Positions 1 to 64,000 of a stretch of DNA of 64,000 nucleotides are shown here, piece after piece. This DNA is from Streptomyces zagrosensis. GTDB lineage: Bacteria; Actinomycetota; Actinomycetes; Streptomycetales; Streptomycetaceae. The notes beneath the pieces were generated by a model that worked only from the letters and a program-made list of their open reading frames with translations, was not told the DNA's origin and made no database searches. The translations under genes were made by a program, and so were the position numbers. The stretch spans positions 1 to 64,000 of the forward strand of contig NZ_JACHJL010000001.1 of the NCBI RefSeq assembly GCF_014203645.1, written 5' to 3'. The first letter of the stretch is position 1; each line of letters opens with the position of its first letter.

Positions 1-95
1 AGCCGTGTGCGGGAGAACCGCATGCACGGTTCGATGCGGCGGGGGCTGGAAACGGGGCGGACGTACTCCGCAACCGCGCCAGCCCTCGACCCTAC
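1..95 (+). mobile_element. Group II intron, 3' end (domains V and VI)
   Basis: The first 33 bases fold as a group II intron domain V: an AGC catalytic triad at 1-3, a CCGTG/CACGG lower stem, a two-base bulge and a CGG/CCG upper stem capped by a GAGA-type tetraloop. A second hairpin with GGGCTGG/CCAGCCC arms follows and fits domain VI. The intron would end with the terminal AC of CCCTAC at 95, matching the AY 3' end of this class. The remaining domains and any maturase gene lie left of the window. Domain V is the most conserved part of these ribozymes, so the class call is fairly safe. The subclass and the exact 3' splice site are inferred. Confidence 0.8.
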
Positions 96-261
96 ATGAG
101 TACTCGTCGGTTTGCTGACGGGGACTCTGCGTTTGTGTGGTGCGGTCTTTTCGGGTCTGGGGCAGGGCGAGGGCCCGGTTCTTGCGTCGGGTGTGCGCCG
201 GGTTCCACTTCCCCCGTGTGGTGGTGCGGGTTGTCGGGACGGTCGAGTGGCTGGTCAGCCA

Positions 262-402
262 GGGTCCGTCTGCGGTGACGCAGTTCAAGGTCGGCGAACT
301 GGCCGCCTTTGGTGTTGGTCCCGAAGCAGGTCAGCCGCAGCCCGTCGAGGTCGGTGAAGCGCAACTGGGTCACCAGCCCGGCCCCGGCGCTTGAGACGGA
401 GA
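262..402 (-). pseudogene. IS1380-family transposase fragment
   Basis: On the minus strand a short stretch reads VTQLRFTDLDGLRLTCFGTN followed by TKGGQFADLELRHRRR. This closely resembles the internal region of IS1380-type DDE transposases, where a TNTxxGQLADLELRHRRRARxEDRI segment is typical. The similarity stops abruptly after the RHRRR run; the expected continuation and the flanking catalytic regions are missing. It is therefore a broken remnant rather than a working insertion sequence. Position immediately downstream of a group II intron end suggests nested insertions in this short region. Family assignment is from memory of the motif. Confidence 0.55.
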
Positions 403-523
403 GAGACCACCTCTCGCGCCCTGGGAGGGCGGAGCCGCTTGAGTACCACTCGACAGGGGGCCCGGCTCCGTGGCCGGGCTCCGCCCAAGCGCGACCGCCT
501 TGTTCACGGATGGCGACCCCTAG

Positions 524-661
524 ACCGTGGACGTCACTAAGACGGCAGTCATCAAGGCCCCCGCGTACAACGCACTTGGTGGCCATGTCGGGCATCTGAC
601 GTTCGATAAACCACAGGTGATGAGCAAGGCCCGAGCCATCCTCTTGGCGTTGGTCGAGTAG
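524..661 (+). pseudogene. Unidentified gene remnant (C-terminal fragment)
   Basis: A 45-codon plus-strand reading frame begins right after an in-frame stop at 521 and ends at a TAG at 659. It contains the stretch NALGGHVGHLTFDKPQVM and about three quarters of its third positions are G or C. It has no start codon and no recognisable upstream part, so it looks like the surviving 3' end of a lost gene. A chance open frame is the alternative. No function can be given. Confidence 0.25.
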
Positions 662-894
662 CAAGGTGCAAGCGCCGGCCATCGACGCTCGTACGCGTGC
701 CACACGCCGGATGTGCCAGGCGCGAGTCGCCCACAACTCGACCTCCATAGGCGAATCGGCCCAACCGGGGTGACGATGCCGCCCCTCGCGGCTGTGGGAA
801 GGCCCGGCCAGCGGACCGTGAGTTCGCCGCGGGCCCACTTGCACTCAGCAGCGCCGCCCGATCCCCCGCCCTCGCCGTCGATTACTGTGCCGCC
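662..894. other. Non-coding stretch upstream of the repeat protein
   Basis: Open frames occur on both strands here but none has a convincing start, ribosome binding site or recognisable product. Together with 1-661 this is the junction between inserted DNA and the conserved backbone. The radical-SAM partner usually found upstream of the DUF2344 gene is not in the window. Confidence 0.4.
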
Positions 895-2703
895 ATGGAC
901 GACGACACCACGCGTGCCGTTCGGCCGAGGGGGACGGACGACACCAGCGGGCTGACCACCCGTGACCAGTCGTTCATAGCGCACGCCTCGACAGAACAGC
1001 GGCGACCAACGGACAGGGCCACCACCGCGGCCGAGGCACCCTACGGGCCGGGGGAGGGGTGCCTGACCACGGCGATCCGGCTGCCGGTGCGGATCGTCGT
1101 GCTGGTTGTGGTGGTACCGGTGCGCATGGTGTGGGACATCGTGGTCGGCCTCGGCACGGCACTCAATCGGGCCGTGCTGCGGCCCATCGGTCGCGCCATC
1201 GGATGGTGCTTCCGCACGCTGGTGGTTACGCCGCTGCGGGCCATCGGCAGCGCACTCGGCTGGCTCGGCAGCACCCTGGTGATAGCCCCGCTGTGCTGGC
1301 TCGGCCGCACCCTCGTGGTGGCCCCGCTGAGGTGGCTCTACCGCGCGGTCCTCACCCCCATCGGACACGGCATCGGATGGCTGGCGCGGTGTGTGGGCGC
1401 CGCGGCGTGTGCCACCGGGCGCGGCCTGGTCGTGGTCGTGGCATGGCTGGCGCGGGCGCTGTTCGTCTGGCCGTGGGTGGCGCTGTGGCGGCACGTGCTG
1501 ACGCCCGCCGCCCTTGGCGCCGCGACCGCCGTAATGTGGCTGGCCCGCACGTTGGTCGTGGCGCCGCTGAGATGGACGTACCGCTCGGTGCTCACCCCCA
1601 TCGGACACGGGATCAGGTGGCTGGGGCGCTCGGTGGCCGTGGCCATCGCCACGGGGGCACGCGCCACCGGCTCCGGTGGGCGCTGGTTGCTGCGCCAACT
1701 CGTATCGCGGCCCGCCGGATGGATCTACCGCTCGCTGCTGACCCCGGTGGGGCACGGCGTCAGTTGGTTGGTACGGGCCATCGGCTCCGGCGTGGCCGCC
1801 GTGGGCCGTGGCGGCGTGGCGGCGCTCGGGTGGCTCGGCCGTTACCTCTTCGTCGTGCCGTGCTCCGCCGCCTATCGCTATCTGTTGGCCCCCATCGGGC
1901 ACGGCGCAACCTGGCTGCTGCGCGCCGCCGGCGCTGGGCTCGCCGCCGTGGGCGCCGCGCTGTGGGCGCTGATCACCGGGTTCGTACGCTATGTCTTCCT
2001 CGTGCCGATCGTTGCGGTGTGGCGGTATGTGCTGCGCCCCGTGTGGCTGCTGCTCGCCGGGGCTTGCAAGGTCGGCGTACGCGAGGTCGGTTCGGCCTTC
2101 GGGCACGCCTGGCGGGCAGCCGGATATGTGTCGCGGGCGGTCGGGCGCGGCATGGTGCGGCTGCTGCGTTGGGTGTTCGTCGCGCCCTTCGTCTGGGCCT
2201 GGCACGAGGTGCTGCGCCCGGCGGGCCACGCGCTGCGCGACAACGTCTGGCGCCCGGCGGTACGCGTCGTACGCGACAACATCTGGCGCCCCGCGGCGGG
2301 GGCCGTACGAGAGGCGGGCCGGGCCAGCCGCCAGGCCCTGGCCGCAGCCCGGGAAAGTGCCCGGCAGGCGCGGGCCGATGTGCGGCGAACGCTGTTCGGC
2401 GCGCCCCGGGAAGATGCCGCACGCACGCCTGAGCGGAGTCAGGACCTGGGTCTTGGCGCCCCGGCGGCGGCGATGGGGTGGGAGCCGGCCCCGGTCGGGC
2501 CGCCACTGGCGCCCATGTCGCTGCGGAAGGCCGGCCCCGCGCCGTTGAGCGAGCCCCGCCCCGGGCCCGTAACGCTGGAGAAGGCCCGGCCCGCGCTCCA
2601 GCCGCTGGGGGAGGCCCGCGGCGAACCGGTGCCGGTCGCCGAGCCCCGGCGGGTACCCGAACCACAAGACCCGCGTACCCTGGACACGAGGTTCGTGCGT
2701 TGA
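895..2703 (+). CDS. Repeat-containing hydrophobic protein, function unknown
   Basis: This 602-residue protein is unidentified. After a polar N-terminus (about 1-55) it is built from repeated hydrophobic/amphipathic units ending in a YRxxLTPIGHG-type motif. The motif's first aromatic residue falls at 149, 198, 229, 278, 327 and 376, so the last four units are spaced exactly 49 residues apart. From about 430 the chain becomes Arg/Ala rich and charged (RDNVWRPA, RDNIWRPA), then Pro rich. Trp-Leu-Arg rich helices with few acidic residues suggest membrane association more than classical multi-pass transport. It sits upstream of the DUF2344 gene, a position usually holding a poorly characterised gene in streptomycetes. 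No good ribosome binding site precedes the ATG, so the start is uncertain. Confidence 0.7.
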   Translation: MDDDTTRAVRPRGTDDTSGLTTRDQSFIAHASTEQRRPTDRATTAAEAPYGPGEGCLTTAIRLPVRIVVLVVVVPVRMVWDIVVGLGTALNRAVLRPIGRAIGWCFRTLVVTPLRAIGSALGWLGSTLVIAPLCWLGRTLVVAPLRWLYRAVLTPIGHGIGWLARCVGAAACATGRGLVVVVAWLARALFVWPWVALWRHVLTPAALGAATAVMWLARTLVVAPLRWTYRSVLTPIGHGIRWLGRSVAVAIATGARATGSGGRWLLRQLVSRPAGWIYRSLLTPVGHGVSWLVRAIGSGVAAVGRGGVAALGWLGRYLFVVPCSAAYRYLLAPIGHGATWLLRAAGAGLAAVGAALWALITGFVRYVFLVPIVAVWRYVLRPVWLLLAGACKVGVREVGSAFGHAWRAAGYVSRAVGRGMVRLLRWVFVAPFVWAWHEVLRPAGHALRDNVWRPAVRVVRDNIWRPAAGAVREAGRASRQALAAARESARQARADVRRTLFGAPREDAARTPERSQDLGLGAPAAAMGWEPAPVGPPLAPMSLRKAGPAPLSEPRPGPVTLEKARPALQPLGEARGEPVPVAEPRRVPEPQDPRTLDTRFVR

Positions 2704-2817
2704 CCCTCTCGCCACCGCGGGAGTGAGCCGGACCGGACGAACTGGGCAGGCGACAGCCGGTGCGGCCCCCTGCGCGCGGGCTGGTGCCGTGGCCCGCCTA
2801 CGCAAGGAGACGTCACC

Positions 2818-3660
2818 CTGGGCAAGCGACAGCCCGAAGGCCCACCGCCCGCACCTGCGGTGCAGCGCATTCGACTGCGCTACACCAAGCGAGGCCGCCT
2901 CCGGTTCACCAGTCACCGTGATTTCCAGCGCGCCTTCGAGCGGGCCCTGCGCCGTGCCGAGGTGCCCATGGCGTACTCGGCGGGCTTCACCCCGCACCCC
3001 AAGGTGTCGTACGCCAATGCCGCGCCCACGGGCACCGGCAGCGAGGCCGAGTACGTGGAGATCCAGCTCGTCGAGCAACGCGACCCGGACCAGGTCCGGG
3101 CGTTGCTCAACACGTCGCTGCCGGACGGGCTCGACGTCACGGACGCGGTGGAGGCCACGACCACGGGACTGGCCGATCGGCTCCAGGCTTCGGTATGGGA
3201 AATCCGGCTCGATGGCGTGGACCATGCCGTTGCCGAGCGGGCCGTCGCGGCCTTTCTCGCGGCGGACACCGTAGAGGTACAACGCCGCACAAAAAACGGG
3301 ATGCGCACCTTCGACGCCCGTGCCGCGGTGACCGCGTTGGAGGCGCTCCCAGGTCAGACCGATAGGCCGGGCGTCGAAGGCTGTGCGATACTGCGGCTGG
3401 TTGTTCGGCACTTGACACCTGCCGTTCGACCTGACGACGTCCTGTCCGGTCTTCGCGCAACGGCCGACCTGGCGCCGCCGGTCCCCGCTGCGGTGACCAG
3501 GCTGGCGCAGGGGCTGCTTGATGAGGAGTCCGGCACGGTGACCGATCCGCTCGCACCCGACCGCGAGGCAGTCCAGGCCGCCCCACTTACGGCCGCCGGG
3601 ATGGCCGCCGCGATGGGGGCAACGCCCGCTTGCGGGGGAGCGCCGGATGGTCCCGGTTAG
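2818..3660 (+). CDS. Radical SAM-linked protein, DUF2344 (TIGR03936), CTG start
   Basis: The product (280 residues) carries the family signature at its N-terminus: RIRLRYTKRGRLRFTSHRD, then ERALRRAEVPMAYSAGFTPHP. DUF2344 proteins are encoded next to, or fused to, a B12-binding radical SAM protein and usually beside RNase E/G and L21/L27; their biochemical role is unknown. The best start is a CTG at 2818: AAGGAGA lies at 2804-2810, seven bases upstream, and it gives the GKRQPEGPPPAPAVQRIR N-terminus that I remember from streptomycete homologues. A GTG at 2860 is the only later alternative and lacks a binding site. Residues after about 230 are variable. RNase E/G follows after 219 bp. Confidence 0.85.
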   Translation: MGKRQPEGPPPAPAVQRIRLRYTKRGRLRFTSHRDFQRAFERALRRAEVPMAYSAGFTPHPKVSYANAAPTGTGSEAEYVEIQLVEQRDPDQVRALLNTSLPDGLDVTDAVEATTTGLADRLQASVWEIRLDGVDHAVAERAVAAFLAADTVEVQRRTKNGMRTFDARAAVTALEALPGQTDRPGVEGCAILRLVVRHLTPAVRPDDVLSGLRATADLAPPVPAAVTRLAQGLLDEESGTVTDPLAPDREAVQAAPLTAAGMAAAMGATPACGGAPDGPG

Positions 3661-3733
3661 GGATGGTCGTCACCGCGCCGCCGTTGTACGGGGAACCACC
3701 CGGCTGCGGCAGGCGCACTGACCAGGAGACTTT

Positions 3734-3760
3734 CGCCGGTCCTAGAAAAAGGACCCGGCG
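3734..3760 (+). promoter_or_regulatory. Hairpin in the 5' leader of the RNase E/G gene
   Basis: CGCCGGTCC at 3734-3742 pairs with GGACCCGGCG at 3751-3760 with one bulged C, closing an A-rich eight-base loop. It lies 120 bp before the RNase E/G start and 74 bp after the DUF2344 stop. It could end upstream transcription, although there is no U-run. It could also act as a leader element, since enterobacterial rne is autoregulated through leader hairpins. The second role is inference. Confidence 0.4.
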
Positions 3761-3879
3761 AGCGAGACGACAGCTCCCGTGCGGCGCCCGCGCCCCGGAT
3801 GGCGGTACCGCGCACATCACGCGGGGCCGCTGCCGGATTCAGGCGCGGCGCCCGGGAGCGTGACGGGAGAACCGCCCGC

Positions 3880-6800
3880 ATGCTCGAACCAATTGAGCCC
3901 AACGATTCCCAGGGATCTACCGAGCCGGCCGCACGAACCAGTGCCGGCAACTCGCTAGAGGACAGCCCCAGCGGCACCCTGCCACCGCGCCGCAGGCGCC
4001 GCGCAGCATCCAGGCCAGCTGGCCCACCCGGCGCAGAAACGGCGCTGACCAGCGACGACGCCAAGCCGGCGGCAAGTGCGGAGTCCACCCCCGCTCCCGT
4101 ATCCGCTGCCCCAGCAACGACGCCAACGACGTCAGCGGCGGCGGAAGCCGCTGCGGCCCGCGAGACGTCCGGGTCCGCGACGCCTGCCCAAACCGGTGCG
4201 GGCGCCGCCGAATCTTCCGGCGGTGACTCTTCCAGCGGTGACTCTTCCGGCGCTGGCGACGCCGCCGAGGGCGCACCGCGTGGGCGTCCGCGCCGTCGGG
4301 CGACCCGTAAGGCCACCGCCCCTGCCGGGGCGCCGCAGACCGCCACGTCGCAAAACGGCGCGCACGCGCAACCGTCCGCTGCTGCCGATGTGACCGAGGT
4401 CGTTGCCCCGGTCGCCGCCAGTAGTGAGCAGGTCGTCGCCGCAGCTGCGGGCGCGGGTGCGCCGGAAGCCACCGATGAGAGTGAGGCCGCGCCGCGTGGG
4501 CGGACCCGCCGTCGCGCGGTCCGTAAGGCCACCGCGCCGGCCGGCGCCCCGAACGCCGCCGCCACAGACGCGACGCCCAGCCCGACCGAAACGGCTGGAG
4601 CGGCCGGATCGGCTGGCCCGGCCGAAGCAGTTGAAGAAGACGAAGAGCAGCAGGGCGCAGATGCGCTGCCGACTGGCGCCGACGCGACCCAGGGGAGGGC
4701 CGCCGCCGTAGACCAGCCCGTCGCCGCGGAGGCCGCCGACGAGGCCGCGCCGCGTGGGCGGACCCGTCGTCGCGCGGTCCGTAAGGCGACCGCCCCGGCC
4801 GGCGCCCCCAACGCCACCGACACCGCCACCGCCACTGCCACTGACGCTGCCACCGCCGGTACCGGCCGGAGCACGAGCGCTGCGAGCGCCCCGGCTCCAG
4901 AGCTGGCCCCGGAGCCGGCAGCCGCTTCCGTGGACCGGTCGCCGGCAGGCGCCGCCGCCGGTACGGGTGAGGCCGGTGGGACTGAGACCGGTACGGGCGA
5001 GGACGCTGAGGCCGAGAGCGCGCCTCGCCCCCGGTCCCGGCGCCGCGCGGTGCGTAAGTCCGCATCCGCCGCCGAGCCGCGCGAAGCCGCTGCCGAGAGC
5101 GCCCCACAGCCCGAGGTTGCCGCCGAGCCGGAGCCCGCGGCCTCCGTGTCGCGGCGTACCCGCAAGCGAGTGGCCAGCGAGATGGTCGCGCCCGCCGCAA
5201 ACGCGGCGCAGAGCGCCGAGCCGCAGCAGACCGAGGCAACATCGTCCGCCGCGACGCAGGAGCCGGTGCGGGGGCGGCGCCGAGCCGTGCGCCCGCCGAC
5301 CGCCATGTTCCAGGCGCCGGTGTTCACCGAGCCGATGTTCCAGACGCCGGAGACCGCTGCCGCAGCGGCGGCAGCGGCGGGGCGCCCCGATGACGCGTAC
5401 GACGAGGAAGAGGAGCCCGCCGCCGAGCGGGTCACCACCAGCAGCCGTCGCCGGCGTCGCCGCCGGGGCGCCGCCGAGGACGAGCAGCACGTCGAGGCGG
5501 CCGTGACCGCGGCTCCCGTCGAGGCCGAGCGGCCCGAGCGAGCCGTCGAGCAGGCCGCTCCCGAGGCCGTCGCCGAGCCGGACGCCGAGGCCGACGCGGG
5601 CGATGAGGAGTCGGGCGACCGCCCGTCGCGCCGTCGCCGCCGCGGGGGCCGTCGCCGCCGCAGGGGCGAGGCGCTCGACGCCGAGAACGGCGATGAGCAG
5701 GCCGAAGGCGAGCAGTCCGCGGCCGAGTCCGCCGATGAGGACCGGTACGCCGAAGAGGCCGAACACGCCGAGCCGGCCGCCCACGGTGACAGCGGTACCA
5801 GCACTGACGACGGCGACCACGGCGACCATGACGACCACGAGGATGACGCGGCGGACTCGGCCGGTGGGGGCTCCAGCAGCAGCCGTCGGCGGCGTCGGCG
5901 GCGGCGGCGGAGCGGGGACGGCCCGGAGGCTGTCGAGGGCGACGACCCGGAGCGTACGGTCGTCAAGATCCGTGAGCCGCGCGAGCGCCGTGCGAAGGAC
6001 AGTGAGCCGTCCGACGAGGTGCAGTCCATCAAGGGCTCCACGCGCCTCGAAGCGAAGAAGCAGCGCCGTCGCGAGGGCCGTGAGCAGGGCCGCCGCCGTG
6101 TGCCGATCATCACCGAGGCCGAGTTCCTGGCGCGCCGCGAGGCCGTCGAGCGCGTGATGGTGGTGCGGCAAAGCGGCGAGCGCACTCAGATCGGGGTGTT
6201 GGAGGACAACGTCCTCGTCGAGCACTTCGTCAACAAGGAGCAGGCCACCAGCTACGTCGGCAACGTCTATCTGGGCAAGGTCCAAAACGTTCTGCCGTCG
6301 ATGGAAGCCGCGTTCGTTGACATCGGCAAGGGCCGCAATGCGGTGCTGTACGCCGGTGAGGTCAACTTCGAGGCGCTGGGCATGGGCCACGGCCCGCGCC
6401 GCATCGAGACCGCGCTCAAGTCCGGGCAGTCCGTGCTCGTCCAGGTCACCAAGGACCCGATCGGACACAAGGGCGCCCGGCTGACCAGCCAGGTCTCGCT
6501 GCCCGGCCGCTACCTCGTGTACGTACCCGAGGGCTCGATGACCGGCATCAGCCGCAAGCTCCCGGACACCGAGCGGGCGCGGCTCAAGCAGATCCTCAAG
6601 AAGATCGTTCCCGAGGACGCGGGCGTCATCGTGCGTACCGCCGCCGAGGGCGCGAGCGAGGACGAGCTGACTCGCGACGTCGCCCGGCTCCAGGGGCAGT
6701 GGGAAGAGATTCAGCAAAGGGCGCAAAACGGCGGCAGCTCGCACGCTCCGACGTTGTTGTACGGCGAGCCGGACATGACCGTCCGTGTCGTACGCGACAT

Positions 6801-8490
6801 CTTCAACGAGGACTTCTCCAAGGTCATCGTCAGTGGTGACGGAGCGTGGGAGACCATCCACGGGTACGTCTCGCACGTCGCGCCCGACCTCGCCGATCGG
6901 CTCCAGAGGTGGACGTCGGACGTGGATGTCTTCGCCACGTACCGGATCGACGAGCAGCTCATGAAGGCGCTCGACCGCAAGGTCTGGCTGCCGAGTGGTG
7001 GCTCGCTGGTGATCGACAGGACCGAGGCGATGATCGTCGTCGATGTCAACACCGGCAAGTTCACCGGCCAGGGCGGCAACCTGGAGGAGACGGTCACCAG
7101 GAACAACCTGGAGGCGGCCGAGGAGATCGTGCGCCAGCTGCGGCTGCGCGACCTCGGCGGCATCATCGTGATCGACTTCATCGACATGGTCCTTGAGTCC
7201 AACCGGGACCTGGTGCTGCGTCGGCTGCTGGAATGCCTTGGCCGGGACCGTACGAAGCACCAGGTTGCCGAGGTGACCTCGCTCGGTCTGGTGCAGATGA
7301 CCCGCAAGCGTGTGGGGCAGGGGCTCCTTGAGTCCTTCTCCGAGGCGTGCGTGCACTGCAACGGGCGCGGCGTCATCGTCCACATGGACCAGCCGACTTC
7401 GGTTGGTGGCGGTGGCGGTGGCAAGCGCGGCAAGAAGAAGAAGGGCGCCGCCGACCAGTACGATCACGAGCACGAGCACGTCCACAGTGACGAAGCCGCC
7501 GAGCACGAGCAGGTGCCGGCCGAGTTGTTCGAGCCCGAGGCCCCGGCCGCAGTGGTCGACTCGGTCCCGGCCGCGTCGGGCGTGGACGACGAGTGGTACG
7601 GCAGCGCGTCAGAGGCGCAGGCCGCCGCCGAGGTGACGCGCGGCTCGGCGTCCTCGCGTCGGGGTCGCCGCCGCGCCAGCCGCAAGGCGTCGGCACCCGC
7701 GGGTTCGCCGCGGTCCGCCGATGACGTGGCGGCACCGGCTGCTGCCGAGGCGCAGCCCATCGCTCCAGCCACGGTGGAGGCTGCGGCTCCGGTCGCCGAG
7801 CCTGCCGGATCGGCCGTTGCCGAACCGACCGTTGCCGCGGCGCCCGCTACCGAAGCGGCATTTGGTGCGGCTGCCGCCGGCGAGACCGCGGAGCCCGTAG
7901 CGACTGCTCCGCAGCCGCGTGCCCGTCGCCGGGCGACGCGCAAGGCCACTGCTCCTGCGGGCCCGCCGCCCGAGGCGGAAGCGGCCGTGGTGGTCGTCGG
8001 CTCGTCCGGCACGCGAGGCGCGAAGGAGGCGCCGCAGGCGCAGCCCGAGACCGTGGCTGAGCCCGTCGCTGAGCCCGTGGCCAAGACGCCGCCGAGCGCA
8101 CCGCAGACGGACGAGCCGGGTACGCCGGCGGTCGCTGCGGCCGACGTGGTAGTCGAAGCGGGCGTAGGGGCTCAGGAGGCGCCGCCGGCGAAGCGTGCGG
8201 CCAAGAAGACGGCCAAGACCGCCGCGAAGAAGGCCACCACGAAGAAGGCGGCGGCCAAGAAGCCGGTGGCGAAGGACGTAGCCGAAAAGCCGGCGGCCGA
8301 GAAGCCGGCGGCCAAGGAGGCAGCCGAAAAGCCGGCGGCCAAGAAGACCGCCACGAAGAAGACCGTCGCCAAGAAGGCCGCGACCAAGAAGACCGCGGCC
8401 AAGAAGACGACGGCGAAGAAGACGGCAGCGAAGAAGACCGCAGCGACGGAGCCGTCCGACTCCGCCGTGTCGGCCACCACGGAGGACTGA
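3880..8490 (+). CDS. rne: Ribonuclease E/G family endoribonuclease (RNase ES type)
   Basis: Single-strand endoribonuclease for mRNA decay and rRNA/tRNA processing, 1536 residues and long for the family. The catalytic core is central: an S1 domain from about 772 (NVYLGKVQNVLPSMEAAFVD), then DNase I-like Mg sites DVNTG (Asp1055) and IDFID (Asp1099), then the Zn-link Cys pair CVHC (1157, 1160). The N-terminal ~700 residues are disordered Ala/Glu with recurring RGRTRRRAVRKATAPAGAP units and Arg clusters. The C-terminal ~350 residues carry two more such units and end in a Lys/Ala tail resembling histone H1. Start: ATG 3880 with GGGAG upstream gives the MLEPIEPN N-terminus typical of streptomycete homologues; the in-frame ATG at 3799 has no support. 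Core flanked by two scaffolds is the known actinobacterial layout. Confidence 0.95.
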   Translation: MLEPIEPNDSQGSTEPAARTSAGNSLEDSPSGTLPPRRRRRAASRPAGPPGAETALTSDDAKPAASAESTPAPVSAAPATTPTTSAAAEAAAARETSGSATPAQTGAGAAESSGGDSSSGDSSGAGDAAEGAPRGRPRRRATRKATAPAGAPQTATSQNGAHAQPSAAADVTEVVAPVAASSEQVVAAAAGAGAPEATDESEAAPRGRTRRRAVRKATAPAGAPNAAATDATPSPTETAGAAGSAGPAEAVEEDEEQQGADALPTGADATQGRAAAVDQPVAAEAADEAAPRGRTRRRAVRKATAPAGAPNATDTATATATDAATAGTGRSTSAASAPAPELAPEPAAASVDRSPAGAAAGTGEAGGTETGTGEDAEAESAPRPRSRRRAVRKSASAAEPREAAAESAPQPEVAAEPEPAASVSRRTRKRVASEMVAPAANAAQSAEPQQTEATSSAATQEPVRGRRRAVRPPTAMFQAPVFTEPMFQTPETAAAAAAAAGRPDDAYDEEEEPAAERVTTSSRRRRRRRGAAEDEQHVEAAVTAAPVEAERPERAVEQAAPEAVAEPDAEADAGDEESGDRPSRRRRRGGRRRRRGEALDAENGDEQAEGEQSAAESADEDRYAEEAEHAEPAAHGDSGTSTDDGDHGDHDDHEDDAADSAGGGSSSSRRRRRRRRRSGDGPEAVEGDDPERTVVKIREPRERRAKDSEPSDEVQSIKGSTRLEAKKQRRREGREQGRRRVPIITEAEFLARREAVERVMVVRQSGERTQIGVLEDNVLVEHFVNKEQATSYVGNVYLGKVQNVLPSMEAAFVDIGKGRNAVLYAGEVNFEALGMGHGPRRIETALKSGQSVLVQVTKDPIGHKGARLTSQVSLPGRYLVYVPEGSMTGISRKLPDTERARLKQILKKIVPEDAGVIVRTAAEGASEDELTRDVARLQGQWEEIQQRAQNGGSSHAPTLLYGEPDMTVRVVRDIFNEDFSKVIVSGDGAWETIHGYVSHVAPDLADRLQRWTSDVDVFATYRIDEQLMKALDRKVWLPSGGSLVIDRTEAMIVVDVNTGKFTGQGGNLEETVTRNNLEAAEEIVRQLRLRDLGGIIVIDFIDMVLESNRDLVLRRLLECLGRDRTKHQVAEVTSLGLVQMTRKRVGQGLLESFSEACVHCNGRGVIVHMDQPTSVGGGGGGKRGKKKKGAADQYDHEHEHVHSDEAAEHEQVPAELFEPEAPAAVVDSVPAASGVDDEWYGSASEAQAAAEVTRGSASSRRGRRRASRKASAPAGSPRSADDVAAPAAAEAQPIAPATVEAAAPVAEPAGSAVAEPTVAAAPATEAAFGAAAAGETAEPVATAPQPRARRRATRKATAPAGPPPEAEAAVVVVGSSGTRGAKEAPQAQPETVAEPVAEPVAKTPPSAPQTDEPGTPAVAAADVVVEAGVGAQEAPPAKRAAKKTAKTAAKKATTKKAAAKKPVAKDVAEKPAAEKPAAKEAAEKPAAKKTATKKTVAKKAATKKTAAKKTTAKKTAAKKTAATEPSDSAVSATTED

Positions 8491-8521
8491 CCGCGCTAGC
8501 GCGGTTGACCCTCCAACCGAA

Positions 8522-8575
8522 GGCGCCCCGGACCCGCAAGGACGCTCACGGCGTCCCGCTAGGGTCCGGGGCGCC
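8522..8575 (+). terminator. Terminator hairpin after RNase E/G
   Basis: A 14-bp perfect stem pairs GGCGCCCCGGACCC (8522-8535) with GGGTCCGGGGCGCC (8562-8575). A nested stem, GGACGC with GCGTCC (8540-8545 and 8551-8556), lies in the loop. There is no U-tract, which is usual for strong actinobacterial terminators. Confidence 0.75.
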
Positions 8576-8580
8576 GCGGC

Positions 8581-8640
8581 GTCTGTCGGCGTTAGCCGGT
8601 GTTAGTCGGTGTTAGTCGGCGTTCGGCGGCGTTCGGCGGC
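8581..8640. repeat. 10-bp tandem repeat, six units
   Basis: Six consecutive 10-bp units related to GTTAGTCGGY lie in exact register. The last two are identical (GTTCGGCGGC) and the middle ones read GTTAGTCGGT and GTTAGTCGGC. Just after them CCCATGGGGCG occurs twice within 8660-8691. The block is non-coding and lies between the RNase E/G terminator and the rplU promoter. Confidence 0.6.
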
Positions 8641-8732
8641 GCCAGGCCCGGCCCCTGGGCCCATGGGGCGCCGGGCCGACCCATGGGGCGGCAGGCCCGC
8701 CCCGCGGCCTCGGCGCCGGCCGGTGGCTCAGT

Positions 8733-8762
8733 TTGACCCCCTGGTCGGGCAGGCCGTAATCT
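8733..8762 (+). promoter_or_regulatory. Promoter for rplU-rpmA
   Basis: TTGACC (8733-8738) and TAATCT (8757-8762) are separated by 18 bp, a good match to the housekeeping sigma consensus. Transcription would start near 8770, giving a leader of about 170 nucleotides before rplU. Confidence 0.6.
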
Positions 8763-8850
8763 TGACTGTCGGCGTCTGTACGCCAACCCCTGAGCACTCC
8801 ACCTTCCGATCTGTCCTGATGAGCGAGCTTTGTCGGACACATCGTGAGAG

Positions 8851-8898
8851 GCCGCTCGTTCCTTCGGATCTCATGAGTCTTTGGCTCATGTGAGCGGC
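8851..8898 (+). promoter_or_regulatory. Structured rplU leader (candidate L21 leader)
   Basis: Two nested helices precede the rplU ribosome binding site: GCCGCTC (8851-8857) with GAGCGGC (8892-8898) outside, and CATGAG (8872-8877) with CTCATG (8885-8890) inside. Ribosomal protein operons are often autoregulated through such leaders, and L21 leaders are described in other phyla. A regulatory role here is inference. Confidence 0.45.
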
Positions 8899-8939
8899 TG
8901 GCGTCAGGGGTCCCGTTTACTAGGAGAGAGCGAGTCCGC

Positions 8940-9260
8940 GTGTACGCCATCGTGCGCAGCGGTGGTCGCCAGCACAAGGTTGCTGTCGGCGACATCGTTG
9001 AGGTTGACAAGATTCCCACTGCCAAGGTTGGCGACACGGTAGAGCTCTCTACCCTGCTCGTTGTTGACGGCGATGCGGTCACCAGTGACCCGTGGGTGCT
9101 GGCCGGGATCAAGGTTGAGGCCGAGATCGTGGACCACCACAAGGGCGTCAAGATCGACATCCTTCGCTACAAGAACAAGACCGGCTACCGGCGTCGCCAG
9201 GGCCACCGCCAGCAGTACACGGCGATCAAGGTCACCGGCATCCCGACGGCTGCGAAGTAA
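8940..9260 (+). CDS. rplU: 50S ribosomal protein L21
   Basis: The 106-residue product begins [18 protein letters not shown] and ends with the basic [18 protein letters not shown] segment, the standard L21 pattern and length. L21 binds 23S rRNA in the large subunit. Translation starts at GTG 8940, nine bases after AGGAGAGAG. rpmA follows after 12 bp, the usual L21-L27 pair, under the promoter and leader described upstream. Confidence 0.97.
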
Positions 9261-9272
9261 GGGACTGAGAAG

Positions 9273-9527
9273 ATGGCACACAAGAAGGGCGCATCGTCCA
9301 CCCGGAACGGTCGCGACTCCAATGCTCAGCGGCTCGGCGTGAAGCGCTTCGGCGGTCAGGTCGTCAACGCCGGTGAGATCCTGGTCCGCCAGCGCGGCAC
9401 GCACTTCCACCCGGGCTCGGGCGTCGGCCGCGGCGGGGACGACACCCTGTTCGCGCTCAACGCCGGCGCGGTGGAGTTCGGCACTCACCGTGGCCGCAAG
9501 GTCGTGAACATCGTTCCGGTCGCCTGA
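9273..9527 (+). CDS. rpmA: 50S ribosomal protein L27
   Basis: The 84-residue product starts [20 protein letters not shown] and contains [17 protein letters not shown], the canonical L27 pattern. The N-terminus has no Firmicutes-type cleavable extension, so the tail that reaches the peptidyl transferase centre begins at AHKKG. The start codon follows rplU by 12 bp and the genes are surely cotranscribed. Confidence 0.97.
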
Positions 9528-9570
9528 TCCAGCGGATCACGGCGGACCGCGCGTAACGGTTCTTTCCGGA

Positions 9571-9629
9571 GGCGGACCTCCCTTCCCGTACGGATTCCGA
9601 TGGAGTCCCGCGCGGGAAGAGGGTCCGCC
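9571..9629 (+). terminator. Terminator or attenuator between rpmA and obgE
   Basis: GGCGGACCTCCCTTCCCG (9571-9588) pairs with CGGGAAGAGGGTCCGCC (9613-9629) with one small mismatch, and TTTCG follows. It ends 66 bp before obgE, so it probably separates, or only partly reads through from, the ribosomal protein operon. Confidence 0.7.
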
Positions 9630-9695
9630 TTTCGCGTGTTGTGCAGGCAGACAGCACGTAGACATTTCTGTACGTAGTAACTGGAGGCACATTCC

Positions 9696-11132
9696 ATGAC
9701 CACCTTCGTGGACCGCGTCGAGCTGCACGTCGCCGCGGGTAGCGGGGGCCACGGCTGCGCCTCCGTCCATCGCGAGAAGTTCAAGCCGCTCGGCGGGCCT
9801 GATGGCGGCAACGGCGGTCGTGGCGGCGATGTGATCCTGGTCGTAGACCAGTCGGTGACCACGCTCCTCGATTACCACCACTCCCCGCACCGTAAGGCCA
9901 CCAGCGGCAAGCCCGGCGAGGGCAGCAACCGCTCCGGCAAGGACGGCGGCGATCTGGTGCTGCCCGTTCCGGACGGCACCGTCCTGCTCAACAAGAACGG
10001 CGAGGTGCTCGCCGACCTGGTGGGCCACGGCACCACTTACGTCGCGGCCCAGGGCGGCCGTGGCGGCCTTGGCAATGCGGCACTCGCCTCCGCGCGCCGC
10101 AAGGCCCCCGGCTTCGCGCTGCTCGGCGAGCCCGGGACCGCCGGGGATGTGGTGCTTGAGCTGAAGACCGTCGCCGATGTGGCGCTCGTCGGCTATCCGA
10201 GCGCTGGCAAGTCCTCGCTGATTTCCGTGCTCTCGGCCGCCAAGCCGAAGATCGCCGACTATCCGTTCACCACGCTGGTGCCCAACCTCGGTGTGGTGAC
10301 GGCCGGTTCGACCGTCTACACCATCGCGGACGTGCCGGGGCTGATTCCGGGCGCCAGCGAGGGCCGTGGCCTTGGCCTGGAGTTCCTGCGCCACGTCGAG
10401 CGGTGCTCCGTCCTGGTGCATGTGCTGGACACCGCGACCCTGGAGGCCGAGCGTGACCCGCTGAGCGACCTGGAGACCATCGAGGCCGAGCTCGCCGCGT
10501 ACGGCGGCCTTGAGGACCGACCGCGCATGGTTGTGCTCAACAAGGTGGACATCCCGGACGGCAAGGACCTCGCCGACATCATCCGGCCCGACCTTGAGGC
10601 GCGTGGCTTCCAGGTCTACGAGGCGTCTGCGGTCTCCCGCGTGGGGCTGAAGGAACTGTCCTTCGCGCTCGCGGGCATCGTCGGTGAGGCGCGCGCCGCC
10701 AAGCCCCAGCAGGAGGCGACGCGGATCGTCATCCGGCCCAAGGCCGTGGACGATGCCGGGTTCACCGTCGCCGTCGAGGAAGATGGCCTGTTCCGGGTGC
10801 GCGGTGAAAAGCCGGAGCGCTGGGTACACCAGACCGACTTCAGCAACGATGAGGCCGTGGGCTACCTCGCCGACCGGCTCAGCCGACTCGGGGTGGAGGA
10901 GGCGCTGGTCAAGGCGGGCGCCAGGACCGGCGACGGGGTGGCGATCGGCCCCGAGGAGAACGCGGTCGTCTTCGACTGGGAGCCGGCCATGGCCGCCGGT
11001 GCGGAGATGCTGGGGCGGCGTGGCGAGGACCATCGCCTTGAGGAGCCTCGCCCCGCCACGCAGCGGCGTAGGGAGCGGGACGCGGTGCGCGACGATGCTG
11101 ATCAGGAGTTCAAGAAGTTCAAGCCCTTCTAA
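9696..11132 (+). CDS. obgE: GTPase ObgE/CgtA
   Basis: Obg GTPases bind the 50S subunit late in assembly; in streptomycetes Obg also affects aerial growth. The 478-residue product has the Gly-rich Obg fold at 1-158 ([13 protein letters not shown] type repeats), a G domain with G1 GYPSAGKSS (166-174), G3 DVPG (212-215) and G4 NKVD (282-285), and a C-terminal OCT domain (about 335-425) ending in a basic tail. An ATG after CTGGAGG fixes the start. It follows rplU-rpmA as in most bacteria but has its own upstream hairpin. Confidence 0.96.
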
Positions 11133-11142
11133 TGCCTACCCA

Positions 11143-11175
11143 CGCCCCTGGGCCCGCGTTGGCGCCCCAGGGGCG
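11143..11175 (+). terminator. Terminator after obgE
   Basis: CGCCCCTGGG (11143-11152) pairs perfectly with CCCAGGGGCG (11166-11175), ten bases after the obgE stop. Confidence 0.65.
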
Positions 11176-11230
11176 GGCAACCGAAGGGATGCGTCTCCGC
11201 GGTGCGAGGGACGCGATGTCGCGCCGTGCT

Positions 11231-11322
11231 CTCGTACGCGGTAGCTCTCGCGGCAGACCTCGTACGCGGTAGATCTCGTACGCGGTAGATCTCGTACGAA
11301 GCAGATTTCGTACGAAGCAGAT
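11231..11322. repeat. 16-bp tandem repeat
   Basis: Five 16-bp units of type CTCGTACGCGGTAGAT, plus one 12-base truncated unit, run head to tail. The third and fourth full-length positions (11259-11290) are identical; the last two change to CTCGTACGAAGCAGAT and TTCGTACGAAGCAGAT. Each unit contains CGTACG, a small palindrome. The block sits between two terminator hairpins and is non-coding. Confidence 0.7.
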
Positions 11323-11324
11323 GG

Positions 11325-11360
11325 GAAGGCCCCGAGAAGCACGTGCTTCTCGGGGCCTTC
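11325..11360. terminator. Bidirectional terminator, 36-bp perfect palindrome
   Basis: GAAGGCCCCGAGAAGCAC (11325-11342) is directly followed by its exact reverse complement (11343-11360). It lies between the convergent obgE and the glycerophosphotransferase-like gene and can serve both. Confidence 0.75.
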
Positions 11361-11471
11361 TCGTACGCCGTGAGTACGCCATGAGTACGACGTGAGCCTT
11401 GGCCGTACGGACTCAGCCGTCCCGTACGGCGCGAGCCTTGGCCGGTGGGACTGGCCCGCCGGCCAAGGCCG

Positions 11472-13586
11472 TCAGACGCCGGCCGTTTCCTCCGACTCGG
11501 CGTCCGCAGGACCGCTCGTCTCCGGGGGCAGCTCGCCGGCCTCGGCGGCCAACTCATCGGCGGCGTCTCCGCCGAGCAGCCCGGGCAGGTCAGCCGATGC
11601 GCGGGCCTCCATGCGGGCTTGGCGCGCCTCGGCCTGTGCGCACAGGTCCCGCGCCGCCTGGTTGAAGCGGACCAGGGACGGCGGGTCGGACGGGCCGAGC
11701 AGATGCACCTTGAGCTCGGCGCGGTCGGCCACATGCGGGTCGTGCTCGGGATTGCGTACCGCGTCGAGCAGCGCCGGGACGCCGTCCGCCTCCGGAGCCA
11801 GGATCGCCGCCGCGCGCACCGTCGGGAACCCCTCCCGGAACTCCGCCTCGGACAGCCCACTGGTGTTGGCCACCGCGTACGGCTTCGCGCTGCTCAGGTA
11901 GTCCGAAACCACGCTGGAGACGTCCGAGATCAGCAGGTCGGAGTGGTTGAAGCAGGAGAAGATCGCCGGACGGGGCCCGGTGATGATCTGGTGCTCCCAC
12001 TCGGGCAGCGAGGACCAGTACGCGCTCTCCCAGGCGGCGGTGGCCTCCTCGACGGCCGCGGCCCGGTCGCTGTCCGGGGTGCCCTGGAGCAGCATCCGCT
12101 CGATCTCGTCCGTGTCGGGCCGGAAGGACGTCGTAGTGAGCCCTTCCAGCACCTCGGCACGCCGTGCCAGCTCGGCCGCAGCCTCCGGGCCCGGCCGTGC
12201 ACCGGTGCGCCGCGTGTTGGCCTGGGCGATCAGCGCCTGGATGCGCTCGTTGGCGAGGCCCGCGCGGGGGTCAACGGAGCCGGTCATCGGGTGCGGCTTG
12301 TACAGCAGCCGTACTCCCGGATCGGCCAGCAGGGCACGGACGATGTTCTCGCCGGCCAGGATGACCGAGGTGTTGCCCGGGTTGCCGTCCCAGCCTTCCC
12401 AGGTGGGGGCGTACAGCACCTGGAGGTACTCGCCCGCGGGGGCGCCGGTGTACGGGGTGATCGGGGCGAGCTGCGGGCGGCCGACCTCGACGACGTCCTT
12501 GTCCTCGACGCCGATGTCGGCGAGCTGGTAGCGCTCCCGGGCGGCCGGTCCTGCCACCCACACCTCGTCGTACGCCTTGGCGTACGGGTTGCAGCTGGAG
12601 AGCTTGTCGCTCTCGCCGTGGTTGGTGAACGCGTGCTTGATGGAGGGGATGCGCAGTATCTGCGAGGTCTTGCCGGAGTTCGCGGGGTGCAGCAGCATCT
12701 TCAGCGTCGAGTGCTCAAGCCGCATCAGATGCGCGACCTTGGGGATGCACACGATCGGGATGTCCGTGGCGTCGATCTTTTGCACCATGAACCGCTCGCG
12801 GAGCACGATGATCGGATTGCCGTCGAGCGAGGCGAGCGTGGACAGCCACATGTTCGCCTGGTACGCGGATGAGGTGCCGCCGGAGAAGTACATGCCAACC
12901 GTTGGCTGATACTCAGCGAGCCAGTTGTCCAGCCATTCCAGGGCCTGCTGCTCGTCCAGCACCCGCTTGCGCGTCAGCAGCCAGGTGCTGAGCCAGGCGA
13001 CGCCGCTCAGGGAGAGGACCAGCGCGATGCCGAGGCCGATCCAGCCCCAGACGGCGTCCTTGGTGGCCGCGGTGGCGAGCAGACCGGCGGTGGCCGGGAT
13101 GGCGAAGCGCAGCAGTCGCCTGGCGGGCTGGCGGGCCAGCAACCGGGGCGGTGCGGTGGACAGATGCAGCGCGCTCGCGTCGATGTTGCGGGTCACGAAC
13201 GGCAGCAGACGCCGCCGCTTGACCAGCACCGCGACCGCCTGGCACACGAAGTGCGCGATGTAGAAGAGCAGCAGGCCCACGGTCAGCGGTGCCTGCACAT
13301 GAGTGGGGTCGATGCCGTCGATGCGCAACAGCCCGACCATGATCATCATGTCGCGCAGCAACTGCCGCACCGTGACATCGAAACGAATCTTGCTCAGCAG
13401 CGACAGCAGTCCTGGCTGCTTGTGCTGGAGATACAGATCGAGGGCGAGACCCGCCGCCGAGGCGATGATGAGGAGTGGCACATTGGGCAGCAGGGCGCCG
13501 ACGAGCTGAGTGGTGAAGAACACCATCATCGCGAGCAGTGCCGCCAACTGTACGACTCGGCGGGGGGCGATTCCGGCAGAGGGCAC
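11472..13586 (-). CDS. Membrane-anchored CDP-glycerol glycerophosphotransferase-like protein (TagF type)
   Basis: The 704-residue product has hydrophobic helices in its first ~190 residues and a GT-B/TagF-like domain from about 300. Motifs include YAPTWEGW, LLYKPHPMTGS near residue 430 and the closing DLLISDVSSVVSDYL near 550, the pattern of CDP-glycerol glycerophosphotransferases that polymerise wall teichoic acid-type chains on the cytoplasmic membrane face. The acceptor and polymer are not deducible. The start is GTG 13586, eight bases after AGGAG; the longer frame to 13775 lacks a binding site. The gene converges on obgE, and its upstream region carries an 11-bp repeat array resembling PhoP sites, relevant because phosphate-rich wall polymers are phosphate controlled in other bacteria. 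Confidence 0.8.
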   Translation of the reverse strand: MPSAGIAPRRVVQLAALLAMMVFFTTQLVGALLPNVPLLIIASAAGLALDLYLQHKQPGLLSLLSKIRFDVTVRQLLRDMMIMVGLLRIDGIDPTHVQAPLTVGLLLFYIAHFVCQAVAVLVKRRRLLPFVTRNIDASALHLSTAPPRLLARQPARRLLRFAIPATAGLLATAATKDAVWGWIGLGIALVLSLSGVAWLSTWLLTRKRVLDEQQALEWLDNWLAEYQPTVGMYFSGGTSSAYQANMWLSTLASLDGNPIIVLRERFMVQKIDATDIPIVCIPKVAHLMRLEHSTLKMLLHPANSGKTSQILRIPSIKHAFTNHGESDKLSSCNPYAKAYDEVWVAGPAARERYQLADIGVEDKDVVEVGRPQLAPITPYTGAPAGEYLQVLYAPTWEGWDGNPGNTSVILAGENIVRALLADPGVRLLYKPHPMTGSVDPRAGLANERIQALIAQANTRRTGARPGPEAAAELARRAEVLEGLTTTSFRPDTDEIERMLLQGTPDSDRAAAVEEATAAWESAYWSSLPEWEHQIITGPRPAIFSCFNHSDLLISDVSSVVSDYLSSAKPYAVANTSGLSEAEFREGFPTVRAAAILAPEADGVPALLDAVRNPEHDPHVADRAELKVHLLGPSDPPSLVRFNQAARDLCAQAEARQARMEARASADLPGLLGGDAADELAAEAGELPPETSGPADAESEETAGV

Positions 13587-13788
13587 GGGGTGAGCTCCTG
13601 GCAGAGAAGAGCGACGGAAACAAGGGAAGCGAACAGTGCGGCCAGGTGTTGGCCAACCGTTCCACGCACCGTCACCTACGAGACAGCGTTTGGATACGGA
13701 TCGACCACTGACCGTATGCCGTGGCCAGGTCCGGTGACAATCTGCCTTGGGGGCAATAGCCGCGAACCAGGCCAATTACATGATGATC

Positions 13789-13911
13789 GATGGGCAACCG
13801 ATGGGCTATCGATGGACTGCTGGGGGCGATCGAAGGGCCACCGAAGGACCATGAAGGGTCACCGAAGGGTCATCGAAGGGTCATCGAAGGGTCACCGAAG
13901 GGCCGACGATG
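13789..13911. repeat. 11-bp direct-repeat array (PhoP-unit-like)
   Basis: From 13789 the DNA is organised in 11-bp steps: GATGGGCAACC, GATGGGCTATC, GATGGACTGCT, a 10-bp unit, then GAAGGGCCACC, a 10-bp unit, GAAGGGTCACC, GAAGGGTCATC twice, GAAGGGTCACC and GAAGGGCCGAC. Read in the shifted register, four consecutive units at 13857-13900 are GGTCAYCGAAG. Streptomyces PhoP sites are direct repeats of 11-nt units built on a GTTCACC-like core, which these resemble. They lie about 270 bp upstream of the minus-strand glycerophosphotransferase start and 500 bp upstream of proB. The array is seen; PhoP binding is inferred. Confidence 0.55.
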
Positions 13912-14407
13912 GCTGAGACGCAGGGGCGGCGGCTGTGGAGAGGCGAGACGCACGGGCGGCGGTTGGTGGCGCACGCCATGGCATGGCTCTCACGGTAGGA
14001 CGCCCACGTGGCAGCGGCGACCGCAGAGCGCCTGCGGCGGCCCGGGCGTGGTTGCCGGGGTTTGGTTGCCGGGGCGCCGTCCCAGCGGACGAAACGCGCG
14101 GGCGACCGCGCGCGCCGCTGCCGTACATTGCCCAGCAGCGCTCACCCCAGCGGTTGCGCTGGTGAGCAGCGATGAGCGCGGGCACAAGGGACAGGTGGGG
14201 ACGGCCGTGGCAGGGCAACGAGCGTCGGCGCGGCGGGACGCGCAAGGCACGCCGGGGGCTGGAGTCGAACGGGGCGCGCGTGGGAAGCCGGGGGCCGAAG
14301 CGCGGCGCGCGGCGCAGGAGGCACCGGGGGCCGGGGCCGAGCGCGACGCGCGTGGCAAGCCCGCGGCCGAGGCCGAAACGGGCGCGGACGGCGCGGAGCG
14401 CGATGAG
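13912..14407. other. Region between repeat array and proB core start
   Basis: A plus-strand frame continuous with proB crosses this stretch. Starts at GTG 14162, 14195 and 14207 would add 67 to 82 residues to ProB, mostly Arg/Ala/Gly with an imperfect duplication of a roughly 24-residue unit (GARGKPGAEA and DARGKPAAEA forms). Nothing else is recognisable here. Confidence 0.4.
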
Positions 14408-15511
14408 GTGGTGTCCGCCCGTCGCATCGTGGTCAAGATCGGCTCCTCGTCGCTGACCACCGCGGCCGGTGGGCTGGACGCCGACCGGGTGGATGCGCTC
14501 GTGGACGTCCTCGCCACGGCGCACGGCCGCAGCCGCGAAATCGTCCTGGTGTCCTCCGGCGCCATCGCCGCCGGCCTTGCGCCGCTCGGTTTGGCCAAGC
14601 GGCCCCGTGACCTGGCCAGACAGCAGGCCGCCGCCAGCGTGGGCCAGGGCCTGCTGATGGCCCGCTACACCGCCTCCTTCGCGCGCTACGGGCGCCGAGT
14701 CGGCCAGGTGCTGCTCACCAGCGACGACACCAGCCGCCGCGCGCACTACCGCAACGCCTACCGGACCTTGGACCAGCTGCTGACCATGGGCGCCATCCCC
14801 GTGGTCAACGAGAACGACACCGTGGCCACGGACGAGATCCGGTTCGGCGACAACGACCGGCTCGCCGCGCTCGTCGCCCACCTCGTACGCGCCGATCTGC
14901 TGGTACTGCTCTCGGACGTGGACGGGCTCTACGACGGCGACCCGAACACTCCAGGCGCCTCCCGCATCGCCGAGGTCGCCGGGCCCGCCGATCTGGAGGG
15001 TGTGACCATCGGCAGCGCGGGCCGGGCGGGTGTGGGCACCGGCGGTATGGTCACCAAGGTCGAAGCGGCCCGGATCGCAGCCGCGGCCGGCATCCCCGTC
15101 GTACTCACCTCGGCGAGCCGGGCCGCGGACGCGCTCATCGGCCGCCCGACCGGCACCTACTTCCACCGCACCGGGCGTCGCTCAGCCGGTCGCCTGCTGT
15201 GGCTCGCCCACGCCTCCACCCCGTGCGGGGCGCTGGTGCTTGACGACGGGGCGGTACGGGCCGTGGTCGAGCAGCGCACCTCGCTGCTACCGGCCGGGAT
15301 CTGCGCGGTGGAGGGCGAGTTCAGCGCGGGTGACCCCGTCGAACTGCGGGACGTCACGGGACGCCCGGTGGCGCGGGGACTGGTCAACTTCGATGCGAAG
15401 GAAGTGCCCCGGCTGATCGGCCGGTCAACCCGCGACCTCGCGCGCGAACTCGGCGCCGCGTACGAACGCGAGGTCGTCCACCGCGACGACTTGGTCGTGC
15501 TGCACCCCTGA
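14408..15511 (+). CDS. proB: Glutamate 5-kinase
   Basis: First step of proline synthesis: ATP-dependent phosphorylation of glutamate to glutamyl 5-phosphate, passed to ProA. The amino-acid-kinase domain shows IVVKIGSSSLTT, VSSGAIAAG, NENDTVATDEIRFGDNDRLA and AGVGTGGMVTK; a C-terminal PUA domain follows from about 275. The chosen GTG start at 14408, nine bases after GGAG, gives 367 residues, normal for the family. The frame stays open upstream, with GTG starts at 14207 and earlier giving an unusual low-complexity extension. proA lies downstream, separated by one small conserved gene. Confidence 0.93.
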   Translation: MVSARRIVVKIGSSSLTTAAGGLDADRVDALVDVLATAHGRSREIVLVSSGAIAAGLAPLGLAKRPRDLARQQAAASVGQGLLMARYTASFARYGRRVGQVLLTSDDTSRRAHYRNAYRTLDQLLTMGAIPVVNENDTVATDEIRFGDNDRLAALVAHLVRADLLVLLSDVDGLYDGDPNTPGASRIAEVAGPADLEGVTIGSAGRAGVGTGGMVTKVEAARIAAAAGIPVVLTSASRAADALIGRPTGTYFHRTGRRSAGRLLWLAHASTPCGALVLDDGAVRAVVEQRTSLLPAGICAVEGEFSAGDPVELRDVTGRPVARGLVNFDAKEVPRLIGRSTRDLARELGAAYEREVVHRDDLVVLHP

Positions 15512-15738
15512 CGAGCGTCACCCTCGCATCACCGGCGAAACGAATCGAAGGGAAAGCGGCAAAAGAGCCACCTTTCCACGGAGACCTTGCGTAAAACCGC
15601 CCCATGGCCACCCACAGGCTGGTCAACTTTGTTGCACAAGGTCGCACGGGGAGCGGTTCCACAGTGCTCCACAGCGACCACGGCACGACACGGCTCCGCC
15701 CGGAGACGAGCGGAGCGGCGAGCAACAGGAGGCCGCCG

Positions 15739-16260
15739 GTGAGACGAGGGCGCCCAGGGGCGGAGCCCCGGGGTGGGGGAGCCTCCCGCACCCGCAGAAT
15801 CATGACCGAGGAACGTGCGCTAACCAGCGTGGACACGGGGGAACAGGGCGGCAGCGAGGCCGCGGAGGTGGCGGCGGTCGGCGGCACGGCGATGGGCGGT
15901 GCCGCGCGGGAGCGCGAGACCTCCCGGCTGTGGCACATCACGCTGAGTGTCTCGGGCCCCGCGGTTGCGCTCAGCGACCTAAGACGGGGCCTGGAACAAC
16001 TCGCGTATGACCACCCCTTCCTGCTGACCAGCAGGTACGCCAACGACCACGCCGAGATCCGCTACTGGGAGGAGGCGCGCGACCTCCACGATGCGGCGGC
16101 CCTCGCGCTACGGCTGTGGGGTGAGCACCGTTCGACAGCCAAGCTGCCGCCCTGGGAGATCGTCGGCCTTGAGGTGATCAACCGCGAGACCTACCGCCAC
16201 CGCATCACCGAGGGCTACGGCCCGGCCCCGGCGACTCCGGTGGGGGTGCATCCGTACTAG
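15739..16260 (+). CDS. Conserved hypothetical protein between proB and proA
   Basis: Unidentified. The conserved part is the last ~120 residues: SRLWHITLSVSGPAVALSDL, HPFLLTSRYANDHAEIRYWE, LALRLWGEH, LPPWEIVGLEVINRETY, ending PVGVHPY. Similar proteins beside proA are remembered from other streptomycetes, with no known function. The pattern suggests a small alpha/beta domain without membrane segments or signal peptide. GTG 15739 follows AGGAGG by six bases and is chosen; ATG 15802 is an alternative giving 152 residues and lacks a binding site. The N-terminal ~50 residues are low complexity, so the conserved domain may be the whole functional part. Confidence 0.75.
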   Translation: MRRGRPGAEPRGGGASRTRRIMTEERALTSVDTGEQGGSEAAEVAAVGGTAMGGAARERETSRLWHITLSVSGPAVALSDLRRGLEQLAYDHPFLLTSRYANDHAEIRYWEEARDLHDAAALALRLWGEHRSTAKLPPWEIVGLEVINRETYRHRITEGYGPAPATPVGVHPY

Positions 16261-16375
16261 GAGCTGAGCCGGCGGCGGGGGAGGCCGATGCGTCACGCGA
16301 TGACGCGCCGTGGCCCCCGTCCCGGTCAGCGAGATGCCACTGGGCCCAGGCGGCAGCGCGACTAGGCTGCCGGGC

Positions 16376-17659
16376 ATGAGCAGCAGCGAATCCGCAGTGT
16401 CACCCGTCGTCCAGTCCGCACGCCGCGCCCGGGAAGCCGCCGCGCAGCTTGCGCCACTGCCCCGCGCGGCCAAGGACGCGGCGCTGCTCGCGATCGCCGA
16501 CGCACTGAGCGCCCGGGCCGCCGAGATCATCGAGGCCAATGCCGACGACGTCGAGCGGGCGCGGGCGGCCGGGACCTCCGAGGCGATCGTGGACCGGCTG
16601 ACGCTCACCCCGGAACGGGTGCTGGCGATCGCCTCCGACGTACGGGATGTGGTGGCGCTGCCCGATCCGGTCGGCGAGGTGGTGCGCGGCTCGACGCTCC
16701 CGAACGGCATCGACCTGCGGCAAGTTCGGGTGCCGCTCGGCGTGGTGGGCATCATCTACGAGGCCAGGCCCAATGTGACCGTGGACGCCGCCGCGTTGTG
16801 TTTGAAGTCCGGCAACGCGGTGCTGCTGCGCGGCTCCTCGTCGGCGTACCACTCCAACACCGCGCTGGTGAAGGTGGTTCGCGACGCCATCGCCGGGGCG
16901 GGACTGCCGGCGGATGCCGTGCAGTTGGTGCCGGGCGAAAGCCGCGAGGCAGCGCGCGAGTTGATGCGGGCGCGCGGTCTTGTGGATGTGCTGATCCCGC
17001 GCGGTGGGGCCTCGCTGATCCGTACCGTCGTCACGGAGTCCACGGTTCCGGTCATTGAAACCGGAACGGGCAACTGCCATGTGTACGTGGATGCTCAGGC
17101 CGACCTGGACATGGCCGTGGACATTTTGATCAACTCCAAGGCGCAGCGGCCCAGCGTGTGCAATGCGGCCGAGACGCTGCTGGTGCATCAGGACATCGCC
17201 GAGGCGTTTGTGCCCCGGGCGCTTGCCGCGCTGGCGAAGGCCGGAGTCACGGTGCACGGCGATGCGGCGGTACGAGCCGCCGCCGAGCGCGCCGGGTCCA
17301 CCGCGACCGTCGTCGCGGCCACCGACGAGGACTGGGCCGCCGAATACCTCTCGTACGACATCGCGGCCGGTGTCGTCCCCTCGCTCGACGCCGCGGTCGA
17401 GCACATCCGCCGCTGGTCCTCCGGGCACACCGAGGCGATCGTCACCACGGCGCAGGCCGCCGCACGCCGGTTCACCCAATTGGTGGATTCCACCACGGTG
17501 GCCGTGAACGCCTCCACGCGGTTCACGGACGGCAGCCAGTTCGGGTTCGGCGCCGAGATCGGCATCTCCACGCAGAAGCTGCACGCCCGAGGACCGATGG
17601 GGCTACCGGAGCTGACCTCGACGAAGTACATCGTGACCGGCGACGGACACGTACGGTAG
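16376..17659 (+). CDS. proA: Glutamate-5-semialdehyde dehydrogenase (gamma-glutamyl phosphate reductase)
   Basis: Second step of proline synthesis: NADPH-dependent reduction of glutamyl 5-phosphate to glutamate semialdehyde. The 427-residue product has the aldehyde dehydrogenase fold, [28 protein letters not shown], the catalytic Cys262 in [13 protein letters not shown], and [20 protein letters not shown] at the C-terminus. Start ATG 16376 has no ribosome binding site, but TAGGCT at 16363-16368 sits seven bases upstream, so the transcript is probably leaderless. proA therefore has its own promoter and is not strictly tied to proB transcription. Confidence 0.95.
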
Positions 17660-17684
17660 CCGCGGCTCCGCTTCGATAAGCGAC

Positions 17685-17715
17685 GGCCCGGGGTGCGGCA
17701 GGCGAACCCCGGGCC
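17685..17715 (+). terminator. Terminator after proA
   Basis: GGCCCGGGGT (17685-17694) pairs perfectly with ACCCCGGGCC (17706-17715), 25 bp after the proA stop. Confidence 0.7.
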
Positions 17716-17817
17716 CACCGCCCCGTGGCCGTGGGCCGTGGGAAGCCGGTTTGGGTGGACTAGCTCACATTGCCGCTCGCCCTGCCCAAATCGACCGCTC
17801 AGGGCTAACCTGGACGC

Positions 17818-18483
17818 GTGCCGGACGACGTGGGGGGCAGGCCGTTCCCGGACGGCGACGAGCCCGACGACTACCACCACGGGGCTGCGGATCTGGGCCC
17901 TTCTTCGCCGAAGGCTGGCGAGGAGGGCGAGTTCGCCTCCGTGGTCTTCGACGAGGACTTCGTGCGGTCCGCCGAAGTCCATGAGCCCAGCGCCGTCGAG
18001 CGGATGCTGGCCGCCGCGCAGGCGCGCGCCGAGGCCGAGGCCGCCCGCATCAGATCGCGCGGTGGCGCGCCCGATGACGATCCCTACGAGGACGGGTACG
18101 GACCGGACGGTGAGTTCGGCTACGACCCTGATGACCCGCGCTACGAGGGCCGCTACGGGTACGTCGGCGCCGACTCCGAAGCGGACGAGGCGTTCGGCCC
18201 GTACGGCAGATATGGCCAGGCGGGCCGCCCCTACCGCGGTCATGCGCACTGGCAGCGCCCGGTGGCCTGGGTGCTGGCCGTGCTCATGGGCATAGGAGTG
18301 GTGGCGTTGGCCTTCACCGCCGTCTACCGGGGCGCCGCCGGCGGCGGCAACCGGCAGGACCCCAGCCCGGCGCCGACCAGTACCGGAGTGGACAGCGCGC
18401 CCGGCAGCCAACAGAACTCGCTGCCGTCCTTGTCTGTTGACTCCGCAGTGCCCACGGCCACCACCGGCCCGCGGTCCCCCTGA
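17818..18483 (+). CDS. Single-pass membrane protein with SVVFDE motif (paralogue 1)
   Basis: Unidentified 221-residue protein. An acidic cytoplasmic N-terminus contains SVVFDEDFVRSAEVHEPSA (41-59), followed by a helical Ala/Glu/Arg stretch and a Tyr/Gly/Asp-rich linker. One transmembrane helix (about 150-172) and a short Ser/Pro/Thr-rich outer tail follow. The next gene shares the motif and topology, so the two are paralogues. TAACCT at 17806-17811 lies six bases before the GTG start and there is no binding site, which fits a leaderless mRNA. Function unknown. Confidence 0.75.
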   Translation: MPDDVGGRPFPDGDEPDDYHHGAADLGPSSPKAGEEGEFASVVFDEDFVRSAEVHEPSAVERMLAAAQARAEAEAARIRSRGGAPDDDPYEDGYGPDGEFGYDPDDPRYEGRYGYVGADSEADEAFGPYGRYGQAGRPYRGHAHWQRPVAWVLAVLMGIGVVALAFTAVYRGAAGGGNRQDPSPAPTSTGVDSAPGSQQNSLPSLSVDSAVPTATTGPRSP

Positions 18484-18558
18484 CGACGTGAAATTTCGTC
18501 CGAACTTGTCGAGCACTCAGGACGTTTATCTTCGTCCGTACCGACCTACTCTGGTGAT

Positions 18559-19851
18559 ATGACCGGGCCTGGAGATCCTCCCGAGGGGACACCTGAGAGC
18601 GTCGCGGGAAGCGGTGACGACGACTACCGCTCCGTCGTGTTCGATGAGTCGTTCGTCCAAGCTGCCCGGCTACAGGAGTTCTCGGCGCGAGAGCGCATCA
18701 GCGATCACACACCTGCGGTGCGCAGCCGGCGTCCCTGGCGTCGGCAGCGTGGCTCATCACGCCAGGCAATCGCCCTGATGGTGCTGATCGTCGTGGCCTT
18801 TACGGCGGCCGTCTATATGGGCGTACAGCATCCGTACGAGAGGCCCACGGGGCAGTTGGCTGGGCCCCTGCGCAGCACGCTCGTGCCGTTGGCCCCACGC
18901 GGTGCGGTGCCGGGCGGCGCGGCCAAGGACTTGTACGCCAACAGCCCGGCCAAGACGTTCCGTATCGGCGCTGACGGGGTCACCCTGCCCGATACCAAAA
19001 GCACCCCGCACTTCTCCGAGAGCCAGGTGACGGATGCGCTCGTCACGGCCAAGGAGTTCTTGGTGCACTCCGCTCTCGACCCGGACACGTTGGCGGGTGG
19101 CGATGCCCGCGCGGTGCGGCTCCTGCTCGACCCGGAGCAAATCGGCCAGTTCGACGAGAGCTTGGCCCGTCCCTCCGACGACGGACGGCACGCGGCCACC
19201 GGCTGGGTGATGCGCTTCGATCCCCAGCGGGTCTCGCTCGCCGAGGAGCCGGTGCGGGTGCAGGGCCGGCTTGCGGTGACTGAGGTGAGCGCGTCGGCAC
19301 TGGAGGTCGTCGCCGACCACACGTACGTCTACGCGGTGCGGCGCGCAGCCAAGAAGGCTGACGGCGCCAAGGGCGCCACAAACGCCGAGAGCACCGGCGC
19401 CGAGGCCGGCGAGCGCGGCGCGGCGTCCGCCGCCGAGGGGCCGCGCGACTCCGGTGCCGCCAAGGGAGCTCAGGGGGCCCGCACCGGAGCCGATGCCTCC
19501 GGTGCGAGTGAGGGATCGGTGAGCGGCGACAGCAGGGACCTGGTGGGCCCGGTCGCGGTGCCGGGCACCGGGCCGCATTCGCTGTTCACGGTGCGCCGCG
19601 AGGCGCGGTTCCGCTTTGACCGCGACGACCTGCGCGACCATCACGTCGAGGTCCTGGAGAGCGCGTTACAGGCCGGGCCGCAGGGATGCGCGGCAGACGC
19701 CGCGGCATACCTGCGACCGCTGTTCGCCGGGCAGAGCGCACCGTCGGACACCTCGGCCGGTACGAATCCGTACGCGACCGGGCGCCCGACCGACTCGCTG
19801 TGCGGGGTGCTGGCGCCTAACGCCCAGCCGTCGGGCCTGAGTCGCCGCTAG
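18559..19851 (+). CDS. Single-pass membrane protein with SVVFDE motif (paralogue 2)
   Basis: A 430-residue protein with the same plan as its upstream neighbour: acidic N-terminus with SVVFDESFVQAARLQEFSA (24-42), basic stretch, one transmembrane helix (70-91), then a large extracytoplasmic domain. That domain is well ordered at about 120-260 (VTDALVTAKEFLVHSALDP, RLLLDPEQIGQFDE, GWVMRFDP) and 330-415, with an Ala/Gly/Glu-rich insertion of about 60 residues between. Function unknown; the outer domain suggests an envelope role. TACTCT at 18547-18552, six bases before ATG, indicates a leaderless start. Its last 35 bp overlap the 3' end of the convergent protease gene. Confidence 0.75.
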   Translation: MTGPGDPPEGTPESVAGSGDDDYRSVVFDESFVQAARLQEFSARERISDHTPAVRSRRPWRRQRGSSRQAIALMVLIVVAFTAAVYMGVQHPYERPTGQLAGPLRSTLVPLAPRGAVPGGAAKDLYANSPAKTFRIGADGVTLPDTKSTPHFSESQVTDALVTAKEFLVHSALDPDTLAGGDARAVRLLLDPEQIGQFDESLARPSDDGRHAATGWVMRFDPQRVSLAEEPVRVQGRLAVTEVSASALEVVADHTYVYAVRRAAKKADGAKGATNAESTGAEAGERGAASAAEGPRDSGAAKGAQGARTGADASGASEGSVSGDSRDLVGPVAVPGTGPHSLFTVRREARFRFDRDDLRDHHVEVLESALQAGPQGCAADAAAYLRPLFAGQSAPSDTSAGTNPYATGRPTDSLCGVLAPNAQPSGLSRR

Positions 19852-21142
19852 CGCCGTCCGGACCGTCCCCGGGCCCATCAGCGGGCCCGCCGTTGCTGCT
19901 GGCACCGTTGCCGTTGTTGTTGCCGCTGCCGGCACCGTGCGCATTGCCGCCAGAGGTGCCGCCAGCCGTGCCGCCAGTGGTGCCGCCGCTGCCGCCCGCC
20001 GGGCCGCCGGCTGGGCCATCACCAGAGCCACCAGCGGGCCCATCACCAGGGCCATCAGTGGGTCCGGCTGCGGGCCCATCAGTGGGTCCGGCTGCGGGGC
20101 CGCTGGCCCTGCCGCCGCCCGTGAATCGGTCGCGCAGCTTGCCGCCGAGGTCACCAGCGCCGCCCGCGATGTCGCGCACCAGACCCATCAGCGGGTCCTT
20201 GCTGCTGCGGACGGTGTCCGCGTAGTGGCTGGCCGACTCCTTGAACGAGTCGGCGACCGAGGTGTCCTTGTCCGTGTCACGGCGCGGGTAGTGGCCATCC
20301 ATGATCCGCTGGTAGTCCCGGCTGGCCGCCCACTTCTTCAACTCGGCGGCGCGCACCGTGGCGAACGGGTGGCTGCGCGGCAGCACGTTCATGATCTTCA
20401 GTACGGAGTCCCGCAGGTCACCGCCTGCCTCGTACTCCTCGGCCTGCTCCAAGAACGCGTCCACGTTCATCTCGTGCAAATGGTTCCCGCCCGCCAGCTT
20501 CATCAAGGCGCGCATCGACGCCTGCAAGTCCTGACCAGCCAGCAACCCCGCCCGGTCAGCGGAGAGTTCCGACTTGCGGAACCACTCGCGCAGCGCCGTC
20601 ACGATCGCCATCACCGCGACGTTGCCCAGCGGAATCCAGGCGATCTTCAGCGCGAAGTTGGTCAAGAACAGCAGTATCGTCCGGTACACCGCGTGCCCGG
20701 ACAGCGCGTGCCCCACCTCATGGCCGATGACCGCACGCAACTCCTCCTCGTCGAGCAGCTCGACCAGGCTGGTGGTGACCACGATGATCGGCTCGTCCAG
20801 ACCGATGCACATCGCGTTCGGGTACGGGTCCTGGCTGACATACATCGGCGGAACCTTTTCCAGGTCCAGGATGTAACAGGCGTCCCGCAGCATGTCGTTG
20901 AGGTGCGCGAACTGCCGATCGCTCACGCGTACCGAATCGGACAGGAACAGCAGCCGCAAGCTGCGCTCGGGAAGCAGGCCGCTGAGCGCCTTGAAAACGG
21001 TGTCGAAGCCGGTCAGCTTCCGCAGTGCCACCAGCGCGGACCGGTCCGCCGGATGTTCGTAGGCGCGCGAGGAGATTCCGGGGAATCGCCTGCGCTCGCG
21101 GCTCGGCACCTGCTCGTGCCCGTGAGTGTTGCTGTCGCTCAT
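19817..21142 (-). CDS. M48 family zinc metalloprotease (HtpX-like)
   Basis: The 441-residue product has the HEVGH zinc motif at 141-145, preceded by TTSLVELLDEEELRAVIG, with the third ligand expected in ELSADRAG after a hydrophobic segment (ILLFLTNFALKIAWIPLGNVAVMA). This is the M48 arrangement. One or two membrane-embedded helices follow the active site. The C-terminal ~90 residues are a Gly/Pro/Asp/Ser low-complexity tail with repeated GPTDGPAAGP-type units. M48 enzymes of this type are linked to membrane protein quality control; the substrate here is unknown. It is convergent with, and overlaps by 35 bp, the upstream SVVFDE gene. Confidence 0.85.
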   Translation of the reverse strand: MSDSNTHGHEQVPSRERRRFPGISSRAYEHPADRSALVALRKLTGFDTVFKALSGLLPERSLRLLFLSDSVRVSDRQFAHLNDMLRDACYILDLEKVPPMYVSQDPYPNAMCIGLDEPIIVVTTSLVELLDEEELRAVIGHEVGHALSGHAVYRTILLFLTNFALKIAWIPLGNVAVMAIVTALREWFRKSELSADRAGLLAGQDLQASMRALMKLAGGNHLHEMNVDAFLEQAEEYEAGGDLRDSVLKIMNVLPRSHPFATVRAAELKKWAASRDYQRIMDGHYPRRDTDKDTSVADSFKESASHYADTVRSSKDPLMGLVRDIAGGAGDLGGKLRDRFTGGGRASGPAAGPTDGPAAGPTDGPGDGPAGGSGDGPAGGPAGGSGGTTGGTAGGTSGGNAHGAGSGNNNGNGASSNGGPADGPGDGPDGASGDSGPTAGR

Positions 21143-21236
21143 CGTGCCCCCTCGTTGGGCTGCTGGTCGTGGCCCGTGATGCCCCTCGGCCCCACCCCAC
21201 CCTAGGACGTTCGGATGGTGTGACTACCGTGGAGTG

Positions 21237-21395
21237 ATGCCTTACCTCACTGGCTTCAGCGAAGTTCTCGCCGTCTCCCACGACGACGGAGCCGGGCCGC
21301 TGCTGCGCATCGTCATCGTCGTCGCCGTCGTGGGCGCGGCCCTGCTCGCCTGGTTCTTGCTGCGCGGATACGGAGGCGACGGCGGGCAGGACTGA
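21237..21395 (+). CDS. Small membrane protein, 52 residues
   Basis: A short frame encodes an N-terminus MPYLTGFSEVLAVSHDDGAG, a single hydrophobic helix (about 21-42) and a GYGGDGGQD tail. A GGAG precedes the ATG very closely, so a leaderless start is also possible. It is divergent from the protease gene and upstream of another tiny membrane protein and nadD. Coding sense is supported by the helix with a charged C-terminal boundary and clean GC-rich codons. Function unknown. Confidence 0.6.
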   Translation: MPYLTGFSEVLAVSHDDGAGPLLRIVIVVAVVGAALLAWFLLRGYGGDGGQD

Positions 21396-21552
21396 ACCCC
21401 GCCGGCCCCGGCCCCGGCCCGGTAGTCCACAAGACGTGCGGAGTCGGCGTGAGGTTGCGCGGCGCTGCCGCATACGATGTGCCGGAAGTCTTCTGCCCGA
21501 CCCTCCCCGAGCCGCGTGGCCTGGGGACCGCTCCGGATAGGTCCTGCCGACG

Positions 21553-21720
21553 ATGACCGCATTCCACACCGCACACGCGACCCTGGCCACGCTCGCCTCC
21601 GAAGGCGGCGAGCACAGCGGCAAACACGACAACCTCAACCCCTACCTGACCGGCGGCGGGACCTTGGTCTTCCTGCTGCTCATGCTGTGGATCACCACGC
21701 GTTTCAACCGGGACCGATGA
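21553..21720 (+). CDS. Small membrane protein, 55 residues
   Basis: The frame encodes [20 protein letters not shown], a short polar linker with NPYLTGGG, then a hydrophobic helix [12 protein letters not shown] closed by RFNRDR. Small proteins ending this way just upstream of nadD are remembered from other streptomycetes, which supports coding. It could be an accessory subunit or membrane-bound peptide; nothing in the sequence indicates a partner. nadD begins 43 bp downstream. Confidence 0.65.
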
Positions 21721-21763
21721 CCTCGGCACCGGGCTACGGGCTCGCTTAGTAGGGTCTGCACGC

Positions 21764-22375
21764 ATGGGAGCACAGACAGCGCCCGCGAAGCGGCGACTCG
21801 GCGTGATGGGCGGGACCTTCGACCCGATCCACCACGGACACCTGGTCGCCGCCAGTGAGGTGGCCGCACAGTTCCACCTGGACGAGGTGGTGTTCGTGCC
21901 GACCGGACAACCGTGGCAAAAGAGCCACAAGAAGGTGTCCTTGGCCGAGGACCGCTATCTGATGACCGTCATCGCCACCGCGTCCAATCCGCAGTTCTCC
22001 GTCAGCCGCATCGACATCGACCGCGGTGGCAAGACCTACACCGCGGACACGCTGCGCGACCTGCGTGCTGAGAACAAGGACGCGGACCTGTTCTTCATCA
22101 CCGGAGCCGATGCCCTCTCCCAGATTCTGACCTGGCACGACGCGGCGGAGCTGTTCTCCCTCGCGCACTTCATCGGGGTGACCAGGCCCGGGCACATATT
22201 GACCGACGTGGGACTGCCCGAGGGCGGAGTGTCGCTGATCGAGGTCCCGGCGCTGGCGATCTCGTCAACGGACTGCCGAGACCGCGTCGCGCAGGGCGAT
22301 CCGGTCTGGTATCTCGTGCCCGACGGCGTGGTGCGCTACATCGACAAGCGCAAGCTGTACCGCGACGACGGCTGA
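21764..22375 (+). CDS. nadD: Nicotinate-nucleotide adenylyltransferase
   Basis: Converts nicotinate mononucleotide plus ATP to deamido-NAD in NAD synthesis. The 203-residue product has the nucleotidyltransferase motif [12 protein letters not shown] (HHGH 23-26), [10 protein letters not shown] for base recognition, FITGADAL, and [10 protein letters not shown] near the C-terminus, the ISSTxIR motif with Cys in place of the usual hydrophobic residue. TAGGGT at 21750-21755 lies eight bases before ATG, with no binding site, fitting a leaderless start. It forms an operon with the next gene (10 bp gap). Confidence 0.95.
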
Positions 22376-22385
22376 AGGGGCACCG

Positions 22386-24782
22386 GTGAACGACCGACAG
22401 GACCCGCCTCCGCCCGACGACTGGCCCGGGAACCCACAGCACGATCCGCACGCCCAACCTGACCCGTACGCCCACAGTGGCCCGTACGCGGCGACCGATG
22501 GGTACGCCGCAAACGAGGGTTATGCCGCGAGCGATGGCTATGCCGCAGGTGACCCCGGTAGCGCGAGTAGCGCGGGCAGTGGCTACACGCCGCACGATGG
22601 GTACGCGGCGAATGGCGGCTATGCGGCGAATGGTGCGTACGCCCCGAGTGACCCGTACCAGCCAGGTGACCCGTACCAGCCTGGCGGTCCGTACCAGCAA
22701 GACGGCGGCTACCAGCAACCGCAGATCTACGGTTACGACGCCTACGGCCAGCCCCTCTACCAGCCGCAGGGCTACCAGCAGGAATACCCGCAAGACCCCT
22801 CCCAGGGCGTGAGCGGCGGCTACGCACCGTATGGCCAGGGGACGCCACAGCACGGCCAGGGCCAGGGCGGCCAGAGTCACGGCAGTCAGGGACTCTCGCA
22901 GGGTGCGGGATCGGAGCCTGGGCAGGGGCAGCAGCCGTCCGCGTACGGCTCCGACCCCTACGGCGCGTCGCAGCAGCCACAGCCACAGCCATTGCAGCAG
23001 CAGCCGCAGGCACAGCCATCGCAGCAGCAGCCGCAGGCACAGTCGTACGCGCCGCAGCAGCCCCAGGAGTACCGGGAGCCACAGGGGCATCAGGACCGGC
23101 AGGGATACCCGGAGCAGCCCAGGCACCGGGGGCAGCCGCAACAGCAGCCCCGGCGGCCCGATGGATCGGCGCTGCCAGCCAACGCGCACCATGCGCGCGG
23201 ACCCCAGCAGCCCGATGCGTCTCAGCAGCTCGGCCACAGGGGCGGCGCATCGGCGGAGGCTTGGATTCCGCGGCAGGCCCAAGCCGATGCGCAAACCTCG
23301 ACTGACGCCCAAGCCCCGACCGATCCACAGACGCAGGCTGCTCCACGACCGCAGGGCCGGGCTGCCGAGCGGCGCAGGCGCGGGCAGCGTGCGCAGGCCG
23401 GGCAGGCCGGACACGTCGGGCAGCACACGCAGCGTCAAGACCAGGACCCGGCGCGGGAAGCGCCGCGTGAGGCCCCGAAAGCGGAGGGCGCCGGTGCGCG
23501 TGCGGACGGAGCGGATGACGACGAGGGCTACCGGACCGAGCAGTTCTCGTTCATCGAGGAGCCGGACGAGGAATCCGAAGACGTCATCGACTGGCTGAAG
23601 TTCGCCGAGACCCGCTCGGAGCGGCGCGACGAACGCAAGCGGATGCTGCGCACCCGCCTGATCGGACTCGTGGGCGTGCTCGCTCTCGTCATCACCTGCG
23701 GCGTGGGCTACCTCTGGTACGCGGACAAGTTGCCGGGCATGTCCGACAGCGCGGACGCCGACGCGACGGCGGGCGGCGCACAGCAGCGCCAGGTGATCGT
23801 CGTCCATCTGCGCGAGACCCAGGGTGGCCGCAGCTCCAGCGCGCTCCTGGTAGACAACGAGACCACAAAAAAGGGCAGCACTGTGCTGCTGCCCAACGCG
23901 CTAGCCGTCTCCGCCGAAAGCGGCACCACCACCCTCGGCAACGCCGTCGAGGGTGAGGGCGCGGGCGGCACCAGGGACTCCTTGACCACGCTGCTCGGCT
24001 CCGAAATCCAGGGCACCTGGCGGCTGGACACGCCTTACCTGGAAAACCTGGTGGAGCTGGTCGGCGGCATCACCATGGACACCGATGTACTCATCCCCGG
24101 CGCCAAGAAGGGCGACGACCCGCTGGTCAAGCGCGGTAAGGGGGTGCAGATCAACGGTCAGGGCGCGGTTGCTTACGCCACTCATCAGGCGCCGAGCGAG
24201 GACGAGAGCAAGCAGCTCGCCCGGTTCGGCCAGGTGATGGAGGCCGTACTGAAAAAGGCTCCCACCGATCCGGCAAAGGCCACCACCACCGTGGAACGGC
24301 TTGCCCAGATCCCCGACCCGTCCCTATCGGAGAAGCAGCTCGGGGCATCGCTGGCCGGACTGGCGCAACGGGCCAAGGACGGCTCGTACGACACACAGCT
24401 ACTTCCCGTACAACCCGACGGAACGCTGAGCGAGACGGCCACCGAGAACGTGGTCAAGGACATCCTCGGCGGCTCGGTCAAGAATCCCGACGAGAGCGGC
24501 ACGCCACGAGTGAGCGTACGCAACGTGACCGGCGATGAGCGCAAAGCGAGCTCTGCCCAGGTGGCACTGGTCAACGGCGGCTTTACGGTCGTCGGCGGCG
24601 GCAACGGCTCGGCCGAGGCCACCTCGCGGGTCACTTACGCGGATGCGGCACAGGCAGGCCAGGCCAAAGAGGTCGCGGCGACGCTCGGGCTCCCGGACAG
24701 TGCGGTGCGCCAGGCCAAGGGCGCGGCCAACGCGGACATCACGGTCATCCTCGGCCGCGACTACACGAGCCGGCAGGGCTGA
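22386..24782 (+). CDS. LytR-CpsA-Psr-like membrane protein with LytR_C domain
   Basis: A 798-residue protein. Residues 1-400 are disordered, first Tyr/Ala/Gly repeats (DGYAANEGYAASDGYAAG type), then Gln/Pro-rich blocks. A single transmembrane helix at about 425-445 leads to an extracytoplasmic LCP-like region (VIVVHLRETQGGRSSSALLV onward, about 465-650) and a C-terminal LytR_C domain (VSVRNVTGDERKASSAQVAL, ending ITVILGRDY). LCP enzymes attach wall polymers to peptidoglycan, but here the usual RSD reads RSS and the PRD reads PNA, so catalysis is doubtful. It starts at GTG 22386 behind GAAGGGG, in operon with nadD. Confidence 0.75.
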   Translation: MNDRQDPPPPDDWPGNPQHDPHAQPDPYAHSGPYAATDGYAANEGYAASDGYAAGDPGSASSAGSGYTPHDGYAANGGYAANGAYAPSDPYQPGDPYQPGGPYQQDGGYQQPQIYGYDAYGQPLYQPQGYQQEYPQDPSQGVSGGYAPYGQGTPQHGQGQGGQSHGSQGLSQGAGSEPGQGQQPSAYGSDPYGASQQPQPQPLQQQPQAQPSQQQPQAQSYAPQQPQEYREPQGHQDRQGYPEQPRHRGQPQQQPRRPDGSALPANAHHARGPQQPDASQQLGHRGGASAEAWIPRQAQADAQTSTDAQAPTDPQTQAAPRPQGRAAERRRRGQRAQAGQAGHVGQHTQRQDQDPAREAPREAPKAEGAGARADGADDDEGYRTEQFSFIEEPDEESEDVIDWLKFAETRSERRDERKRMLRTRLIGLVGVLALVITCGVGYLWYADKLPGMSDSADADATAGGAQQRQVIVVHLRETQGGRSSSALLVDNETTKKGSTVLLPNALAVSAESGTTTLGNAVEGEGAGGTRDSLTTLLGSEIQGTWRLDTPYLENLVELVGGITMDTDVLIPGAKKGDDPLVKRGKGVQINGQGAVAYATHQAPSEDESKQLARFGQVMEAVLKKAPTDPAKATTTVERLAQIPDPSLSEKQLGASLAGLAQRAKDGSYDTQLLPVQPDGTLSETATENVVKDILGGSVKNPDESGTPRVSVRNVTGDERKASSAQVALVNGGFTVVGGGNGSAEATSRVTYADAAQAGQAKEVAATLGLPDSAVRQAKGAANADITVILGRDYTSRQG

Positions 24783-24828
24783 CGCTCTGCCTGGCCCGTG
24801 GTGAGCGAGCAGAACCGTCCCCTGGAGC

Positions 24829-24858
24829 GGGGGCGGGGGCGGCAGGCGGGGGCGGGGG
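24829..24858 (+). other. G-quadruplex-type motif upstream of rsfS
   Basis: Four runs of exactly five G (24829-24833, 24835-24839, 24848-24852, 24854-24858) are separated by one, eight and one bases. The tract lies between the LytR_C gene stop and rsfS, on the coding strand, so it would be present in an RNA reading into rsfS. Confidence 0.5.
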
Positions 24859-24984
24859 TGGCTGGTCGGCGGGCGGGGCGGTGTGAGAAAGGGCTGGCGG
24901 AAGTGTCGGTGGGGCGTGAGACCCTTGGGGTATCGCGCCCCCGGCCTCAGCTCGGGGGTTACCACCAACCGGAAAGCCCTGCTT

Positions 24985-25437
24985 GTGACCGCCACGGACC
25001 GCTCCACCGAGCTCATCAAGGCCGCCGCTCAGGCGGCGGCCGACAAGCTCGCGCACGACATCATCGCCTACGACGTCAGCGACGTCCTGGCTATCACCGA
25101 CGCCTTCCTGCTCGCTTCGGCGCCGAATGACCGCCAGGTCAAGGCGATCGTCGACGGGATCGAGGAGCGGCTGAGCGAGGAGATCGGCGCCAAGCCGGTC
25201 CGCCGCGAGGGCGACCGCGACGCCCGCTGGGTGCTGCTCGACTACGTGGACATCGTGGTGCACGTCCAGCACAGCGAGGAGCGCGTCTTCTACGCCCTTG
25301 AGCGGCTGTGGAAGGACTGCCCGCAGCTTGAGCTTCCCGCCGACGCGCTGGCCACCCAGGGCAAGGGCGTTGAGTACGCCAGGGCGCAGTCCACAGCGGA
25401 CGAGGGTGAGGTCGGCCTGGACGGTGAGCTCCGCTGA
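24985..25437 (+). CDS. rsfS: Ribosomal silencing factor RsfS
   Basis: RsfS binds L14 and blocks subunit joining when nutrients fall. The 150-residue product shows the family pattern: IIAYDVSDVLAITDAFLLAS, NDRQVKAIVDGIEE, RREGDRDARWVLLDYVDIVV, and VHVQHSEERVFYALERLWKD. GTG 24985 is chosen because it gives the standard N-terminus (TATDRSTELIKAAAQAAADKL) and has GGAAAG upstream. The stop overlaps the CTG start of the next gene by two bases, so translation is coupled. Confidence 0.94.
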   Translation: MTATDRSTELIKAAAQAAADKLAHDIIAYDVSDVLAITDAFLLASAPNDRQVKAIVDGIEERLSEEIGAKPVRREGDRDARWVLLDYVDIVVHVQHSEERVFYALERLWKDCPQLELPADALATQGKGVEYARAQSTADEGEVGLDGELR

Positions 25438-26087
25438 GCGGCAGCCAGGGTGGTCGTGGCCGCCGCATCGTCCTATGGCGGCACGGCCAGACCGCGTGGA
25501 ATCTCGAACGCCGCTTCCAAGGCTCCACGGACATTGAGCTGACTGAGACCGGCGTCGCTCAGGCCCGTCGCGCGGCGCGACTGCTGGCCGCGCTCAAGCC
25601 GGACGCGATCATCGCGTCCGACCTGCGGCGGGCCGCCGCGACCGCCGCCGAACTGGCGGCCATCACCGGCCACGATGTCGCGCACGATGCGGCCCTGCGC
25701 GAGACGTACGCGGGCGAATGGCAGGGGCTCACCCACGACGAAATCATCGCGCGCTTCGGCGAGCAGTACGCGGCGTGGAAGCGCGGCGAGCCGGTACGGC
25801 GCGGTGGCGGAGAACTGGAGACAGAGGTCGCCGACCGGGCAGCGCCCCTGGTAGAGGCCGCAGTCGAGAAACTGCCCGATGACGGCACCCTCGTCGTCGT
25901 CAGCCACGGCGGCACCATCCGCACCACCATCGGACGGTTGCTCGGCCTCGCCCCCGGGACGTGGGAGTCGCTCGGCGGTCTCACCAACTGCTGCTGGTCA
26001 GTGCTTGGCCAGGGCGCCCGCGGCTGGCGACTTCTGGAGCACAACGCGGGCACGCTCCCGGAGCCCGTCCTCGGCGACGACGACTAG
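25434..26087 (+). CDS. Histidine phosphatase family protein (phosphoglycerate mutase-like), CTG start
   Basis: A 217-residue enzyme of the phosphohistidine phosphatase superfamily: LWRHGQTAWNLERRFQG with the nucleophilic His17, SDLRRAAATA, a Glu in YAGEWQGLTHDE, and a second catalytic His in VVVSHGGTIR. The substrate is not certain; these rsfS-linked members are usually annotated as phosphoglycerate mutase-like phosphatases. The start must be CTG 25434: an in-frame stop lies at 25425-25427 and no ATG, GTG or TTG occurs before RHG. GGTGAG is five bases upstream, and CTGA overlaps the rsfS stop. Gene callers restricted to common starts would miss or truncate it. Confidence 0.9.
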   Translation: MSGSQGGRGRRIVLWRHGQTAWNLERRFQGSTDIELTETGVAQARRAARLLAALKPDAIIASDLRRAAATAAELAAITGHDVAHDAALRETYAGEWQGLTHDEIIARFGEQYAAWKRGEPVRRGGGELETEVADRAAPLVEAAVEKLPDDGTLVVVSHGGTIRTTIGRLLGLAPGTWESLGGLTNCCWSVLGQGARGWRLLEHNAGTLPEPVLGDDD

Positions 26088-26123
26088 GGCAACGCCCCAC
26101 AGCGCCGCCCACGGCCTCCGGAT

Positions 26124-26153
26124 TTCACATCTGGCCAGGTCACCGGTTAAGCT
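26124..26153 (+). promoter_or_regulatory. Candidate promoter for first tRNA-Ala
   Basis: TTCACA (26124-26129) and TAAGCT (26148-26153) are 18 bp apart and lie about 60 bp before the tRNA. Confidence 0.4.
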
Positions 26154-26216
26154 TCTTCTCGTTCACGACACGGAAGTGAGCCCCACCCAATGGGTTCACC
26201 TCCGTAACGGAACAGC

Positions 26217-26289
26217 GGGGCTATAGCTCAGTTGGTAGAGCGCCTGCATGGCATGCAGGAGGTCAGGAGTTCAATTCTCCTTAGCTCCA
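26217..26289 (+). tRNA. tRNA-Ala (anticodon GGC), copy 1
   Basis: A complete 73-base cloverleaf: acceptor GGGGCTA/TAGCTCC with one G-U pair and discriminator A, anticodon stem CCTGC/GCAGG around ATGGCAT (anticodon GGC), and T loop TTCAATT. No CCA is encoded. An identical copy lies at 29937-30009. Confidence 0.97.
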
Positions 26290-26290
26290 C

Positions 26291-26342
26291 GAAAGCGAAG
26301 GGCGATCTGTATCCGCGGAAAGCGCGGACGCAGGTCGCTTTC
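26291..26342 (+). terminator. Terminator after tRNA-Ala copy 1
   Basis: Outer stem GAAAGCGA/TCGCTTTC and inner stem TCCGCG/CGCGGA are followed by GTTGTTTTT, an intrinsic terminator. Closely related sequence follows tRNA copy 2. Confidence 0.75.
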
Positions 26343-26461
26343 GTTGTTTTTGCTCGGCGTCGCCTCGCGTTGTGGGGGCTTTGGTTGCCCCGTCTGGTGT
26401 TGCCTCATGTCGGGGGAGTCCTGGCGCTTGGGGCCTCAGATAGCGGGGCGATCCGGGGTGC

Positions 26462-27406
26462 CTAAAGAGCGCCGTCATTGGGGCGAAGGGCGGAGATGGG
26501 GCGGACGTGCTTCGGGCAGCCCACCAGGGGGTCCTCCACGGTGCGCAGCCGGGTGACGCGGTCGCGGCTCTCCTCGTCGTTGGGCGTGTAGACGACCACC
26601 CGAGTCTCAGGTGCACTGCCCACGGTCAGCGATGTGGACGTCAGCCGTATCTCTCCCACCGAAGCGTGGGAGATGAGCTTGACGCGGTGACCAGGCGGAG
26701 CAACATCGCAGTGCTCCCACAACCGGGCGAACCACTCACTCGCCGCCGACAGCCGGCTCAGGAACGACTCCCACGCAGGTTCACCGACATGCCGCCCGTA
26801 CGCCGCACGCAACGTGGCCACCAACTTCGGTATCTCCTCTTCGCGGTTGAGGACCGGACAGCAGCACTTTGGCCGGGTGAACAACTGCCAAAGCGCGTTT
26901 CGCTCAGGCCCCGGCGCAGTGCGGGCCATGGGAAACAGCTGCTGGTAGGCGGTGTTGGCGGCCAAGATGTCGTACCGGGCGTTGTAGATGACGGCGGGCA
27001 GCGGGTCCAGGGCCTCGATGACGCCGAGCAGGTCCTGGCTCACCGACTGCGTGTCGCCGTTCCGGTTGGGCACGTACGGCACCTCGGCGAGGTGATACAG
27101 GTGCTCGCGCTCGGCGGGATCGAGCTGGAGCGTACGCGCCACCGCGTCCAGCACCTGCGCGCTGGCGTTAATTGGACGCCCCTGTTCAAGCCACGTGTAC
27201 CACGTGATGCCAACACCGGAGAGCTGGGCGACCTCCTCCCGCCGCAGTCCAGGCGTGCGACGCCGGAAGCCGGGTGGAATGCCGGCCGCGGCAGGCGAGA
27301 CCCTGGCCCGGCGGCTACGGAGAAACACGGTGAGTTCGGGGCGCTTACGCGACCCGCCCGCCCCTGCTGCCGATGGTCGCTCGGCCGCTACCGTCGCCTC
27401 AGTCAT
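26462..27406 (-). CDS. Helix-turn-helix regulator, XRE family with MmyB-like domain
   Basis: The 314-residue product has an N-terminal HTH (RRTPGLRREEVAQLSGVGI followed by TWYTWLEQGR) and a C-terminal MmyB-like ligand-binding domain: DPLPAVIYNARYDILAAN, PERNALWQLF, VATLRAAYGRH and HASVGEIRLTSTSLTVG. Such regulators commonly control a neighbouring dehydrogenase or transporter. ATG 27406 with GAGGGGG upstream is the start. It is divergent from an efflux pump gene, with 131 bp between starts, so the pump is the likely target. A conserved CCC in the LBD (KCCCPV) is notable. Confidence 0.87.
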   Translation of the reverse strand: MTEATVAAERPSAAGAGGSRKRPELTVFLRSRRARVSPAAAGIPPGFRRRTPGLRREEVAQLSGVGITWYTWLEQGRPINASAQVLDAVARTLQLDPAEREHLYHLAEVPYVPNRNGDTQSVSQDLLGVIEALDPLPAVIYNARYDILAANTAYQQLFPMARTAPGPERNALWQLFTRPKCCCPVLNREEEIPKLVATLRAAYGRHVGEPAWESFLSRLSAASEWFARLWEHCDVAPPGHRVKLISHASVGEIRLTSTSLTVGSAPETRVVVYTPNDEESRDRVTRLRTVEDPLVGCPKHVRPISALRPNDGAL

Positions 27407-27537
27407 CGAGCCGTACCCCCTCACGATCAACCCACCGCTCCATCTTCGCTGTAGCCGCCGACCGGAAACAGGTGCTGTCAGTACCAGCATCGACGGGCTC
27501 TCGTTACCGGTACCAAGTCGCCGTCAGGCTCAGCGTC
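27407..27537. promoter_or_regulatory. Divergent promoter region of regulator and efflux pump
   Basis: The 131-bp intergenic region carries three TACC-containing motifs: CAGTACCAG near 27480, CGTTACCGG near 27504 and GGTACCAAG just after, the last including the palindrome GGTACC. They could be operator half-sites for the MmyB-type regulator. No clear -35/-10 pair could be assigned. Confidence 0.3.
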
Positions 27538-29043
27538 ATGTCCTCCACGCTTCCTTCTCGACCTACTCTCCGTAGTAAAGACCACGGCACTGACAATGGC
27601 CCCGACGCCGCCCATCCGGGTGGCCCCGATGGGCCGGAGGTTGCCGGTCCACGGGCCGGATGGTTGTTGGCCATCGTGTTGACCGGTCAATTCATGGCAC
27701 TGCTCGACGTGTTCATCGTCAATGTCGCGGCTCCCACCTTGCGCAGCGACCTGAATGCGTCCGGCGCCGAGCTGCAACTGATCATCGCGGGCTACACCAT
27801 CGCGTACGCCGTACTGCTGATCACCGGCGCACGGTTGGGCGCCCGGCTCGGCCACCGCACGTGCTACCTGGCGGGACTCGCGGTCTTCACCGCTGCCTCG
27901 CTGGCGTGCGGACTGGCCGCGGACACGACCCAGTTGATCGCCTTCCGATTTACGCAAGGTGCAGGTGCCGCGCTCATGCTGCCGCAGGTGCTCAGCCTGA
28001 TCCAGCAGACGTTCACCGGCACGTCCCGGGCCCGCGCGCTCGGCGCGTACGCCGCTGTCTTGGCCTCCGGCGCGGCAGCAGGGCAGATCGCGGGCGGCGT
28101 GCTGGTCAGCGCCGACCTGTTCGGCACCGGCTGGCGTCCGGCCTTCTTGGTGAATGTGCCGATCGGCCTGCTGCTGCTCGTGCTGGGGCCACGCCTGATG
28201 CCGCGTGATGCGTCCCGCGCCATCGGTTCCACTAACCGTGTCCCCCGCCCACTCGATCTGCCGGGCCTCGTACTCCTCGCAGGTGCCGTCACGCTGTTCA
28301 CGGTGCCGCTGGTGCTCGGTCAGGAACAGGGCTGGCCGCTGTGGGGCTGGCTCGCACTGGCTGCCAGCGTGCTGTTGGCCGGCCTGTTCGCCGCGTACGA
28401 GACGCGGCTCGCGCGGCGTGGTGGCGCGCCGCTGATCGCTCCGCATGTGGTCCGCGCGCCCGGCGTGTCAGTGGCGGTGGTCCGCATCGTGCTGGCCATG
28501 GCGGTGAACGCCGGGTTCCTCTTCGCCCTCACCCTGTATGTGCAGGGAACGCTTGGCTACAGCGCGCTGCGCGCCGGGCTGACCTTCGTACCCACTGCCG
28601 CCGCGTTCGGCATCGTTGGGCTCAATTGGCGGCGACTGCCTTCCCGCTGGCAGCCCATGCTCGTGCCCGGCGGCTTCCTGCTGGCGGCGCTGTCCTTCGC
28701 GGGCGTCGGCCTGGCACTGCGCGACGGTGGCGCGGCCGGACCCGGCTTCTACGTGGCGCTGCTGGGCGTGGGGCTTGGCCTTGGACTCGCTTACAGTCCC
28801 GTGCTCACGCGCACGTTGGCCGGGGTACGTCCGCAAGACGCCGCAGACGCCAGCGGAGTGCTGGTCACCTCGATCCAACTCGGCATGCTGATCGGAGTGG
28901 CCGCCTACGGTGCCGTCTACCTCCACCGCGCGGAGGGCGCGGGGGCACACCCGGCAGCCGACGCGCTGTGGCTGACGACGCTGGCACTGGCAGGTGCGGC
29001 GCTGTGCGGCGCCGCCACGAGCGCGCTACGACCGCGACGCTGA
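27538..29043 (+). CDS. MFS transporter, DHA2 (14-helix) drug efflux type
   Basis: A 501-residue membrane protein with the DHA2 features: LTGQFMALLDVFIVNVAAPT in helix 1, GARLGARLGHR loop, RFTQGAGAALMLPQVLSLIQ, and GWRPAFLVNVPIG (motif C region). About 14 hydrophobic helices are visible. It would export a drug-like molecule using the proton gradient; the substrate is unknown. ATG 27538 is preferred over the longer in-frame start at 27373, which would run into the divergent regulator's start region. The gene lies between the duplicated tRNA-Ala genes. Confidence 0.9.
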   Translation: MSSTLPSRPTLRSKDHGTDNGPDAAHPGGPDGPEVAGPRAGWLLAIVLTGQFMALLDVFIVNVAAPTLRSDLNASGAELQLIIAGYTIAYAVLLITGARLGARLGHRTCYLAGLAVFTAASLACGLAADTTQLIAFRFTQGAGAALMLPQVLSLIQQTFTGTSRARALGAYAAVLASGAAAGQIAGGVLVSADLFGTGWRPAFLVNVPIGLLLLVLGPRLMPRDASRAIGSTNRVPRPLDLPGLVLLAGAVTLFTVPLVLGQEQGWPLWGWLALAASVLLAGLFAAYETRLARRGGAPLIAPHVVRAPGVSVAVVRIVLAMAVNAGFLFALTLYVQGTLGYSALRAGLTFVPTAAAFGIVGLNWRRLPSRWQPMLVPGGFLLAALSFAGVGLALRDGGAAGPGFYVALLGVGLGLGLAYSPVLTRTLAGVRPQDAADASGVLVTSIQLGMLIGVAAYGAVYLHRAEGAGAHPAADALWLTTLALAGAALCGAATSALRPRR

Positions 29044-29112
29044 CCCGCGCGCCGTCCCATGACAGAATCGGACCGCCGCGAGGGGACGGCGCCGATGGGA
29101 GGGGGCGGTGCG

Positions 29113-29376
29113 ATGCCGACCAGCATCCTGGAGGAGGTCAACGACCTGCTGGAGATCGCCGAAGCACAGGGATATGACTGGCTGCCGGAGTACGCGTTGC
29201 GCTTCACCTGCCCAGTCGGCTCCTGGGACGCGATTCCCGCGAGAACGCGGGCGACGAAAAGGAACGTCACGGTGTTGCAGTGCCCGGCCTGCGGCTCGGC
29301 GCACGTGGCGCAAGTGCTGGGTGACAACGGCGGGATCTCCTACGTGTGCACGTCCTGCGGCCATAGCTGGAGCTGA
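29113..29376 (+). CDS. Small zinc-ribbon protein
   Basis: The 87-residue product begins MPTSILEEVNDLLEIAEAQG and has two Cys pairs, CPAC and CTSC, in a VLQCPACGSAHVAQVLGDN-type zinc ribbon. ATG 29113 follows a GGAGGGGG tract; ATG 29059 and 29098 are in-frame alternatives. Zinc ribbons of this size bind nucleic acid or protein, but no function can be assigned. The next gene starts three bases after the stop, so the two are probably translated together. Confidence 0.65.
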   Translation: MPTSILEEVNDLLEIAEAQGYDWLPEYALRFTCPVGSWDAIPARTRATKRNVTVLQCPACGSAHVAQVLGDNGGISYVCTSCGHSWS

Positions 29377-29379
29377 TTG

Positions 29380-29613
29380 ATGGGTGCGCACAGCAGGAAA
29401 TGCGACTGGTGTGGCAGTGGGACGCCGATCGTCCGCGACATGGAGCCGCTCAACGCGGACTATCAGTATTGGTGCGTCGAGTGCGCACGGGCGCTGATCA
29501 TAAAGGGCGATCCCATCGAGACCTACCGCGAACTCGAAGGCGAGCCGATCTACGGACGGCTGCTGGACGAGCACTGCACCCTGAAGCGGTTCTACTCGTT
29601 CGCTACGGCATGA
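29380..29613 (+). CDS. Small CxxC zinc-knuckle protein
   Basis: The 77-residue product has CDWCGSGTPIVRD near the N-terminus and WCVECARALIIKG 23 residues later, a probable four-Cys zinc site, then an acidic helix with EGEPIYGRLLDE. It follows the zinc-ribbon gene by three bases. Function unknown; the pair may form a complex, which is inference from spacing and shared Cys motifs. Confidence 0.65.
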   Translation: MGAHSRKCDWCGSGTPIVRDMEPLNADYQYWCVECARALIIKGDPIETYRELEGEPIYGRLLDEHCTLKRFYSFATA

Positions 29614-29890
29614 GTGCCGGCACGGCGACGCCCATGCGCACGGCACGAAGGCGGCATACGTGCAGCCACAGGCGCTATGCGCCGCGCAAGTCCGCCCTGC
29701 ATGAGGCACGTATGGCGGCGGACGGCACCTAGCCGCACCCGCGATCCGCGCACGTCGCCACCTACCGCCACGGGGCGTCCGCTGGTACTGGACCGTGCGT
29801 CCAAGGGGCGCCAGGGAACCCCGCTTCCCACTCCGTAGATGCATGGACCAGCACGCACAACCGATTTGGCAGAAGCCCAGCCAGTCCGTG
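29614..29890. other. Intergenic region before second tRNA-Ala
   Basis: No convincing gene. The end of this stretch carries TTGGCA at 29866-29871, a possible -35 with TAATGT at 29891-29896 (19-bp spacing) for the second tRNA. Confidence 0.4.
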
Positions 29891-29936
29891 TAATGTAGGC
29901 GATGCCGCCGAGGGAAACCACGACGGGGAACAATCT

Positions 29937-30009
29937 GGGGCTATAGCTCAGTTGGTAGAGCGCCTGCATGGCATGCAGGAGGTCAGGAGTTCAATTCTCC
30001 TTAGCTCCA
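29937..30009 (+). tRNA. tRNA-Ala (anticodon GGC), copy 2
   Basis: Identical base for base to the copy at 26217-26289. The identity begins exactly at the first tRNA base; the sequences upstream of the two genes are unrelated, while similarity continues past the 3' end into the terminator and beyond. Confidence 0.97.
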
Positions 30010-30011
30010 CA

Positions 30012-30060
30012 AAAGCGAAGGGCGACCTGTGTCCGCGGAAAGCGCGGACCGGGTCGCTTT
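30012..30060 (+). terminator. Terminator after tRNA-Ala copy 2
   Basis: AAAGCGA (30012-30018) pairs with TCGCTTT (30054-30060), and GTCCGCG with CGCGGAC sits inside (30031-30037 and 30043-30049). Loop GAAAG. It is the homologue of the hairpin after copy 1. Confidence 0.75.
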
Positions 30061-30258
30061 CGTCGTTTGCGCTCGGCTCCGCCTCGCTGTGCGGGGGCTT
30101 CGCCACCCGCGGCCCCCTTTTGGGTGCTTTGGGGTGGGGCCGGGTGTGTGGGTGGGGCTTGTGTCCGCGGGAAGCGCGGACGGGGTCGCTTTCGTCGTTT
30201 TTGCTCGGTGTTGCCTCGCTGTGTGGGGGCTTTGCCACCCGCGGCCCCCTTTGGGTGG
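30031..30258. repeat. Tandem duplication of tRNA downstream sequence
   Basis: A segment of about 95 bp starting GTCCGCGG (30031) recurs with few changes from 30163, a period of 132 bp. It includes the inner terminator hairpin, the GCTCGG and GCCTCGCTGTG blocks and GCCACCCGCGGCCCCC. A more diverged version lies after tRNA copy 1 (26312 onward), so three copies occur in the window. The rest of 30259-30400 is GC-rich without a gene. Confidence 0.7.
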
Positions 30259-30406
30259 GGCTGGGGTGTGTTCGTGGGGCGCCTTCGGCTGGGCCCGGCC
30301 TCGGGGCGGGGCCGGGCCCGTGGGCGGGGTGCTGGGTGGGTGGGGCGAGCTGGCGCCTTGGGGCGCGTCCGGGCTGCGCACGATGCGGGGCCTTGGGCCA
30401 CTGCGA

Positions 30407-30412
30407 TAACCT
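30407..30412 (+). promoter_or_regulatory. -10 element of leuS leader transcript
   Basis: TAACCT lies six bases before the leader peptide ATG. The transcript would start at or next to the A of that ATG, so the leader peptide is translated from a leaderless mRNA. Confidence 0.5.
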
Positions 30413-30418
30413 GTCCCC

Positions 30419-30457
30419 ATGCGTGCCGTACGCCTTCTGCTTAGCGAGCCGCGCTGA
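30419..30457 (+). CDS. leuS leader peptide
   Basis: A 12-residue frame, MRAVRLLLSEPR, contains three consecutive leucine codons (CTT CTG CTT), including CTT codons that are uncommon in such GC-rich genomes. It ends at TGA 30455. Directly downstream are alternative hairpins and a U-tailed terminator, then leuS. When charged tRNA-Leu is scarce, a ribosome stalling on these codons would alter RNA folding and allow read-through into leuS. Ribosome-mediated attenuation of amino acid genes is described in actinobacteria; the mechanism here is inferred from arrangement. Confidence 0.75.
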   Translation: MRAVRLLLSEPR

Positions 30458-30463
30458 TCAGTA

Positions 30464-30530
30464 CCGACCGATGTGAAATCCGGTCGGCATCGGCGCGGCG
30501 TCCCCTCCTGTGCGAGGGGATTTTTCGTTT
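30464..30530 (+). promoter_or_regulatory. leuS transcription attenuator
   Basis: First hairpin: CCGACCG (30464-30470) with CGGTCGG (30481-30487). An alternative pairing is available, CCGATG (30468-30473) with CATCGG (30488-30493). The terminator is TCCCCTC (30501-30507) with GAGGGGA (30514-30520), loop CTGTGC, followed by TTTTTCGTTT. It is one of the few U-tailed intrinsic terminators in the window and lies 46 bp before leuS. Confidence 0.8.
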
Positions 30531-30575
30531 CCGTACGTACCCGCTGGCAGAGACGATCGATGGAGCTAGAAGACG

Positions 30576-33455
30576 ATGAGCGAGACCCACACCGCTGCCG
30601 AGGTGGCCGCACCGCACCGATACACGGCCGCGCTGGCCGCTGACATCGAGGCACGCTGGCAGGACTTCTGGGACGAGCACGGTACGTACGAGGCGCCCAA
30701 CCCCACCGGAGACCTGACCGAGGGCGAGGGCGGCGCCGGGCTGGCGCAGCGGCCCAAGAAGTTCGTCATGGACATGTTCCCGTACCCGTCCGGGGCGGGG
30801 CTGCACGTCGGCCATCCGCTGGGCTTCATCGCCACCGACGTCTACGCCCGATTCCACCGTATGACCGGCCACAATGTGCTGCACACGCTGGGCTTCGACG
30901 CGTTCGGGCTGCCCGCCGAGCAGTACGCGGTGCAGACGGGCACGCACCCCCGGGCCTCCACCGAGGCCAATATCGCGAACATGCGGCGCCAATTGCGTCG
31001 GCTGGGCCTGGGCCACGACAAGCGCCGGTCGGTCGAGACGATCGACCCGGCGTACTACAAGTGGACCCAGTGGATCTTCGTCCAGATCTTCAACTCCTGG
31101 TACGACCCGGAGGCCCGCAAGGCTCGCCCGATCGACACGCTGGTTGCGCAGTTCGAGGCGGGGGAGCGTGCCACTCCCGACGGGCGCCCCTGGAACGCTC
31201 TGAGTGCCGTCGAGCGCGCGGGCGTGCTGGGTGAGTACCGTCTAGCGTACGCATCGGACGCGCCGGTCAACTGGTGTCCGGGCCTGGGCACGGTGTTGGC
31301 CAATGAGGAGGTCACCGCCGAGGGGCGCTCGGAGCGCGGCAACTACCCGGTCTTCAAGGCCAAGCTGCGGCAGTGGAACATGCGCATCACCACCTACGCG
31401 GACCGGCTGATCGAGGACCTGGACGGCCTGGACTGGCCCGAGGCCATCAAGTTGCAGCAGCGCAACTGGATCGGCCGCAGTGAGGGCGCCCGGGTTGACT
31501 TTCCCGTAGCGGCTGACGGCGACGCAAAGATCACGGTCTTCACCACGCGGCAGGACACGCTGTTCGGCGCGACGTACATGGTGCTGGCTCCGGAACACGA
31601 GCTAGTAGAGCGGATCGTTCCGGCAGCCTGGCCCGAGGGCACGCACGACGTGTGGACCGGCGGTTACGCGACGCCAACCGAGGCCGTCGCCGCGTACCGT
31701 AAGCAGGCTGCCGCGAAGTCCGACGTGGAGCGGCAGGCCGAGGCCAAGGACAAGACCGGCGTGTTCACCGGCGCGTACGCCACCAACCCGGTCAGCGGCG
31801 AGCAGGTCCCCGTCTTTATCGCCGACTACGTCCTGATGGGCTACGGCACCGGCGCGATCATGGCTGTGCCGGCGCACGACAGCCGTGACTTTGCCTTCGC
31901 GCGCGCCTTCGAGCTGCCGATGCGCTGCGTCGTCGAGCCGAGCGACGGCCGCAGCAGTGACCCCAGCACCTGGGATGATTCCTTCGACTCGTATGAAGCG
32001 AAGATCATCAACTCGTCGGGTGCCGGTGTCGCGCTGGACGGGCTGGTCGTGACGGACGCCAAGGCGAAGATCACCGAGTGGCTGGCGAAGCGCGGGATCG
32101 GGGAGGGGACGGTCAACTTCCGGTTGCGTGACTGGCTGTTCAGCCGCCAGCGTTACTGGGGCGAGCCGTTCCCGATCGTCTACGACGAGGACGGCGTGGC
32201 CCACGCGCTGCCCGAGTCGATGCTGCCGCTGGAGCTGCCCGAGGTCGAGGACTACTCCCCGCGCACCTTCGACCCGGACGACGCCGACACCTCGCCGGAG
32301 ACCCCGCTGTCCCGCAACGAGGACTGGGTCAACGTCAAGTTGGACCTGGGCGATGGCCCGAAGCAGTACCGGCGCGAGACCAACACCATGCCCAACTGGG
32401 CTGGTTCGTGCTGGTACGAGCTGCGCTACCTGGACCCGCACAACAGCGACCGGCTGGTTGACCCAGCTGTCGAGCAGTATTGGATGGGCCCGCGCGAGGG
32501 CCAGCCGTCCGGCGGCGTGGACCTGTACGTCGGCGGCCAAGAGCACGCCGTGCTGCACCTGCTGTACGCGCGGTTCTGGTCCAAGGTGCTGCACGACCTG
32601 GGGCATATCGCCTCTTCGGAGCCGTTCCACAAGCTGTTCAACCAGGGCATGATTCAGGCGTACGTCTACCGCGACAGCCGGCGCATCGCGGTGCCGGCCA
32701 CCGAGGTGGAGGAGCGCGACGGCGCCTACTACTACCAGGGCCAGCAGGTCAGCCGAGTGCTGGGCAAGATGGGCAAATCGCTGAAGAACGCGGTCACGCC
32801 GGACGAGATCTGCGCCGAGTACGGGGCCGACACGCTGCGCCTGTACGAGATGGCCATGGGCCCGCTGGATGTGTCCCGGCCGTGGGACACGCGGGCGGTG
32901 ATCGGTCAGTACCGGTTGCTGCAACGGCTGTGGCGCAACGTCGTGAGTGAGACGACGGGTGAGGTCTCGGTCGTGGACGCGGAGCCGGACGAGGCGACCC
33001 TGCGGGCGTTGCACAAGGCCATCGACGGCCTCTCGCAGGACCTGGCCCACATGCGATTCAACACCGCCGTCGCCAAGTTGACCGAGCTGAACAACCACCT
33101 CACCAAGGTGCGCGAGGTACCACGTACGGTGGCCGAATCGCTGGTGCTGCTGACCGCGCCGCTGGCCCCGCACATCGCTGAGGAACTGTGGCGCATGTTG
33201 GGCCATGAGACCTCGGTCGTGCACGCGCCGTTCCCCGTCGCGGACCCGGCGTATGTCCAGGACGAGGCCGTGACCTGTGTCGTCCAGCTCAAGGGCAAGG
33301 TCAAGGCGCGACTGGAGGTGCCTCCGACGATCTCGGACGAGGAGCTGGAGCGGTTGGCGCTGGCCGACCCCGCGGTGGTCGCCGCGCTGGGTGACGCGGG
33401 CATCCGCAAGGTGATCGTGCGGGCGCCGAAGCTGGTGAACATCGTCCCGGCGTGA
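30576..33455 (+). CDS. leuS: Leucine--tRNA ligase
   Basis: A class I synthetase of 959 residues charging tRNA-Leu. The Rossmann fold shows [16 protein letters not shown] with HVGH at 77-80, and the second signature is KMGKS at 731-735. The CP1 editing domain lies between them (about 250-450; [37 protein letters not shown]). The anticodon-binding helical domain and C-terminal LeuRS-specific domain follow. GGAG lies ten bases before ATG 30576. Expression is controlled by the upstream leader peptide and terminator. A terminator follows about 100 bp after the stop. Confidence 0.97.
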
Positions 33456-33551
33456 GTCAGGGCCCACGCGGCTGCGAATTCAGCGGGCGCAGCGGGCTGG
33501 GCGCATCCTGGTCGCAGCAGGGGTAGCAGGCGTATCAGGGATGGCACTTAG

Positions 33552-33590
33552 GGGCGGGTTACGGGTTCCGAGGGAACCCGTAACCCGCCC
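33552..33590 (+). terminator. Terminator after leuS
   Basis: An 18-bp perfect stem, GGGCGGGTTACGGGTTCC (33552-33569) with its complement (33573-33590), closes a GAG loop. Confidence 0.8.
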
Positions 33591-33704
33591 GATCCGTTTA
33601 CGGTGGGAAGCGACGGCTGTCGTCGGGCCCCGCCCTACGGGGTTCGGGTGGCGCCGTGGCGTCGTGCCGTGTGTTGTTGGACCTCCGAGACCCGCGGGAG
33701 CGCG

Positions 33705-34703
33705 ATGGAAGCCGTAGTGGGAATCCTGGCCCTGGTGTTCCTGCTCTGTGTCGTCATCGGCGTCTACGCGACCGTGAAGGTGGCGAAGGCGGCGAAGCGG
33801 CGCGTTGACCGCACGGTCACCCAGGCGCGGCGCACGGTCGAGGACACCAGGCTCCGGGCCAAGCAGTACACACAGCCCGGCGCGGCCGGGGAGATCGCCG
33901 AGTTGCGGATCTCGCTGCGTACGTCGATGCGGGCAACCCGGCAGGCGCTGGACGCCGCCGCGGTTGAGGACTCCTCGCTCTCGGAATCGCTGTCCCTGTT
34001 CGAACGGCTCAGCACGCATGGCCATGAGGTGGATGACGACCTACGACGGCTTGAGTCGGAGCCCGACCGTAGCCGGATAGCCGCTCGCCTTCCAGAGCTG
34101 CGCAAGCGTACGGAACGGGTGACGCACTCGGCCGACTCGCTGCGCTGGGCGATCCAGGACCGGGCCGGCCACTTCGCCGAGGGTGACCTCGCCGACCTCG
34201 GCGACCAGATCCAACTGGAGGCCGCCGCGCTGCGGCACTGGCGCGCGGAGCGCGCGGCGAAGGGGGCCGGCCCGCTGACGGACGACGACTGGGGCGCGGA
34301 TATATCCGGCGGCCCTGCGGGTGCGTCTGGTGCCGGGCGCGAGTCCCGTGCCGGGGGTGCGTCTGGTTTTGTTGGTACGCCTGGTGGGGGCTCCGCTGCG
34401 GGCCGTGCTTCGGGCCCCACACCGCGTCCTACCTCGCAGTCTGCTTCCGCTTCGGGCTCTGCTGCCGAGCGTGCGGCGAGCGGCGCGAGGCCGCCGGGCG
34501 GTGCCGCGGCGGCCGAAACGGACGCGACAGGGACCGCGGTGTCTGGCCAGGGCGATGCGGCCACCACTGCGGGAACGGGATCGAAGCCGACACCGGAGGC
34601 GGAACCGGATTCTTCCGGGCCGCCTTCCCTGACGGCCGGCGATCCGCGGCTACGGAAAACTTATTCGTGGCAGCGCGCTGCTCGCCCCGAGAACACCACG
34701 TGA
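33705..34703 (+). CDS. N-terminally anchored coiled-coil membrane protein
   Basis: Unidentified 332-residue protein. A transmembrane helix (MEAVVGILALVFLLCVVIGV, 1-22) is followed by a basic stretch and a helical, heptad-rich domain to about residue 190 (RISLRTSMRATRQALDAAA, LSLFERLSTHGHEVDDDL, DLADLGDQIQLEAAALRHW). The last ~140 residues are Gly/Ala/Ser/Pro low complexity. The helical domain is probably cytoplasmic. ATG 33705 follows GGGAG by four bases; a longer frame upstream crosses the leuS terminator and is rejected. Such proteins downstream of leuS are remembered from streptomycetes without a known role. Confidence 0.75.
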   Translation: MEAVVGILALVFLLCVVIGVYATVKVAKAAKRRVDRTVTQARRTVEDTRLRAKQYTQPGAAGEIAELRISLRTSMRATRQALDAAAVEDSSLSESLSLFERLSTHGHEVDDDLRRLESEPDRSRIAARLPELRKRTERVTHSADSLRWAIQDRAGHFAEGDLADLGDQIQLEAAALRHWRAERAAKGAGPLTDDDWGADISGGPAGASGAGRESRAGGASGFVGTPGGGSAAGRASGPTPRPTSQSASASGSAAERAASGARPPGGAAAAETDATGTAVSGQGDAATTAGTGSKPTPEAEPDSSGPPSLTAGDPRLRKTYSWQRAARPENTT

Positions 34704-34785
34704 GCAATGGGCCTGCCATCGGCGCTGTCGGCGTGGCCTATCAGTCGCGTGAGGGGCGGGCCGTGACCGGCATCGATCACCCCCA

Positions 34786-34814
34786 GCTATCGGTGCTGGG
34801 CGTCCACCGATAGC
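34786..34814. promoter_or_regulatory. Dyad operator over the degV promoter
   Basis: GCTATCGGTG (34786-34795) and CACCGATAGC (34805-34814) form a perfect 10-bp inverted repeat with a 9-bp spacer. Its right arm overlaps the TAGCCT -10 element at 34811-34816, and the left arm covers the expected -35 region. A bound dimeric repressor would occlude the promoter. Confidence 0.6.
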
Positions 34815-34823
34815 CTGCCAGTC

Positions 34824-35669
34824 ATGTCCCGCCATGTCGCTATCGTCACCGATTCCACGGCCTACTTGCCACAGCAGGCGATGGAGCGGCATCACATCAC
34901 GGCGGTTCCCTTGACCGTCGTGCTCGGTGACAAGACGCTGGAAGAGGGCACCGAAATCTCCGCCCGCTCCGTCGCCCAGGCGCTGCAAAAGCGCACTCCG
35001 GTCACGACGTCCCGGCCAAGCCCCGCGGTGTTCGCCGCCGCGTACCAAAGGGCCGCCGACGCAGGCGCCCGGGGCATCATCTCGCTCCATTTGTCGGCTG
35101 AGATCTCGGGTACGTATGACGCGGCCGTGCTCGCCGCACAGGAGGCGCCCGTTCCGGTGCGCGTCATCGATACCGGCATGGTGGCCATGGCACTCGGTTT
35201 CTGCGCGCTGGCGGCTGCGGAGGCAGTGGAGTCGGGCGGCACGATGGATGAGGCGGTCGCCGCGGCCGAAAAGCGCGCGGTGGGAACATCCGCCTACTTC
35301 TACGTCGATACCCTCGACTACCTGCGTCGAGGCGGCCGTATCGGCGCAGCGCAAGCCCTGCTGGGATCGGCGCTGGCGGTCAAGCCGCTACTGCAACTCG
35401 ACGACGGCCGCATTGAATTGCGGGAGAAGGTACGTACGGCATCCAAGGCCATCGCCCGCCTTGAGGACATCGTCGTGGAGCGGTCGGGAGTGCAGGAAGT
35501 GGACATCGCTGTGCACCATCTGGCGGCGGGCGAACGGGCTGCGCAGCTCGCGGACCGGCTACGGGCGCGAGTTCCCGGCCTCGCTGAACTGCATGTCAGC
35601 GAGGTGGGCGCGGTGATCGGTGCGCATACGGGGCCCGGGCTCCTTGGCGCGGTGGTCTCGCCGCGCTGA
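34824..35669 (+). CDS. DegV family fatty-acid-binding protein
   Basis: The 281-residue product shows the DegV pattern: VAIVTDSTAYLPQQAMERHH, a TSRPSP motif near 70, LSAEISGTYDAA lining the lipid pocket, and FYVDTLDYLRRGGRI. DegV/FakB proteins bind a fatty acid and, in Firmicutes, present it to the kinase FakA; no FakA gene is seen nearby. TAGCCT seven bases before ATG 34824 and absence of a binding site indicate a leaderless mRNA. The dyad over this promoter suggests repression by an unknown regulator. Confidence 0.9.
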   Translation: MSRHVAIVTDSTAYLPQQAMERHHITAVPLTVVLGDKTLEEGTEISARSVAQALQKRTPVTTSRPSPAVFAAAYQRAADAGARGIISLHLSAEISGTYDAAVLAAQEAPVPVRVIDTGMVAMALGFCALAAAEAVESGGTMDEAVAAAEKRAVGTSAYFYVDTLDYLRRGGRIGAAQALLGSALAVKPLLQLDDGRIELREKVRTASKAIARLEDIVVERSGVQEVDIAVHHLAAGERAAQLADRLRARVPGLAELHVSEVGAVIGAHTGPGLLGAVVSPR

Positions 35670-35764
35670 GGAGCGAACGGCGAGGACGAGGGGACGGACG
35701 CTGTAGTTCAGGCTCCTGGCCGTGGGTGGATGTGCACGGCAGTGTGCTCGTGTGGGTGACGAGA

Positions 35765-35791
35765 TTTTCCACGACTTCCGGGTTATCCACG
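35765..35791 (+). promoter_or_regulatory. Two DnaA-box-like nonamers upstream of comEA
   Basis: TTTTCCACG (35765-35773) and TTATCCACG (35783-35791) occur in the same orientation 18 bp apart. The second differs from the classical box by one base. They lie within the 174-bp gap upstream of comEA. Two sites are too few for a replication origin; a regulatory or chance occurrence is possible. Confidence 0.3.
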
Positions 35792-35843
35792 GAAACTGAG
35801 GCGTCTCGGCGGGATCGCTGACGGATCTCTATCGTCGATCGAC

Positions 35844-37190
35844 ATGAGCGATCGATCACAGACAGTGAGCACGGGCCGCGTTGTGGGACCACTCGGCGCA
35901 CCGAGTACGTACGACGACGCAGCCCCGGAACGGCGCCTCGGCCTTGGGCCACGTGGGCCCGGCCGCACCACGGAAGTCGGCCGCGGCGATGGTGGCGATC
36001 GCGGTGACCGTAGTAGGCGAGGGCTGCGGAAGCCGCGAGTGGGAGTGGGGCGTGCGCGGGCGACAGGGCTGTTGCCATCGGTTGCGCAGTTGATGAGGGT
36101 GCGCGATGTGGGCCAGCCGCCCGATGCGCAGCCATCACAGGTGCAGCCGGTTGCAAGGCAGCCTGGGTCGAAGGGGCCGGCCAAGGCCAGGGGGCCGGTT
36201 AAGGCGGGGCCGCCGGTAGTCGCCGATTCACAGTGGCCTCCAGTCGGCGTATCGGCCGGTGTGGACCCGCCTGGCGTCGGCGAACCGGCTCCCTCCCCTG
36301 ACGAAGGCAGCGGCGGGCCAATCGGTGGGAGCGGTGGAGTCGTACTGGAGCCACGACCTGATGCTGTGCGTCCGGGGGAGGACGGGGCTACTGGCTATCC
36401 GGGGGCCCCGCCCCCGGGATGGCGGCTAGCCCTGGTGGAGCGGTTGCCCTTATGGCTGCAACCGCGGTGCGGTATCCAGCCGAAGGCTTTGGGGGTCATC
36501 GTTCTGGTTCTGGTGGTGGCGGTGATCTTTGCCGTGTACCACTTTTGGACTGGCCGTCCACACACGGTGAGTCCTCCGGCCCAACAGCCGCGCACGGGTG
36601 CGGTATCCGACGCGGTGGACCCAGCCGCGCGACGGCCAAGTCCCAGCGCGGGCGCGGCTCCGGCGATGGGTGCAGGGGCCGGCCGGGTCGTCGTGGTGGA
36701 CGTGACGGGCAAGGTACGCGAGCCGGGCGTGCGACGGCTGCCTGCGGGTGCCAGGGTGGCCGACGCCCTCAAGGCGGCGGGCGGGGTGGAACCGGGCGCG
36801 CGGACCAGCGAGTTGAACCGCGCCCGGGTGCTCACTGATGGCGAGCACATCGTGGTCGGCGCGCCGCCGGGCGCCGCCGGAGCTGCGGCGGGCAGCGCCC
36901 CGAACAACGGTGGCGCTGCCTCCTTCGGCGCCAGCGGACCGGGCACGCCGACAGGCGCTGGTGCAGGGTCAGCGGCCGGAAGCGCTGCCGCTCCGGGGCC
37001 CGCCATCAGCCTGAGCTCCGCTACGGTCGAGCAACTCGACACCCTCCCTGGTGTCGGCCCCGTCCTCGCCCGCCACATCCTGGACTACCGCACCCAGCAC
37101 GGCGGCTTTCGCTCCGTCGAGGAGTTGCGCGAGGTCAACGGCATCGGCGACAAGAGGTTCGCCGATCTACGCCCCCTCGTTCAGCCATGA
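35844..37190 (+). CDS. comEA: ComEA family DNA-binding protein
   Basis: A 448-residue membrane protein. A long Pro/Gly-rich N-terminus precedes one transmembrane helix (about 212-232, LGVIVLVLVVAVIFAVYHFW). Outside are an SLBB domain (about 282-337, VVVDVTGKVREPGVRRLPAG) and a C-terminal double helix-hairpin-helix (about 392-448, TVEQLDTLPGVGPVLARHIL, ELREVNGIGDKRFADLRPL) that binds double-stranded DNA. ComEA hands DNA to the ComEC channel in transformable bacteria; natural transformation is not established for streptomycetes. The stop overlaps the comEC start as ATGA. TATCGT eight bases upstream suggests a leaderless start. Confidence 0.9.
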   Translation: MSDRSQTVSTGRVVGPLGAPSTYDDAAPERRLGLGPRGPGRTTEVGRGDGGDRGDRSRRGLRKPRVGVGRARATGLLPSVAQLMRVRDVGQPPDAQPSQVQPVARQPGSKGPAKARGPVKAGPPVVADSQWPPVGVSAGVDPPGVGEPAPSPDEGSGGPIGGSGGVVLEPRPDAVRPGEDGATGYPGAPPPGWRLALVERLPLWLQPRCGIQPKALGVIVLVLVVAVIFAVYHFWTGRPHTVSPPAQQPRTGAVSDAVDPAARRPSPSAGAAPAMGAGAGRVVVVDVTGKVREPGVRRLPAGARVADALKAAGGVEPGARTSELNRARVLTDGEHIVVGAPPGAAGAAAGSAPNNGGAASFGASGPGTPTGAGAGSAAGSAAAPGPAISLSSATVEQLDTLPGVGPVLARHILDYRTQHGGFRSVEELREVNGIGDKRFADLRPLVQP

Positions 37191-40100
37191 CGCGTCACCC
37201 GCCTCGGGAACGGGGCCGACCGCTGCCCCGAAGAGGACCGACTCGCACGCCTGCGCCGGCTGACGGCACGGCCTCAACGAACCGCACAAGCCCTACGAGC
37301 CAAACGATCACCGCAGGCACCGCAGGCACCGCAGGCACCGCAGGCACCGCAGGCACCGCAGGCACCGCAGGCACCGCAGGCACCGCAGGCACCGCAGGCA
37401 CCGCGGTGGTGGTAGGTGGGGCTGCCGCCGGGGCGGTTGTTGTGCACGCTGCGGACGGCCGGGCCAGTCGTGGGAGCGCAGTCGGCACGATGGGTCAAGA
37501 GGGCGCTTCCGACTTGCGGTTGATCCCGCCTGCTCTCGCGGCATGGGCGGCGGCGGCCCTGGCGCTGGGCGCGCCACCCACGCTGATCGCGGTGTGCTGC
37601 GCGGTGGGCGTCGCTGGGGCGGTGGGCCTGCTGTGGACGGCATGGCGCAGTGGCAGGCGGCATGGCCAGGCGAGCGGGGCGGCGGCCGGGCGCCGGGGAG
37701 TGGGTCGGGGCGCGACGGCGGTTGCGACCACGCTGCTCTGTGCCGTCACGACGGCAGCCGTGGCGGGTCTGCATGCGGCCGATACCTATCGAGGGCCCGT
37801 GCCCGAGCTGGCTCGGCACCGTGCCGAAGCGGTGCTCGATCTCACGGTCACGGGCGATCCACGCCCGATCAAGCCACGGGTACAGGGTCCCGCGCCCACA
37901 CCACCAGCCATCGCCATCGATGCCGTGGCGACCCGAGTCAGCGCGCGCAGCACTGCCTCGGGTCCCGCGGTGGGTGGCTTGGGGCTCAGGGTGCAGCGCA
38001 CCCGCGCGCCGGTGCTGCTGATCGTGCAGGTCCGAGACAGCGCGCGCGGCACTGAGCCGCTCACGGCGCGGGGCCAGGACCAGGCGAGGGGTGACGGCGG
38101 CGCACGGTTTGACCATGACGCGCTGCCCGCGAAGCGTGCTGATCTGCCGGGTGCGCAGTGGCACGACCTCCTGCCATCCACGCGCCTGCGGGTGCGAGCG
38201 CGGGTGGTGCCGCCGACGAGGAACGGGGACCGGATCGCTGCCGTGCTACGAGTCGAGGGCGAGGCGCCGCCCGAGGTCATCGCCGGGCCGACCGACCTCC
38301 AGCGCACGGCAGGGCGGCTACGGGCCGGGCTGCGTACCGCATCCCAGGGGCTGAGCGCGGATGCCAAGGCGCTGCTGCCCGGCCTGGTGGTAGGCGACAC
38401 CTCGCGGGTGCCGCCCGACCTCGACGAGGCGTTTCGGGCCACCGATATGACGCACCTGCTGGCTGTATCGGGTAGCAACCTCTCGATCGTGCTGGCGTTG
38501 CTGATCGGGCCGCCGCATCTGGCGATCAGGGCAGAGCGGCGCGGGTTGGCAGCGAGGCTGGGTGCGCCGTTGCGGTTGACCGCCTTGCTCGGGGGTGTGC
38601 TGACGCTGGGATTTGTGGTGGTGTGTCGGCCCGAGCCGAGCGTGTTACGGGCCGCCGCCTGCGGGCTGATCACCTTGATCGCCATCGGTACGGGGCGCCG
38701 GCGTACGCTGCTGCCTGCGCTTGCCACCGCCGTACTGGCGTTGTTGTTGTACGACCCGTGGTTGGCCCGCAGTTATGGCTTTCTGCTCTCCGTTTTGGCC
38801 ACCGGTGCGCTGCTGACCATCGCCCCGCGGTGGAGCGCCGCGTTGCGGGCTCGCGGCGTACCGGGTCGGCTGGCCGAGGTGTTGGCCGCGGCTGCTTCGG
38901 CTCAGGCGGTGTGTGCTCCTGTGGTCGTGGTGCTGGCCGCGCGGGTGAGCTTGGTGGCGATTCCTTGCAATCTGCTGGCCGAGTTGGCCGTGGCGCCCGC
39001 GACCGTCCTGGGATTCGCTGCCCTCGTCGTGGCGCCGGCCGCGCCGCCGGTGGCCGTGTGTCTGGCCTGGTGCGCAGGGTGGCCGGTGGAGTGGCTGGCC
39101 TCGGTGGCCCGAACGGGGGCCGGGTTGCCGGGCGCGGGAGTGGACTGGCCAGGCGGCTGGGCCGGTGGGCTGCTGTTGGCCGGGCTCACGGTCGTCGGCG
39201 TACTGCTGGCCCGCCGTGCCCCACGTCACCCCTGGCTGTGTGTGGTCTGTGTGCTGCTGTTGCTCCTTGCGATCGTCCGCCCAGCACCGCTGGTACGGGT
39301 GATCACGGGGTGGCCGCCGCCTGGGTGGCGGTTGGTGGCATGCGATGTGGGGCAGGGCGACGCGTTGGTGCTCGCCGCTGGCGATGGAACGGCGGTGGTG
39401 GTGGATGCGGGCCCCGACCCGGGAGCGGTGGACCGATGTTTACGGGATCTGGAAGTGGTGCGAATTCCACTGTTGGTGTTGACCCACTTCCATGCCGACC
39501 ATGTGGCGGGGTTGCCTGGTGTGCTGCGGGGACGTGCCGTGGGTGTGATCGAGACGACGAGCCGCGCGGAGCCGCCGGGGCAGGCCGAGTTCGTCCGCAG
39601 GGTGGCGTCCAAGGCGGGCGTGGACCAGGTCGAGGCGTCGCCGGGGGAGCGGCGGCGCACCGGTGAGCTGTCCTGGGAGGTGCTGTGGCCCCCGCGGTCG
39701 TCGAGCGTACATGGGCTGCCGACTGGAGCGCCCCCGGCCACAGACGGCAGGGAAGGGCCACAGGGCGCCACGGGGCCCGGCGCCGATCCGGTCCCCGCGG
39801 ATGGCGGCCTGGGTGTCACCGGAGCGGGGGCCGTCACGGGGGCCAACGACGCCAGCGTCACGCTGCTCGTCCGCACGGCTGGGTTGAGCATGCTGTTCCT
39901 GGGGGACCTGGAACCGCCGGCACAGAGCGCACTGTTGGCGGCCTACCCCGGCCTTGGGCCTGTCGATGTGCTCAAGGTTGCGCACCACGGGTCGGCGCAC
40001 CAGGAGCACAGGTTGTTGCGCCAACTCCGCCCCCGACTGGCGTTGATCTCCTGCGGTAGGGACAACCCGTACGGCCATCCGGCACCGCGCACCCTCGCGG

Positions 40101-40288
40101 CGTTGCGCGAGTACGGGGCCCGGGTCCTGCGCACCGACACTGACGGGGCGGTGGCCATCACCGGGTCAGGTGGCGCGCCTCGGGCGTCGATCAAAGGGCG
40201 CAGGCGCGGGAGTAGAAGCTCTTGGCCTCCGAGCACGGGAGGTGCTTGTGCGTGCCCATCTGGGTCTGTGCCGTGTCGCTGTTCATGA
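37187..40288 (+). CDS. comEC: ComEC/Rec2 family DNA-uptake channel
   Basis: A polytopic membrane protein (1033 residues). After a basic N-terminus come ten Thr-Ala-Gly units (42-71) from a perfect 9-bp DNA repeat, then membrane helices, a soluble OB-like region, the Competence helical core (DMTHLLAVSGSNLSIVLAL, PWLARSYGFLLSVLATGALL), and a C-terminal metallo-beta-lactamase-like domain with CDVGQGDALVL and THFHADH (766-772). The ATG overlaps the comEA stop, fixing the start. The last ~30 residues have no family character and are encoded where the gene overlaps the convergent PstS-like gene by 98 bp, suggesting the original stop was lost at an insertion junction. Confidence 0.92.
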   Translation: MTRHPPRERGRPLPRRGPTRTPAPADGTASTNRTSPTSQTITAGTAGTAGTAGTAGTAGTAGTAGTAGTAGTAVVVGGAAAGAVVVHAADGRASRGSAVGTMGQEGASDLRLIPPALAAWAAAALALGAPPTLIAVCCAVGVAGAVGLLWTAWRSGRRHGQASGAAAGRRGVGRGATAVATTLLCAVTTAAVAGLHAADTYRGPVPELARHRAEAVLDLTVTGDPRPIKPRVQGPAPTPPAIAIDAVATRVSARSTASGPAVGGLGLRVQRTRAPVLLIVQVRDSARGTEPLTARGQDQARGDGGARFDHDALPAKRADLPGAQWHDLLPSTRLRVRARVVPPTRNGDRIAAVLRVEGEAPPEVIAGPTDLQRTAGRLRAGLRTASQGLSADAKALLPGLVVGDTSRVPPDLDEAFRATDMTHLLAVSGSNLSIVLALLIGPPHLAIRAERRGLAARLGAPLRLTALLGGVLTLGFVVVCRPEPSVLRAAACGLITLIAIGTGRRRTLLPALATAVLALLLYDPWLARSYGFLLSVLATGALLTIAPRWSAALRARGVPGRLAEVLAAAASAQAVCAPVVVVLAARVSLVAIPCNLLAELAVAPATVLGFAALVVAPAAPPVAVCLAWCAGWPVEWLASVARTGAGLPGAGVDWPGGWAGGLLLAGLTVVGVLLARRAPRHPWLCVVCVLLLLLAIVRPAPLVRVITGWPPPGWRLVACDVGQGDALVLAAGDGTAVVVDAGPDPGAVDRCLRDLEVVRIPLLVLTHFHADHVAGLPGVLRGRAVGVIETTSRAEPPGQAEFVRRVASKAGVDQVEASPGERRRTGELSWEVLWPPRSSSVHGLPTGAPPATDGREGPQGATGPGADPVPADGGLGVTGAGAVTGANDASVTLLVRTAGLSMLFLGDLEPPAQSALLAAYPGLGPVDVLKVAHHGSAHQEHRLLRQLRPRLALISCGRDNPYGHPAPRTLAALREYGARVLRTDTDGAVAITGSGGAPRASIKGRRRGSRSSWPPSTGGACACPSGSVPCRCS
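37310..37399 (+). repeat. 9-bp minisatellite, ten perfect copies, inside comEC
   Basis: ACCGCAGGC is repeated ten times without a change and is followed by a partial unit. It is in frame, encoding Thr-Ala-Gly each time, so copy-number change would lengthen or shorten the protein without a frameshift. Confidence 0.95.
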
Positions 40289-41714
40289 AGGTCAGGAACT
40301 TGGCGGTCAGGGAGCCGTCCTTGGGTTCTCCGTAGGTGTACAGACGCTCGGTTGCCCAGAAGGGGTAGCTCTGGGGCTTGTCCAGTGTGAGCACTGGCGC
40401 TTCTCCGTCCAGCCGGACGGAGACGACGTTGCGGCTGGTGCCAGCGGAGTACGTTTCGGCGTAGCCGATGGCGCCCGGCACCTTGCCGACGGTCTCCAGG
40501 GCGGACTCGGTGTCTGCGGCTTCACAGTGCTGAGGATGGGTGGAGGGCTGGTTGGCCCTGGTGGTGCAGTCGGAGAGGCCAGCGAGCTTGCCGCTCCGCA
40601 TGCCCTTCAGCACTTCCTTTTCGAAGGTGATCCGGGTCCCCGACTGGGAGTCGCGGGTGACCAGGCTGATCGGCAGGTTGCTGCCGCCTACCTGCGTCCA
40701 GTTGGTGTACTTGCCGCTGTATATGTTGCGCAGTTGGTCCGTGGTGAGGTTGTCCACGCCGTTCTCGTGGTTGGCCGTCACGCTCAGCGGGATAACGCTC
40801 ACCGGGGGGTGCTCCGTCAACTCCTCGTACAACTTGATGCCCGGTGCCCGGACGTCCGACATGGCAATGAAGGCGGGCACGGGGTCGGGCGTTTCCTGGC
40901 CGGCTCGGCTCAGGTTTTTCAGGCCATTCAGGCTTCCGTTGTCGCGTACCTCGATGTCGGCGCCCGGACACTGCTTCTGGTAGTCCTTGGCGATTGCGCG
41001 CATCGGCGGGGCGAAGGCGGTCGAGCCGTCGATGGTCAACTCACCGGAGGCGCACACGGGGTCGTTGGCTCCCTCGTTGGAGTTGCTGAGCAAGAGACCA
41101 CCGAGCAGCCCCATCAAAATGATGAAGACCCCGCCCAGGACGAGGCTCGACTTGCGCGGGCCGCGGCGCGCCGCGTTGAGTCTGATGGAGCCGCCGCTGA
41201 GAAAGCCGTCCATGGTCACCTGGTTGCCGTTGCCGGTCAGCAGGACGAGCAGCTTGAAGTGGTCCCTGCGGTTGAGCGGCACTCTGGGGAGCACCAACCG
41301 GCCGCCTTCCGGGCGGAGGCCACCGTTGCGCGTGAGTATGGTGCGCAAGGCCGAGCTGGTCTCCGTCACCTCCACCCCAACGATCGTGCGGCCGGGGAAC
41401 TCGACGGTGAGCGGTTCCTGGTAATCGTGCCGCACGATGTCCTTGCTGCCGTCGTTCTCGACACGCAGCAACGCCAGGGTCGCGTCCGTGACCTCTTGAT
41501 CGCTCCACAACACCCGGAGTTGCACGATGTCATGGGCCGCTCGTGGGTTCATGCCGATCGCGGTGTCCAACTGCACCCGGTAGCCAATGCGTTTACGCCC
41601 CGGAAGGAAACGCTCCACCGCCCAGACCACGCCCGTTGCCACCAGGCCGAGGGCCGTCAGGATCGTCCCGGTGTCAGGCAGTTCCACAGCAACCTCGCAC
41701 ACATGGTCGTACAT
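40191..41714 (-). CDS. Membrane-anchored PstS-like substrate-binding protein
   Basis: A 507-residue protein with two membrane helices: near the N-terminus (about 17-36) and at about 196-218 (SSLVLGGVFIILMGLLGGLL). Between them is a beta-rich, presumably cytoplasmic domain; after the second is a phosphate-binding-protein-like domain with DGSTAFAPPMRAIAKDY, VDNLTTDQLRNIYSGKYTNW and VTRDSQSGTRITFEKEVL, matching PstS-type architecture. No permease or ATPase genes are adjacent, so it may sense rather than import its ligand. ATG 41714 is taken; a GTG at 41684 is an alternative. It overlaps comEC by 98 bp and lies in a segment that appears inserted between comEC and holA. Confidence 0.8.
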   Translation of the reverse strand: MYDHVCEVAVELPDTGTILTALGLVATGVVWAVERFLPGRKRIGYRVQLDTAIGMNPRAAHDIVQLRVLWSDQEVTDATLALLRVENDGSKDIVRHDYQEPLTVEFPGRTIVGVEVTETSSALRTILTRNGGLRPEGGRLVLPRVPLNRRDHFKLLVLLTGNGNQVTMDGFLSGGSIRLNAARRGPRKSSLVLGGVFIILMGLLGGLLLSNSNEGANDPVCASGELTIDGSTAFAPPMRAIAKDYQKQCPGADIEVRDNGSLNGLKNLSRAGQETPDPVPAFIAMSDVRAPGIKLYEELTEHPPVSVIPLSVTANHENGVDNLTTDQLRNIYSGKYTNWTQVGGSNLPISLVTRDSQSGTRITFEKEVLKGMRSGKLAGLSDCTTRANQPSTHPQHCEAADTESALETVGKVPGAIGYAETYSAGTSRNVVSVRLDGEAPVLTLDKPQSYPFWATERLYTYGEPKDGSLTAKFLTFMNSDTAQTQMGTHKHLPCSEAKSFYSRACAL

Positions 41715-41856
41715 GGACGCGAGAAATGTACGAAGGACGTACCCACTCCGCTCCCGCTTGAGTGGGATATCGCCAGAGATTCATCCGTTGTCCTCCCAAG
41801 AGTGCCCGGCTGGTATGCGCCCGTCCCCTTGCAAAGAAGACCTGGTAAAGAAACCT

Positions 41857-41876
41857 TTCTAAAGCTATCTTTAGAA
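41857..41876. promoter_or_regulatory. Operator for the ArsR-type regulator
   Basis: TTCTAAAG (41857-41864) and CTTTAGAA (41869-41876) form a perfect 8-bp inverted repeat with a CTAT spacer, ending one base before the regulator's ATG. It is AT-rich in a GC-rich genome, as typical of ArsR-family operators, and would allow autorepression. Confidence 0.65.
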
Positions 41877-41877
41877 G

Positions 41878-42657
41878 ATGTCGGAGAATCGAGAGGAAGC
41901 AGGCCGGGAAGCAGTTCCGCCGGTTGCCTCGCCAGCGTCGGACGAACCGGCTCGCGGAATGCGGCTGACCGACCCGCGCGCACTGCGCGCCTACGCCCAC
42001 CCCACCCGAATGCGGCTGGTCGGTCTGCTCCGTACGCAGGGCCCCTGTACCGCGACTCGGGCGGCCGACCTGACCGGGGAGTCGGTCGCCAGTTGCTCGT
42101 ACCATCTGCGGATGCTTGCCAAGTACGGCCTGGTCGAAGTGGCCGCGGGCGGTCAGGGCAGGGAGAAACCGTGGCGGGCCACCGCGCGCTTTACGGAATG
42201 GCCCTCCTACTCCACGGAACCGGTCATGGCCGAGGCGACGGACGCCTTGGAACACGCCCTTGCCCAGCGGTACTTCGAGCAGCTCAGCGCCGCAGTCGAG
42301 GCGCGCCGTACGCTACCGCGCGCATGGCAGGAGGCCGAGCGGGTCAGCGACAACGTGCTGTACCTGACCGCGGAGGAACTCTCCGTCATCCAGCAGCAGA
42401 TCGGCGCATTGCTCCGCCCTTACGAGGAGCGCACTGCGCGGCCCGGGGCCCGGCCGGAGGGGGCCAGGCTCGTGCAAATCATCCAGGCGGGCTTCCCGCT
42501 GCCGCAGGGGCCGGGCACGGAAAGAGGCCCCATGGAGGAGGACTCCCCGATCGCGGACGCCGACCCGGTGGCTGGCGACGTGCCAACGCCGGCAGATGCT
42601 CCCCGAACGACTGGCATCGCTGGAACGGGCGACGCTCCGAAGGCGGAGGGCATGTGA
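41878..42657 (+). CDS. ArsR-family winged helix-turn-helix regulator
   Basis: The 259-residue product has a winged HTH at about 28-105: DPRALRAYAHPTRMRLVGLL, CTATRAADLTGESVASCSYH and LRMLAKYGLVEVA. A helical region (about 115-190) and a low-complexity tail follow. No paired-Cys metal site (ELCVC type) is visible, so the effector is more likely organic than metal. The ATG is overlapped by a perfect inverted repeat, and the stop overlaps the GTG of the efflux gene, so this is a regulator-pump operon with probable autorepression. Confidence 0.88.
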   Translation: MSENREEAGREAVPPVASPASDEPARGMRLTDPRALRAYAHPTRMRLVGLLRTQGPCTATRAADLTGESVASCSYHLRMLAKYGLVEVAAGGQGREKPWRATARFTEWPSYSTEPVMAEATDALEHALAQRYFEQLSAAVEARRTLPRAWQEAERVSDNVLYLTAEELSVIQQQIGALLRPYEERTARPGARPEGARLVQIIQAGFPLPQGPGTERGPMEEDSPIADADPVAGDVPTPADAPRTTGIAGTGDAPKAEGM

Positions 42658-44207
42658 GTGCCAAGATCGCCCTTCCGAGAGCTGTCCCGGAGCTACTGCG
42701 GCAAGGGCCGTTCCGGCGGTATTGGACCGGACAGAGCGTCTCTCTGATCGGCGATCAGATCTCAATGCTGGCACTGCCACTCGCGGCCGTGATCATTTTG
42801 CACGCCGACGCCGCGGAGATGGGCTGGCTCGCCACCGCGCAACTGTTGCCTGCTCTGCTGTTCTCGCTCGCGGCCGGCGCCTGGGTCGATCGGCGCGCCC
42901 AGCGCCGACGCCTCATGATCGTCTCGGACTTGGCGCGCGCTGTGCTCATAGCGTCACTGCCCATCGCGTACGCCTTCGATCTGCTGAGCCTCGTTCAGCT
43001 CTACGTCACGGCCTTCGCCGTCGGCTCGCTGACCGTGCTGTTCGATGTCTGCAATGCCACCTTGTTCGTCTCGCTGGTCCCCAGCACGCGTTACGTCGAG
43101 GCCAACGCGCTGATCAACGGCAGTCGTTCGCTGTCGTATGTGGCGGGCCCGAGCGTGGGCGGGTTCCTGGTTCAACTGCTGGCCGCTCCGCTCGCGCTGG
43201 TCGCGGACGCGTTGACTTACCTCATCTCCGCGCGTTGCCTCACCCGCATCGACCCCGCCGAACCCCCGCCCTCAACACCGGCCAAGGGGCACTTCAGCGC
43301 CGGGTTACGTTGGGTCGTCGGCTCGCCGGTCATGCGCGCCACCTTCGCGGCTTCGGCCACCATCCAGTTCTTCAACTTCATGTTCCACACCCTCTTCGTC
43401 CTGTATGTCACCACGGAACTCGGACTGAGCGCGGGCGTGCTCGGCGCCATCTTGGGCGTCGGCGCGGTCGGCGGGCTCGTCGGCGCGGCCACCGCGGGCC
43501 GGGTCATCCGGCGACTGGGCATCGGCCGCGCCGCCATCCTCGGGCTCGCACTCTTCTCCATGCCGCTGCTTCTGGTGCCGCTCGCAGATGGGCCTACGCC
43601 GCTGGTTCTGACCCTGTTGTTCCTCGCGGAACTCGGCTGCTGCGTGGGTGCCATGTTCGCGGACATAGCCATGAATTCGCTGCATGCCGCGCTGATACCG
43701 AATGCCCTACGCGCCAGGGTGACCGGTGCCTACCGCATGCTGACTCACGGCGTTCGCCCACTGGGCGCCCTCACCGCTGGAGCGCTCGGATCGACCATCG
43801 GGCTGCGTCCCACACTGTGGATCGGGACCGCGGGCGCCGTGCTGAGCCTGCTGTGGGTGCTGCCGTCGCCGGTCCCACACATACGCGACCTGCCCACGCC
43901 CGAGCCCAATCCCGAGGCTGGCCCCGAGCTAGGCCGCGACCTCGATGGTGAGGGCGCGGGTGTGCCCAGCCATGGTGAATCCGCTCATGGTGAGCCCGGC
44001 CTGGATATCGTCGCCGACTTCGGGCCCAGCGGCTTGGCCGTGCCCGTGCCCGTGCCCGTGCCGGTGGGGGAGGCGGCCAGGCCGACCGAGCCCGCCGAGC
44101 TGACTGGGCGTACTGAACCGCTGGAGGCGGTTGAGCAGGGTGGAAGGAGTAAGGCTGTGAGTGAGGCGGCCGGGCCATGCACCGAGGCCAGCGAGACGCC
44201 GGGCTAA
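42654..44207 (+). CDS. MFS transporter, DHA3 efflux type
   Basis: A 517-residue transporter with about 12 helices: FRRYWTGQSVSLIGDQISML, AAGAWVDRRAQRRRLMIVSD (loop 2-3 motif), NALINGSRSLSYVAGPSVGG, SATIQFFNFMFHTLFVLYV and GAYRMLTHGVRPLGALTAG, the pattern of DHA3-type drug exporters. About 110 residues of hydrophilic tail follow residue 405, including a VPVPVPVPVG run. GTG 42654 overlaps the regulator stop (GTGA) with GGAGG upstream; longer upstream readings in the same frame are antisense to the PstS-like gene and are rejected. Substrate unknown. Confidence 0.9.
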   Translation: MSAKIALPRAVPELLRQGPFRRYWTGQSVSLIGDQISMLALPLAAVIILHADAAEMGWLATAQLLPALLFSLAAGAWVDRRAQRRRLMIVSDLARAVLIASLPIAYAFDLLSLVQLYVTAFAVGSLTVLFDVCNATLFVSLVPSTRYVEANALINGSRSLSYVAGPSVGGFLVQLLAAPLALVADALTYLISARCLTRIDPAEPPPSTPAKGHFSAGLRWVVGSPVMRATFAASATIQFFNFMFHTLFVLYVTTELGLSAGVLGAILGVGAVGGLVGAATAGRVIRRLGIGRAAILGLALFSMPLLLVPLADGPTPLVLTLLFLAELGCCVGAMFADIAMNSLHAALIPNALRARVTGAYRMLTHGVRPLGALTAGALGSTIGLRPTLWIGTAGAVLSLLWVLPSPVPHIRDLPTPEPNPEAGPELGRDLDGEGAGVPSHGESAHGEPGLDIVADFGPSGLAVPVPVPVPVGEAARPTEPAELTGRTEPLEAVEQGGRSKAVSEAAGPCTEASETPG

Positions 44208-44216
44208 ACGTTGTAC

Positions 44217-44251
44217 GGGGGCGGGTGGGGTGGGGGAGGGAGGGGGCGGGG
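44217..44251 (+). other. G-quadruplex-type motif downstream of the efflux gene
   Basis: Seven runs of three to five G are separated by single bases over 35 bp, starting ten bases after the efflux gene stop. On the plus strand this would be in the 3' untranslated RNA. No hairpin terminator is visible between the convergent genes here, so a folded G-tract might take that role. Confidence 0.5.
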
Positions 44252-44328
44252 AAGAGCCTCAGGCGAGGCTGCCCTTCGCCACCGTTCCCACCAGCTACCC
44301 CCAACTCCCAACGCCCAACTCCTGCTCC

Positions 44329-44610
44329 CTACTCCGCCTCGTGCCAGCCTTCGTATTCGGCGGCGAATGCGTCTAGCGCTGCCGTCTCAAGGAGTGCTGC
44401 CGGGTCCTCGATCACCACCAGCCACTGAGCGTCCTCGGCGTCGTCTTCGCCGGCCAGCGCCTCTCGTACCACCCGCGGCTCCTCAGCCAGACCGAAGCGG
44501 TGCACAACAGCCTGGGCCGCGTCCTCGGCGGCATCGCGGTCGGGGAGCACCAGCAAGTGTCGGGTGACGGGTTCGTGTTCTTCGTCGGCAAGGGGGCGTG
44601 CGCTACTCAC
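44329..44610 (-). CDS. Small acidic conserved hypothetical protein
   Basis: The 93-residue product (from GTG 44610) contains RHLLVLPDRDAAEDAAQAVV, PRVVREALAGEDDAEDAQWL, LVVIEDP and AEYEGWHEAE. Similar short acidic proteins next to holA are remembered from streptomycetes; no function is known. Sequence suggests a small alpha/beta domain. CACAAT lies six bases upstream on the minus strand and no binding site is present, compatible with a leaderless start. The ATG at 44700 is in frame but gives an uncharacteristic N-terminus. Confidence 0.7.
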   Translation of the reverse strand: MSSARPLADEEHEPVTRHLLVLPDRDAAEDAAQAVVHRFGLAEEPRVVREALAGEDDAEDAQWLVVIEDPAALLETAALDAFAAEYEGWHEAE

Positions 44611-44831
44611 GAGCCCATTGTGCGGGACCGTGGACGAGGGCTTGGAGCCGGCTGGTGACGCGGCCCGCGACCGGACCGGCGCGCGGGGTAAGGCGTTCAC
44701 GCGCCGCTGTGCCCCACGGGCCCTGTGCTGTGGTGACCTCGTACGCGGTGGGGGCGCGGCTGAATGTTGGGTGCGGGGGCTGACCGCCCGGCTGCCCGGC
44801 TTGTCAGTGGTGCGTGGGATGCTGGTCCGCG

Positions 44832-45821
44832 ATGGCCAAGAAGACGACGACCGATAATCCGCTGGCTCCCGTGACGCTCGCCGTGGGCCAGGAGGACCTG
44901 CTGCTCGACCGCGCCGTGCAGCAGGTAGTGGCGGCAGCCCGCGCCGCCGACCCCGACACGGATGTGCGCGACCTCACATCCGACGCGTTGCAGCCAGGCA
45001 CCCTCGCCGAGTTGACGAGCCCGTCGCTGTTCGCCGAGCGCAAGGTCGTGGTGGTCCGCTCCGCGCAGGACCTCTCGGCCGACACCATCAAGGACGTGAA
45101 GGGGTATCTCACGGCTCCGGCCGAGGAGATCACGCTGGTGTTGCTGCACGCGGGGGCAACCAAGGGTAAGGGGCTGCTTGATGCGGCCCGTAAGGCGGGG
45201 GCTCGTGAGATCGCCTGCCCGAAGATGACCAAACCGGCCGATCGGCTCGCTTTCGTTCGGTCGGAGTTCCGTGCCATCGGCCGCTCTGCCACGCCCGAGG
45301 CGTGTCAGGCGCTGGTCGATACCCTCGGCAGCGACCTGCGGGAACTGGCTAGCGCCTGCACGCAACTCGCAGCCGACATCGAGGGCACCATCGACGAGGC
45401 GATCGTCGGCCGCTACTACACGGGCCGGGCCGAGGCGTCGAGCTTCACCGTTGCCGACCGCGCCGTCGAGGGACGTGCTGCGGAGGCTCTGGAGGCGCTG
45501 CGTTGGGCCATCAGCACCGGAGTTGCGCCCGTGTTGATCACCAGTGCGCTGGCGCAGGGGGTGCGCTCCATCGGCAAGGTGGCCTCGGCGCCGCGCGGCG
45601 CGCGTTCCGGCGATCTGGCCCGCGATCTGGGCATGCCCTCGTGGAAGATCGACCGGGTGCGGCAGCAGATCCGTGGCTGGTCGGCGGATGGGGTGGCGAC
45701 GGCCCTGTGTGCAGTGGCCGACGCCGATGCGGGCGTGAAGGGCGGCGGAGACGACCCGGAGTACGCACTGGAAAAGGCCGTAGTAGCCGTGGCCCGAGCC
45801 GCGCGTTCAGGCCGCGGCTAA
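44832..45821 (+). CDS. holA: DNA polymerase III subunit delta
   Basis: Delta opens the beta sliding clamp within the clamp loader. The 329-residue product shows the family layout: an AAA-like N-terminus (VTLAVGQEDLLLDRAVQQVV, LADELTSPSLFAERKVVVVR-like region), ITLVLLHAGATKGKGLLDAA, a lid region (YYTGRAEASSFTVADRAVEG) and a C-terminal helical domain (LARDLGMPSWKIDRVRQQIR). ATG 44832 gives the MAKKTTTDN N-terminus. In many actinobacteria it lies close to comEA-comEC; here a 4-kb accessory segment separates them. Confidence 0.92.
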   Translation: MAKKTTTDNPLAPVTLAVGQEDLLLDRAVQQVVAAARAADPDTDVRDLTSDALQPGTLAELTSPSLFAERKVVVVRSAQDLSADTIKDVKGYLTAPAEEITLVLLHAGATKGKGLLDAARKAGAREIACPKMTKPADRLAFVRSEFRAIGRSATPEACQALVDTLGSDLRELASACTQLAADIEGTIDEAIVGRYYTGRAEASSFTVADRAVEGRAAEALEALRWAISTGVAPVLITSALAQGVRSIGKVASAPRGARSGDLARDLGMPSWKIDRVRQQIRGWSADGVATALCAVADADAGVKGGGDDPEYALEKAVVAVARAARSGRG

Positions 45822-45969
45822 CCTCCGCTCGCCACCCGGTCCCGCGCCACCCGGTCCTACGCCGCCAGGCCCCACGCCGCCCGGCCCCGCGCCGCCTCCG
45901 GAAGCTGTTTCGGCTCCCAGCCGCGGCCCACCGCAGGGCTCGAACACGCCCCGGGCACGGCGACCGTCG

Positions 45970-46986
45970 TTACCTCTGTAGCCGCTCCATCGTCACCTTG
46001 GCGCTCTGCGACAGCATCTTGCCCACCTTCTCGCTGTTCGGCGGGGTCGAGTTGGAGCTGCCGGACACGTAGTTGGACCAGGACGTCTGGTACGTCATCC
46101 AGCCGTCGCGGACCGCGAGGATGACGTAGCTGCCTTCGTCGTCGCCGTCCTTTTCCTCCTGCGTCACCAGATACGCCTCGTCACCGAGGTCCGGGACCGG
46201 CTTGACCTTGTAGGTGTACGTGGAGCCCTTTTGATTCTCGTAGGCGCGGTACCTGGCCTCGAATTCCGGCTCCGGGTCTGTCTTGTGGTGGAGGTGGGCT
46301 GAGGTGGCGACCCAGGTCGAGGAGTAGTCGGAGGAGGAAGAGGACTCGCTCGCCTTCAGGTCCGTGTTGCAGTCCATGGAGTCCAGGGCCTCGTGCTCGG
46401 TGCCGCTCGCGCGTGGGTTCTTGTCCCCCGAGGTGGACTCGTCTTTCTTGAACCCGGCCTCCTCAAACGGGGCGTAGTCGGTGGAGCCGCACAGATTGCC
46501 GGTGTACTGATAGCCCGCGAGGTCGGCCTTCGCCTCGTCGTCGCCGAAGCCGCCCGTGGCGAGGAGACCACCCGCCCACAAGGCCGAGGCCACGACCGCG
46601 CCACCGGCTGCCCACAGCAGGCCGCGCCCCTTCGTGCTGCCGGAGGGCGCGCTAGGGGTCGGTACGCCTGGGCCATAGCCAGCCGGAACCTGGCCGGGGT
46701 AGGGGGCGGGAGGCTGCGGCTGCCCCATGGGGTGTCCCGCCTGCCCAGGGACCTGACCCGGTGGCTGCGTGGGCACACCGCCGGGCATCGTCGGGTGCGC
46801 TGCCGCTCCCACGGGGCCCGGCTGGGGGCCGGCCGGGGTGGGCGGATAAGCGTAGGGATTGGGAGCCTGGCGCGGGTCTTGCTGGCCTGGCTGCTGCTGC
46901 CCACCTGGAGGCTGCGGTGGGACGTCTCCGTACGGATTCGACTGCGACTGCGCGTACGGGTTGGGCTGATCCCCCGGTATCGACAT
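45970..46986 (-). CDS. Membrane protein with Pro/Gln-rich N-terminus
   Basis: Unidentified 338-residue protein. Residues 1-110 are Pro/Gln/Gly/Tyr-rich and disordered, then a membrane helix (about 115-140, GLLWAAGGAVVASALWAGGL) and an extracytoplasmic domain with two Cys (NLCGSTDYAP and MDCNTDL), many Ser and acidic residues, and VPDLGDEAYLVTQEE, YVILAVRDGWMTYQTSW near the end. The pattern resembles actinobacterial surface proteins of the DUF3558-like or sensor type, but no family is assigned. TAATGT lies seven bases before the ATG on the minus strand, supporting a leaderless start at 46986. Confidence 0.7.
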   Translation of the reverse strand: MSIPGDQPNPYAQSQSNPYGDVPPQPPGGQQQPGQQDPRQAPNPYAYPPTPAGPQPGPVGAAAHPTMPGGVPTQPPGQVPGQAGHPMGQPQPPAPYPGQVPAGYGPGVPTPSAPSGSTKGRGLLWAAGGAVVASALWAGGLLATGGFGDDEAKADLAGYQYTGNLCGSTDYAPFEEAGFKKDESTSGDKNPRASGTEHEALDSMDCNTDLKASESSSSSDYSSTWVATSAHLHHKTDPEPEFEARYRAYENQKGSTYTYKVKPVPDLGDEAYLVTQEEKDGDDEGSYVILAVRDGWMTYQTSWSNYVSGSSNSTPPNSEKVGKMLSQSAKVTMERLQR

Positions 46987-47681
46987 GGCGGGCACATTAC
47001 CCGACACGCCGTGCAGGGCCGCTACCATCCCGGGGTTACCTCCCCCTCGCACCATCCCGTACAGCGCACGCGTCGGGCCCGACAGCGCGGCTCTCGAAGC
47101 GGGGTCGGCCAGGGCCAGGCTCGGCCCGGCAGGGCCGGGGGCACAAGAGGCCCGTGGCCGGCACAGGAGTCGCGTAACCCAAAGGCCCACGCCAGTGCAA
47201 GGCCCGCAGCCACCACAAGGCCCGCGCCGGTAGCAAGAGAGCCGGCAGCCGGCACAAGAGTTGCGCAACCCAAGGGGCCCACGCCGTAGCCCGAAGCCCA
47301 CGTCAGCACAGAGCCCACCCGCAGCCCACCCGCCATGGTGGTACGCACGAAGGCCCCGCGCCGTCCGGGGGAATCGGACAGGCGCGGGGCCTTCGGCGAA
47401 GAATCCGCGAGCTAAGCACATCGCACGCGCGTGGCGAACAGGCCGCGTGCGGTGTGATGTCGTCGTACCTGGCCTGCGGAGGCGGTGCTCCGGGCCTGGC
47501 TGGACGACTGTCGGACGGCGCGGTAGAGAGGGTCCGCGGGGTCCGTACCGGACTGGAAAACGAAGCTCGGTCATGCGCCGTGCGGTGCCGGAAAGCCCGC
47601 GAGTGAGGTGATCACTGCGCGGTCGTCACACACGGTTCGCGGCCGGCCAAGGTCGGCCGTGGCCGCTGGTGAGGCGGTGGA
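46987..47681. other. Intergenic region between membrane protein gene and rpsT
   Basis: No convincing gene in 695 bp. A 37-bp segment at 47157-47193 (GCCGGCACAGGAGTCGCG and onward) recurs with few changes at 47248-47285. A hydrophobic minus-strand frame crosses the repeats but has no binding site. A terminator at 47349-47394 is listed separately. Confidence 0.4.
47349..47394 (-). terminator. Terminator hairpin downstream of rpsT
   Basis: GAAGGCCCCGCGCC (47349-47362) pairs perfectly with GGCGCGGGGCCTTC (47381-47394), extended inward by GTCC/GGAC past a bulged A. It lies about 290 bp after rpsT and would end its transcript before the next minus-strand gene. Confidence 0.65.
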
Positions 47682-47948
47682 TCAGGCGCTCAGGGCGGAA
47701 ACCTGGGCGGCCAGCGCCGACTTCTTGTTGGCGGCGGCGTTCTTGTGGATGACGCCCTTGCTGGCGGCCTTGTCGAGCTTCTTGCCCGCCTCACGGAAGG
47801 CGACGGTGGCCTTCTCCAGGTCACCGGTGGCCACGGCCTCACGGGACTTGCGAATGGCGGTGCGGAGCGAGGACTTGACGGCCTTGTTGCGCTGGCGCGC
47901 CTTCTCGTTCGTCTTGTTGCGCTTGATCTGGGACTTAATGTTCGCCAC
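47682..47948 (-). CDS. rpsT: 30S ribosomal protein S20
   Basis: An 88-residue, very basic protein with the S20 pattern: [35 protein letters not shown] and [18 protein letters not shown]20 binds 16S rRNA early in small-subunit assembly. GTG 47948 follows AAAGG and gives the canonical length; the frame open to 48149 is not used. It is divergent from lepA, as in other actinobacteria. Confidence 0.96.
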
Positions 47949-48195
47949 GAAGGAGCCTTTGCAGGTTCGTCGGATTTCTCGGTTGTCCTCGGACTCTCTC
48001 CGAGGGCGCCTCGTACACAGAGCGTGCATACAGGGGGTGCATACAGAGAGTGCACGAGGCACAGTCGTCCAGGCTACCAGCAGCCGCTGGGGCCTCCCAA
48101 ACCGGACTGTGGCCGCCACTCGTGGGACGATGGGTGGAACTGTCACCACGTCCCGCCTAGCTGCTAGCTGCGTTCAATCACCGAATGGACCCTGC

Positions 48196-50073
48196 GTGCC
48201 CGCGATCCCTCCTCACGTGCCGGAGCCGAGCCGTACCGACCCGGCTCTCATCCGTAACTTCTGCATCATCGCGCATATCGACCACGGCAAGTCCACGCTC
48301 GCCGACCGGATGCTCCAGCTAACGGGTGTGGTGGAGCAGCGGCAGATGCGTGCGCAGTACCTCGACCGCATGGACATCGAGCGTGAGCGTGGCATCACGA
48401 TCAAGTCCCAGGCGGTCCGGTTGCCCTGGGCGCCCACCGAGGGCGAGCTCCAGAACTCGACTCATATCCTCAACATGATCGACACCCCGGGCCACGTGGA
48501 CTTCACCTACGAGGTGTCCCGGTCGCTCGCCGCGTGCGAGGGCTGCGTTCTGTTGGTGGACGCGGCCCAGGGCATCGAGGCGCAGACCCTCGCCAATCTG
48601 TATCTGGCGATGGAAAACGAGCTCACGATCATCCCCGTGCTCAACAAGATCGACCTGCCCGCCGCGCAGCCCGAGAAGTTCGCCGCCGAACTGGCGCGCC
48701 TCATCGGCTGCGACCCGAGCGAGGTGCTGCGGGTGTCGGCGAAGACCGGCGAGGGCGTGTCGGAGCTGCTGGACCGCGTGGTGGAGCTGGTTCCCGCGCC
48801 GGTCGGCGTCGCGGATGCGCCCGCTCGCGCGATGATCTTCGACTCGGTCTACGACTCGTACCGCGGTGTGGTCACCTATGTACGTGTCATCGACGGCCAG
48901 CTCAGCAAGCGTGAGCGCATCCGGATGATGTCCACCGGCGCGACCCACGAGCTCTTGGAGATCGGCGTCTCCTCGCCCGAGATGACGGTGTCCGACGGGC
49001 TCGGCGTCGGCGAGGTGGGCTACCTGATCACCGGCGTGAAGGATGTCCGGCAGTCGAAGGTCGGCGACACCATCACCTCCTTCCACAAGGGCGCGGTCGA
49101 GGCGCTCGGCGGGTACAAGGACCCCAGGCCGATGGTGTTCTCGGGGCTGTACCCGCTGGATGGTTCGGACTATCCGGAGCTGCGGGAGGCGTTGGATAGA
49201 CTCCAGCTCAACGACGCCGCGCTGGTCTACGAGCCGGAGACCTCCGCCGCGCTGGGCTTCGGCTTCCGTGTCGGCTTCCTTGGCCTGCTGCACCTGGACG
49301 TGGTCCGCGAGCGCCTGGAGCGCGAGTTCGGCCTCGATCTGATCGCCACCGCCCCCAACGTGGTCTACCGCGTGATCATGGAGGACGAGGCGGAGCACAC
49401 GGTCACCAACCCGAGCGAGTTCCCCACCGGCAAGATCGCCGAGGTGTACGAGCCGATGGTGCGGGCGACGGTGCTGGCGCCCAGCGAGTTCATCGGCTCG
49501 ATCATGGAGCTCTGCCAGGTCCGCCGCGGCTCGCTGCTCGGCATGGACTACCTCTCCGAGGACCGCGTGGAGCTGCGCTACACACTGCCGCTCGCCGAGA
49601 TCGTCTTCGACTTTTTCGACCAGCTCAAGTCCAAGACGCGCGGTTACGCCTCGCTCGATTACGAGCCCACCGGCGAGCAGACCTCCGCGCTCGTCAAGGT
49701 GGACATCTTGCTGCACGGCGACAAGGTGGACGCGTTCTCCGCGGTGACGCACAAGGACAAGGCGTACGCGTACGGCGTGCGCCTGGTGGCCAAGCTGCGT
49801 GAGCTCATCCCCCGGCAGAACTTCGAGGTGCCAATCCAGGCAGCCATCGGCAGCCGCGTCATCGCCCGTGAAACGGTGCGCGCGATCCGTAAGGATGTGC
49901 TCGCCAAGTGCTACGGCGGCGACATCTCCCGCAAGCGAAAGCTTCTGGAGAAGCAGAAGGAAGGCAAGAAGCGGATGAAGATGGTCGGCAACGTAGAGGT
50001 GCCGCAGGAGGCCTTCATCGCGGTGCTGTCCACGGACTCTGACAGCGGCGGCGAGGCCAAGGCGAAGAAGTAA
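48196..50073 (+). CDS. lepA: Elongation factor 4 (LepA)
   Basis: A ribosome-associated translational GTPase of 625 residues. G1 is [10 protein letters not shown]2 lies in [13 protein letters not shown]3 is DTPGHVDF and G4 NKIDLP. Domain II, domain III and V equivalents and the LepA-specific C-terminal domain ([40 protein letters not shown]) are complete. GTG 48196 gives the [21 protein letters not shown]-terminus expected for streptomycete LepA; there is no clear ribosome binding site. It is divergent from rpsT with 247 bp between starts and is followed by its own terminator. Confidence 0.95.
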
Positions 50074-50108
50074 GAAACGGCACAAGCTCCGTGCCGACAG
50101 GGGTGTCC

Positions 50109-50135
50109 GGGCCCGCAGCGCTGCGCTGCGGGCCC
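50109..50135 (+). terminator. Terminator after lepA
   Basis: GGGCCCGCAGCG (50109-50120) pairs perfectly with CGCTGCGGGCCC (50124-50135) around a CTG loop. Confidence 0.8.
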
Positions 50136-50285
50136 GTCGTGTGCAGCGGCCACCGGACGGCGCCGACCACTGTTTCAACGAGCCGACCACAGCCTCTTAC
50201 ATGCTGAGGCGCGGCCATCTAGTCTGATCACTACTCGTAGGTTACTCATGAGTCACTAACGCTGAGGCGGGCCCCGGAGGATGCT

Positions 50286-52172
50286 GTGACCGACACCCAA
50301 GCCTTGCTCGACAACAGGCCGCCGTCGATGGCCACGCTCTTCCTGGAGCGGGTGGAGGCCACACCGGACGCAGAGGCGTACCGCTATCCCGTACCGCCCG
50401 CATCGGGCGAGGGGCCCGCTGACTGGCAGCCGCTGAGCTGGGCCGAGTCCGCCACCCGGGTCTTCGCCATCGCGGCCGGCCTTATCGACCTAGGGGTGCA
50501 GGGCGAGGAGCGGGTGGCCCTGGCGTGCAGCACCAGGGTCGAGTGGATCTTCGGGGATCTGGCCGTACTGTGCGCTGGCGCCGCGACCACCACCGTCTAC
50601 CCGTCCACCAACGACGACGAGACGGCGTTCATCCTCTCCGACTCCGGTAGCCGGGTGCTCATCGCCGAAGACGCCGAGCAGCTTCGCAAGGCCCGCGCCA
50701 GCCGCGCCGAGCTTCCTGCACTCGCGCACGTGGTGGTGATAGAGGAGGCTGACGCGGTGTCGGCCGTGGGGGACCCGGAGGGCTGGGTGCTCTCGCTCGC
50801 CGAGTTGGAACGGCGCGGTGCGAAGTATCTGGAGAAGCACCCGGACAGCGTGCGGGACCGGGTGCACGCGCTGCGTTCCGACCAACTCGCCACCCTCATC
50901 TACACCTCTGGCACCACGGGGCGCCCCAAGGGCGTCCGGCTGCCGCACGACGCCTGGTCGTACATGGCCCGCGCGATCGAGGGCATCAAGCTCCTGGAAC
51001 CCGACGACGTGCAGTACCTGTGGCTGCCGCTCGCGCACGTCTTCGGCAAGGTGCTCGTCGCCGGACAGCTCGCGGTCGGGCACACCACCGCCGTAGATGG
51101 CCGCATTGACAAGATCATCGAGAACCTGCCGGTGGTCAGACCCACCTACATGGCCGCCGTGCCGCGCATCTTCGAGAAGGTCTACAACGGGGTCGCAGCC
51201 AAGGCCCGAGAGGGCGGCGCGGCCAAGTACAAGATCTTCCAGTGGGCTGCCGATGTCGCCCGCGAGTACGCCAAGACCTCCCAGGACAACTTCCGGCGCA
51301 CCGGCTCCGCCACCGTGCCCCTGGGCCTGCGCACCAAGCACGGCATCGCCGACAAGCTCGTCTACGCCAAGCTGCGCGAGGCGTTCGGCGGGCGGCTGCG
51401 CGCCTGCATCTCGGGTTCGGCCGCACTTGCGCCGGACATCGGCTACTTCTTCGCGGGCGCCGGGATCAACATCCTGGAGGGTTATGGACTGACCGAGTCC
51501 AGCGCCGCCAGCTTCGTCAATACCCAGGATTACCGCACCGGTACGGTCGGCAAGGCGCTGCCCGGCCTTGAGGTGCGCATTTCTGACGACGGCGAGATCC
51601 TGCTGCGTGGCCCCGGCATCATGCAGGGCTACCACGGGCTGCCGGAGCGCACCGCCGAGGTGCTGGAGTCGGACGGCTGGTTCCACACCGGCGACATCGG
51701 CGAGCTGTCCCCCGATGGCTATCTGCGGATCACTGACCGCAAGAAGGACCTGATCAAGACGTCGGGTGGGAAGTACATCGCGCCGGCCGAGGTCGAGGGA
51801 CAGTTCAAGGCGGTCTGCCCGTTCGTCTCCAACATCTTGGTGCACGGCGCGGACCGTAACTTCTGTACGGCGCTCATCGCGCTGGACGAGCAGGCAATCA
51901 TGGAATGGGCCAAGGACCAGGGCCTGGACGGTGCGTCCTACGCCAAGGTCACCGCGTCGAAGGAGACCTACGAGCTGATCGACAGCTATGTGCAGCAGCT
52001 CAACGAGGGCCTACAGCGCTGGCAGACGATCAAGAAGTTCCGGCTGCTGCCCCGCGACCTGGACATCGCGCACGGCGAACTGACGCCGAGCCTCAAGCTC
52101 AAGCGGCCGGTTGTGGAGCGGGAGTACGGTGCCCTGATCGAGGAGATGTACACGGGCTCGCGCGAGACGTAG
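50286..52172 (+). CDS. Long-chain fatty acid--CoA ligase
   Basis: AMP-forming acyl-CoA synthetase (628 residues) activating fatty acids via an acyl-adenylate. The P-loop-like motif YTSGTTGRPKGV starts at 206; GYGLTESSA, DGWFHTGDIGEL and TDRKKDLIKTSGGKYIAP mark the adenylate pocket and hinge, and VTASKETYELIDSYVQQLN lies near the C-terminus. The length and the long insertion between adenylation motifs fit FAA1/FadD15-type long-chain enzymes. GTG 50286 follows GGAGG by six bases. A strong hairpin ends the unit. Confidence 0.93.
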   Translation: MTDTQALLDNRPPSMATLFLERVEATPDAEAYRYPVPPASGEGPADWQPLSWAESATRVFAIAAGLIDLGVQGEERVALACSTRVEWIFGDLAVLCAGAATTTVYPSTNDDETAFILSDSGSRVLIAEDAEQLRKARASRAELPALAHVVVIEEADAVSAVGDPEGWVLSLAELERRGAKYLEKHPDSVRDRVHALRSDQLATLIYTSGTTGRPKGVRLPHDAWSYMARAIEGIKLLEPDDVQYLWLPLAHVFGKVLVAGQLAVGHTTAVDGRIDKIIENLPVVRPTYMAAVPRIFEKVYNGVAAKAREGGAAKYKIFQWAADVAREYAKTSQDNFRRTGSATVPLGLRTKHGIADKLVYAKLREAFGGRLRACISGSAALAPDIGYFFAGAGINILEGYGLTESSAASFVNTQDYRTGTVGKALPGLEVRISDDGEILLRGPGIMQGYHGLPERTAEVLESDGWFHTGDIGELSPDGYLRITDRKKDLIKTSGGKYIAPAEVEGQFKAVCPFVSNILVHGADRNFCTALIALDEQAIMEWAKDQGLDGASYAKVTASKETYELIDSYVQQLNEGLQRWQTIKKFRLLPRDLDIAHGELTPSLKLKRPVVEREYGALIEEMYTGSRET

Positions 52173-52235
52173 GCGGCGACGCCGAGCGACTTTCGTCGAA
52201 GCCCGCCGGGCGGGCAGGTCAAGGGGCGAACGGGC

Positions 52236-52274
52236 CACCCTCGGCAGTGGGTCAAGGCACCCCTGCCGAGGGTG
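52236..52274 (+). terminator. Terminator after the acyl-CoA ligase gene
   Basis: CACCCTCGGCAG (52236-52247) pairs perfectly with CTGCCGAGGGTG (52263-52274). Confidence 0.75.
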
Positions 52275-52670
52275 TGACGCGAGGCGCTCGTCCAAGTCGC
52301 CCCTGGCGTGTGTCCGTACGGCGAACCTGGCTCGACGCACAGCCCTATCCCCCGGCTGTGCATGGCCGGCGCGTCTCTTTGGGTCCGCCTCTGCGAGGAG
52401 GTGCGGAACGGCGAAGCCGACTGCCTTTCGTTGCTTGTTGAAGTAACGGAGGCCATCTCGGAGACAGTTGTGGCCATAGGTGTCGTTTCTCTGCTCATCA
52501 CAGCTCACTTACGTCACTCGGTGCATGGGGACACGGCCGGTCTGTCAGGCTGTCGGCGTCGGACTCGGTGCTATGCCAGAACGTGAAAGCCGCATGGCGG
52601 GTGTTCTTCGATCGTCGAAGCCACCGCCGAGGCCGCGCCCAGGTCCACTGACGCCGGGAAGGTGTGCGCC
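52275..52670. other. Intergenic region before the SpoIIE-type phosphatase
   Basis: This stretch is less GC-rich than its surroundings. A 92-codon frame from 52308 contains a hydrophobic segment but has no binding site and no recognisable product. CTTCGATCGTCGAAG at about 52605-52619 is a small palindrome 50 bp before the next start. No promoter could be assigned. Confidence 0.35.
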
Positions 52671-55145
52671 GTGGCATACCCGGCACCGGACCTCCCCGCG
52701 GGGCCCGAACCCGACGCCGACAGGTCCACCGGGCACATGTGCCGTACTCGTCTGCCCGGCAACCCATTGGCCCCCGCCGCCGCGCGCCAGTTCGTACGTG
52801 CCGCACTGGCCGACTGGGCCGCGCGCGGGCTGCCCGGTAGCGAACAGATCGCCGGCCAACTCGTAGACGACGCCGTGCTCTTGGTGAGCGAACTGGTGAC
52901 CAACGCCGTGATACACGCGGGCACCGCAGTGGTCGTACGCTGCGCCCTGGAAACCTCGGAATCCGCGGCGCCGGGCGCGACGCTGTACGCGGAGGTGACC
53001 GACCACCACCCGGCCCGGATGCTACGCAGCCAGCCCACACCGAGCCGAGACGCCCCGGTCCCCGAGCACGAGCACGGAGCGCCGCCGAGCGGGCCACAAC
53101 GAGTCGGAGCGCCTCCGGGCGAGCCGCAGCGGAACGGATCAGCCTGGCCCGCCGGCAGTGGCGGCCCTGCGTGCGCTATCAGTGCCTCGTGTGGTGCGGG
53201 GGGTGCGGACGGCGCGGATGGTGAGGGCCGTGGGGGTGGTGTGGGTGGTTCGGGCGGTGCGGACGGTGTTGGGCTTGCGCCGGAGTCGGCGGAAGGTGGG
53301 GGCCGGGTCGGTAGCGGGCTGCGGTTGGTTGGCACCATCGCCGAGTCCTGGGGCACGAGCTACCGCAGAGCCAGCAAGTCCGTATGGTTCCGGCTGCCCT
53401 TGGCTCTCGAAGCCGGCGCGCGCGCCGGCGCTGGGCTCGACCCCGCGCGCGGGGCCGGCGCCGGAGACCGCGAGCGGGGGGCCGGCGATCGGGCGCTGCT
53501 CTGTGATCTTCGGGTTGCCGACATCCTGGCGCCTGCACCGCGCCGCGCCGCGATCCACCGCAGCGCACCGGGTTGGCCCAGCCACGGCGCGCTCTCCTTT
53601 CTCGCCGAGGCCTCTGACCTGCTGACAGGGCAGCTCGATGAGAACAAGGTGGCCTCGCTGGCGGGGCAAATTCTGGTGCCGAAGCTGGCCGACTGGTGTG
53701 CCGTGTGGCTGGAGAGGCCAGGCGCTGAACCGCAGTTGTCGCGGGTCTGGCACGCCAGTGAGAGCCGCACGGCAGAGCTGCGCCGCCAGGTGGAGAAGGG
53801 GCCGCCCCGATTGCCGGCCGCCGCTCGTGGCCGAGCGATGGCCTGGCCGTGGCCGGGTAGCCCCTCCGCTTACGGGCCGGGCGGCGCGGCCCTCGCGTGC
53901 GGATTGGTCGCGGGTGGACGGGTGGTGGGCACGTTGCTGATCGGCCGGAGCGGGCTGACCCGGATTCCGGATGAGGTGGTGGTCCTCTTCGAGGACTTCG
54001 CCCGCCGGGTCGCGCTCGCGCTCGTTGCGGCCCGCCGATACACCCGACAGGCGCAGATCAGCGAGGTGTTGCAGCGTGGGCTGCTGCCGAGCGGACTCGC
54101 CCAGATCCCCGGCGTGGAGACGGCGGTCGTGTACGAGCCGACCGGCGGCACGTGCGCGGGCGGCGACTTTTACGACGTCTTCCCGGCTGGGAACGGGCGT
54201 TGGTGTTTTGCGCTCGGCGACGTGTGCGGTAACGGCCCAGAGGCAGCCGTCGTCACGGGCCTGGCCCGCCCAGTGCTGCGGCTACTGGCCCGCGAAGGCT
54301 ATGGCGTGAGCGACGTACTCGACCGGCTCAACCGCACCCTCGGAGAGCAGGCCGTGGAAGTGGCGGCGTCCGACGTCGCGGCCGAGGGCCCGGGGGAGTC
54401 GCGTTTCCTGTCCCTGCTCTATGGCGAGCTGGTGCCGTACGACGTGGGGGAGAGCACCACGACGGCGCACGGCGCGAACCCTGGCCAGGACGCCGGCGCG
54501 GACAATTCCGCGAGCGCCGATGGCCCGGGCTCCGGGGATGCGGCGAGCGCCGATGGCCCGGACCTTGAGGTCGCTGCGAGCGGTGGTGGCTCAGGTTCTG
54601 AGCGCGGGGCAGGCGGTGGCGGCTCAGCTCGTGTGGTGACGACGAGGGACGCCCGTCATGCACGGGCCGTTCGTACGGCGGGAAACGATGACCACGGCGC
54701 TGTTCGTTCGACGGATGGCCGCGGTGCGGGGAGCGATTGCCGCGCGCGGGCGGAGGACGGCGACCGTGAGCAGGGGCGCGGGGTGCGGTGCACGCTGGCC
54801 AGCGCCGGGCATCCGCTGCCGCTCCTCCTGCGGGCCGATGGCGAGGTGGCGGTGCGCGCGGCACCGCAGCTGCTGCTCGGGGTCGTGGACGATGTGCGGT
54901 ACGAGAGCGAGAGCTTTGACCTGCTGCCGGGCGAGACCTTGCTCTGTGTGACGGACGGCGTCACCGAGCGCAGATCGAACGAGGCGCAGTTCGATGACGA
55001 TGACGGGCTGGCCAGAGTGTTGTCCGCGTGCGACGGGCTGACCGCGCAGGAGGTGGCACAGCGGGTGCGCGGCGCCGTGCACGCGTTCGCGGCCTCGCCC
55101 CCGGGTGACGACCTGGCGATGCTGGTGCTCCAGGCGGCGCGGTAG
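52671..55145 (+). CDS. SpoIIE-type PP2C phosphatase with HATPase and GAF domains
   Basis: An 824-residue signalling protein. Residues ~30-130 resemble an RsbW-type anti-sigma kinase ATPase (DDAVLLVSELVTNAVIHAG N-box); a GAF domain covers about 325-465; the C-terminal SpoIIE/PP2C domain starts near 470 (LQRGLLPSGL, GGDFYDVFP, ALGDVCGNG) and ends GETLLCVTDGVTERR and GDDLAMLVL. The metal-binding Asp residues are present. It likely dephosphorylates an anti-anti-sigma factor, while the N-terminal domain could phosphorylate one. A low-complexity insertion of about 100 residues splits the phosphatase domain. GTG 52671, eight bases after GGGAAGG, is preferred over GTG 52662. Confidence 0.88.
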   Translation: MAYPAPDLPAGPEPDADRSTGHMCRTRLPGNPLAPAAARQFVRAALADWAARGLPGSEQIAGQLVDDAVLLVSELVTNAVIHAGTAVVVRCALETSESAAPGATLYAEVTDHHPARMLRSQPTPSRDAPVPEHEHGAPPSGPQRVGAPPGEPQRNGSAWPAGSGGPACAISASCGAGGADGADGEGRGGGVGGSGGADGVGLAPESAEGGGRVGSGLRLVGTIAESWGTSYRRASKSVWFRLPLALEAGARAGAGLDPARGAGAGDRERGAGDRALLCDLRVADILAPAPRRAAIHRSAPGWPSHGALSFLAEASDLLTGQLDENKVASLAGQILVPKLADWCAVWLERPGAEPQLSRVWHASESRTAELRRQVEKGPPRLPAAARGRAMAWPWPGSPSAYGPGGAALACGLVAGGRVVGTLLIGRSGLTRIPDEVVVLFEDFARRVALALVAARRYTRQAQISEVLQRGLLPSGLAQIPGVETAVVYEPTGGTCAGGDFYDVFPAGNGRWCFALGDVCGNGPEAAVVTGLARPVLRLLAREGYGVSDVLDRLNRTLGEQAVEVAASDVAAEGPGESRFLSLLYGELVPYDVGESTTTAHGANPGQDAGADNSASADGPGSGDAASADGPDLEVAASGGGSGSERGAGGGGSARVVTTRDARHARAVRTAGNDDHGAVRSTDGRGAGSDCRARAEDGDREQGRGVRCTLASAGHPLPLLLRADGEVAVRAAPQLLLGVVDDVRYESESFDLLPGETLLCVTDGVTERRSNEAQFDDDDGLARVLSACDGLTAQEVAQRVRGAVHAFAASPPGDDLAMLVLQAAR

Positions 55146-55321
55146 CGAGTCATCGCCGCGCGCCCCCCATCAAGTGGCGAATCACACAGGGAGCCGGGCA
55201 GCGAATGGGGCGGCGCGCGGTGGGCCCGGTTCGTGCGCCCGCCCGCACGCCCGGCCCGCGCCCAGCTCGCACGCCCAGTCCGCGCGCCCAGTGCCGGCGC
55301 GGATGCCGGACAATGGGGCCC

Positions 55322-56554
55322 ATGCCTTCCGTACTGCCCGATGGTGAGCCCATGCCCGACGACGGGGCGTTGCCGCAGCACGCCCTGGAGGGGGCCGGGG
55401 CGCGACCGCTCGGGTTCTACCTGCACGTTCCGTACTGCGCCACCCGTTGCGGATACTGCGACTTCAACACGTACACCGCCAGCGAGCTGCGCGGTTCCGG
55501 CGGCGCGCTCGCCTCTCGGGACAACTACGCGGACATGGTCATCGAAGAAGTACGGCTGGCCCGCAAGGTACTCGGGGACGATCCGCGGCCGGTGGAGACG
55601 GTGTTCGTTGGCGGGGGGACGCCGACCCTGCTCGACGCCGCCGACCTGGTCCGCATGCTGGCTGCCATCCGGGACGAGTTCGGCCTCGCGCCCGGCGCTG
55701 AGGTCAGCACCGAGGCCAACCCCGAGTCGGTCGATGAGCGCTACCTCGCCGAACTGCGCGCGGGCGGCTTCAACCGGGTCTCGCTCGGCATGCAAAGCGC
55801 CCGACAGCATGTGCTCAAGGTGCTCGACCGCACCCACACCCCCGGCCGCCCCGAGCGCTGCGTGGAGCTGGCCCGCGCCGCCGGATTCGAGCACGTCAAC
55901 CTCGACCTGATCTACGGAACGCCGGGGGAGAGCGACGCGGACTGGCGGGCTTCCCTTGACGCCGCGCTTGGCGCCGGGCCCGACCATGTGTCGGCGTACG
56001 CGCTGATCGTCGAGGAGGGCACACAGCTCGCCCGCCGCATCCGGCGCGGCGAGGTTCCGATGACCGATGACGATGTGCACGCCGACCGCTACCTGATCAC
56101 GGAGGAGATGCTGTCGGCCGCGGGCTTCGACTGGTACGAGGTGTCGAACTGGGCCACCACCGAAGCGGGCCGCTGCCGCCATAACGAGCTGTACTGGCGC
56201 GGCGCCGACTGGTGGGGCGCGGGCCCTGGGGCGCACAGCCATGTGGGGGGCGTGCGCTGGTGGAACGTCAAGCACCCCGGGGCGTACGCGCAGGCGCTCA
56301 CCGAGGGCCGCTCGCCGGGCGCGGGCCGCGAGGTGCTGAGCGCCGAGGACCGCCGCGTGGAGCGCATCCTGCTCGAACTGCGGCTAGCGGACGGCTGCCC
56401 GCTGGCCATCCTGGCCCCGGCAGGGACCCGCGCGGCGGCCCGCGCCCTGTCGGACGGGCTCCTGGAGCAGGGCCCGTACGCCCGCGGCCGGGCCGTACTG
56501 ACGCTGCGCGGCCGGCTCCTCGCGGACGCGGTGGTACGGGACCTGGTGGACTGA
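55322..56554 (+). CDS. hemW: Heme chaperone HemW (radical SAM, HemN-like)
   Basis: The 410-residue product has the radical SAM cluster motif CATRCGYC (Cys39, 43, 46) in HVPYCATRCGYCDFNTYT, the GGGTPTLL motif, VSTEANPESVDERYL, NLDLIYGTPGES and the C-terminal HemN domain. HemW proteins bind heme and deliver it to respiratory enzymes; they lack the extra Cys and N-terminal features of true coproporphyrinogen dehydrogenase. ATG 55322 is chosen; the frame open from 55205 is Pro/Arg-rich and unlike the family. Position between lepA and hrcA-dnaJ is the usual actinobacterial one. Confidence 0.92.
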   Translation: MPSVLPDGEPMPDDGALPQHALEGAGARPLGFYLHVPYCATRCGYCDFNTYTASELRGSGGALASRDNYADMVIEEVRLARKVLGDDPRPVETVFVGGGTPTLLDAADLVRMLAAIRDEFGLAPGAEVSTEANPESVDERYLAELRAGGFNRVSLGMQSARQHVLKVLDRTHTPGRPERCVELARAAGFEHVNLDLIYGTPGESDADWRASLDAALGAGPDHVSAYALIVEEGTQLARRIRRGEVPMTDDDVHADRYLITEEMLSAAGFDWYEVSNWATTEAGRCRHNELYWRGADWWGAGPGAHSHVGGVRWWNVKHPGAYAQALTEGRSPGAGREVLSAEDRRVERILLELRLADGCPLAILAPAGTRAAARALSDGLLEQGPYARGRAVLTLRGRLLADAVVRDLVD

Positions 56555-56653
56555 TGCGCTCGAACAGGTGAACCGGTGCCGCTTCTCAATGCGGCTGCCT
56601 ACGCTGTCCGTAGGCTGCGTTGCGCGAAGCGGCGGATGTGGAGGGCCACGAAG

Positions 56654-57310
56654 ATGACCGCTGTGGGAGATCGGCTGATCACTGAATACTTCGAGAACCT
56701 AGAAGTTCCCGAGGGGTACAGGGCAGAGCTCCTGCGGGGGGAAATCGTGATGATGGCGGTGCCCGACTGGGTCCACAACATGATCGTTCTGCGAATCCAG
56801 GATCAATTCTCCCGCGACCGCTGGCACCCGGTGACCACGCAGGACATCGCGATTCCGGGGGAGGCCAGCGAACCCCAGCCCGACCTTGTCGTCATCGAGC
56901 ACGGGGCGTTCGACGGGCCCGGCCGACTCGTCCCGGCCCCCGCGACGACCGTGGTGCTTGAAGTCGTCTCCAAGACCAGCAGGCTCCGTGACTATGTGAC
57001 CAAGCGGTCGATGTACGCCGCGGGCCAGGTTCCGCTCTACCTGATCGTCGATCCGTACGAGGCCCGGTGCGTCCTGCTGTCCGAGCCATCCGGCGCGGGC
57101 GAGGCGGCCGACTACCGCACGGAGCGGACCAGTGCGTTCGGGGAGGCGGTCCCGCTGGGCGCGCTCGGCCTCGCGCTGGACACCACGGATTTCGGCACCC
57201 TCCCGGCCGCTCCGCTGGCCGCTACCGGACTTGCCGTCGCCCCAGTCACCCCCGTTGCCCCCGCCACGCCTGTGGCCCCTGGTGCCCCCGCCGTCACGCC
57301 GGAGCCGTGA
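56654..57310 (+). CDS. Uma2 family endonuclease-like protein (DUF820)
   Basis: A 218-residue PD-(D/E)xK-type protein: GYRAELLRGEIVMMAVPDWV, HNMIVLRIQDQF, ASEPQPDLVVIEHGAF with the metal Asp, and TTVVLEVVSKTSRLRDYVTK giving Glu and Lys, then VPLYLIVDP. Uma2 proteins are expanded in actinobacteria and cyanobacteria, and most have no known substrate. The C-terminal ~35 residues are Pro/Ala/Val low complexity. ATG 56654 is the best start (MTAVGDRLITEYFENLEVPE). The 3' end overlaps the convergent DUF3097 gene by 17 bp. Confidence 0.85.
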   Translation: MTAVGDRLITEYFENLEVPEGYRAELLRGEIVMMAVPDWVHNMIVLRIQDQFSRDRWHPVTTQDIAIPGEASEPQPDLVVIEHGAFDGPGRLVPAPATTVVLEVVSKTSRLRDYVTKRSMYAAGQVPLYLIVDPYEARCVLLSEPSGAGEAADYRTERTSAFGEAVPLGALGLALDTTDFGTLPAAPLAATGLAVAPVTPVAPATPVAPGAPAVTPEP

Positions 57311-58163
57311 CGAAGTCGATCAGCTCTTCCACCCGACCCAGGAGTTCCGGTTCCAGGTCCTTGTACGAGCGGACCGAGCCCACGATCCGCTGCCAGGCCG
57401 CTCCCGTGTTCTCCGGCCAGCGCAGGGCGCGGCAGATGCCCGTCTTCCAGTCCTGGCCGCGGGGCACCACCGGCCAGGCCTCGATGCCCAGCGTCGCGGG
57501 CTTCACCGCCTGCCAGATATCGATGTAGGGATGCCCGACGACTAGGACGTTGCTGTGGCCACCGCCACCGCCACCGCCATCGCCGCTGCCGGTGACCTCC
57601 GCGGCGATCCGGGACTCCTTGGAGCCGGGGACCAGATGGTCAACGAGGACGCCGAGCCGGGCGTCTGGGGCGGGGCCGAACTCCCGGACGATGGCGGGCA
57701 GATCGTCGATGCCCTCCAGATACTCCACGACGACGCCCTCGATGCGCAGGTCATCGCCCCACACCCGCTCTACCAACTCGGCGTCGTGCCGGCCCTCCAC
57801 ATAGATGCGTCCGGCGCGCGCCACCCTCGCACGCGCCCCCGGTACAGCGATCGAGCCGGAGGCGGTACGGGCCCGCCCCCCGTTCCCGGCGGCTTGGGCT
57901 CGGGGCCGCGGTCGTACGAGGGTGATGGGGCGGCCTTCGATGAGGAAGCCCGCCGGGCCCATGGGGAAGACCCGGTGCTTGCCGAAGCGGTCCTCCAGCG
58001 TGACCGTGGGCCCCTCGGCAGTCTTCTCACAGCGGATGACGGCGCCACAAAATCCGGTGGTCACCTCCTCCACCACCAGGTCCGTCTCGGCCGCCACCTC
58101 GGGCACGGCCGTGGGCTTCTTCCAGGGCGGGGTCAGATCGGGCCCGTACTGTCTGCTGCGCAT
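57294..58163 (-). CDS. DUF3097 family protein with Toprim-like segment
   Basis: A 289-residue protein of the actinobacterial DUF3097 family: MRSRQYGPDLTPPWKKPTAV at the start, GFCGAVIRCEKTAEGPTVTL, then a Gly-rich linker and IYVEGRHDAELVERVWGDDL followed by VLVDHLVPGSKESRIAAEV and VLVVGHPYIDIWQAV. The VEGxHDAELV and DHLVPGSK pattern resembles the Glu/Asp metal motifs of Toprim domains (primase, OLD, RNase M5), which would imply nucleic acid cleavage or joining; this is inference. A Gly run (GDGGGGGGG) interrupts it. TATCGT seven bases upstream on the minus strand indicates a leaderless ATG at 58163. Confidence 0.8.
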   Translation of the reverse strand: MRSRQYGPDLTPPWKKPTAVPEVAAETDLVVEEVTTGFCGAVIRCEKTAEGPTVTLEDRFGKHRVFPMGPAGFLIEGRPITLVRPRPRAQAAGNGGRARTASGSIAVPGARARVARAGRIYVEGRHDAELVERVWGDDLRIEGVVVEYLEGIDDLPAIVREFGPAPDARLGVLVDHLVPGSKESRIAAEVTGSGDGGGGGGGHSNVLVVGHPYIDIWQAVKPATLGIEAWPVVPRGQDWKTGICRALRWPENTGAAWQRIVGSVRSYKDLEPELLGRVEELIDFVTAPA

Positions 58164-58288
58164 GCGCAAGACGATAGCTTTCGCACCGCGCCGGCCCCTT
58201 GGCGCCGGCCCCCACGACTCGCCCCCCACGCCTGGCCCCAACGTCCCGCGCCTACGTCCCGCCCCTACGTCCGCCCCGCAGCCTCGGC

Positions 58289-59020
58289 CTACGGCACTGC
58301 GAAGCGCCGCGCCAACGTCTCGCGCTGCTGGCGGACGAATGCCGCGTCCACCACGGCCCCATGCCCCGGCACGTACATCGCGTCCGCACCACCAAGGGCG
58401 AGCAGCCGGTCCAAGGCCGCTGGCCACTGTGCGGGGAGCGCGTCCGGGCCCGCCTGGGGCTCGTCGGACTCCTCGACCAGGTCGCCGCAGAAGACCACCT
58501 CCGGCGAACCCGGTACCAAGACGGCCAAGTCGTACGCGGTGTGGCCGGGGCCGACGTTGGCCAGCAGCACCTCGCGCCCACCGCCGAGCCCAAGGGTGAG
58601 TTCGCCGCACACCAAGTGGCCCGGGCGCACCAGGTGGTCGGCCGCCTCCGCCACCGCGTCGGGCTCGGCCCCGTGGCGTACCGCATCGGCGCACAGCGCC
58701 TCCCGCTCCTGAAGCAGTACGCCGTCGAGCCCAGCTGCCCCGTACACCTGCACGCCGGCGAAGGCGGCGGCGCCAAGGACGTGGTCGAAGTGCGGATGGG
58801 TGAGCACGACATGGGTGACCGGGCGGCCGAACAGCGCTCGCACCTCGCGGCGGATCTCGGCACCCGCACCCAGCGTTGCCCCGGTGTCCACGACCAGGAC
58901 TCCCGTCGCGCCGGCGACGGCGCCGACCGTCGCATCCCAGCCCGGCAGCCGACGCCGAGCGACGCCCGGCGCGAGCATCTCCCAGCGGCTGTGTACGGGC
59001 TCCTCCGCGCTGCTCTCCAT
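58289..59020 (-). CDS. MBL-fold metallo-hydrolase
   Basis: The 243-residue product has the metallo-beta-lactamase signature THPHFDHV (His75, His77, Asp79, His80), LVVDTGATLGAG, a third-ligand His in GPGHTAYDLAVLV, an Asp in VVFCGDLVEESDEP, and MYVPGHGAVVD. This is the glyoxalase II/AHL-lactonase-like layout; the substrate is unknown. ATG 59020 gives MESSAEEPVHSRWEMLAPGV. It is divergent from hrcA. Confidence 0.9.
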   Translation of the reverse strand: MESSAEEPVHSRWEMLAPGVARRRLPGWDATVGAVAGATGVLVVDTGATLGAGAEIRREVRALFGRPVTHVVLTHPHFDHVLGAAAFAGVQVYGAAGLDGVLLQEREALCADAVRHGAEPDAVAEAADHLVRPGHLVCGELTLGLGGGREVLLANVGPGHTAYDLAVLVPGSPEVVFCGDLVEESDEPQAGPDALPAQWPAALDRLLALGGADAMYVPGHGAVVDAAFVRQQRETLARRFAVP

Positions 59021-59106
59021 GGGATGACGCTAGCTCGCGAAGCAGCACCGCGCTTGGCTGGTCCCCGGTGGTTTCCGGCCCTCCGCGCCCATGACTGTGG
59101 ACACTC

Positions 59107-59137
59107 TTGCCCGGACCGTGGCTACCCGCCGTACACT
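59107..59137 (+). promoter_or_regulatory. Promoter for hrcA-dnaJ
   Basis: TTGCCC (59107-59112) and TACACT (59132-59137), 19 bp apart, lie just upstream of the CIRCE element. Confidence 0.5.
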
Positions 59138-59149
59138 GGCCCAGGAGAG

Positions 59150-59176
59150 TTGGCACTCGGGCCCGATGAGTGCCAG
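59150..59176 (+). promoter_or_regulatory. CIRCE operator (HrcA binding site)
   Basis: TTGGCACTC, nine bases, then GAGTGCCAG: an inverted repeat differing from the CIRCE consensus TTAGCACTC-N9-GAGTGCTAA by one base in the left arm and two in the right. It follows the promoter and precedes hrcA by 41 bp, so HrcA should repress its own operon. Confidence 0.9.
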
Positions 59177-59217
59177 GGAAAATCACCCGATAGACGGTTT
59201 GACTGGAGGTGCGCGCG

Positions 59218-60234
59218 GTGCTGAGTGAACGCAGGCTTGAGGTACTGCGCGCCATCGTCCAGGACTATGTCGGTACGGAGGAGCCGGTGGGCTCCAAGGC
59301 GCTCACCGAGCGGCATCAGCTCGGCGTTTCGCCGGCTACGGTGCGTAACGACATGGCCGCGCTTGAGGACGAGGGCTTCATCGCTCAACCGCACACCAGC
59401 GCCGGCCGCATTCCCACGGACAAGGGCTACCGCCTCTTCGTGGACAAGCTCGCCGGTGTGAAACCGCTCTCATCGCCGGAGCGCCGGGCCATCCAGAATT
59501 TCCTGGGCGGCGCGGTAGACCTGGACGACGTAGTGGGGCGCACGGTGCGGCTGCTGGCGCAGCTCACCCGGCAGGTCGCGGTTGTGCAGTATCCGTCGTT
59601 GACCCGTTCCACGGTGCGCCATGTCGAGTTGCTCGCGCTCGCACCCGCGCGCGTGATGCTCGTGCTGATCACCGACACGGGCCGGGTCGAGCAGCGGATG
59701 GTGGACTGCCCGGCGCCGGTCGGTGAGACGGCGTTGGCGGACCTGCGGGCGCGGCTCAACAGCCGGGTGGTGGGGCGCCGGTTCGCGGACGTGCCGCAAC
59801 TGGTGCAGGACCTCCCGGAGTCCTTCGAGCAGGAGGACCGGGGCACGGTCTCCACGGTGCTGGCGACTCTTTTGGAGACGCTGGTCGAGGAGACCGAGGA
59901 GCGGCTGATGATCGGCGGCACTGCGAATCTCACTCGTTTCGGCCATGATTTCCCGCTCACTATTCGGCCAGTGCTGGAGGCCCTTGAGGAGCAGGTCGTC
60001 CTCCTCAAGCTGCTCGGCGAAGCCGAGGATTCGGCCATGACCGTACGAATCGGTCATGAGAACGCTCACGAGGGCCTGAGCTCCACATCCGTAGTCGCTG
60101 TCGGCTACGGTTCGGGCGACGAGGCAGTCGCAAAACTCGGCGTGGTCGGACCGACCCGCATGGACTACCCCGGAACGATGGGAGCGGTACGCGCAGTGGC
60201 ACGATACGTCGGACAGATCCTCGCGGAGTCGTAA
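59218..60234 (+). CDS. hrcA: Heat-inducible transcription repressor HrcA
   Basis: The 338-residue product has an N-terminal winged helix ([56 protein letters not shown]) and the HrcA GAF-like domain ([49 protein letters not shown]). It represses chaperone genes through CIRCE, and a CIRCE lies 41 bp upstream. GTG 59218 follows TGGAGG; a GTG at 59209 is too close to it. dnaJ begins at the base after the stop codon, so the genes form one operon. Confidence 0.96.
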
Positions 60235-61368
60235 GTGGCGACGGACTACTACGCCGTCCTGGGCGTACGGCGCGATGCCTCTCAGGACGAGATCAAAAAG
60301 GCGTTCCGACGGCTCGCGCGTGAGCTGCATCCGGACGTCAACCCCGATCCGAAGACCCAAGAGCGGTTCAAGGAGATCAACGCCGCCTACGAGGTGCTCT
60401 CCGACCCGCAAAAGAAGCAGGTCTACGACCTCGGCGGCGACCCGCTGTCGAGCGCGGCGGGTGGTGGCCAGGGCGGCTTCGGTGCCGGCTTCGGCAACTT
60501 CTCCGACATCATGGACGCCTTCTTCGGCACCGCCTCGCAGCGCGGCCCGCGCTCGCGTACCCGGCGCGGCCAGGACGCCATGATCCGGCTCGATATCGAG
60601 TTGGATGAGGCGGCGTTCGGCACCACCAAGGAAATCCAGGTCGATACGGCCATTGTGTGCACGACCTGTAGCGGCGAGGGTGCTGCGCCCGGTACCTCCG
60701 CCCAGACCTGTGACATGTGTCGCGGTCGGGGTGAGGTTTCGCAGGTCACTCGGTCCTTCCTGGGCCAGGTCATGACCTCGCGACCGTGCCCGCAGTGCCA
60801 GGGCTTTGGCACCGTGGTGCCGACGCCGTGCCCGGAGTGCGCGGGTGATGGGCGGGTGCGATCCCGCCGCACCCTGACCGTCAAGATCCCCGCGGGCGTG
60901 GACAACGGCACCCGCATCCAACTGGCGGGCGAGGGCGAGGTCGGCCCCGGTGGCGGCCCCGCCGGCGATCTGTACGTGGAGATCCACGAGGCCCCGCACG
61001 CGGCGTTCCAGCGCCGTGGCGACGATCTGCACTGCACGGTCACCATCCCGATGACGGCGGCGTCGCTCGGCACGAAGGTGCCGCTGGAGACGCTGGACGG
61101 CCTGGAGGAGATCGACATTCGCCCGGGCACCCAGTCCGGCCAGTCGATCCCGCTGCACGGGCGTGGCATCACGCATCTACGCGGCGGTGGCCGAGGCCAG
61201 CTCATCATTCACGTTGAGGTCACCACCCCGGGCAAGCTCGATCCGGAGCAGGAAGAACTCATGCGCCGGCTGGCCAAGTTGCGCGGTGAAGAACGCCCGT
61301 TGGGCGAGTTCAAGCCCGGGCAGCAGGGCCTGTTCTCCCGGCTGAAGGACGCGTTCAACGGGCGGTGA
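60235..61368 (+). CDS. dnaJ: Chaperone DnaJ (type I)
   Basis: Co-chaperone of DnaK, 377 residues. The J domain carries HPD at 32-34, followed by a Gly/Phe region (GGQGGFGAGFGNFSDIMDAF), four CxxCxGxG repeats (CTTCSGEG from 142, CDMCRGRG, CPQCQGFG, CPECAGDG) binding two zincs, and the C-terminal substrate domains. The GTG start directly follows the hrcA stop. This is the hrcA-linked dnaJ (dnaJ2 in streptomycetes); dnaK is not in the window. Confidence 0.97.
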   Translation: MATDYYAVLGVRRDASQDEIKKAFRRLARELHPDVNPDPKTQERFKEINAAYEVLSDPQKKQVYDLGGDPLSSAAGGGQGGFGAGFGNFSDIMDAFFGTASQRGPRSRTRRGQDAMIRLDIELDEAAFGTTKEIQVDTAIVCTTCSGEGAAPGTSAQTCDMCRGRGEVSQVTRSFLGQVMTSRPCPQCQGFGTVVPTPCPECAGDGRVRSRRTLTVKIPAGVDNGTRIQLAGEGEVGPGGGPAGDLYVEIHEAPHAAFQRRGDDLHCTVTIPMTAASLGTKVPLETLDGLEEIDIRPGTQSGQSIPLHGRGITHLRGGGRGQLIIHVEVTTPGKLDPEQEELMRRLAKLRGEERPLGEFKPGQQGLFSRLKDAFNGR

Positions 61369-61386
61369 GGCACCGCACTCGGGTAC

Positions 61387-61416
61387 GGGGATGGCGAGGG
61401 GAACCCCGCCGTCCCC
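61387..61416 (+). terminator. Terminator after dnaJ
   Basis: GGGGATGGCG (61387-61396) pairs with CGCCGTCCCC (61407-61416) with one T-G wobble. Confidence 0.6.
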
Positions 61417-61730
61417 TGCCCCGTGACTGCTCCCGGGCCTCGTGATCTCGAATAGTGGCATGGCGTTCGCGTAAGCCGGACGGTGCCGCCCGATCCCTGT
61501 ATCACTGCTGGGCGCCGATTCCGTCGCGTACGGGCTCGGCGCCCGAGCCGTTCGGTGCCGCGAAAGCGGGGGCGGTGCGCGCTGCTGATGGAGGCGTCCA
61601 TCCGCGCGGAAGCCGTGTGCACGGCGTGGAAGAGGCGTGATGTAGCGGTGGAGAATGGGTGGCCGATGTTCGGTGGGTGGACGCCCAGGGGTGTTACCCG
61701 CTGCTGTGAATGGCGTGACACGATGTGGTC
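61417..61730. other. Intergenic region between dnaJ and nitronate monooxygenase gene
   Basis: No recognisable gene or strong promoter. CACGAT lies six bases before the next ATG and could be a weak -10 for a leaderless transcript. Confidence 0.35.
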
Positions 61731-62924
61731 ATGTCCTCCGCGTTGACCGATCTCTACCGGTATCCGATCGTGCAGGCCCCCATGGCGGGTGGTGCCTCGC
61801 GCCCGCAGCTCGCCGCCGCCGTGGGAGCGGCCGGGGGGCTCGGTTTCCTCGCCGCCGGGTATAAGACGCCAGGGGCGATGTACGAGGAGATCAAGCATCT
61901 GCGCGCGCAGAGCGATGCGCCGTTCGGCGTGAATGTCTTCATGCCGCAGCCCGCCACGGCAGACCCCTCCGCCGTCGCCGTCTACCGCGATCAGCTCGCG
62001 GGCGAGGCCGCTTGGTACGAGACGCCGCTCGGTGATCCCGACGCGGGCACCGACGATGCCTATGACGCCAAGCTCGCGATCCTCCGCGAAGATCCGGTGC
62101 CAGTCGTCTCGTTCACCTTCGGCTGCCCGACGCGCGCCGTGTGCGAGGCGTTCGCCAAGGTCGGCACGGTGACCGTGGTGACCGTCACCACCGTGGACGA
62201 AGCGCTCGCCGCACACGCGGCGGGTGCCGACGCCGTCTGCGTGCAGGGCATCGAGGCGGGCGGCCATCAGGGCACGCACCGCGATGACCCGCACGCCCAG
62301 GGCCCCGGCTCGGGGATCGGGCTGTTGTCGCTGATCGAGCTGGTACGGGACGCGGTGCCGCTGCCGATCATCGCCGCCGGCGGGCTGATGCGCGGCGCGC
62401 AGATCGCCGCCGTACTCGCGGCCGGCGCCTGCGCCGCGCAGCTCGGTACCGCGTTTTTGGTCTGTCCCGAGTCCGGCGCGAACCCCCTGCACAAGCGGGC
62501 CATGACCGACACCGTCTTCACGCGTACGGAGTTGACCCGGGCCTTTTCCGGGCGCCCGGCTCGCGGCCTGGTGAACCGTTTCCTACGCGAGCACGGCCCG
62601 TATGCACCACCGGCCTATCCGCAGGTGCACCACCTCACCTCCGGGCTACGGAAGGCCGCCGCGAAGGCCGGCGACCCGCAGGGCATGGCGCTGTGGGCAG
62701 GACAGGGGCACCGGCTGGCCAGGGAGCTGCCGGCGGAACACCTGGTGGCGGCGCTGGTCGCCGAACTCAACGCCGCCCGCATGGAGTTGACCGCCGCCGC
62801 CGGGCACGCGCCGACCCAGCGGCACGCCGAAGACGGCTACGTCCAAGAGGGTTACGCCGAAGAGGGTTACGCCGAAGAGGATTACGCCGGAGAGCGCTAC
62901 GCAGCAGAGGGCGGGGCCGCGTGA
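61731..62924 (+). CDS. Nitronate monooxygenase family flavoprotein
   Basis: A TIM-barrel FMN enzyme of the 2-nitropropane dioxygenase/NMO family (397 residues): YPIVQAPMAGGASRPQLAAA, GGLGFLAAGYKTP, FGVNVFMPQP, VVSFTFGCP, GADAVCVQGIEAGGHQGTH (His-containing active-site loop) and IIAAGGLMRGAQIAAVLAAG. It likely oxidises alkyl nitronates or a related electrophile; exact substrate unknown. The last ~30 residues are an unusual acidic Tyr repeat (EEGYAEEGYAEEDYAGERYA) from 15-bp DNA repeats. The stop overlaps the rsmE start as GTGA, so the two genes are translationally coupled. Confidence 0.9.
   Translation: MSSALTDLYRYPIVQAPMAGGASRPQLAAAVGAAGGLGFLAAGYKTPGAMYEEIKHLRAQSDAPFGVNVFMPQPATADPSAVAVYRDQLAGEAAWYETPLGDPDAGTDDAYDAKLAILREDPVPVVSFTFGCPTRAVCEAFAKVGTVTVVTVTTVDEALAAHAAGADAVCVQGIEAGGHQGTHRDDPHAQGPGSGIGLLSLIELVRDAVPLPIIAAGGLMRGAQIAAVLAAGACAAQLGTAFLVCPESGANPLHKRAMTDTVFTRTELTRAFSGRPARGLVNRFLREHGPYAPPAYPQVHHLTSGLRKAAAKAGDPQGMALWAGQGHRLARELPAEHLVAALVAELNAARMELTAAAGHAPTQRHAEDGYVQEGYAEEGYAEEDYAGERYAAEGGAA
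62836..62907 (+). repeat. 15-bp coding repeat at the end of the NMO gene
   Basis: GGTTACGCCGAAGAG-type units occur about four to five times, two of them identical, encoding (E/G)-Y-A-E-E. The repeat forms the protein's C-terminal tail. Confidence 0.65.
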
Positions 62925-63664
62925 CCGCCCCGGTCTTTGTCACCGGCCCCCTGGACGGCGCCGCGGTCGGCACCACGCTCACGCTGGACGGCCCCGAGGG
63001 GCGGCACGCGGTGGCGGTGCGTCGGCTTCGGGTTGGCGAGCAGGTCGTGCTGACCGATGGCGCCGGCCTGGGCGCGTACGGCGCGGTGACCGCCGTCGAG
63101 GGCAAGGACCGGCTGACGGTCGAGGTGGCGGAGGTACGCGTCGAGCCGGCGCCGCTGCCCCGGATCACCGTCGTCCAGGCGTTGCCCAAGGGCGACCGGG
63201 GCGAGCTCGCCGTGGAGACCATGACCGAGACCGGCGTGGACGCCATCGTGCCGTGGCCCGCCGCCCGCTGCGTCACCCAGTGGCGGGCCGAGCGGGGCGC
63301 CAAGGCGCTGGCCAAGTGGCGGTCCGCCGCCCGAGAGGCGGGCAAGCAGTCGCGCCGGCTGCGCTTTCCCGAGGTCGCCGACGCGATGACCACGCCCCAG
63401 GTGGCCGAGTTGTTGTCGCGGGCCACGTTCGCCGCCGTCCTGCACGAGGAGGGCTCTGAGCCGTTGGCCGCAGCGTCGCTGCCGGACCAGGGTGATCTCG
63501 TGTTGGTCGTCGGGCCCGAAGGGGGCGTATCCCCGGAGGAGTTGGCGGTGTTCGCCGACGCGGGCGCCGGACCGTACCGGCTGGGTCCGAGCGTGCTGCG
63601 GACCTCCACGGCCGGGACGGCCGCGGTCGCGCTGCTGCTCGGCCGGACGGGACGCTGGGGGTAG
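62921..63664 (+). CDS. rsmE: 16S rRNA (uracil(1498)-N(3))-methyltransferase
   Basis: RsmE methylates U1498 of 16S rRNA using S-adenosylmethionine. The 247-residue product has an N-terminal PUA-like domain (GPEGRHAVAVRRLRVGEQVV) and a SPOUT-type knot with VQALPKGDRGELAVETMTET, WRSAAREAGKQSRR, VVGPEGGVSPEEL and LGPSVLRTSTAGTAAVALLL. GTG 62921 overlaps the preceding stop by two bases. In other streptomycetes it also follows dnaJ closely, with the NMO-like gene between. Confidence 0.93.
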   Translation: MTAPVFVTGPLDGAAVGTTLTLDGPEGRHAVAVRRLRVGEQVVLTDGAGLGAYGAVTAVEGKDRLTVEVAEVRVEPAPLPRITVVQALPKGDRGELAVETMTETGVDAIVPWPAARCVTQWRAERGAKALAKWRSAAREAGKQSRRLRFPEVADAMTTPQVAELLSRATFAAVLHEEGSEPLAAASLPDQGDLVLVVGPEGGVSPEELAVFADAGAGPYRLGPSVLRTSTAGTAAVALLLGRTGRWG

Positions 63665-63757
63665 GGGCCCGCCGACCCGTGTGGGTGTCCCACGAACGGG
63701 GGAGTGGCTGAGGGAGCCCTTTCGTGCATGTGGGAGGGGCTGGCAGGCTTGCCGTCC

Positions 63758-64000
63758 ATGGGGGCAACGAGACAAGCACGACGATGGCGGCACACGGTCA
63801 TCGCGCTGGGTGCGCTGGGTACGGCGGTTGGCACGTTGGCGGCCTGTGACGACGTCGAGGGCGGGCTGCGCGCGACCACCGTAGCGGTCACCACGGACAA
63901 GGTAGGCACCCGCGCGTTGGAGCGCGGTGGAATCGATGTGCAGTGGCTGACCTGCACGGCGCAAATCAAGCGCGAGGACGACGGCAAGGGCAACGACCGT
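63758..64000 (+). CDS. Lipoprotein, truncated by window end
   Basis: The first 81 codons of a gene that continues past the window. A signal peptide with a basic N-region, a hydrophobic core (TVIALGALGTAVG) and lipobox LAAC (Cys30) predicts a lipid-anchored surface protein. The visible mature part (DDVEGGLRATTVAVTTDKVG, QWLTCTAQIK) is not recognised. CAGGCT eight bases before ATG 63758 could be the -10 of a leaderless transcript. The product is 93 bp downstream of rsmE. Confidence 0.75.
   Translation, partial: MGATRQARRWRHTVIALGALGTAVGTLAACDDVEGGLRATTVAVTTDKVGTRALERGGIDVQWLTCTAQIKREDDGKGNDR

Follow-up and report, generated by a model that had tools for sequence, protein, structure and literature searches.

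In Streptomyces zagrosensis, leuS encodes a leucine-tRNA ligase of 959 amino acids (TIGR00396, 889.6 bits with a cut-off of 548.4) and occupies positions 30576-33455 on the forward strand of the window, i.e. the whole stretch of 64,000 nucleotides that was analysed; its ATG is at 30576. Upstream on the same strand lies a leader ORF of 12 codons followed by a stop codon (30419-30457; ATG CGT GCC GTA CGC CTT CTG CTT AGC GAG CCG CGC TGA), which codes for MRAVRLLLSEPR, has the conserved design described below and is identical to a published leader peptide. Its codons 6-8, CTT CTG CTT (30434-30442), are three consecutive leucine codons. The leader ATG is preceded by a -10 element of the TAnnnT type, TAACCT (30407-30412), with a gap of 6 nt. 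Behind the Leu run, folding predicts a hairpin, here called H, whose 5' arm GCCGCGCTGAT (30448-30458) includes the leader stop codon and whose 3' arm ATCGGCGCGGC (30489-30499) is also backed by compensatory changes at two pairs in an alignment of 22 sequences. H adjoins an intrinsic terminator (30500-30525) with an 8-bp stem (arms 30500-30507 and 30514-30521), a 6-nt loop and a T run (30521-30525) that ends 50 bp from the leuS start; H and the terminator lie on the forward strand as well. The -10 element, the leader with its three Leu codons and the U-tailed terminator were thus confirmed at the positions given by the original prediction, which had been made from the letters of the window.

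As a check for chance, the 1133 ATGs on both strands of the window were examined: seven had TAnnnT at a gap of 6 nt, and the single ORF of 6-25 codons among these seven was the leuS leader with its LLL. The fold of 30419-30528 had an energy of -52.0 kcal/mol, compared with a mean of -39.85 in shuffled sequences (z -3.74), and none of 200 shuffles equalled it. A 221-bp query covering the locus found a single place in the 8.7-Mb genome, and so did the hairpin model R1 introduced below. A sigma-70 scan of 29900-30700 returned no promoter-like site and therefore no consensus -35. With the Rfam covariance models at gathering score, the whole window gave two tRNAs only, and no T-box, riboswitch or leader RNA. 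As a separate observation, the motif TGCG(G/A) at 30402-30406, immediately 5' of TAnnnT, was nearly invariant in 81 sequences (by position: T and G 100%, C 96%, G 96%, G 98%).

PMC8079986 describes leuL2 of S. lividans TK24 as MRAVRLLLSEPR, located before leuS, leaderless according to 5'-end RNA-seq and followed by a hairpin and a uridine stretch. Since the identical peptide has been published in S. lividans, the element, although real, is already known and not a new discovery; peptide, gene, leaderless start, hairpin and uridines are the same, and we found no difference between our locus and leuL2-leuS as far as it is described there. The same source gives TAnnnT as the -10 element, with a mean distance of 6.3 nt to the start site, and classifies 17% of the transcripts as leaderless. 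As TAnnnT lies 6 nt from the leader ATG here and the start has been mapped in S. lividans, we infer a leaderless start in S. zagrosensis itself. In the second relevant study (PMC1262725, 2005), classical leuS attenuators were predicted for S. avermitilis and S. coelicolor, both with a leader ORF, an antiterminator hairpin and a terminator hairpin before leuS, as in our case. That prediction concerned two Streptomyces, whereas our comparison covers many other families too and found no strand-sharing antiterminator. The section on cis-regulatory elements in PMC8079986 contains no analysis of the geometry of H and terminator. It is in the breadth of the distribution and in the constant spacing that the present work goes beyond the accessible text of these two studies (PMC8079986, PMC1262725). 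The find is ordinary in itself, and its geometry is mildly interesting. Attenuation of aminoacyl-tRNA synthetase operons was reportedly treated by Lopatovskaya in 2010, and a wider spread may already be reported there.

The leader is highly conserved in the Streptomycetaceae. In a leuS scan of genome contigs, all of the best 80 of 586 loci (L002-L081; 79 Streptomyces and one Actinacidiphila) had an LLL leader and TAnnnT before leuS, with a gap of 6 nt in 78 cases and of 7 nt in two. A DNA search with 30400-30530 matched in 125 of 150 family genomes. When 40 of the matching places were picked by hand, the Leu leader and TAnnnT were present in 39 of them (L112, L115 and L140 included), and the remaining one, L150, had the Leu leader without TAnnnT. 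The leader was also present at the leuS loci of all 23 further family genomes inspected, 20 of which came from the 25 genomes without a DNA match. We pooled 158 leader loci, in which TAnnnT stood 6 nt from the start codon in 143 and 7 nt in 15; these loci had been chosen for TAnnnT at a gap of 4-9 or 5-7 nt, two genomes (G008 and G023) are present twice, and others may overlap. By a T-run rule, a terminator lay between leader and gene in 116 of 117 loci, L147 being the exception.

To compare the geometry, 157 of the 158 loci were anchored on the terminator; L229 was left out, its terminator being outside the pattern, and both hairpins are visible in its fold. In every one of the 157 loci, the 5' arm of H starts 7 nt upstream of the stop codon. 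All 11 pairs of H are possible in 134 loci, 10 in 17, nine in five and eight in one. With up to 4 nt allowed, H and the CCC of the terminator were separated by 2 nt in 135 loci, 1 nt in 13, 3 nt in eight and 0 nt in one, so their distance stays within 0-3 nt while the loop of H varies from 8 to 100 nt. The third Leu codon has its first base 8 nt upstream of H in 157 of 157 loci, so the distance between the Leu run and H is fixed; it is unchanged even in the 15 loci whose ORF has one codon less ahead of the Leu run. Among 29 distinct pairs of H arms, 93.4% of the positions pair; with shuffled 3' arms the value was 90.1% (500 shuffles, maximum 91.8%). In the alignment of 22 sequences, 99.4% of the H cells pair, and 41-58% do so when the partner is slid. 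The number of H pairs changed on both sides in these 22 sequences did not exceed that in shuffles, of which 106 of 500 had at least as many; the covariation score of H did, with 2 of 500 shuffles attaining it.

As their third Leu codon, 154 of the 157 loci use CTT and three use CTC. CTT accounts for 24 of the 673 Leu codons counted in 13 long window ORFs with high GC3, which were loosely chosen and may contain wrong frames, and for none of the 77 Leu codons of leuS. A rare CTT at the last sensing position would fit a sensitive detector; alternatively, its conservation may have a structural reason.

We then folded the 157 sequences at 30 °C, either free or with a ribosome mask at the first, second or third Leu codon or at the stop codon, placing the front edge of the ribosome at an assumed distance of 13 nt from the start of the A-site codon. 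At least one H pair had a probability of at least 0.5 in 154 sequences when the RNA was free, in 156 with the ribosome at the first and in 156 at the second Leu codon, in 99 at the third and in none at the stop codon. The mean pair probability of H was, in the same order, 0.95, 0.97, 0.78, 0.31 and 0.00. The terminator formed in 156, 157, 157, 156 and 152 of the 157 sequences, respectively. In this model, H is the sole one of the two hairpins that depends on the ribosome. The terminator is predicted in every ribosome state, and thermodynamic folding alone therefore shows no switch. The original prediction had spoken of competing hairpins that make up a full attenuator. A ribosome-dependent hairpin is indeed predicted, but H and the terminator share no strand and co-exist in the minimum-energy fold, and the full attenuator could not be upheld in the proposed form, the terminator being predicted in all states and its 5' arm never being held upstream with the ribosome at the first or second Leu codon. 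The hairpins should therefore be called abutting instead of competing.

Two further pairings were considered and discarded after inspection by eye. Base pairing between the Leu codons and GCAGA close to the ribosome binding site of leuS occurs in many Streptomyces and is not preserved in most other genera inspected. A hairpin within the leader, GCGUGCCGUACGC, is not preserved where the leader is GCGTGCCGTACTG, and this stretch was therefore taken as coding.

We consider it likely that the locus is a ribosome-mediated, leucine-sensing transcription attenuator of leuS with H as the antiterminator. The RNA would start at or next to the leader ATG, as mapped for the S. lividans orthologue, and the ribosome would therefore load without a Shine-Dalgarno sequence. 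With charged tRNA-Leu, it would arrive at the stop codon inside the 5' arm of H and block this hairpin, so that the terminator forms and leuS stays untranscribed. With uncharged tRNA-Leu, it would stall at Leu codons 6-8 and leave the 5' arm wholly or partly free, and H would form right against the terminator. Intact H, only 0-3 nt away, may then prevent closure of the terminator hairpin at the polymerase, which would read through into leuS. Antitermination by H is thus probably steric; H was assigned the role of a blocker of the abutting terminator because this reading gives sensible regulation. The design of the leader very probably raises the output of leucyl-tRNA synthetase under leucine shortage. 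Attenuation is supported by the conservation of the Leu run, of the leaderless geometry and of the position before leuS across families, by the constant placement of H and its preserved pairs, and by the folding with ribosome masks. The central claim of the original prediction, that leuS has a leucine attenuator whose leader peptide is leaderless, is backed by conservation together with the 5'-end mapping in S. lividans reported in PMC8079986. Besides the missing switch in thermodynamic folding, the count of doubly changed H pairs and the weak upstream pairing of the terminator 5' arm described below, further results count against attenuation: H is mostly masked when the ribosome occupies the third Leu codon, a leader is missing at 19 of 34 leuS loci from other families, and changes of leader codons in S. 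coelicolor, as described in PMC1262725, had no effect for ilvB and gave results at odds with classical attenuation for leuA. The locus has the codon run and the intrinsic terminator; in the folding model, it also has an alternative hairpin that depends on the ribosome, and it lacks a strand-sharing antiterminator.

Such an antiterminator, sharing a strand with the terminator, would make this a case of classical attenuation. The description of "antiterminator and terminator hairpins" at leuS of two Streptomyces in PMC1262725 speaks for it, and kinetic and tertiary effects escape minimum-energy models. However, when the masked transcripts were cut before the 3' arm of the terminator, the 5' arm was paired upstream in four of the 157 sequences for free RNA, in 0/157 with the ribosome at the first or second Leu codon, in 3/157 at the third and in 46 at the stop codon. 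This weak upstream pairing thus occurs mainly in the leucine-rich state, which argues against the classical scheme, and the consensus fold of the 22 sequences consists of H and the terminator alone. We therefore regard strand sharing as improbable. As the antiterminator is lacking in a folding model only, this lowers the probability of the classical form and not that of a locus working like an attenuator.

H could also be mainly a pause hairpin that holds the polymerase inside the terminator until the ribosome arrives, so that timing decides. Pausing hairpins are known from leader regions, and a pattern of G at -10, a pyrimidine at -1 and G at +1, which we take to be the pause consensus, follows H at 10-12 nt in 131 of 157 loci (a raw count). 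It is absent in the other 26, though, and a pause alone combined with an always-forming terminator would give no induction; this reading seems unlikely, if slightly less so than strand sharing. It is very improbable that the leader peptide and the terminator merely fix a constant, leucine-independent level of leuS. A literature search found no functional test of a leuS leader, most subscription journals being outside its coverage, and the ineffective codon changes in the ilvB leader of S. coelicolor (PMC1262725) would fit a constant level; yet the Leu run, its distance to H and the place before leuS are kept across families, and the sequence of the spacer is not.

The leader and its hairpins can be followed beyond the family. 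Of 34 leuS loci outside the family, 14 of them returned by a LeuS search and 20 picked from its list, 15 had such a leader, for example MRGLLLLIGPR, MRTGLLLTGPR and MAGVFLLLTEPC. For a wider survey we built R1, a covariance model of H and the terminator, from the 22 sequences. With E ≤ 0.01 and strict filters, the E-values being rough, R1 matched in 183 of 394 genomes of the class and in 79 of 137 genera, with the own genus contributing 40 of the matching genomes, the own genome included; the model is blind to some altered terminators, e.g. in L213, L217 and L223. In 45 of the 48 genomes outside the own genus for which both R1 and LeuS positions were listed, the match lay directly upstream of leuS on the same strand, as compared by eye. 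The exceptions were G181, with a match before a LeuS fragment on another contig (L264), G271, with a match at a contig end and the leader MNVRQLLPGPR, and G187. In the last genome, the match precedes ilvB, encoding acetolactate synthase (L282:179-2064; NF005860, 1095.3 bits vs 881); the leader there is rich in Val, Ile and Leu codons and has no TAnnnT, and H abuts the terminator.

Another 20 stretches were picked by hand; two of these, L279 and L280, were taken from the same end of a single contig. All except L276 and L280, i.e. 18 of the 20, had a short ORF with Leu codons and with TAnnnT 6 or 7 nt ahead of it, and 17 of the 20 encode a relative of LeuS. By their identity to the window LeuS, these 17 form two groups, with 62-69% (five proteins) and 35-39% (12 proteins). 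Two diverged leuS genes occur together in G341 (L262 and L263; 39% and 68% identity to the window LeuS), each with its own leaderless-type leader and abutting hairpins. In L267, the leader MKHLLLIESARH and an H that abuts the terminator stand in front of leuA, encoding 2-isopropylmalate synthase (703-2358, minus strand; NF002086, 717.4 bits vs 532). Judged from sequence, a leader with abutting hairpins before leuS is widespread in the class, with single cases at leuA and ilvB.

Enterobacterial trp, his and leu attenuators combine a leader that has a Shine-Dalgarno sequence with an antiterminator that uses one strand of the terminator. The leuS leader resembles them in the codon run in the leader ORF and in that the position of the ribosome would decide between termination and read-through, and differs in its abutting hairpins and leaderless start. 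In the E. coli S10 operon, a hairpin upstream of the terminator is reportedly required for attenuation by L4; there too a hairpin beside the terminator would take part in control, as here, but the sensor is protein L4 and not a leader peptide. Actinobacterial leuA has the LEU element, which likewise comprises a leader peptide with a Leu run; unlike the leuS leader, it is, according to PMC1262725, a pseudoknot located at the ribosome binding site of leuA and shows no obvious terminator. We tentatively suggest, holding it possible but with the balance somewhat against it, that a variant of attenuation without a strand-sharing antiterminator acts in much of the class on leuS, for both of the strongly diverged types of LeuS, and in isolated cases on leuA and ilvB. 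In this variant, a hairpin that holds or adjoins the stop codon would abut the terminator and sterically prevent its formation at the RNA exit channel, and the leaderless start would remove the untranslated state. If the comparative part holds, attenuation of leuS is widely conserved in the class, and the constant spacing of H and terminator offers a clean test of an abutting versus an overlapping hairpin as antiterminator.

Two minor features were seen upstream of the leuS leader in S. zagrosensis. Two tRNA-Ala (GGC) genes with equal Rfam scores lie 3.7 kb apart on the forward strand (26217-26290 and 29937-30010), and between the second of them and the leader there is a tandem repeat with 1.8 copies of a 132-bp unit (30028-30268; 86% matches).
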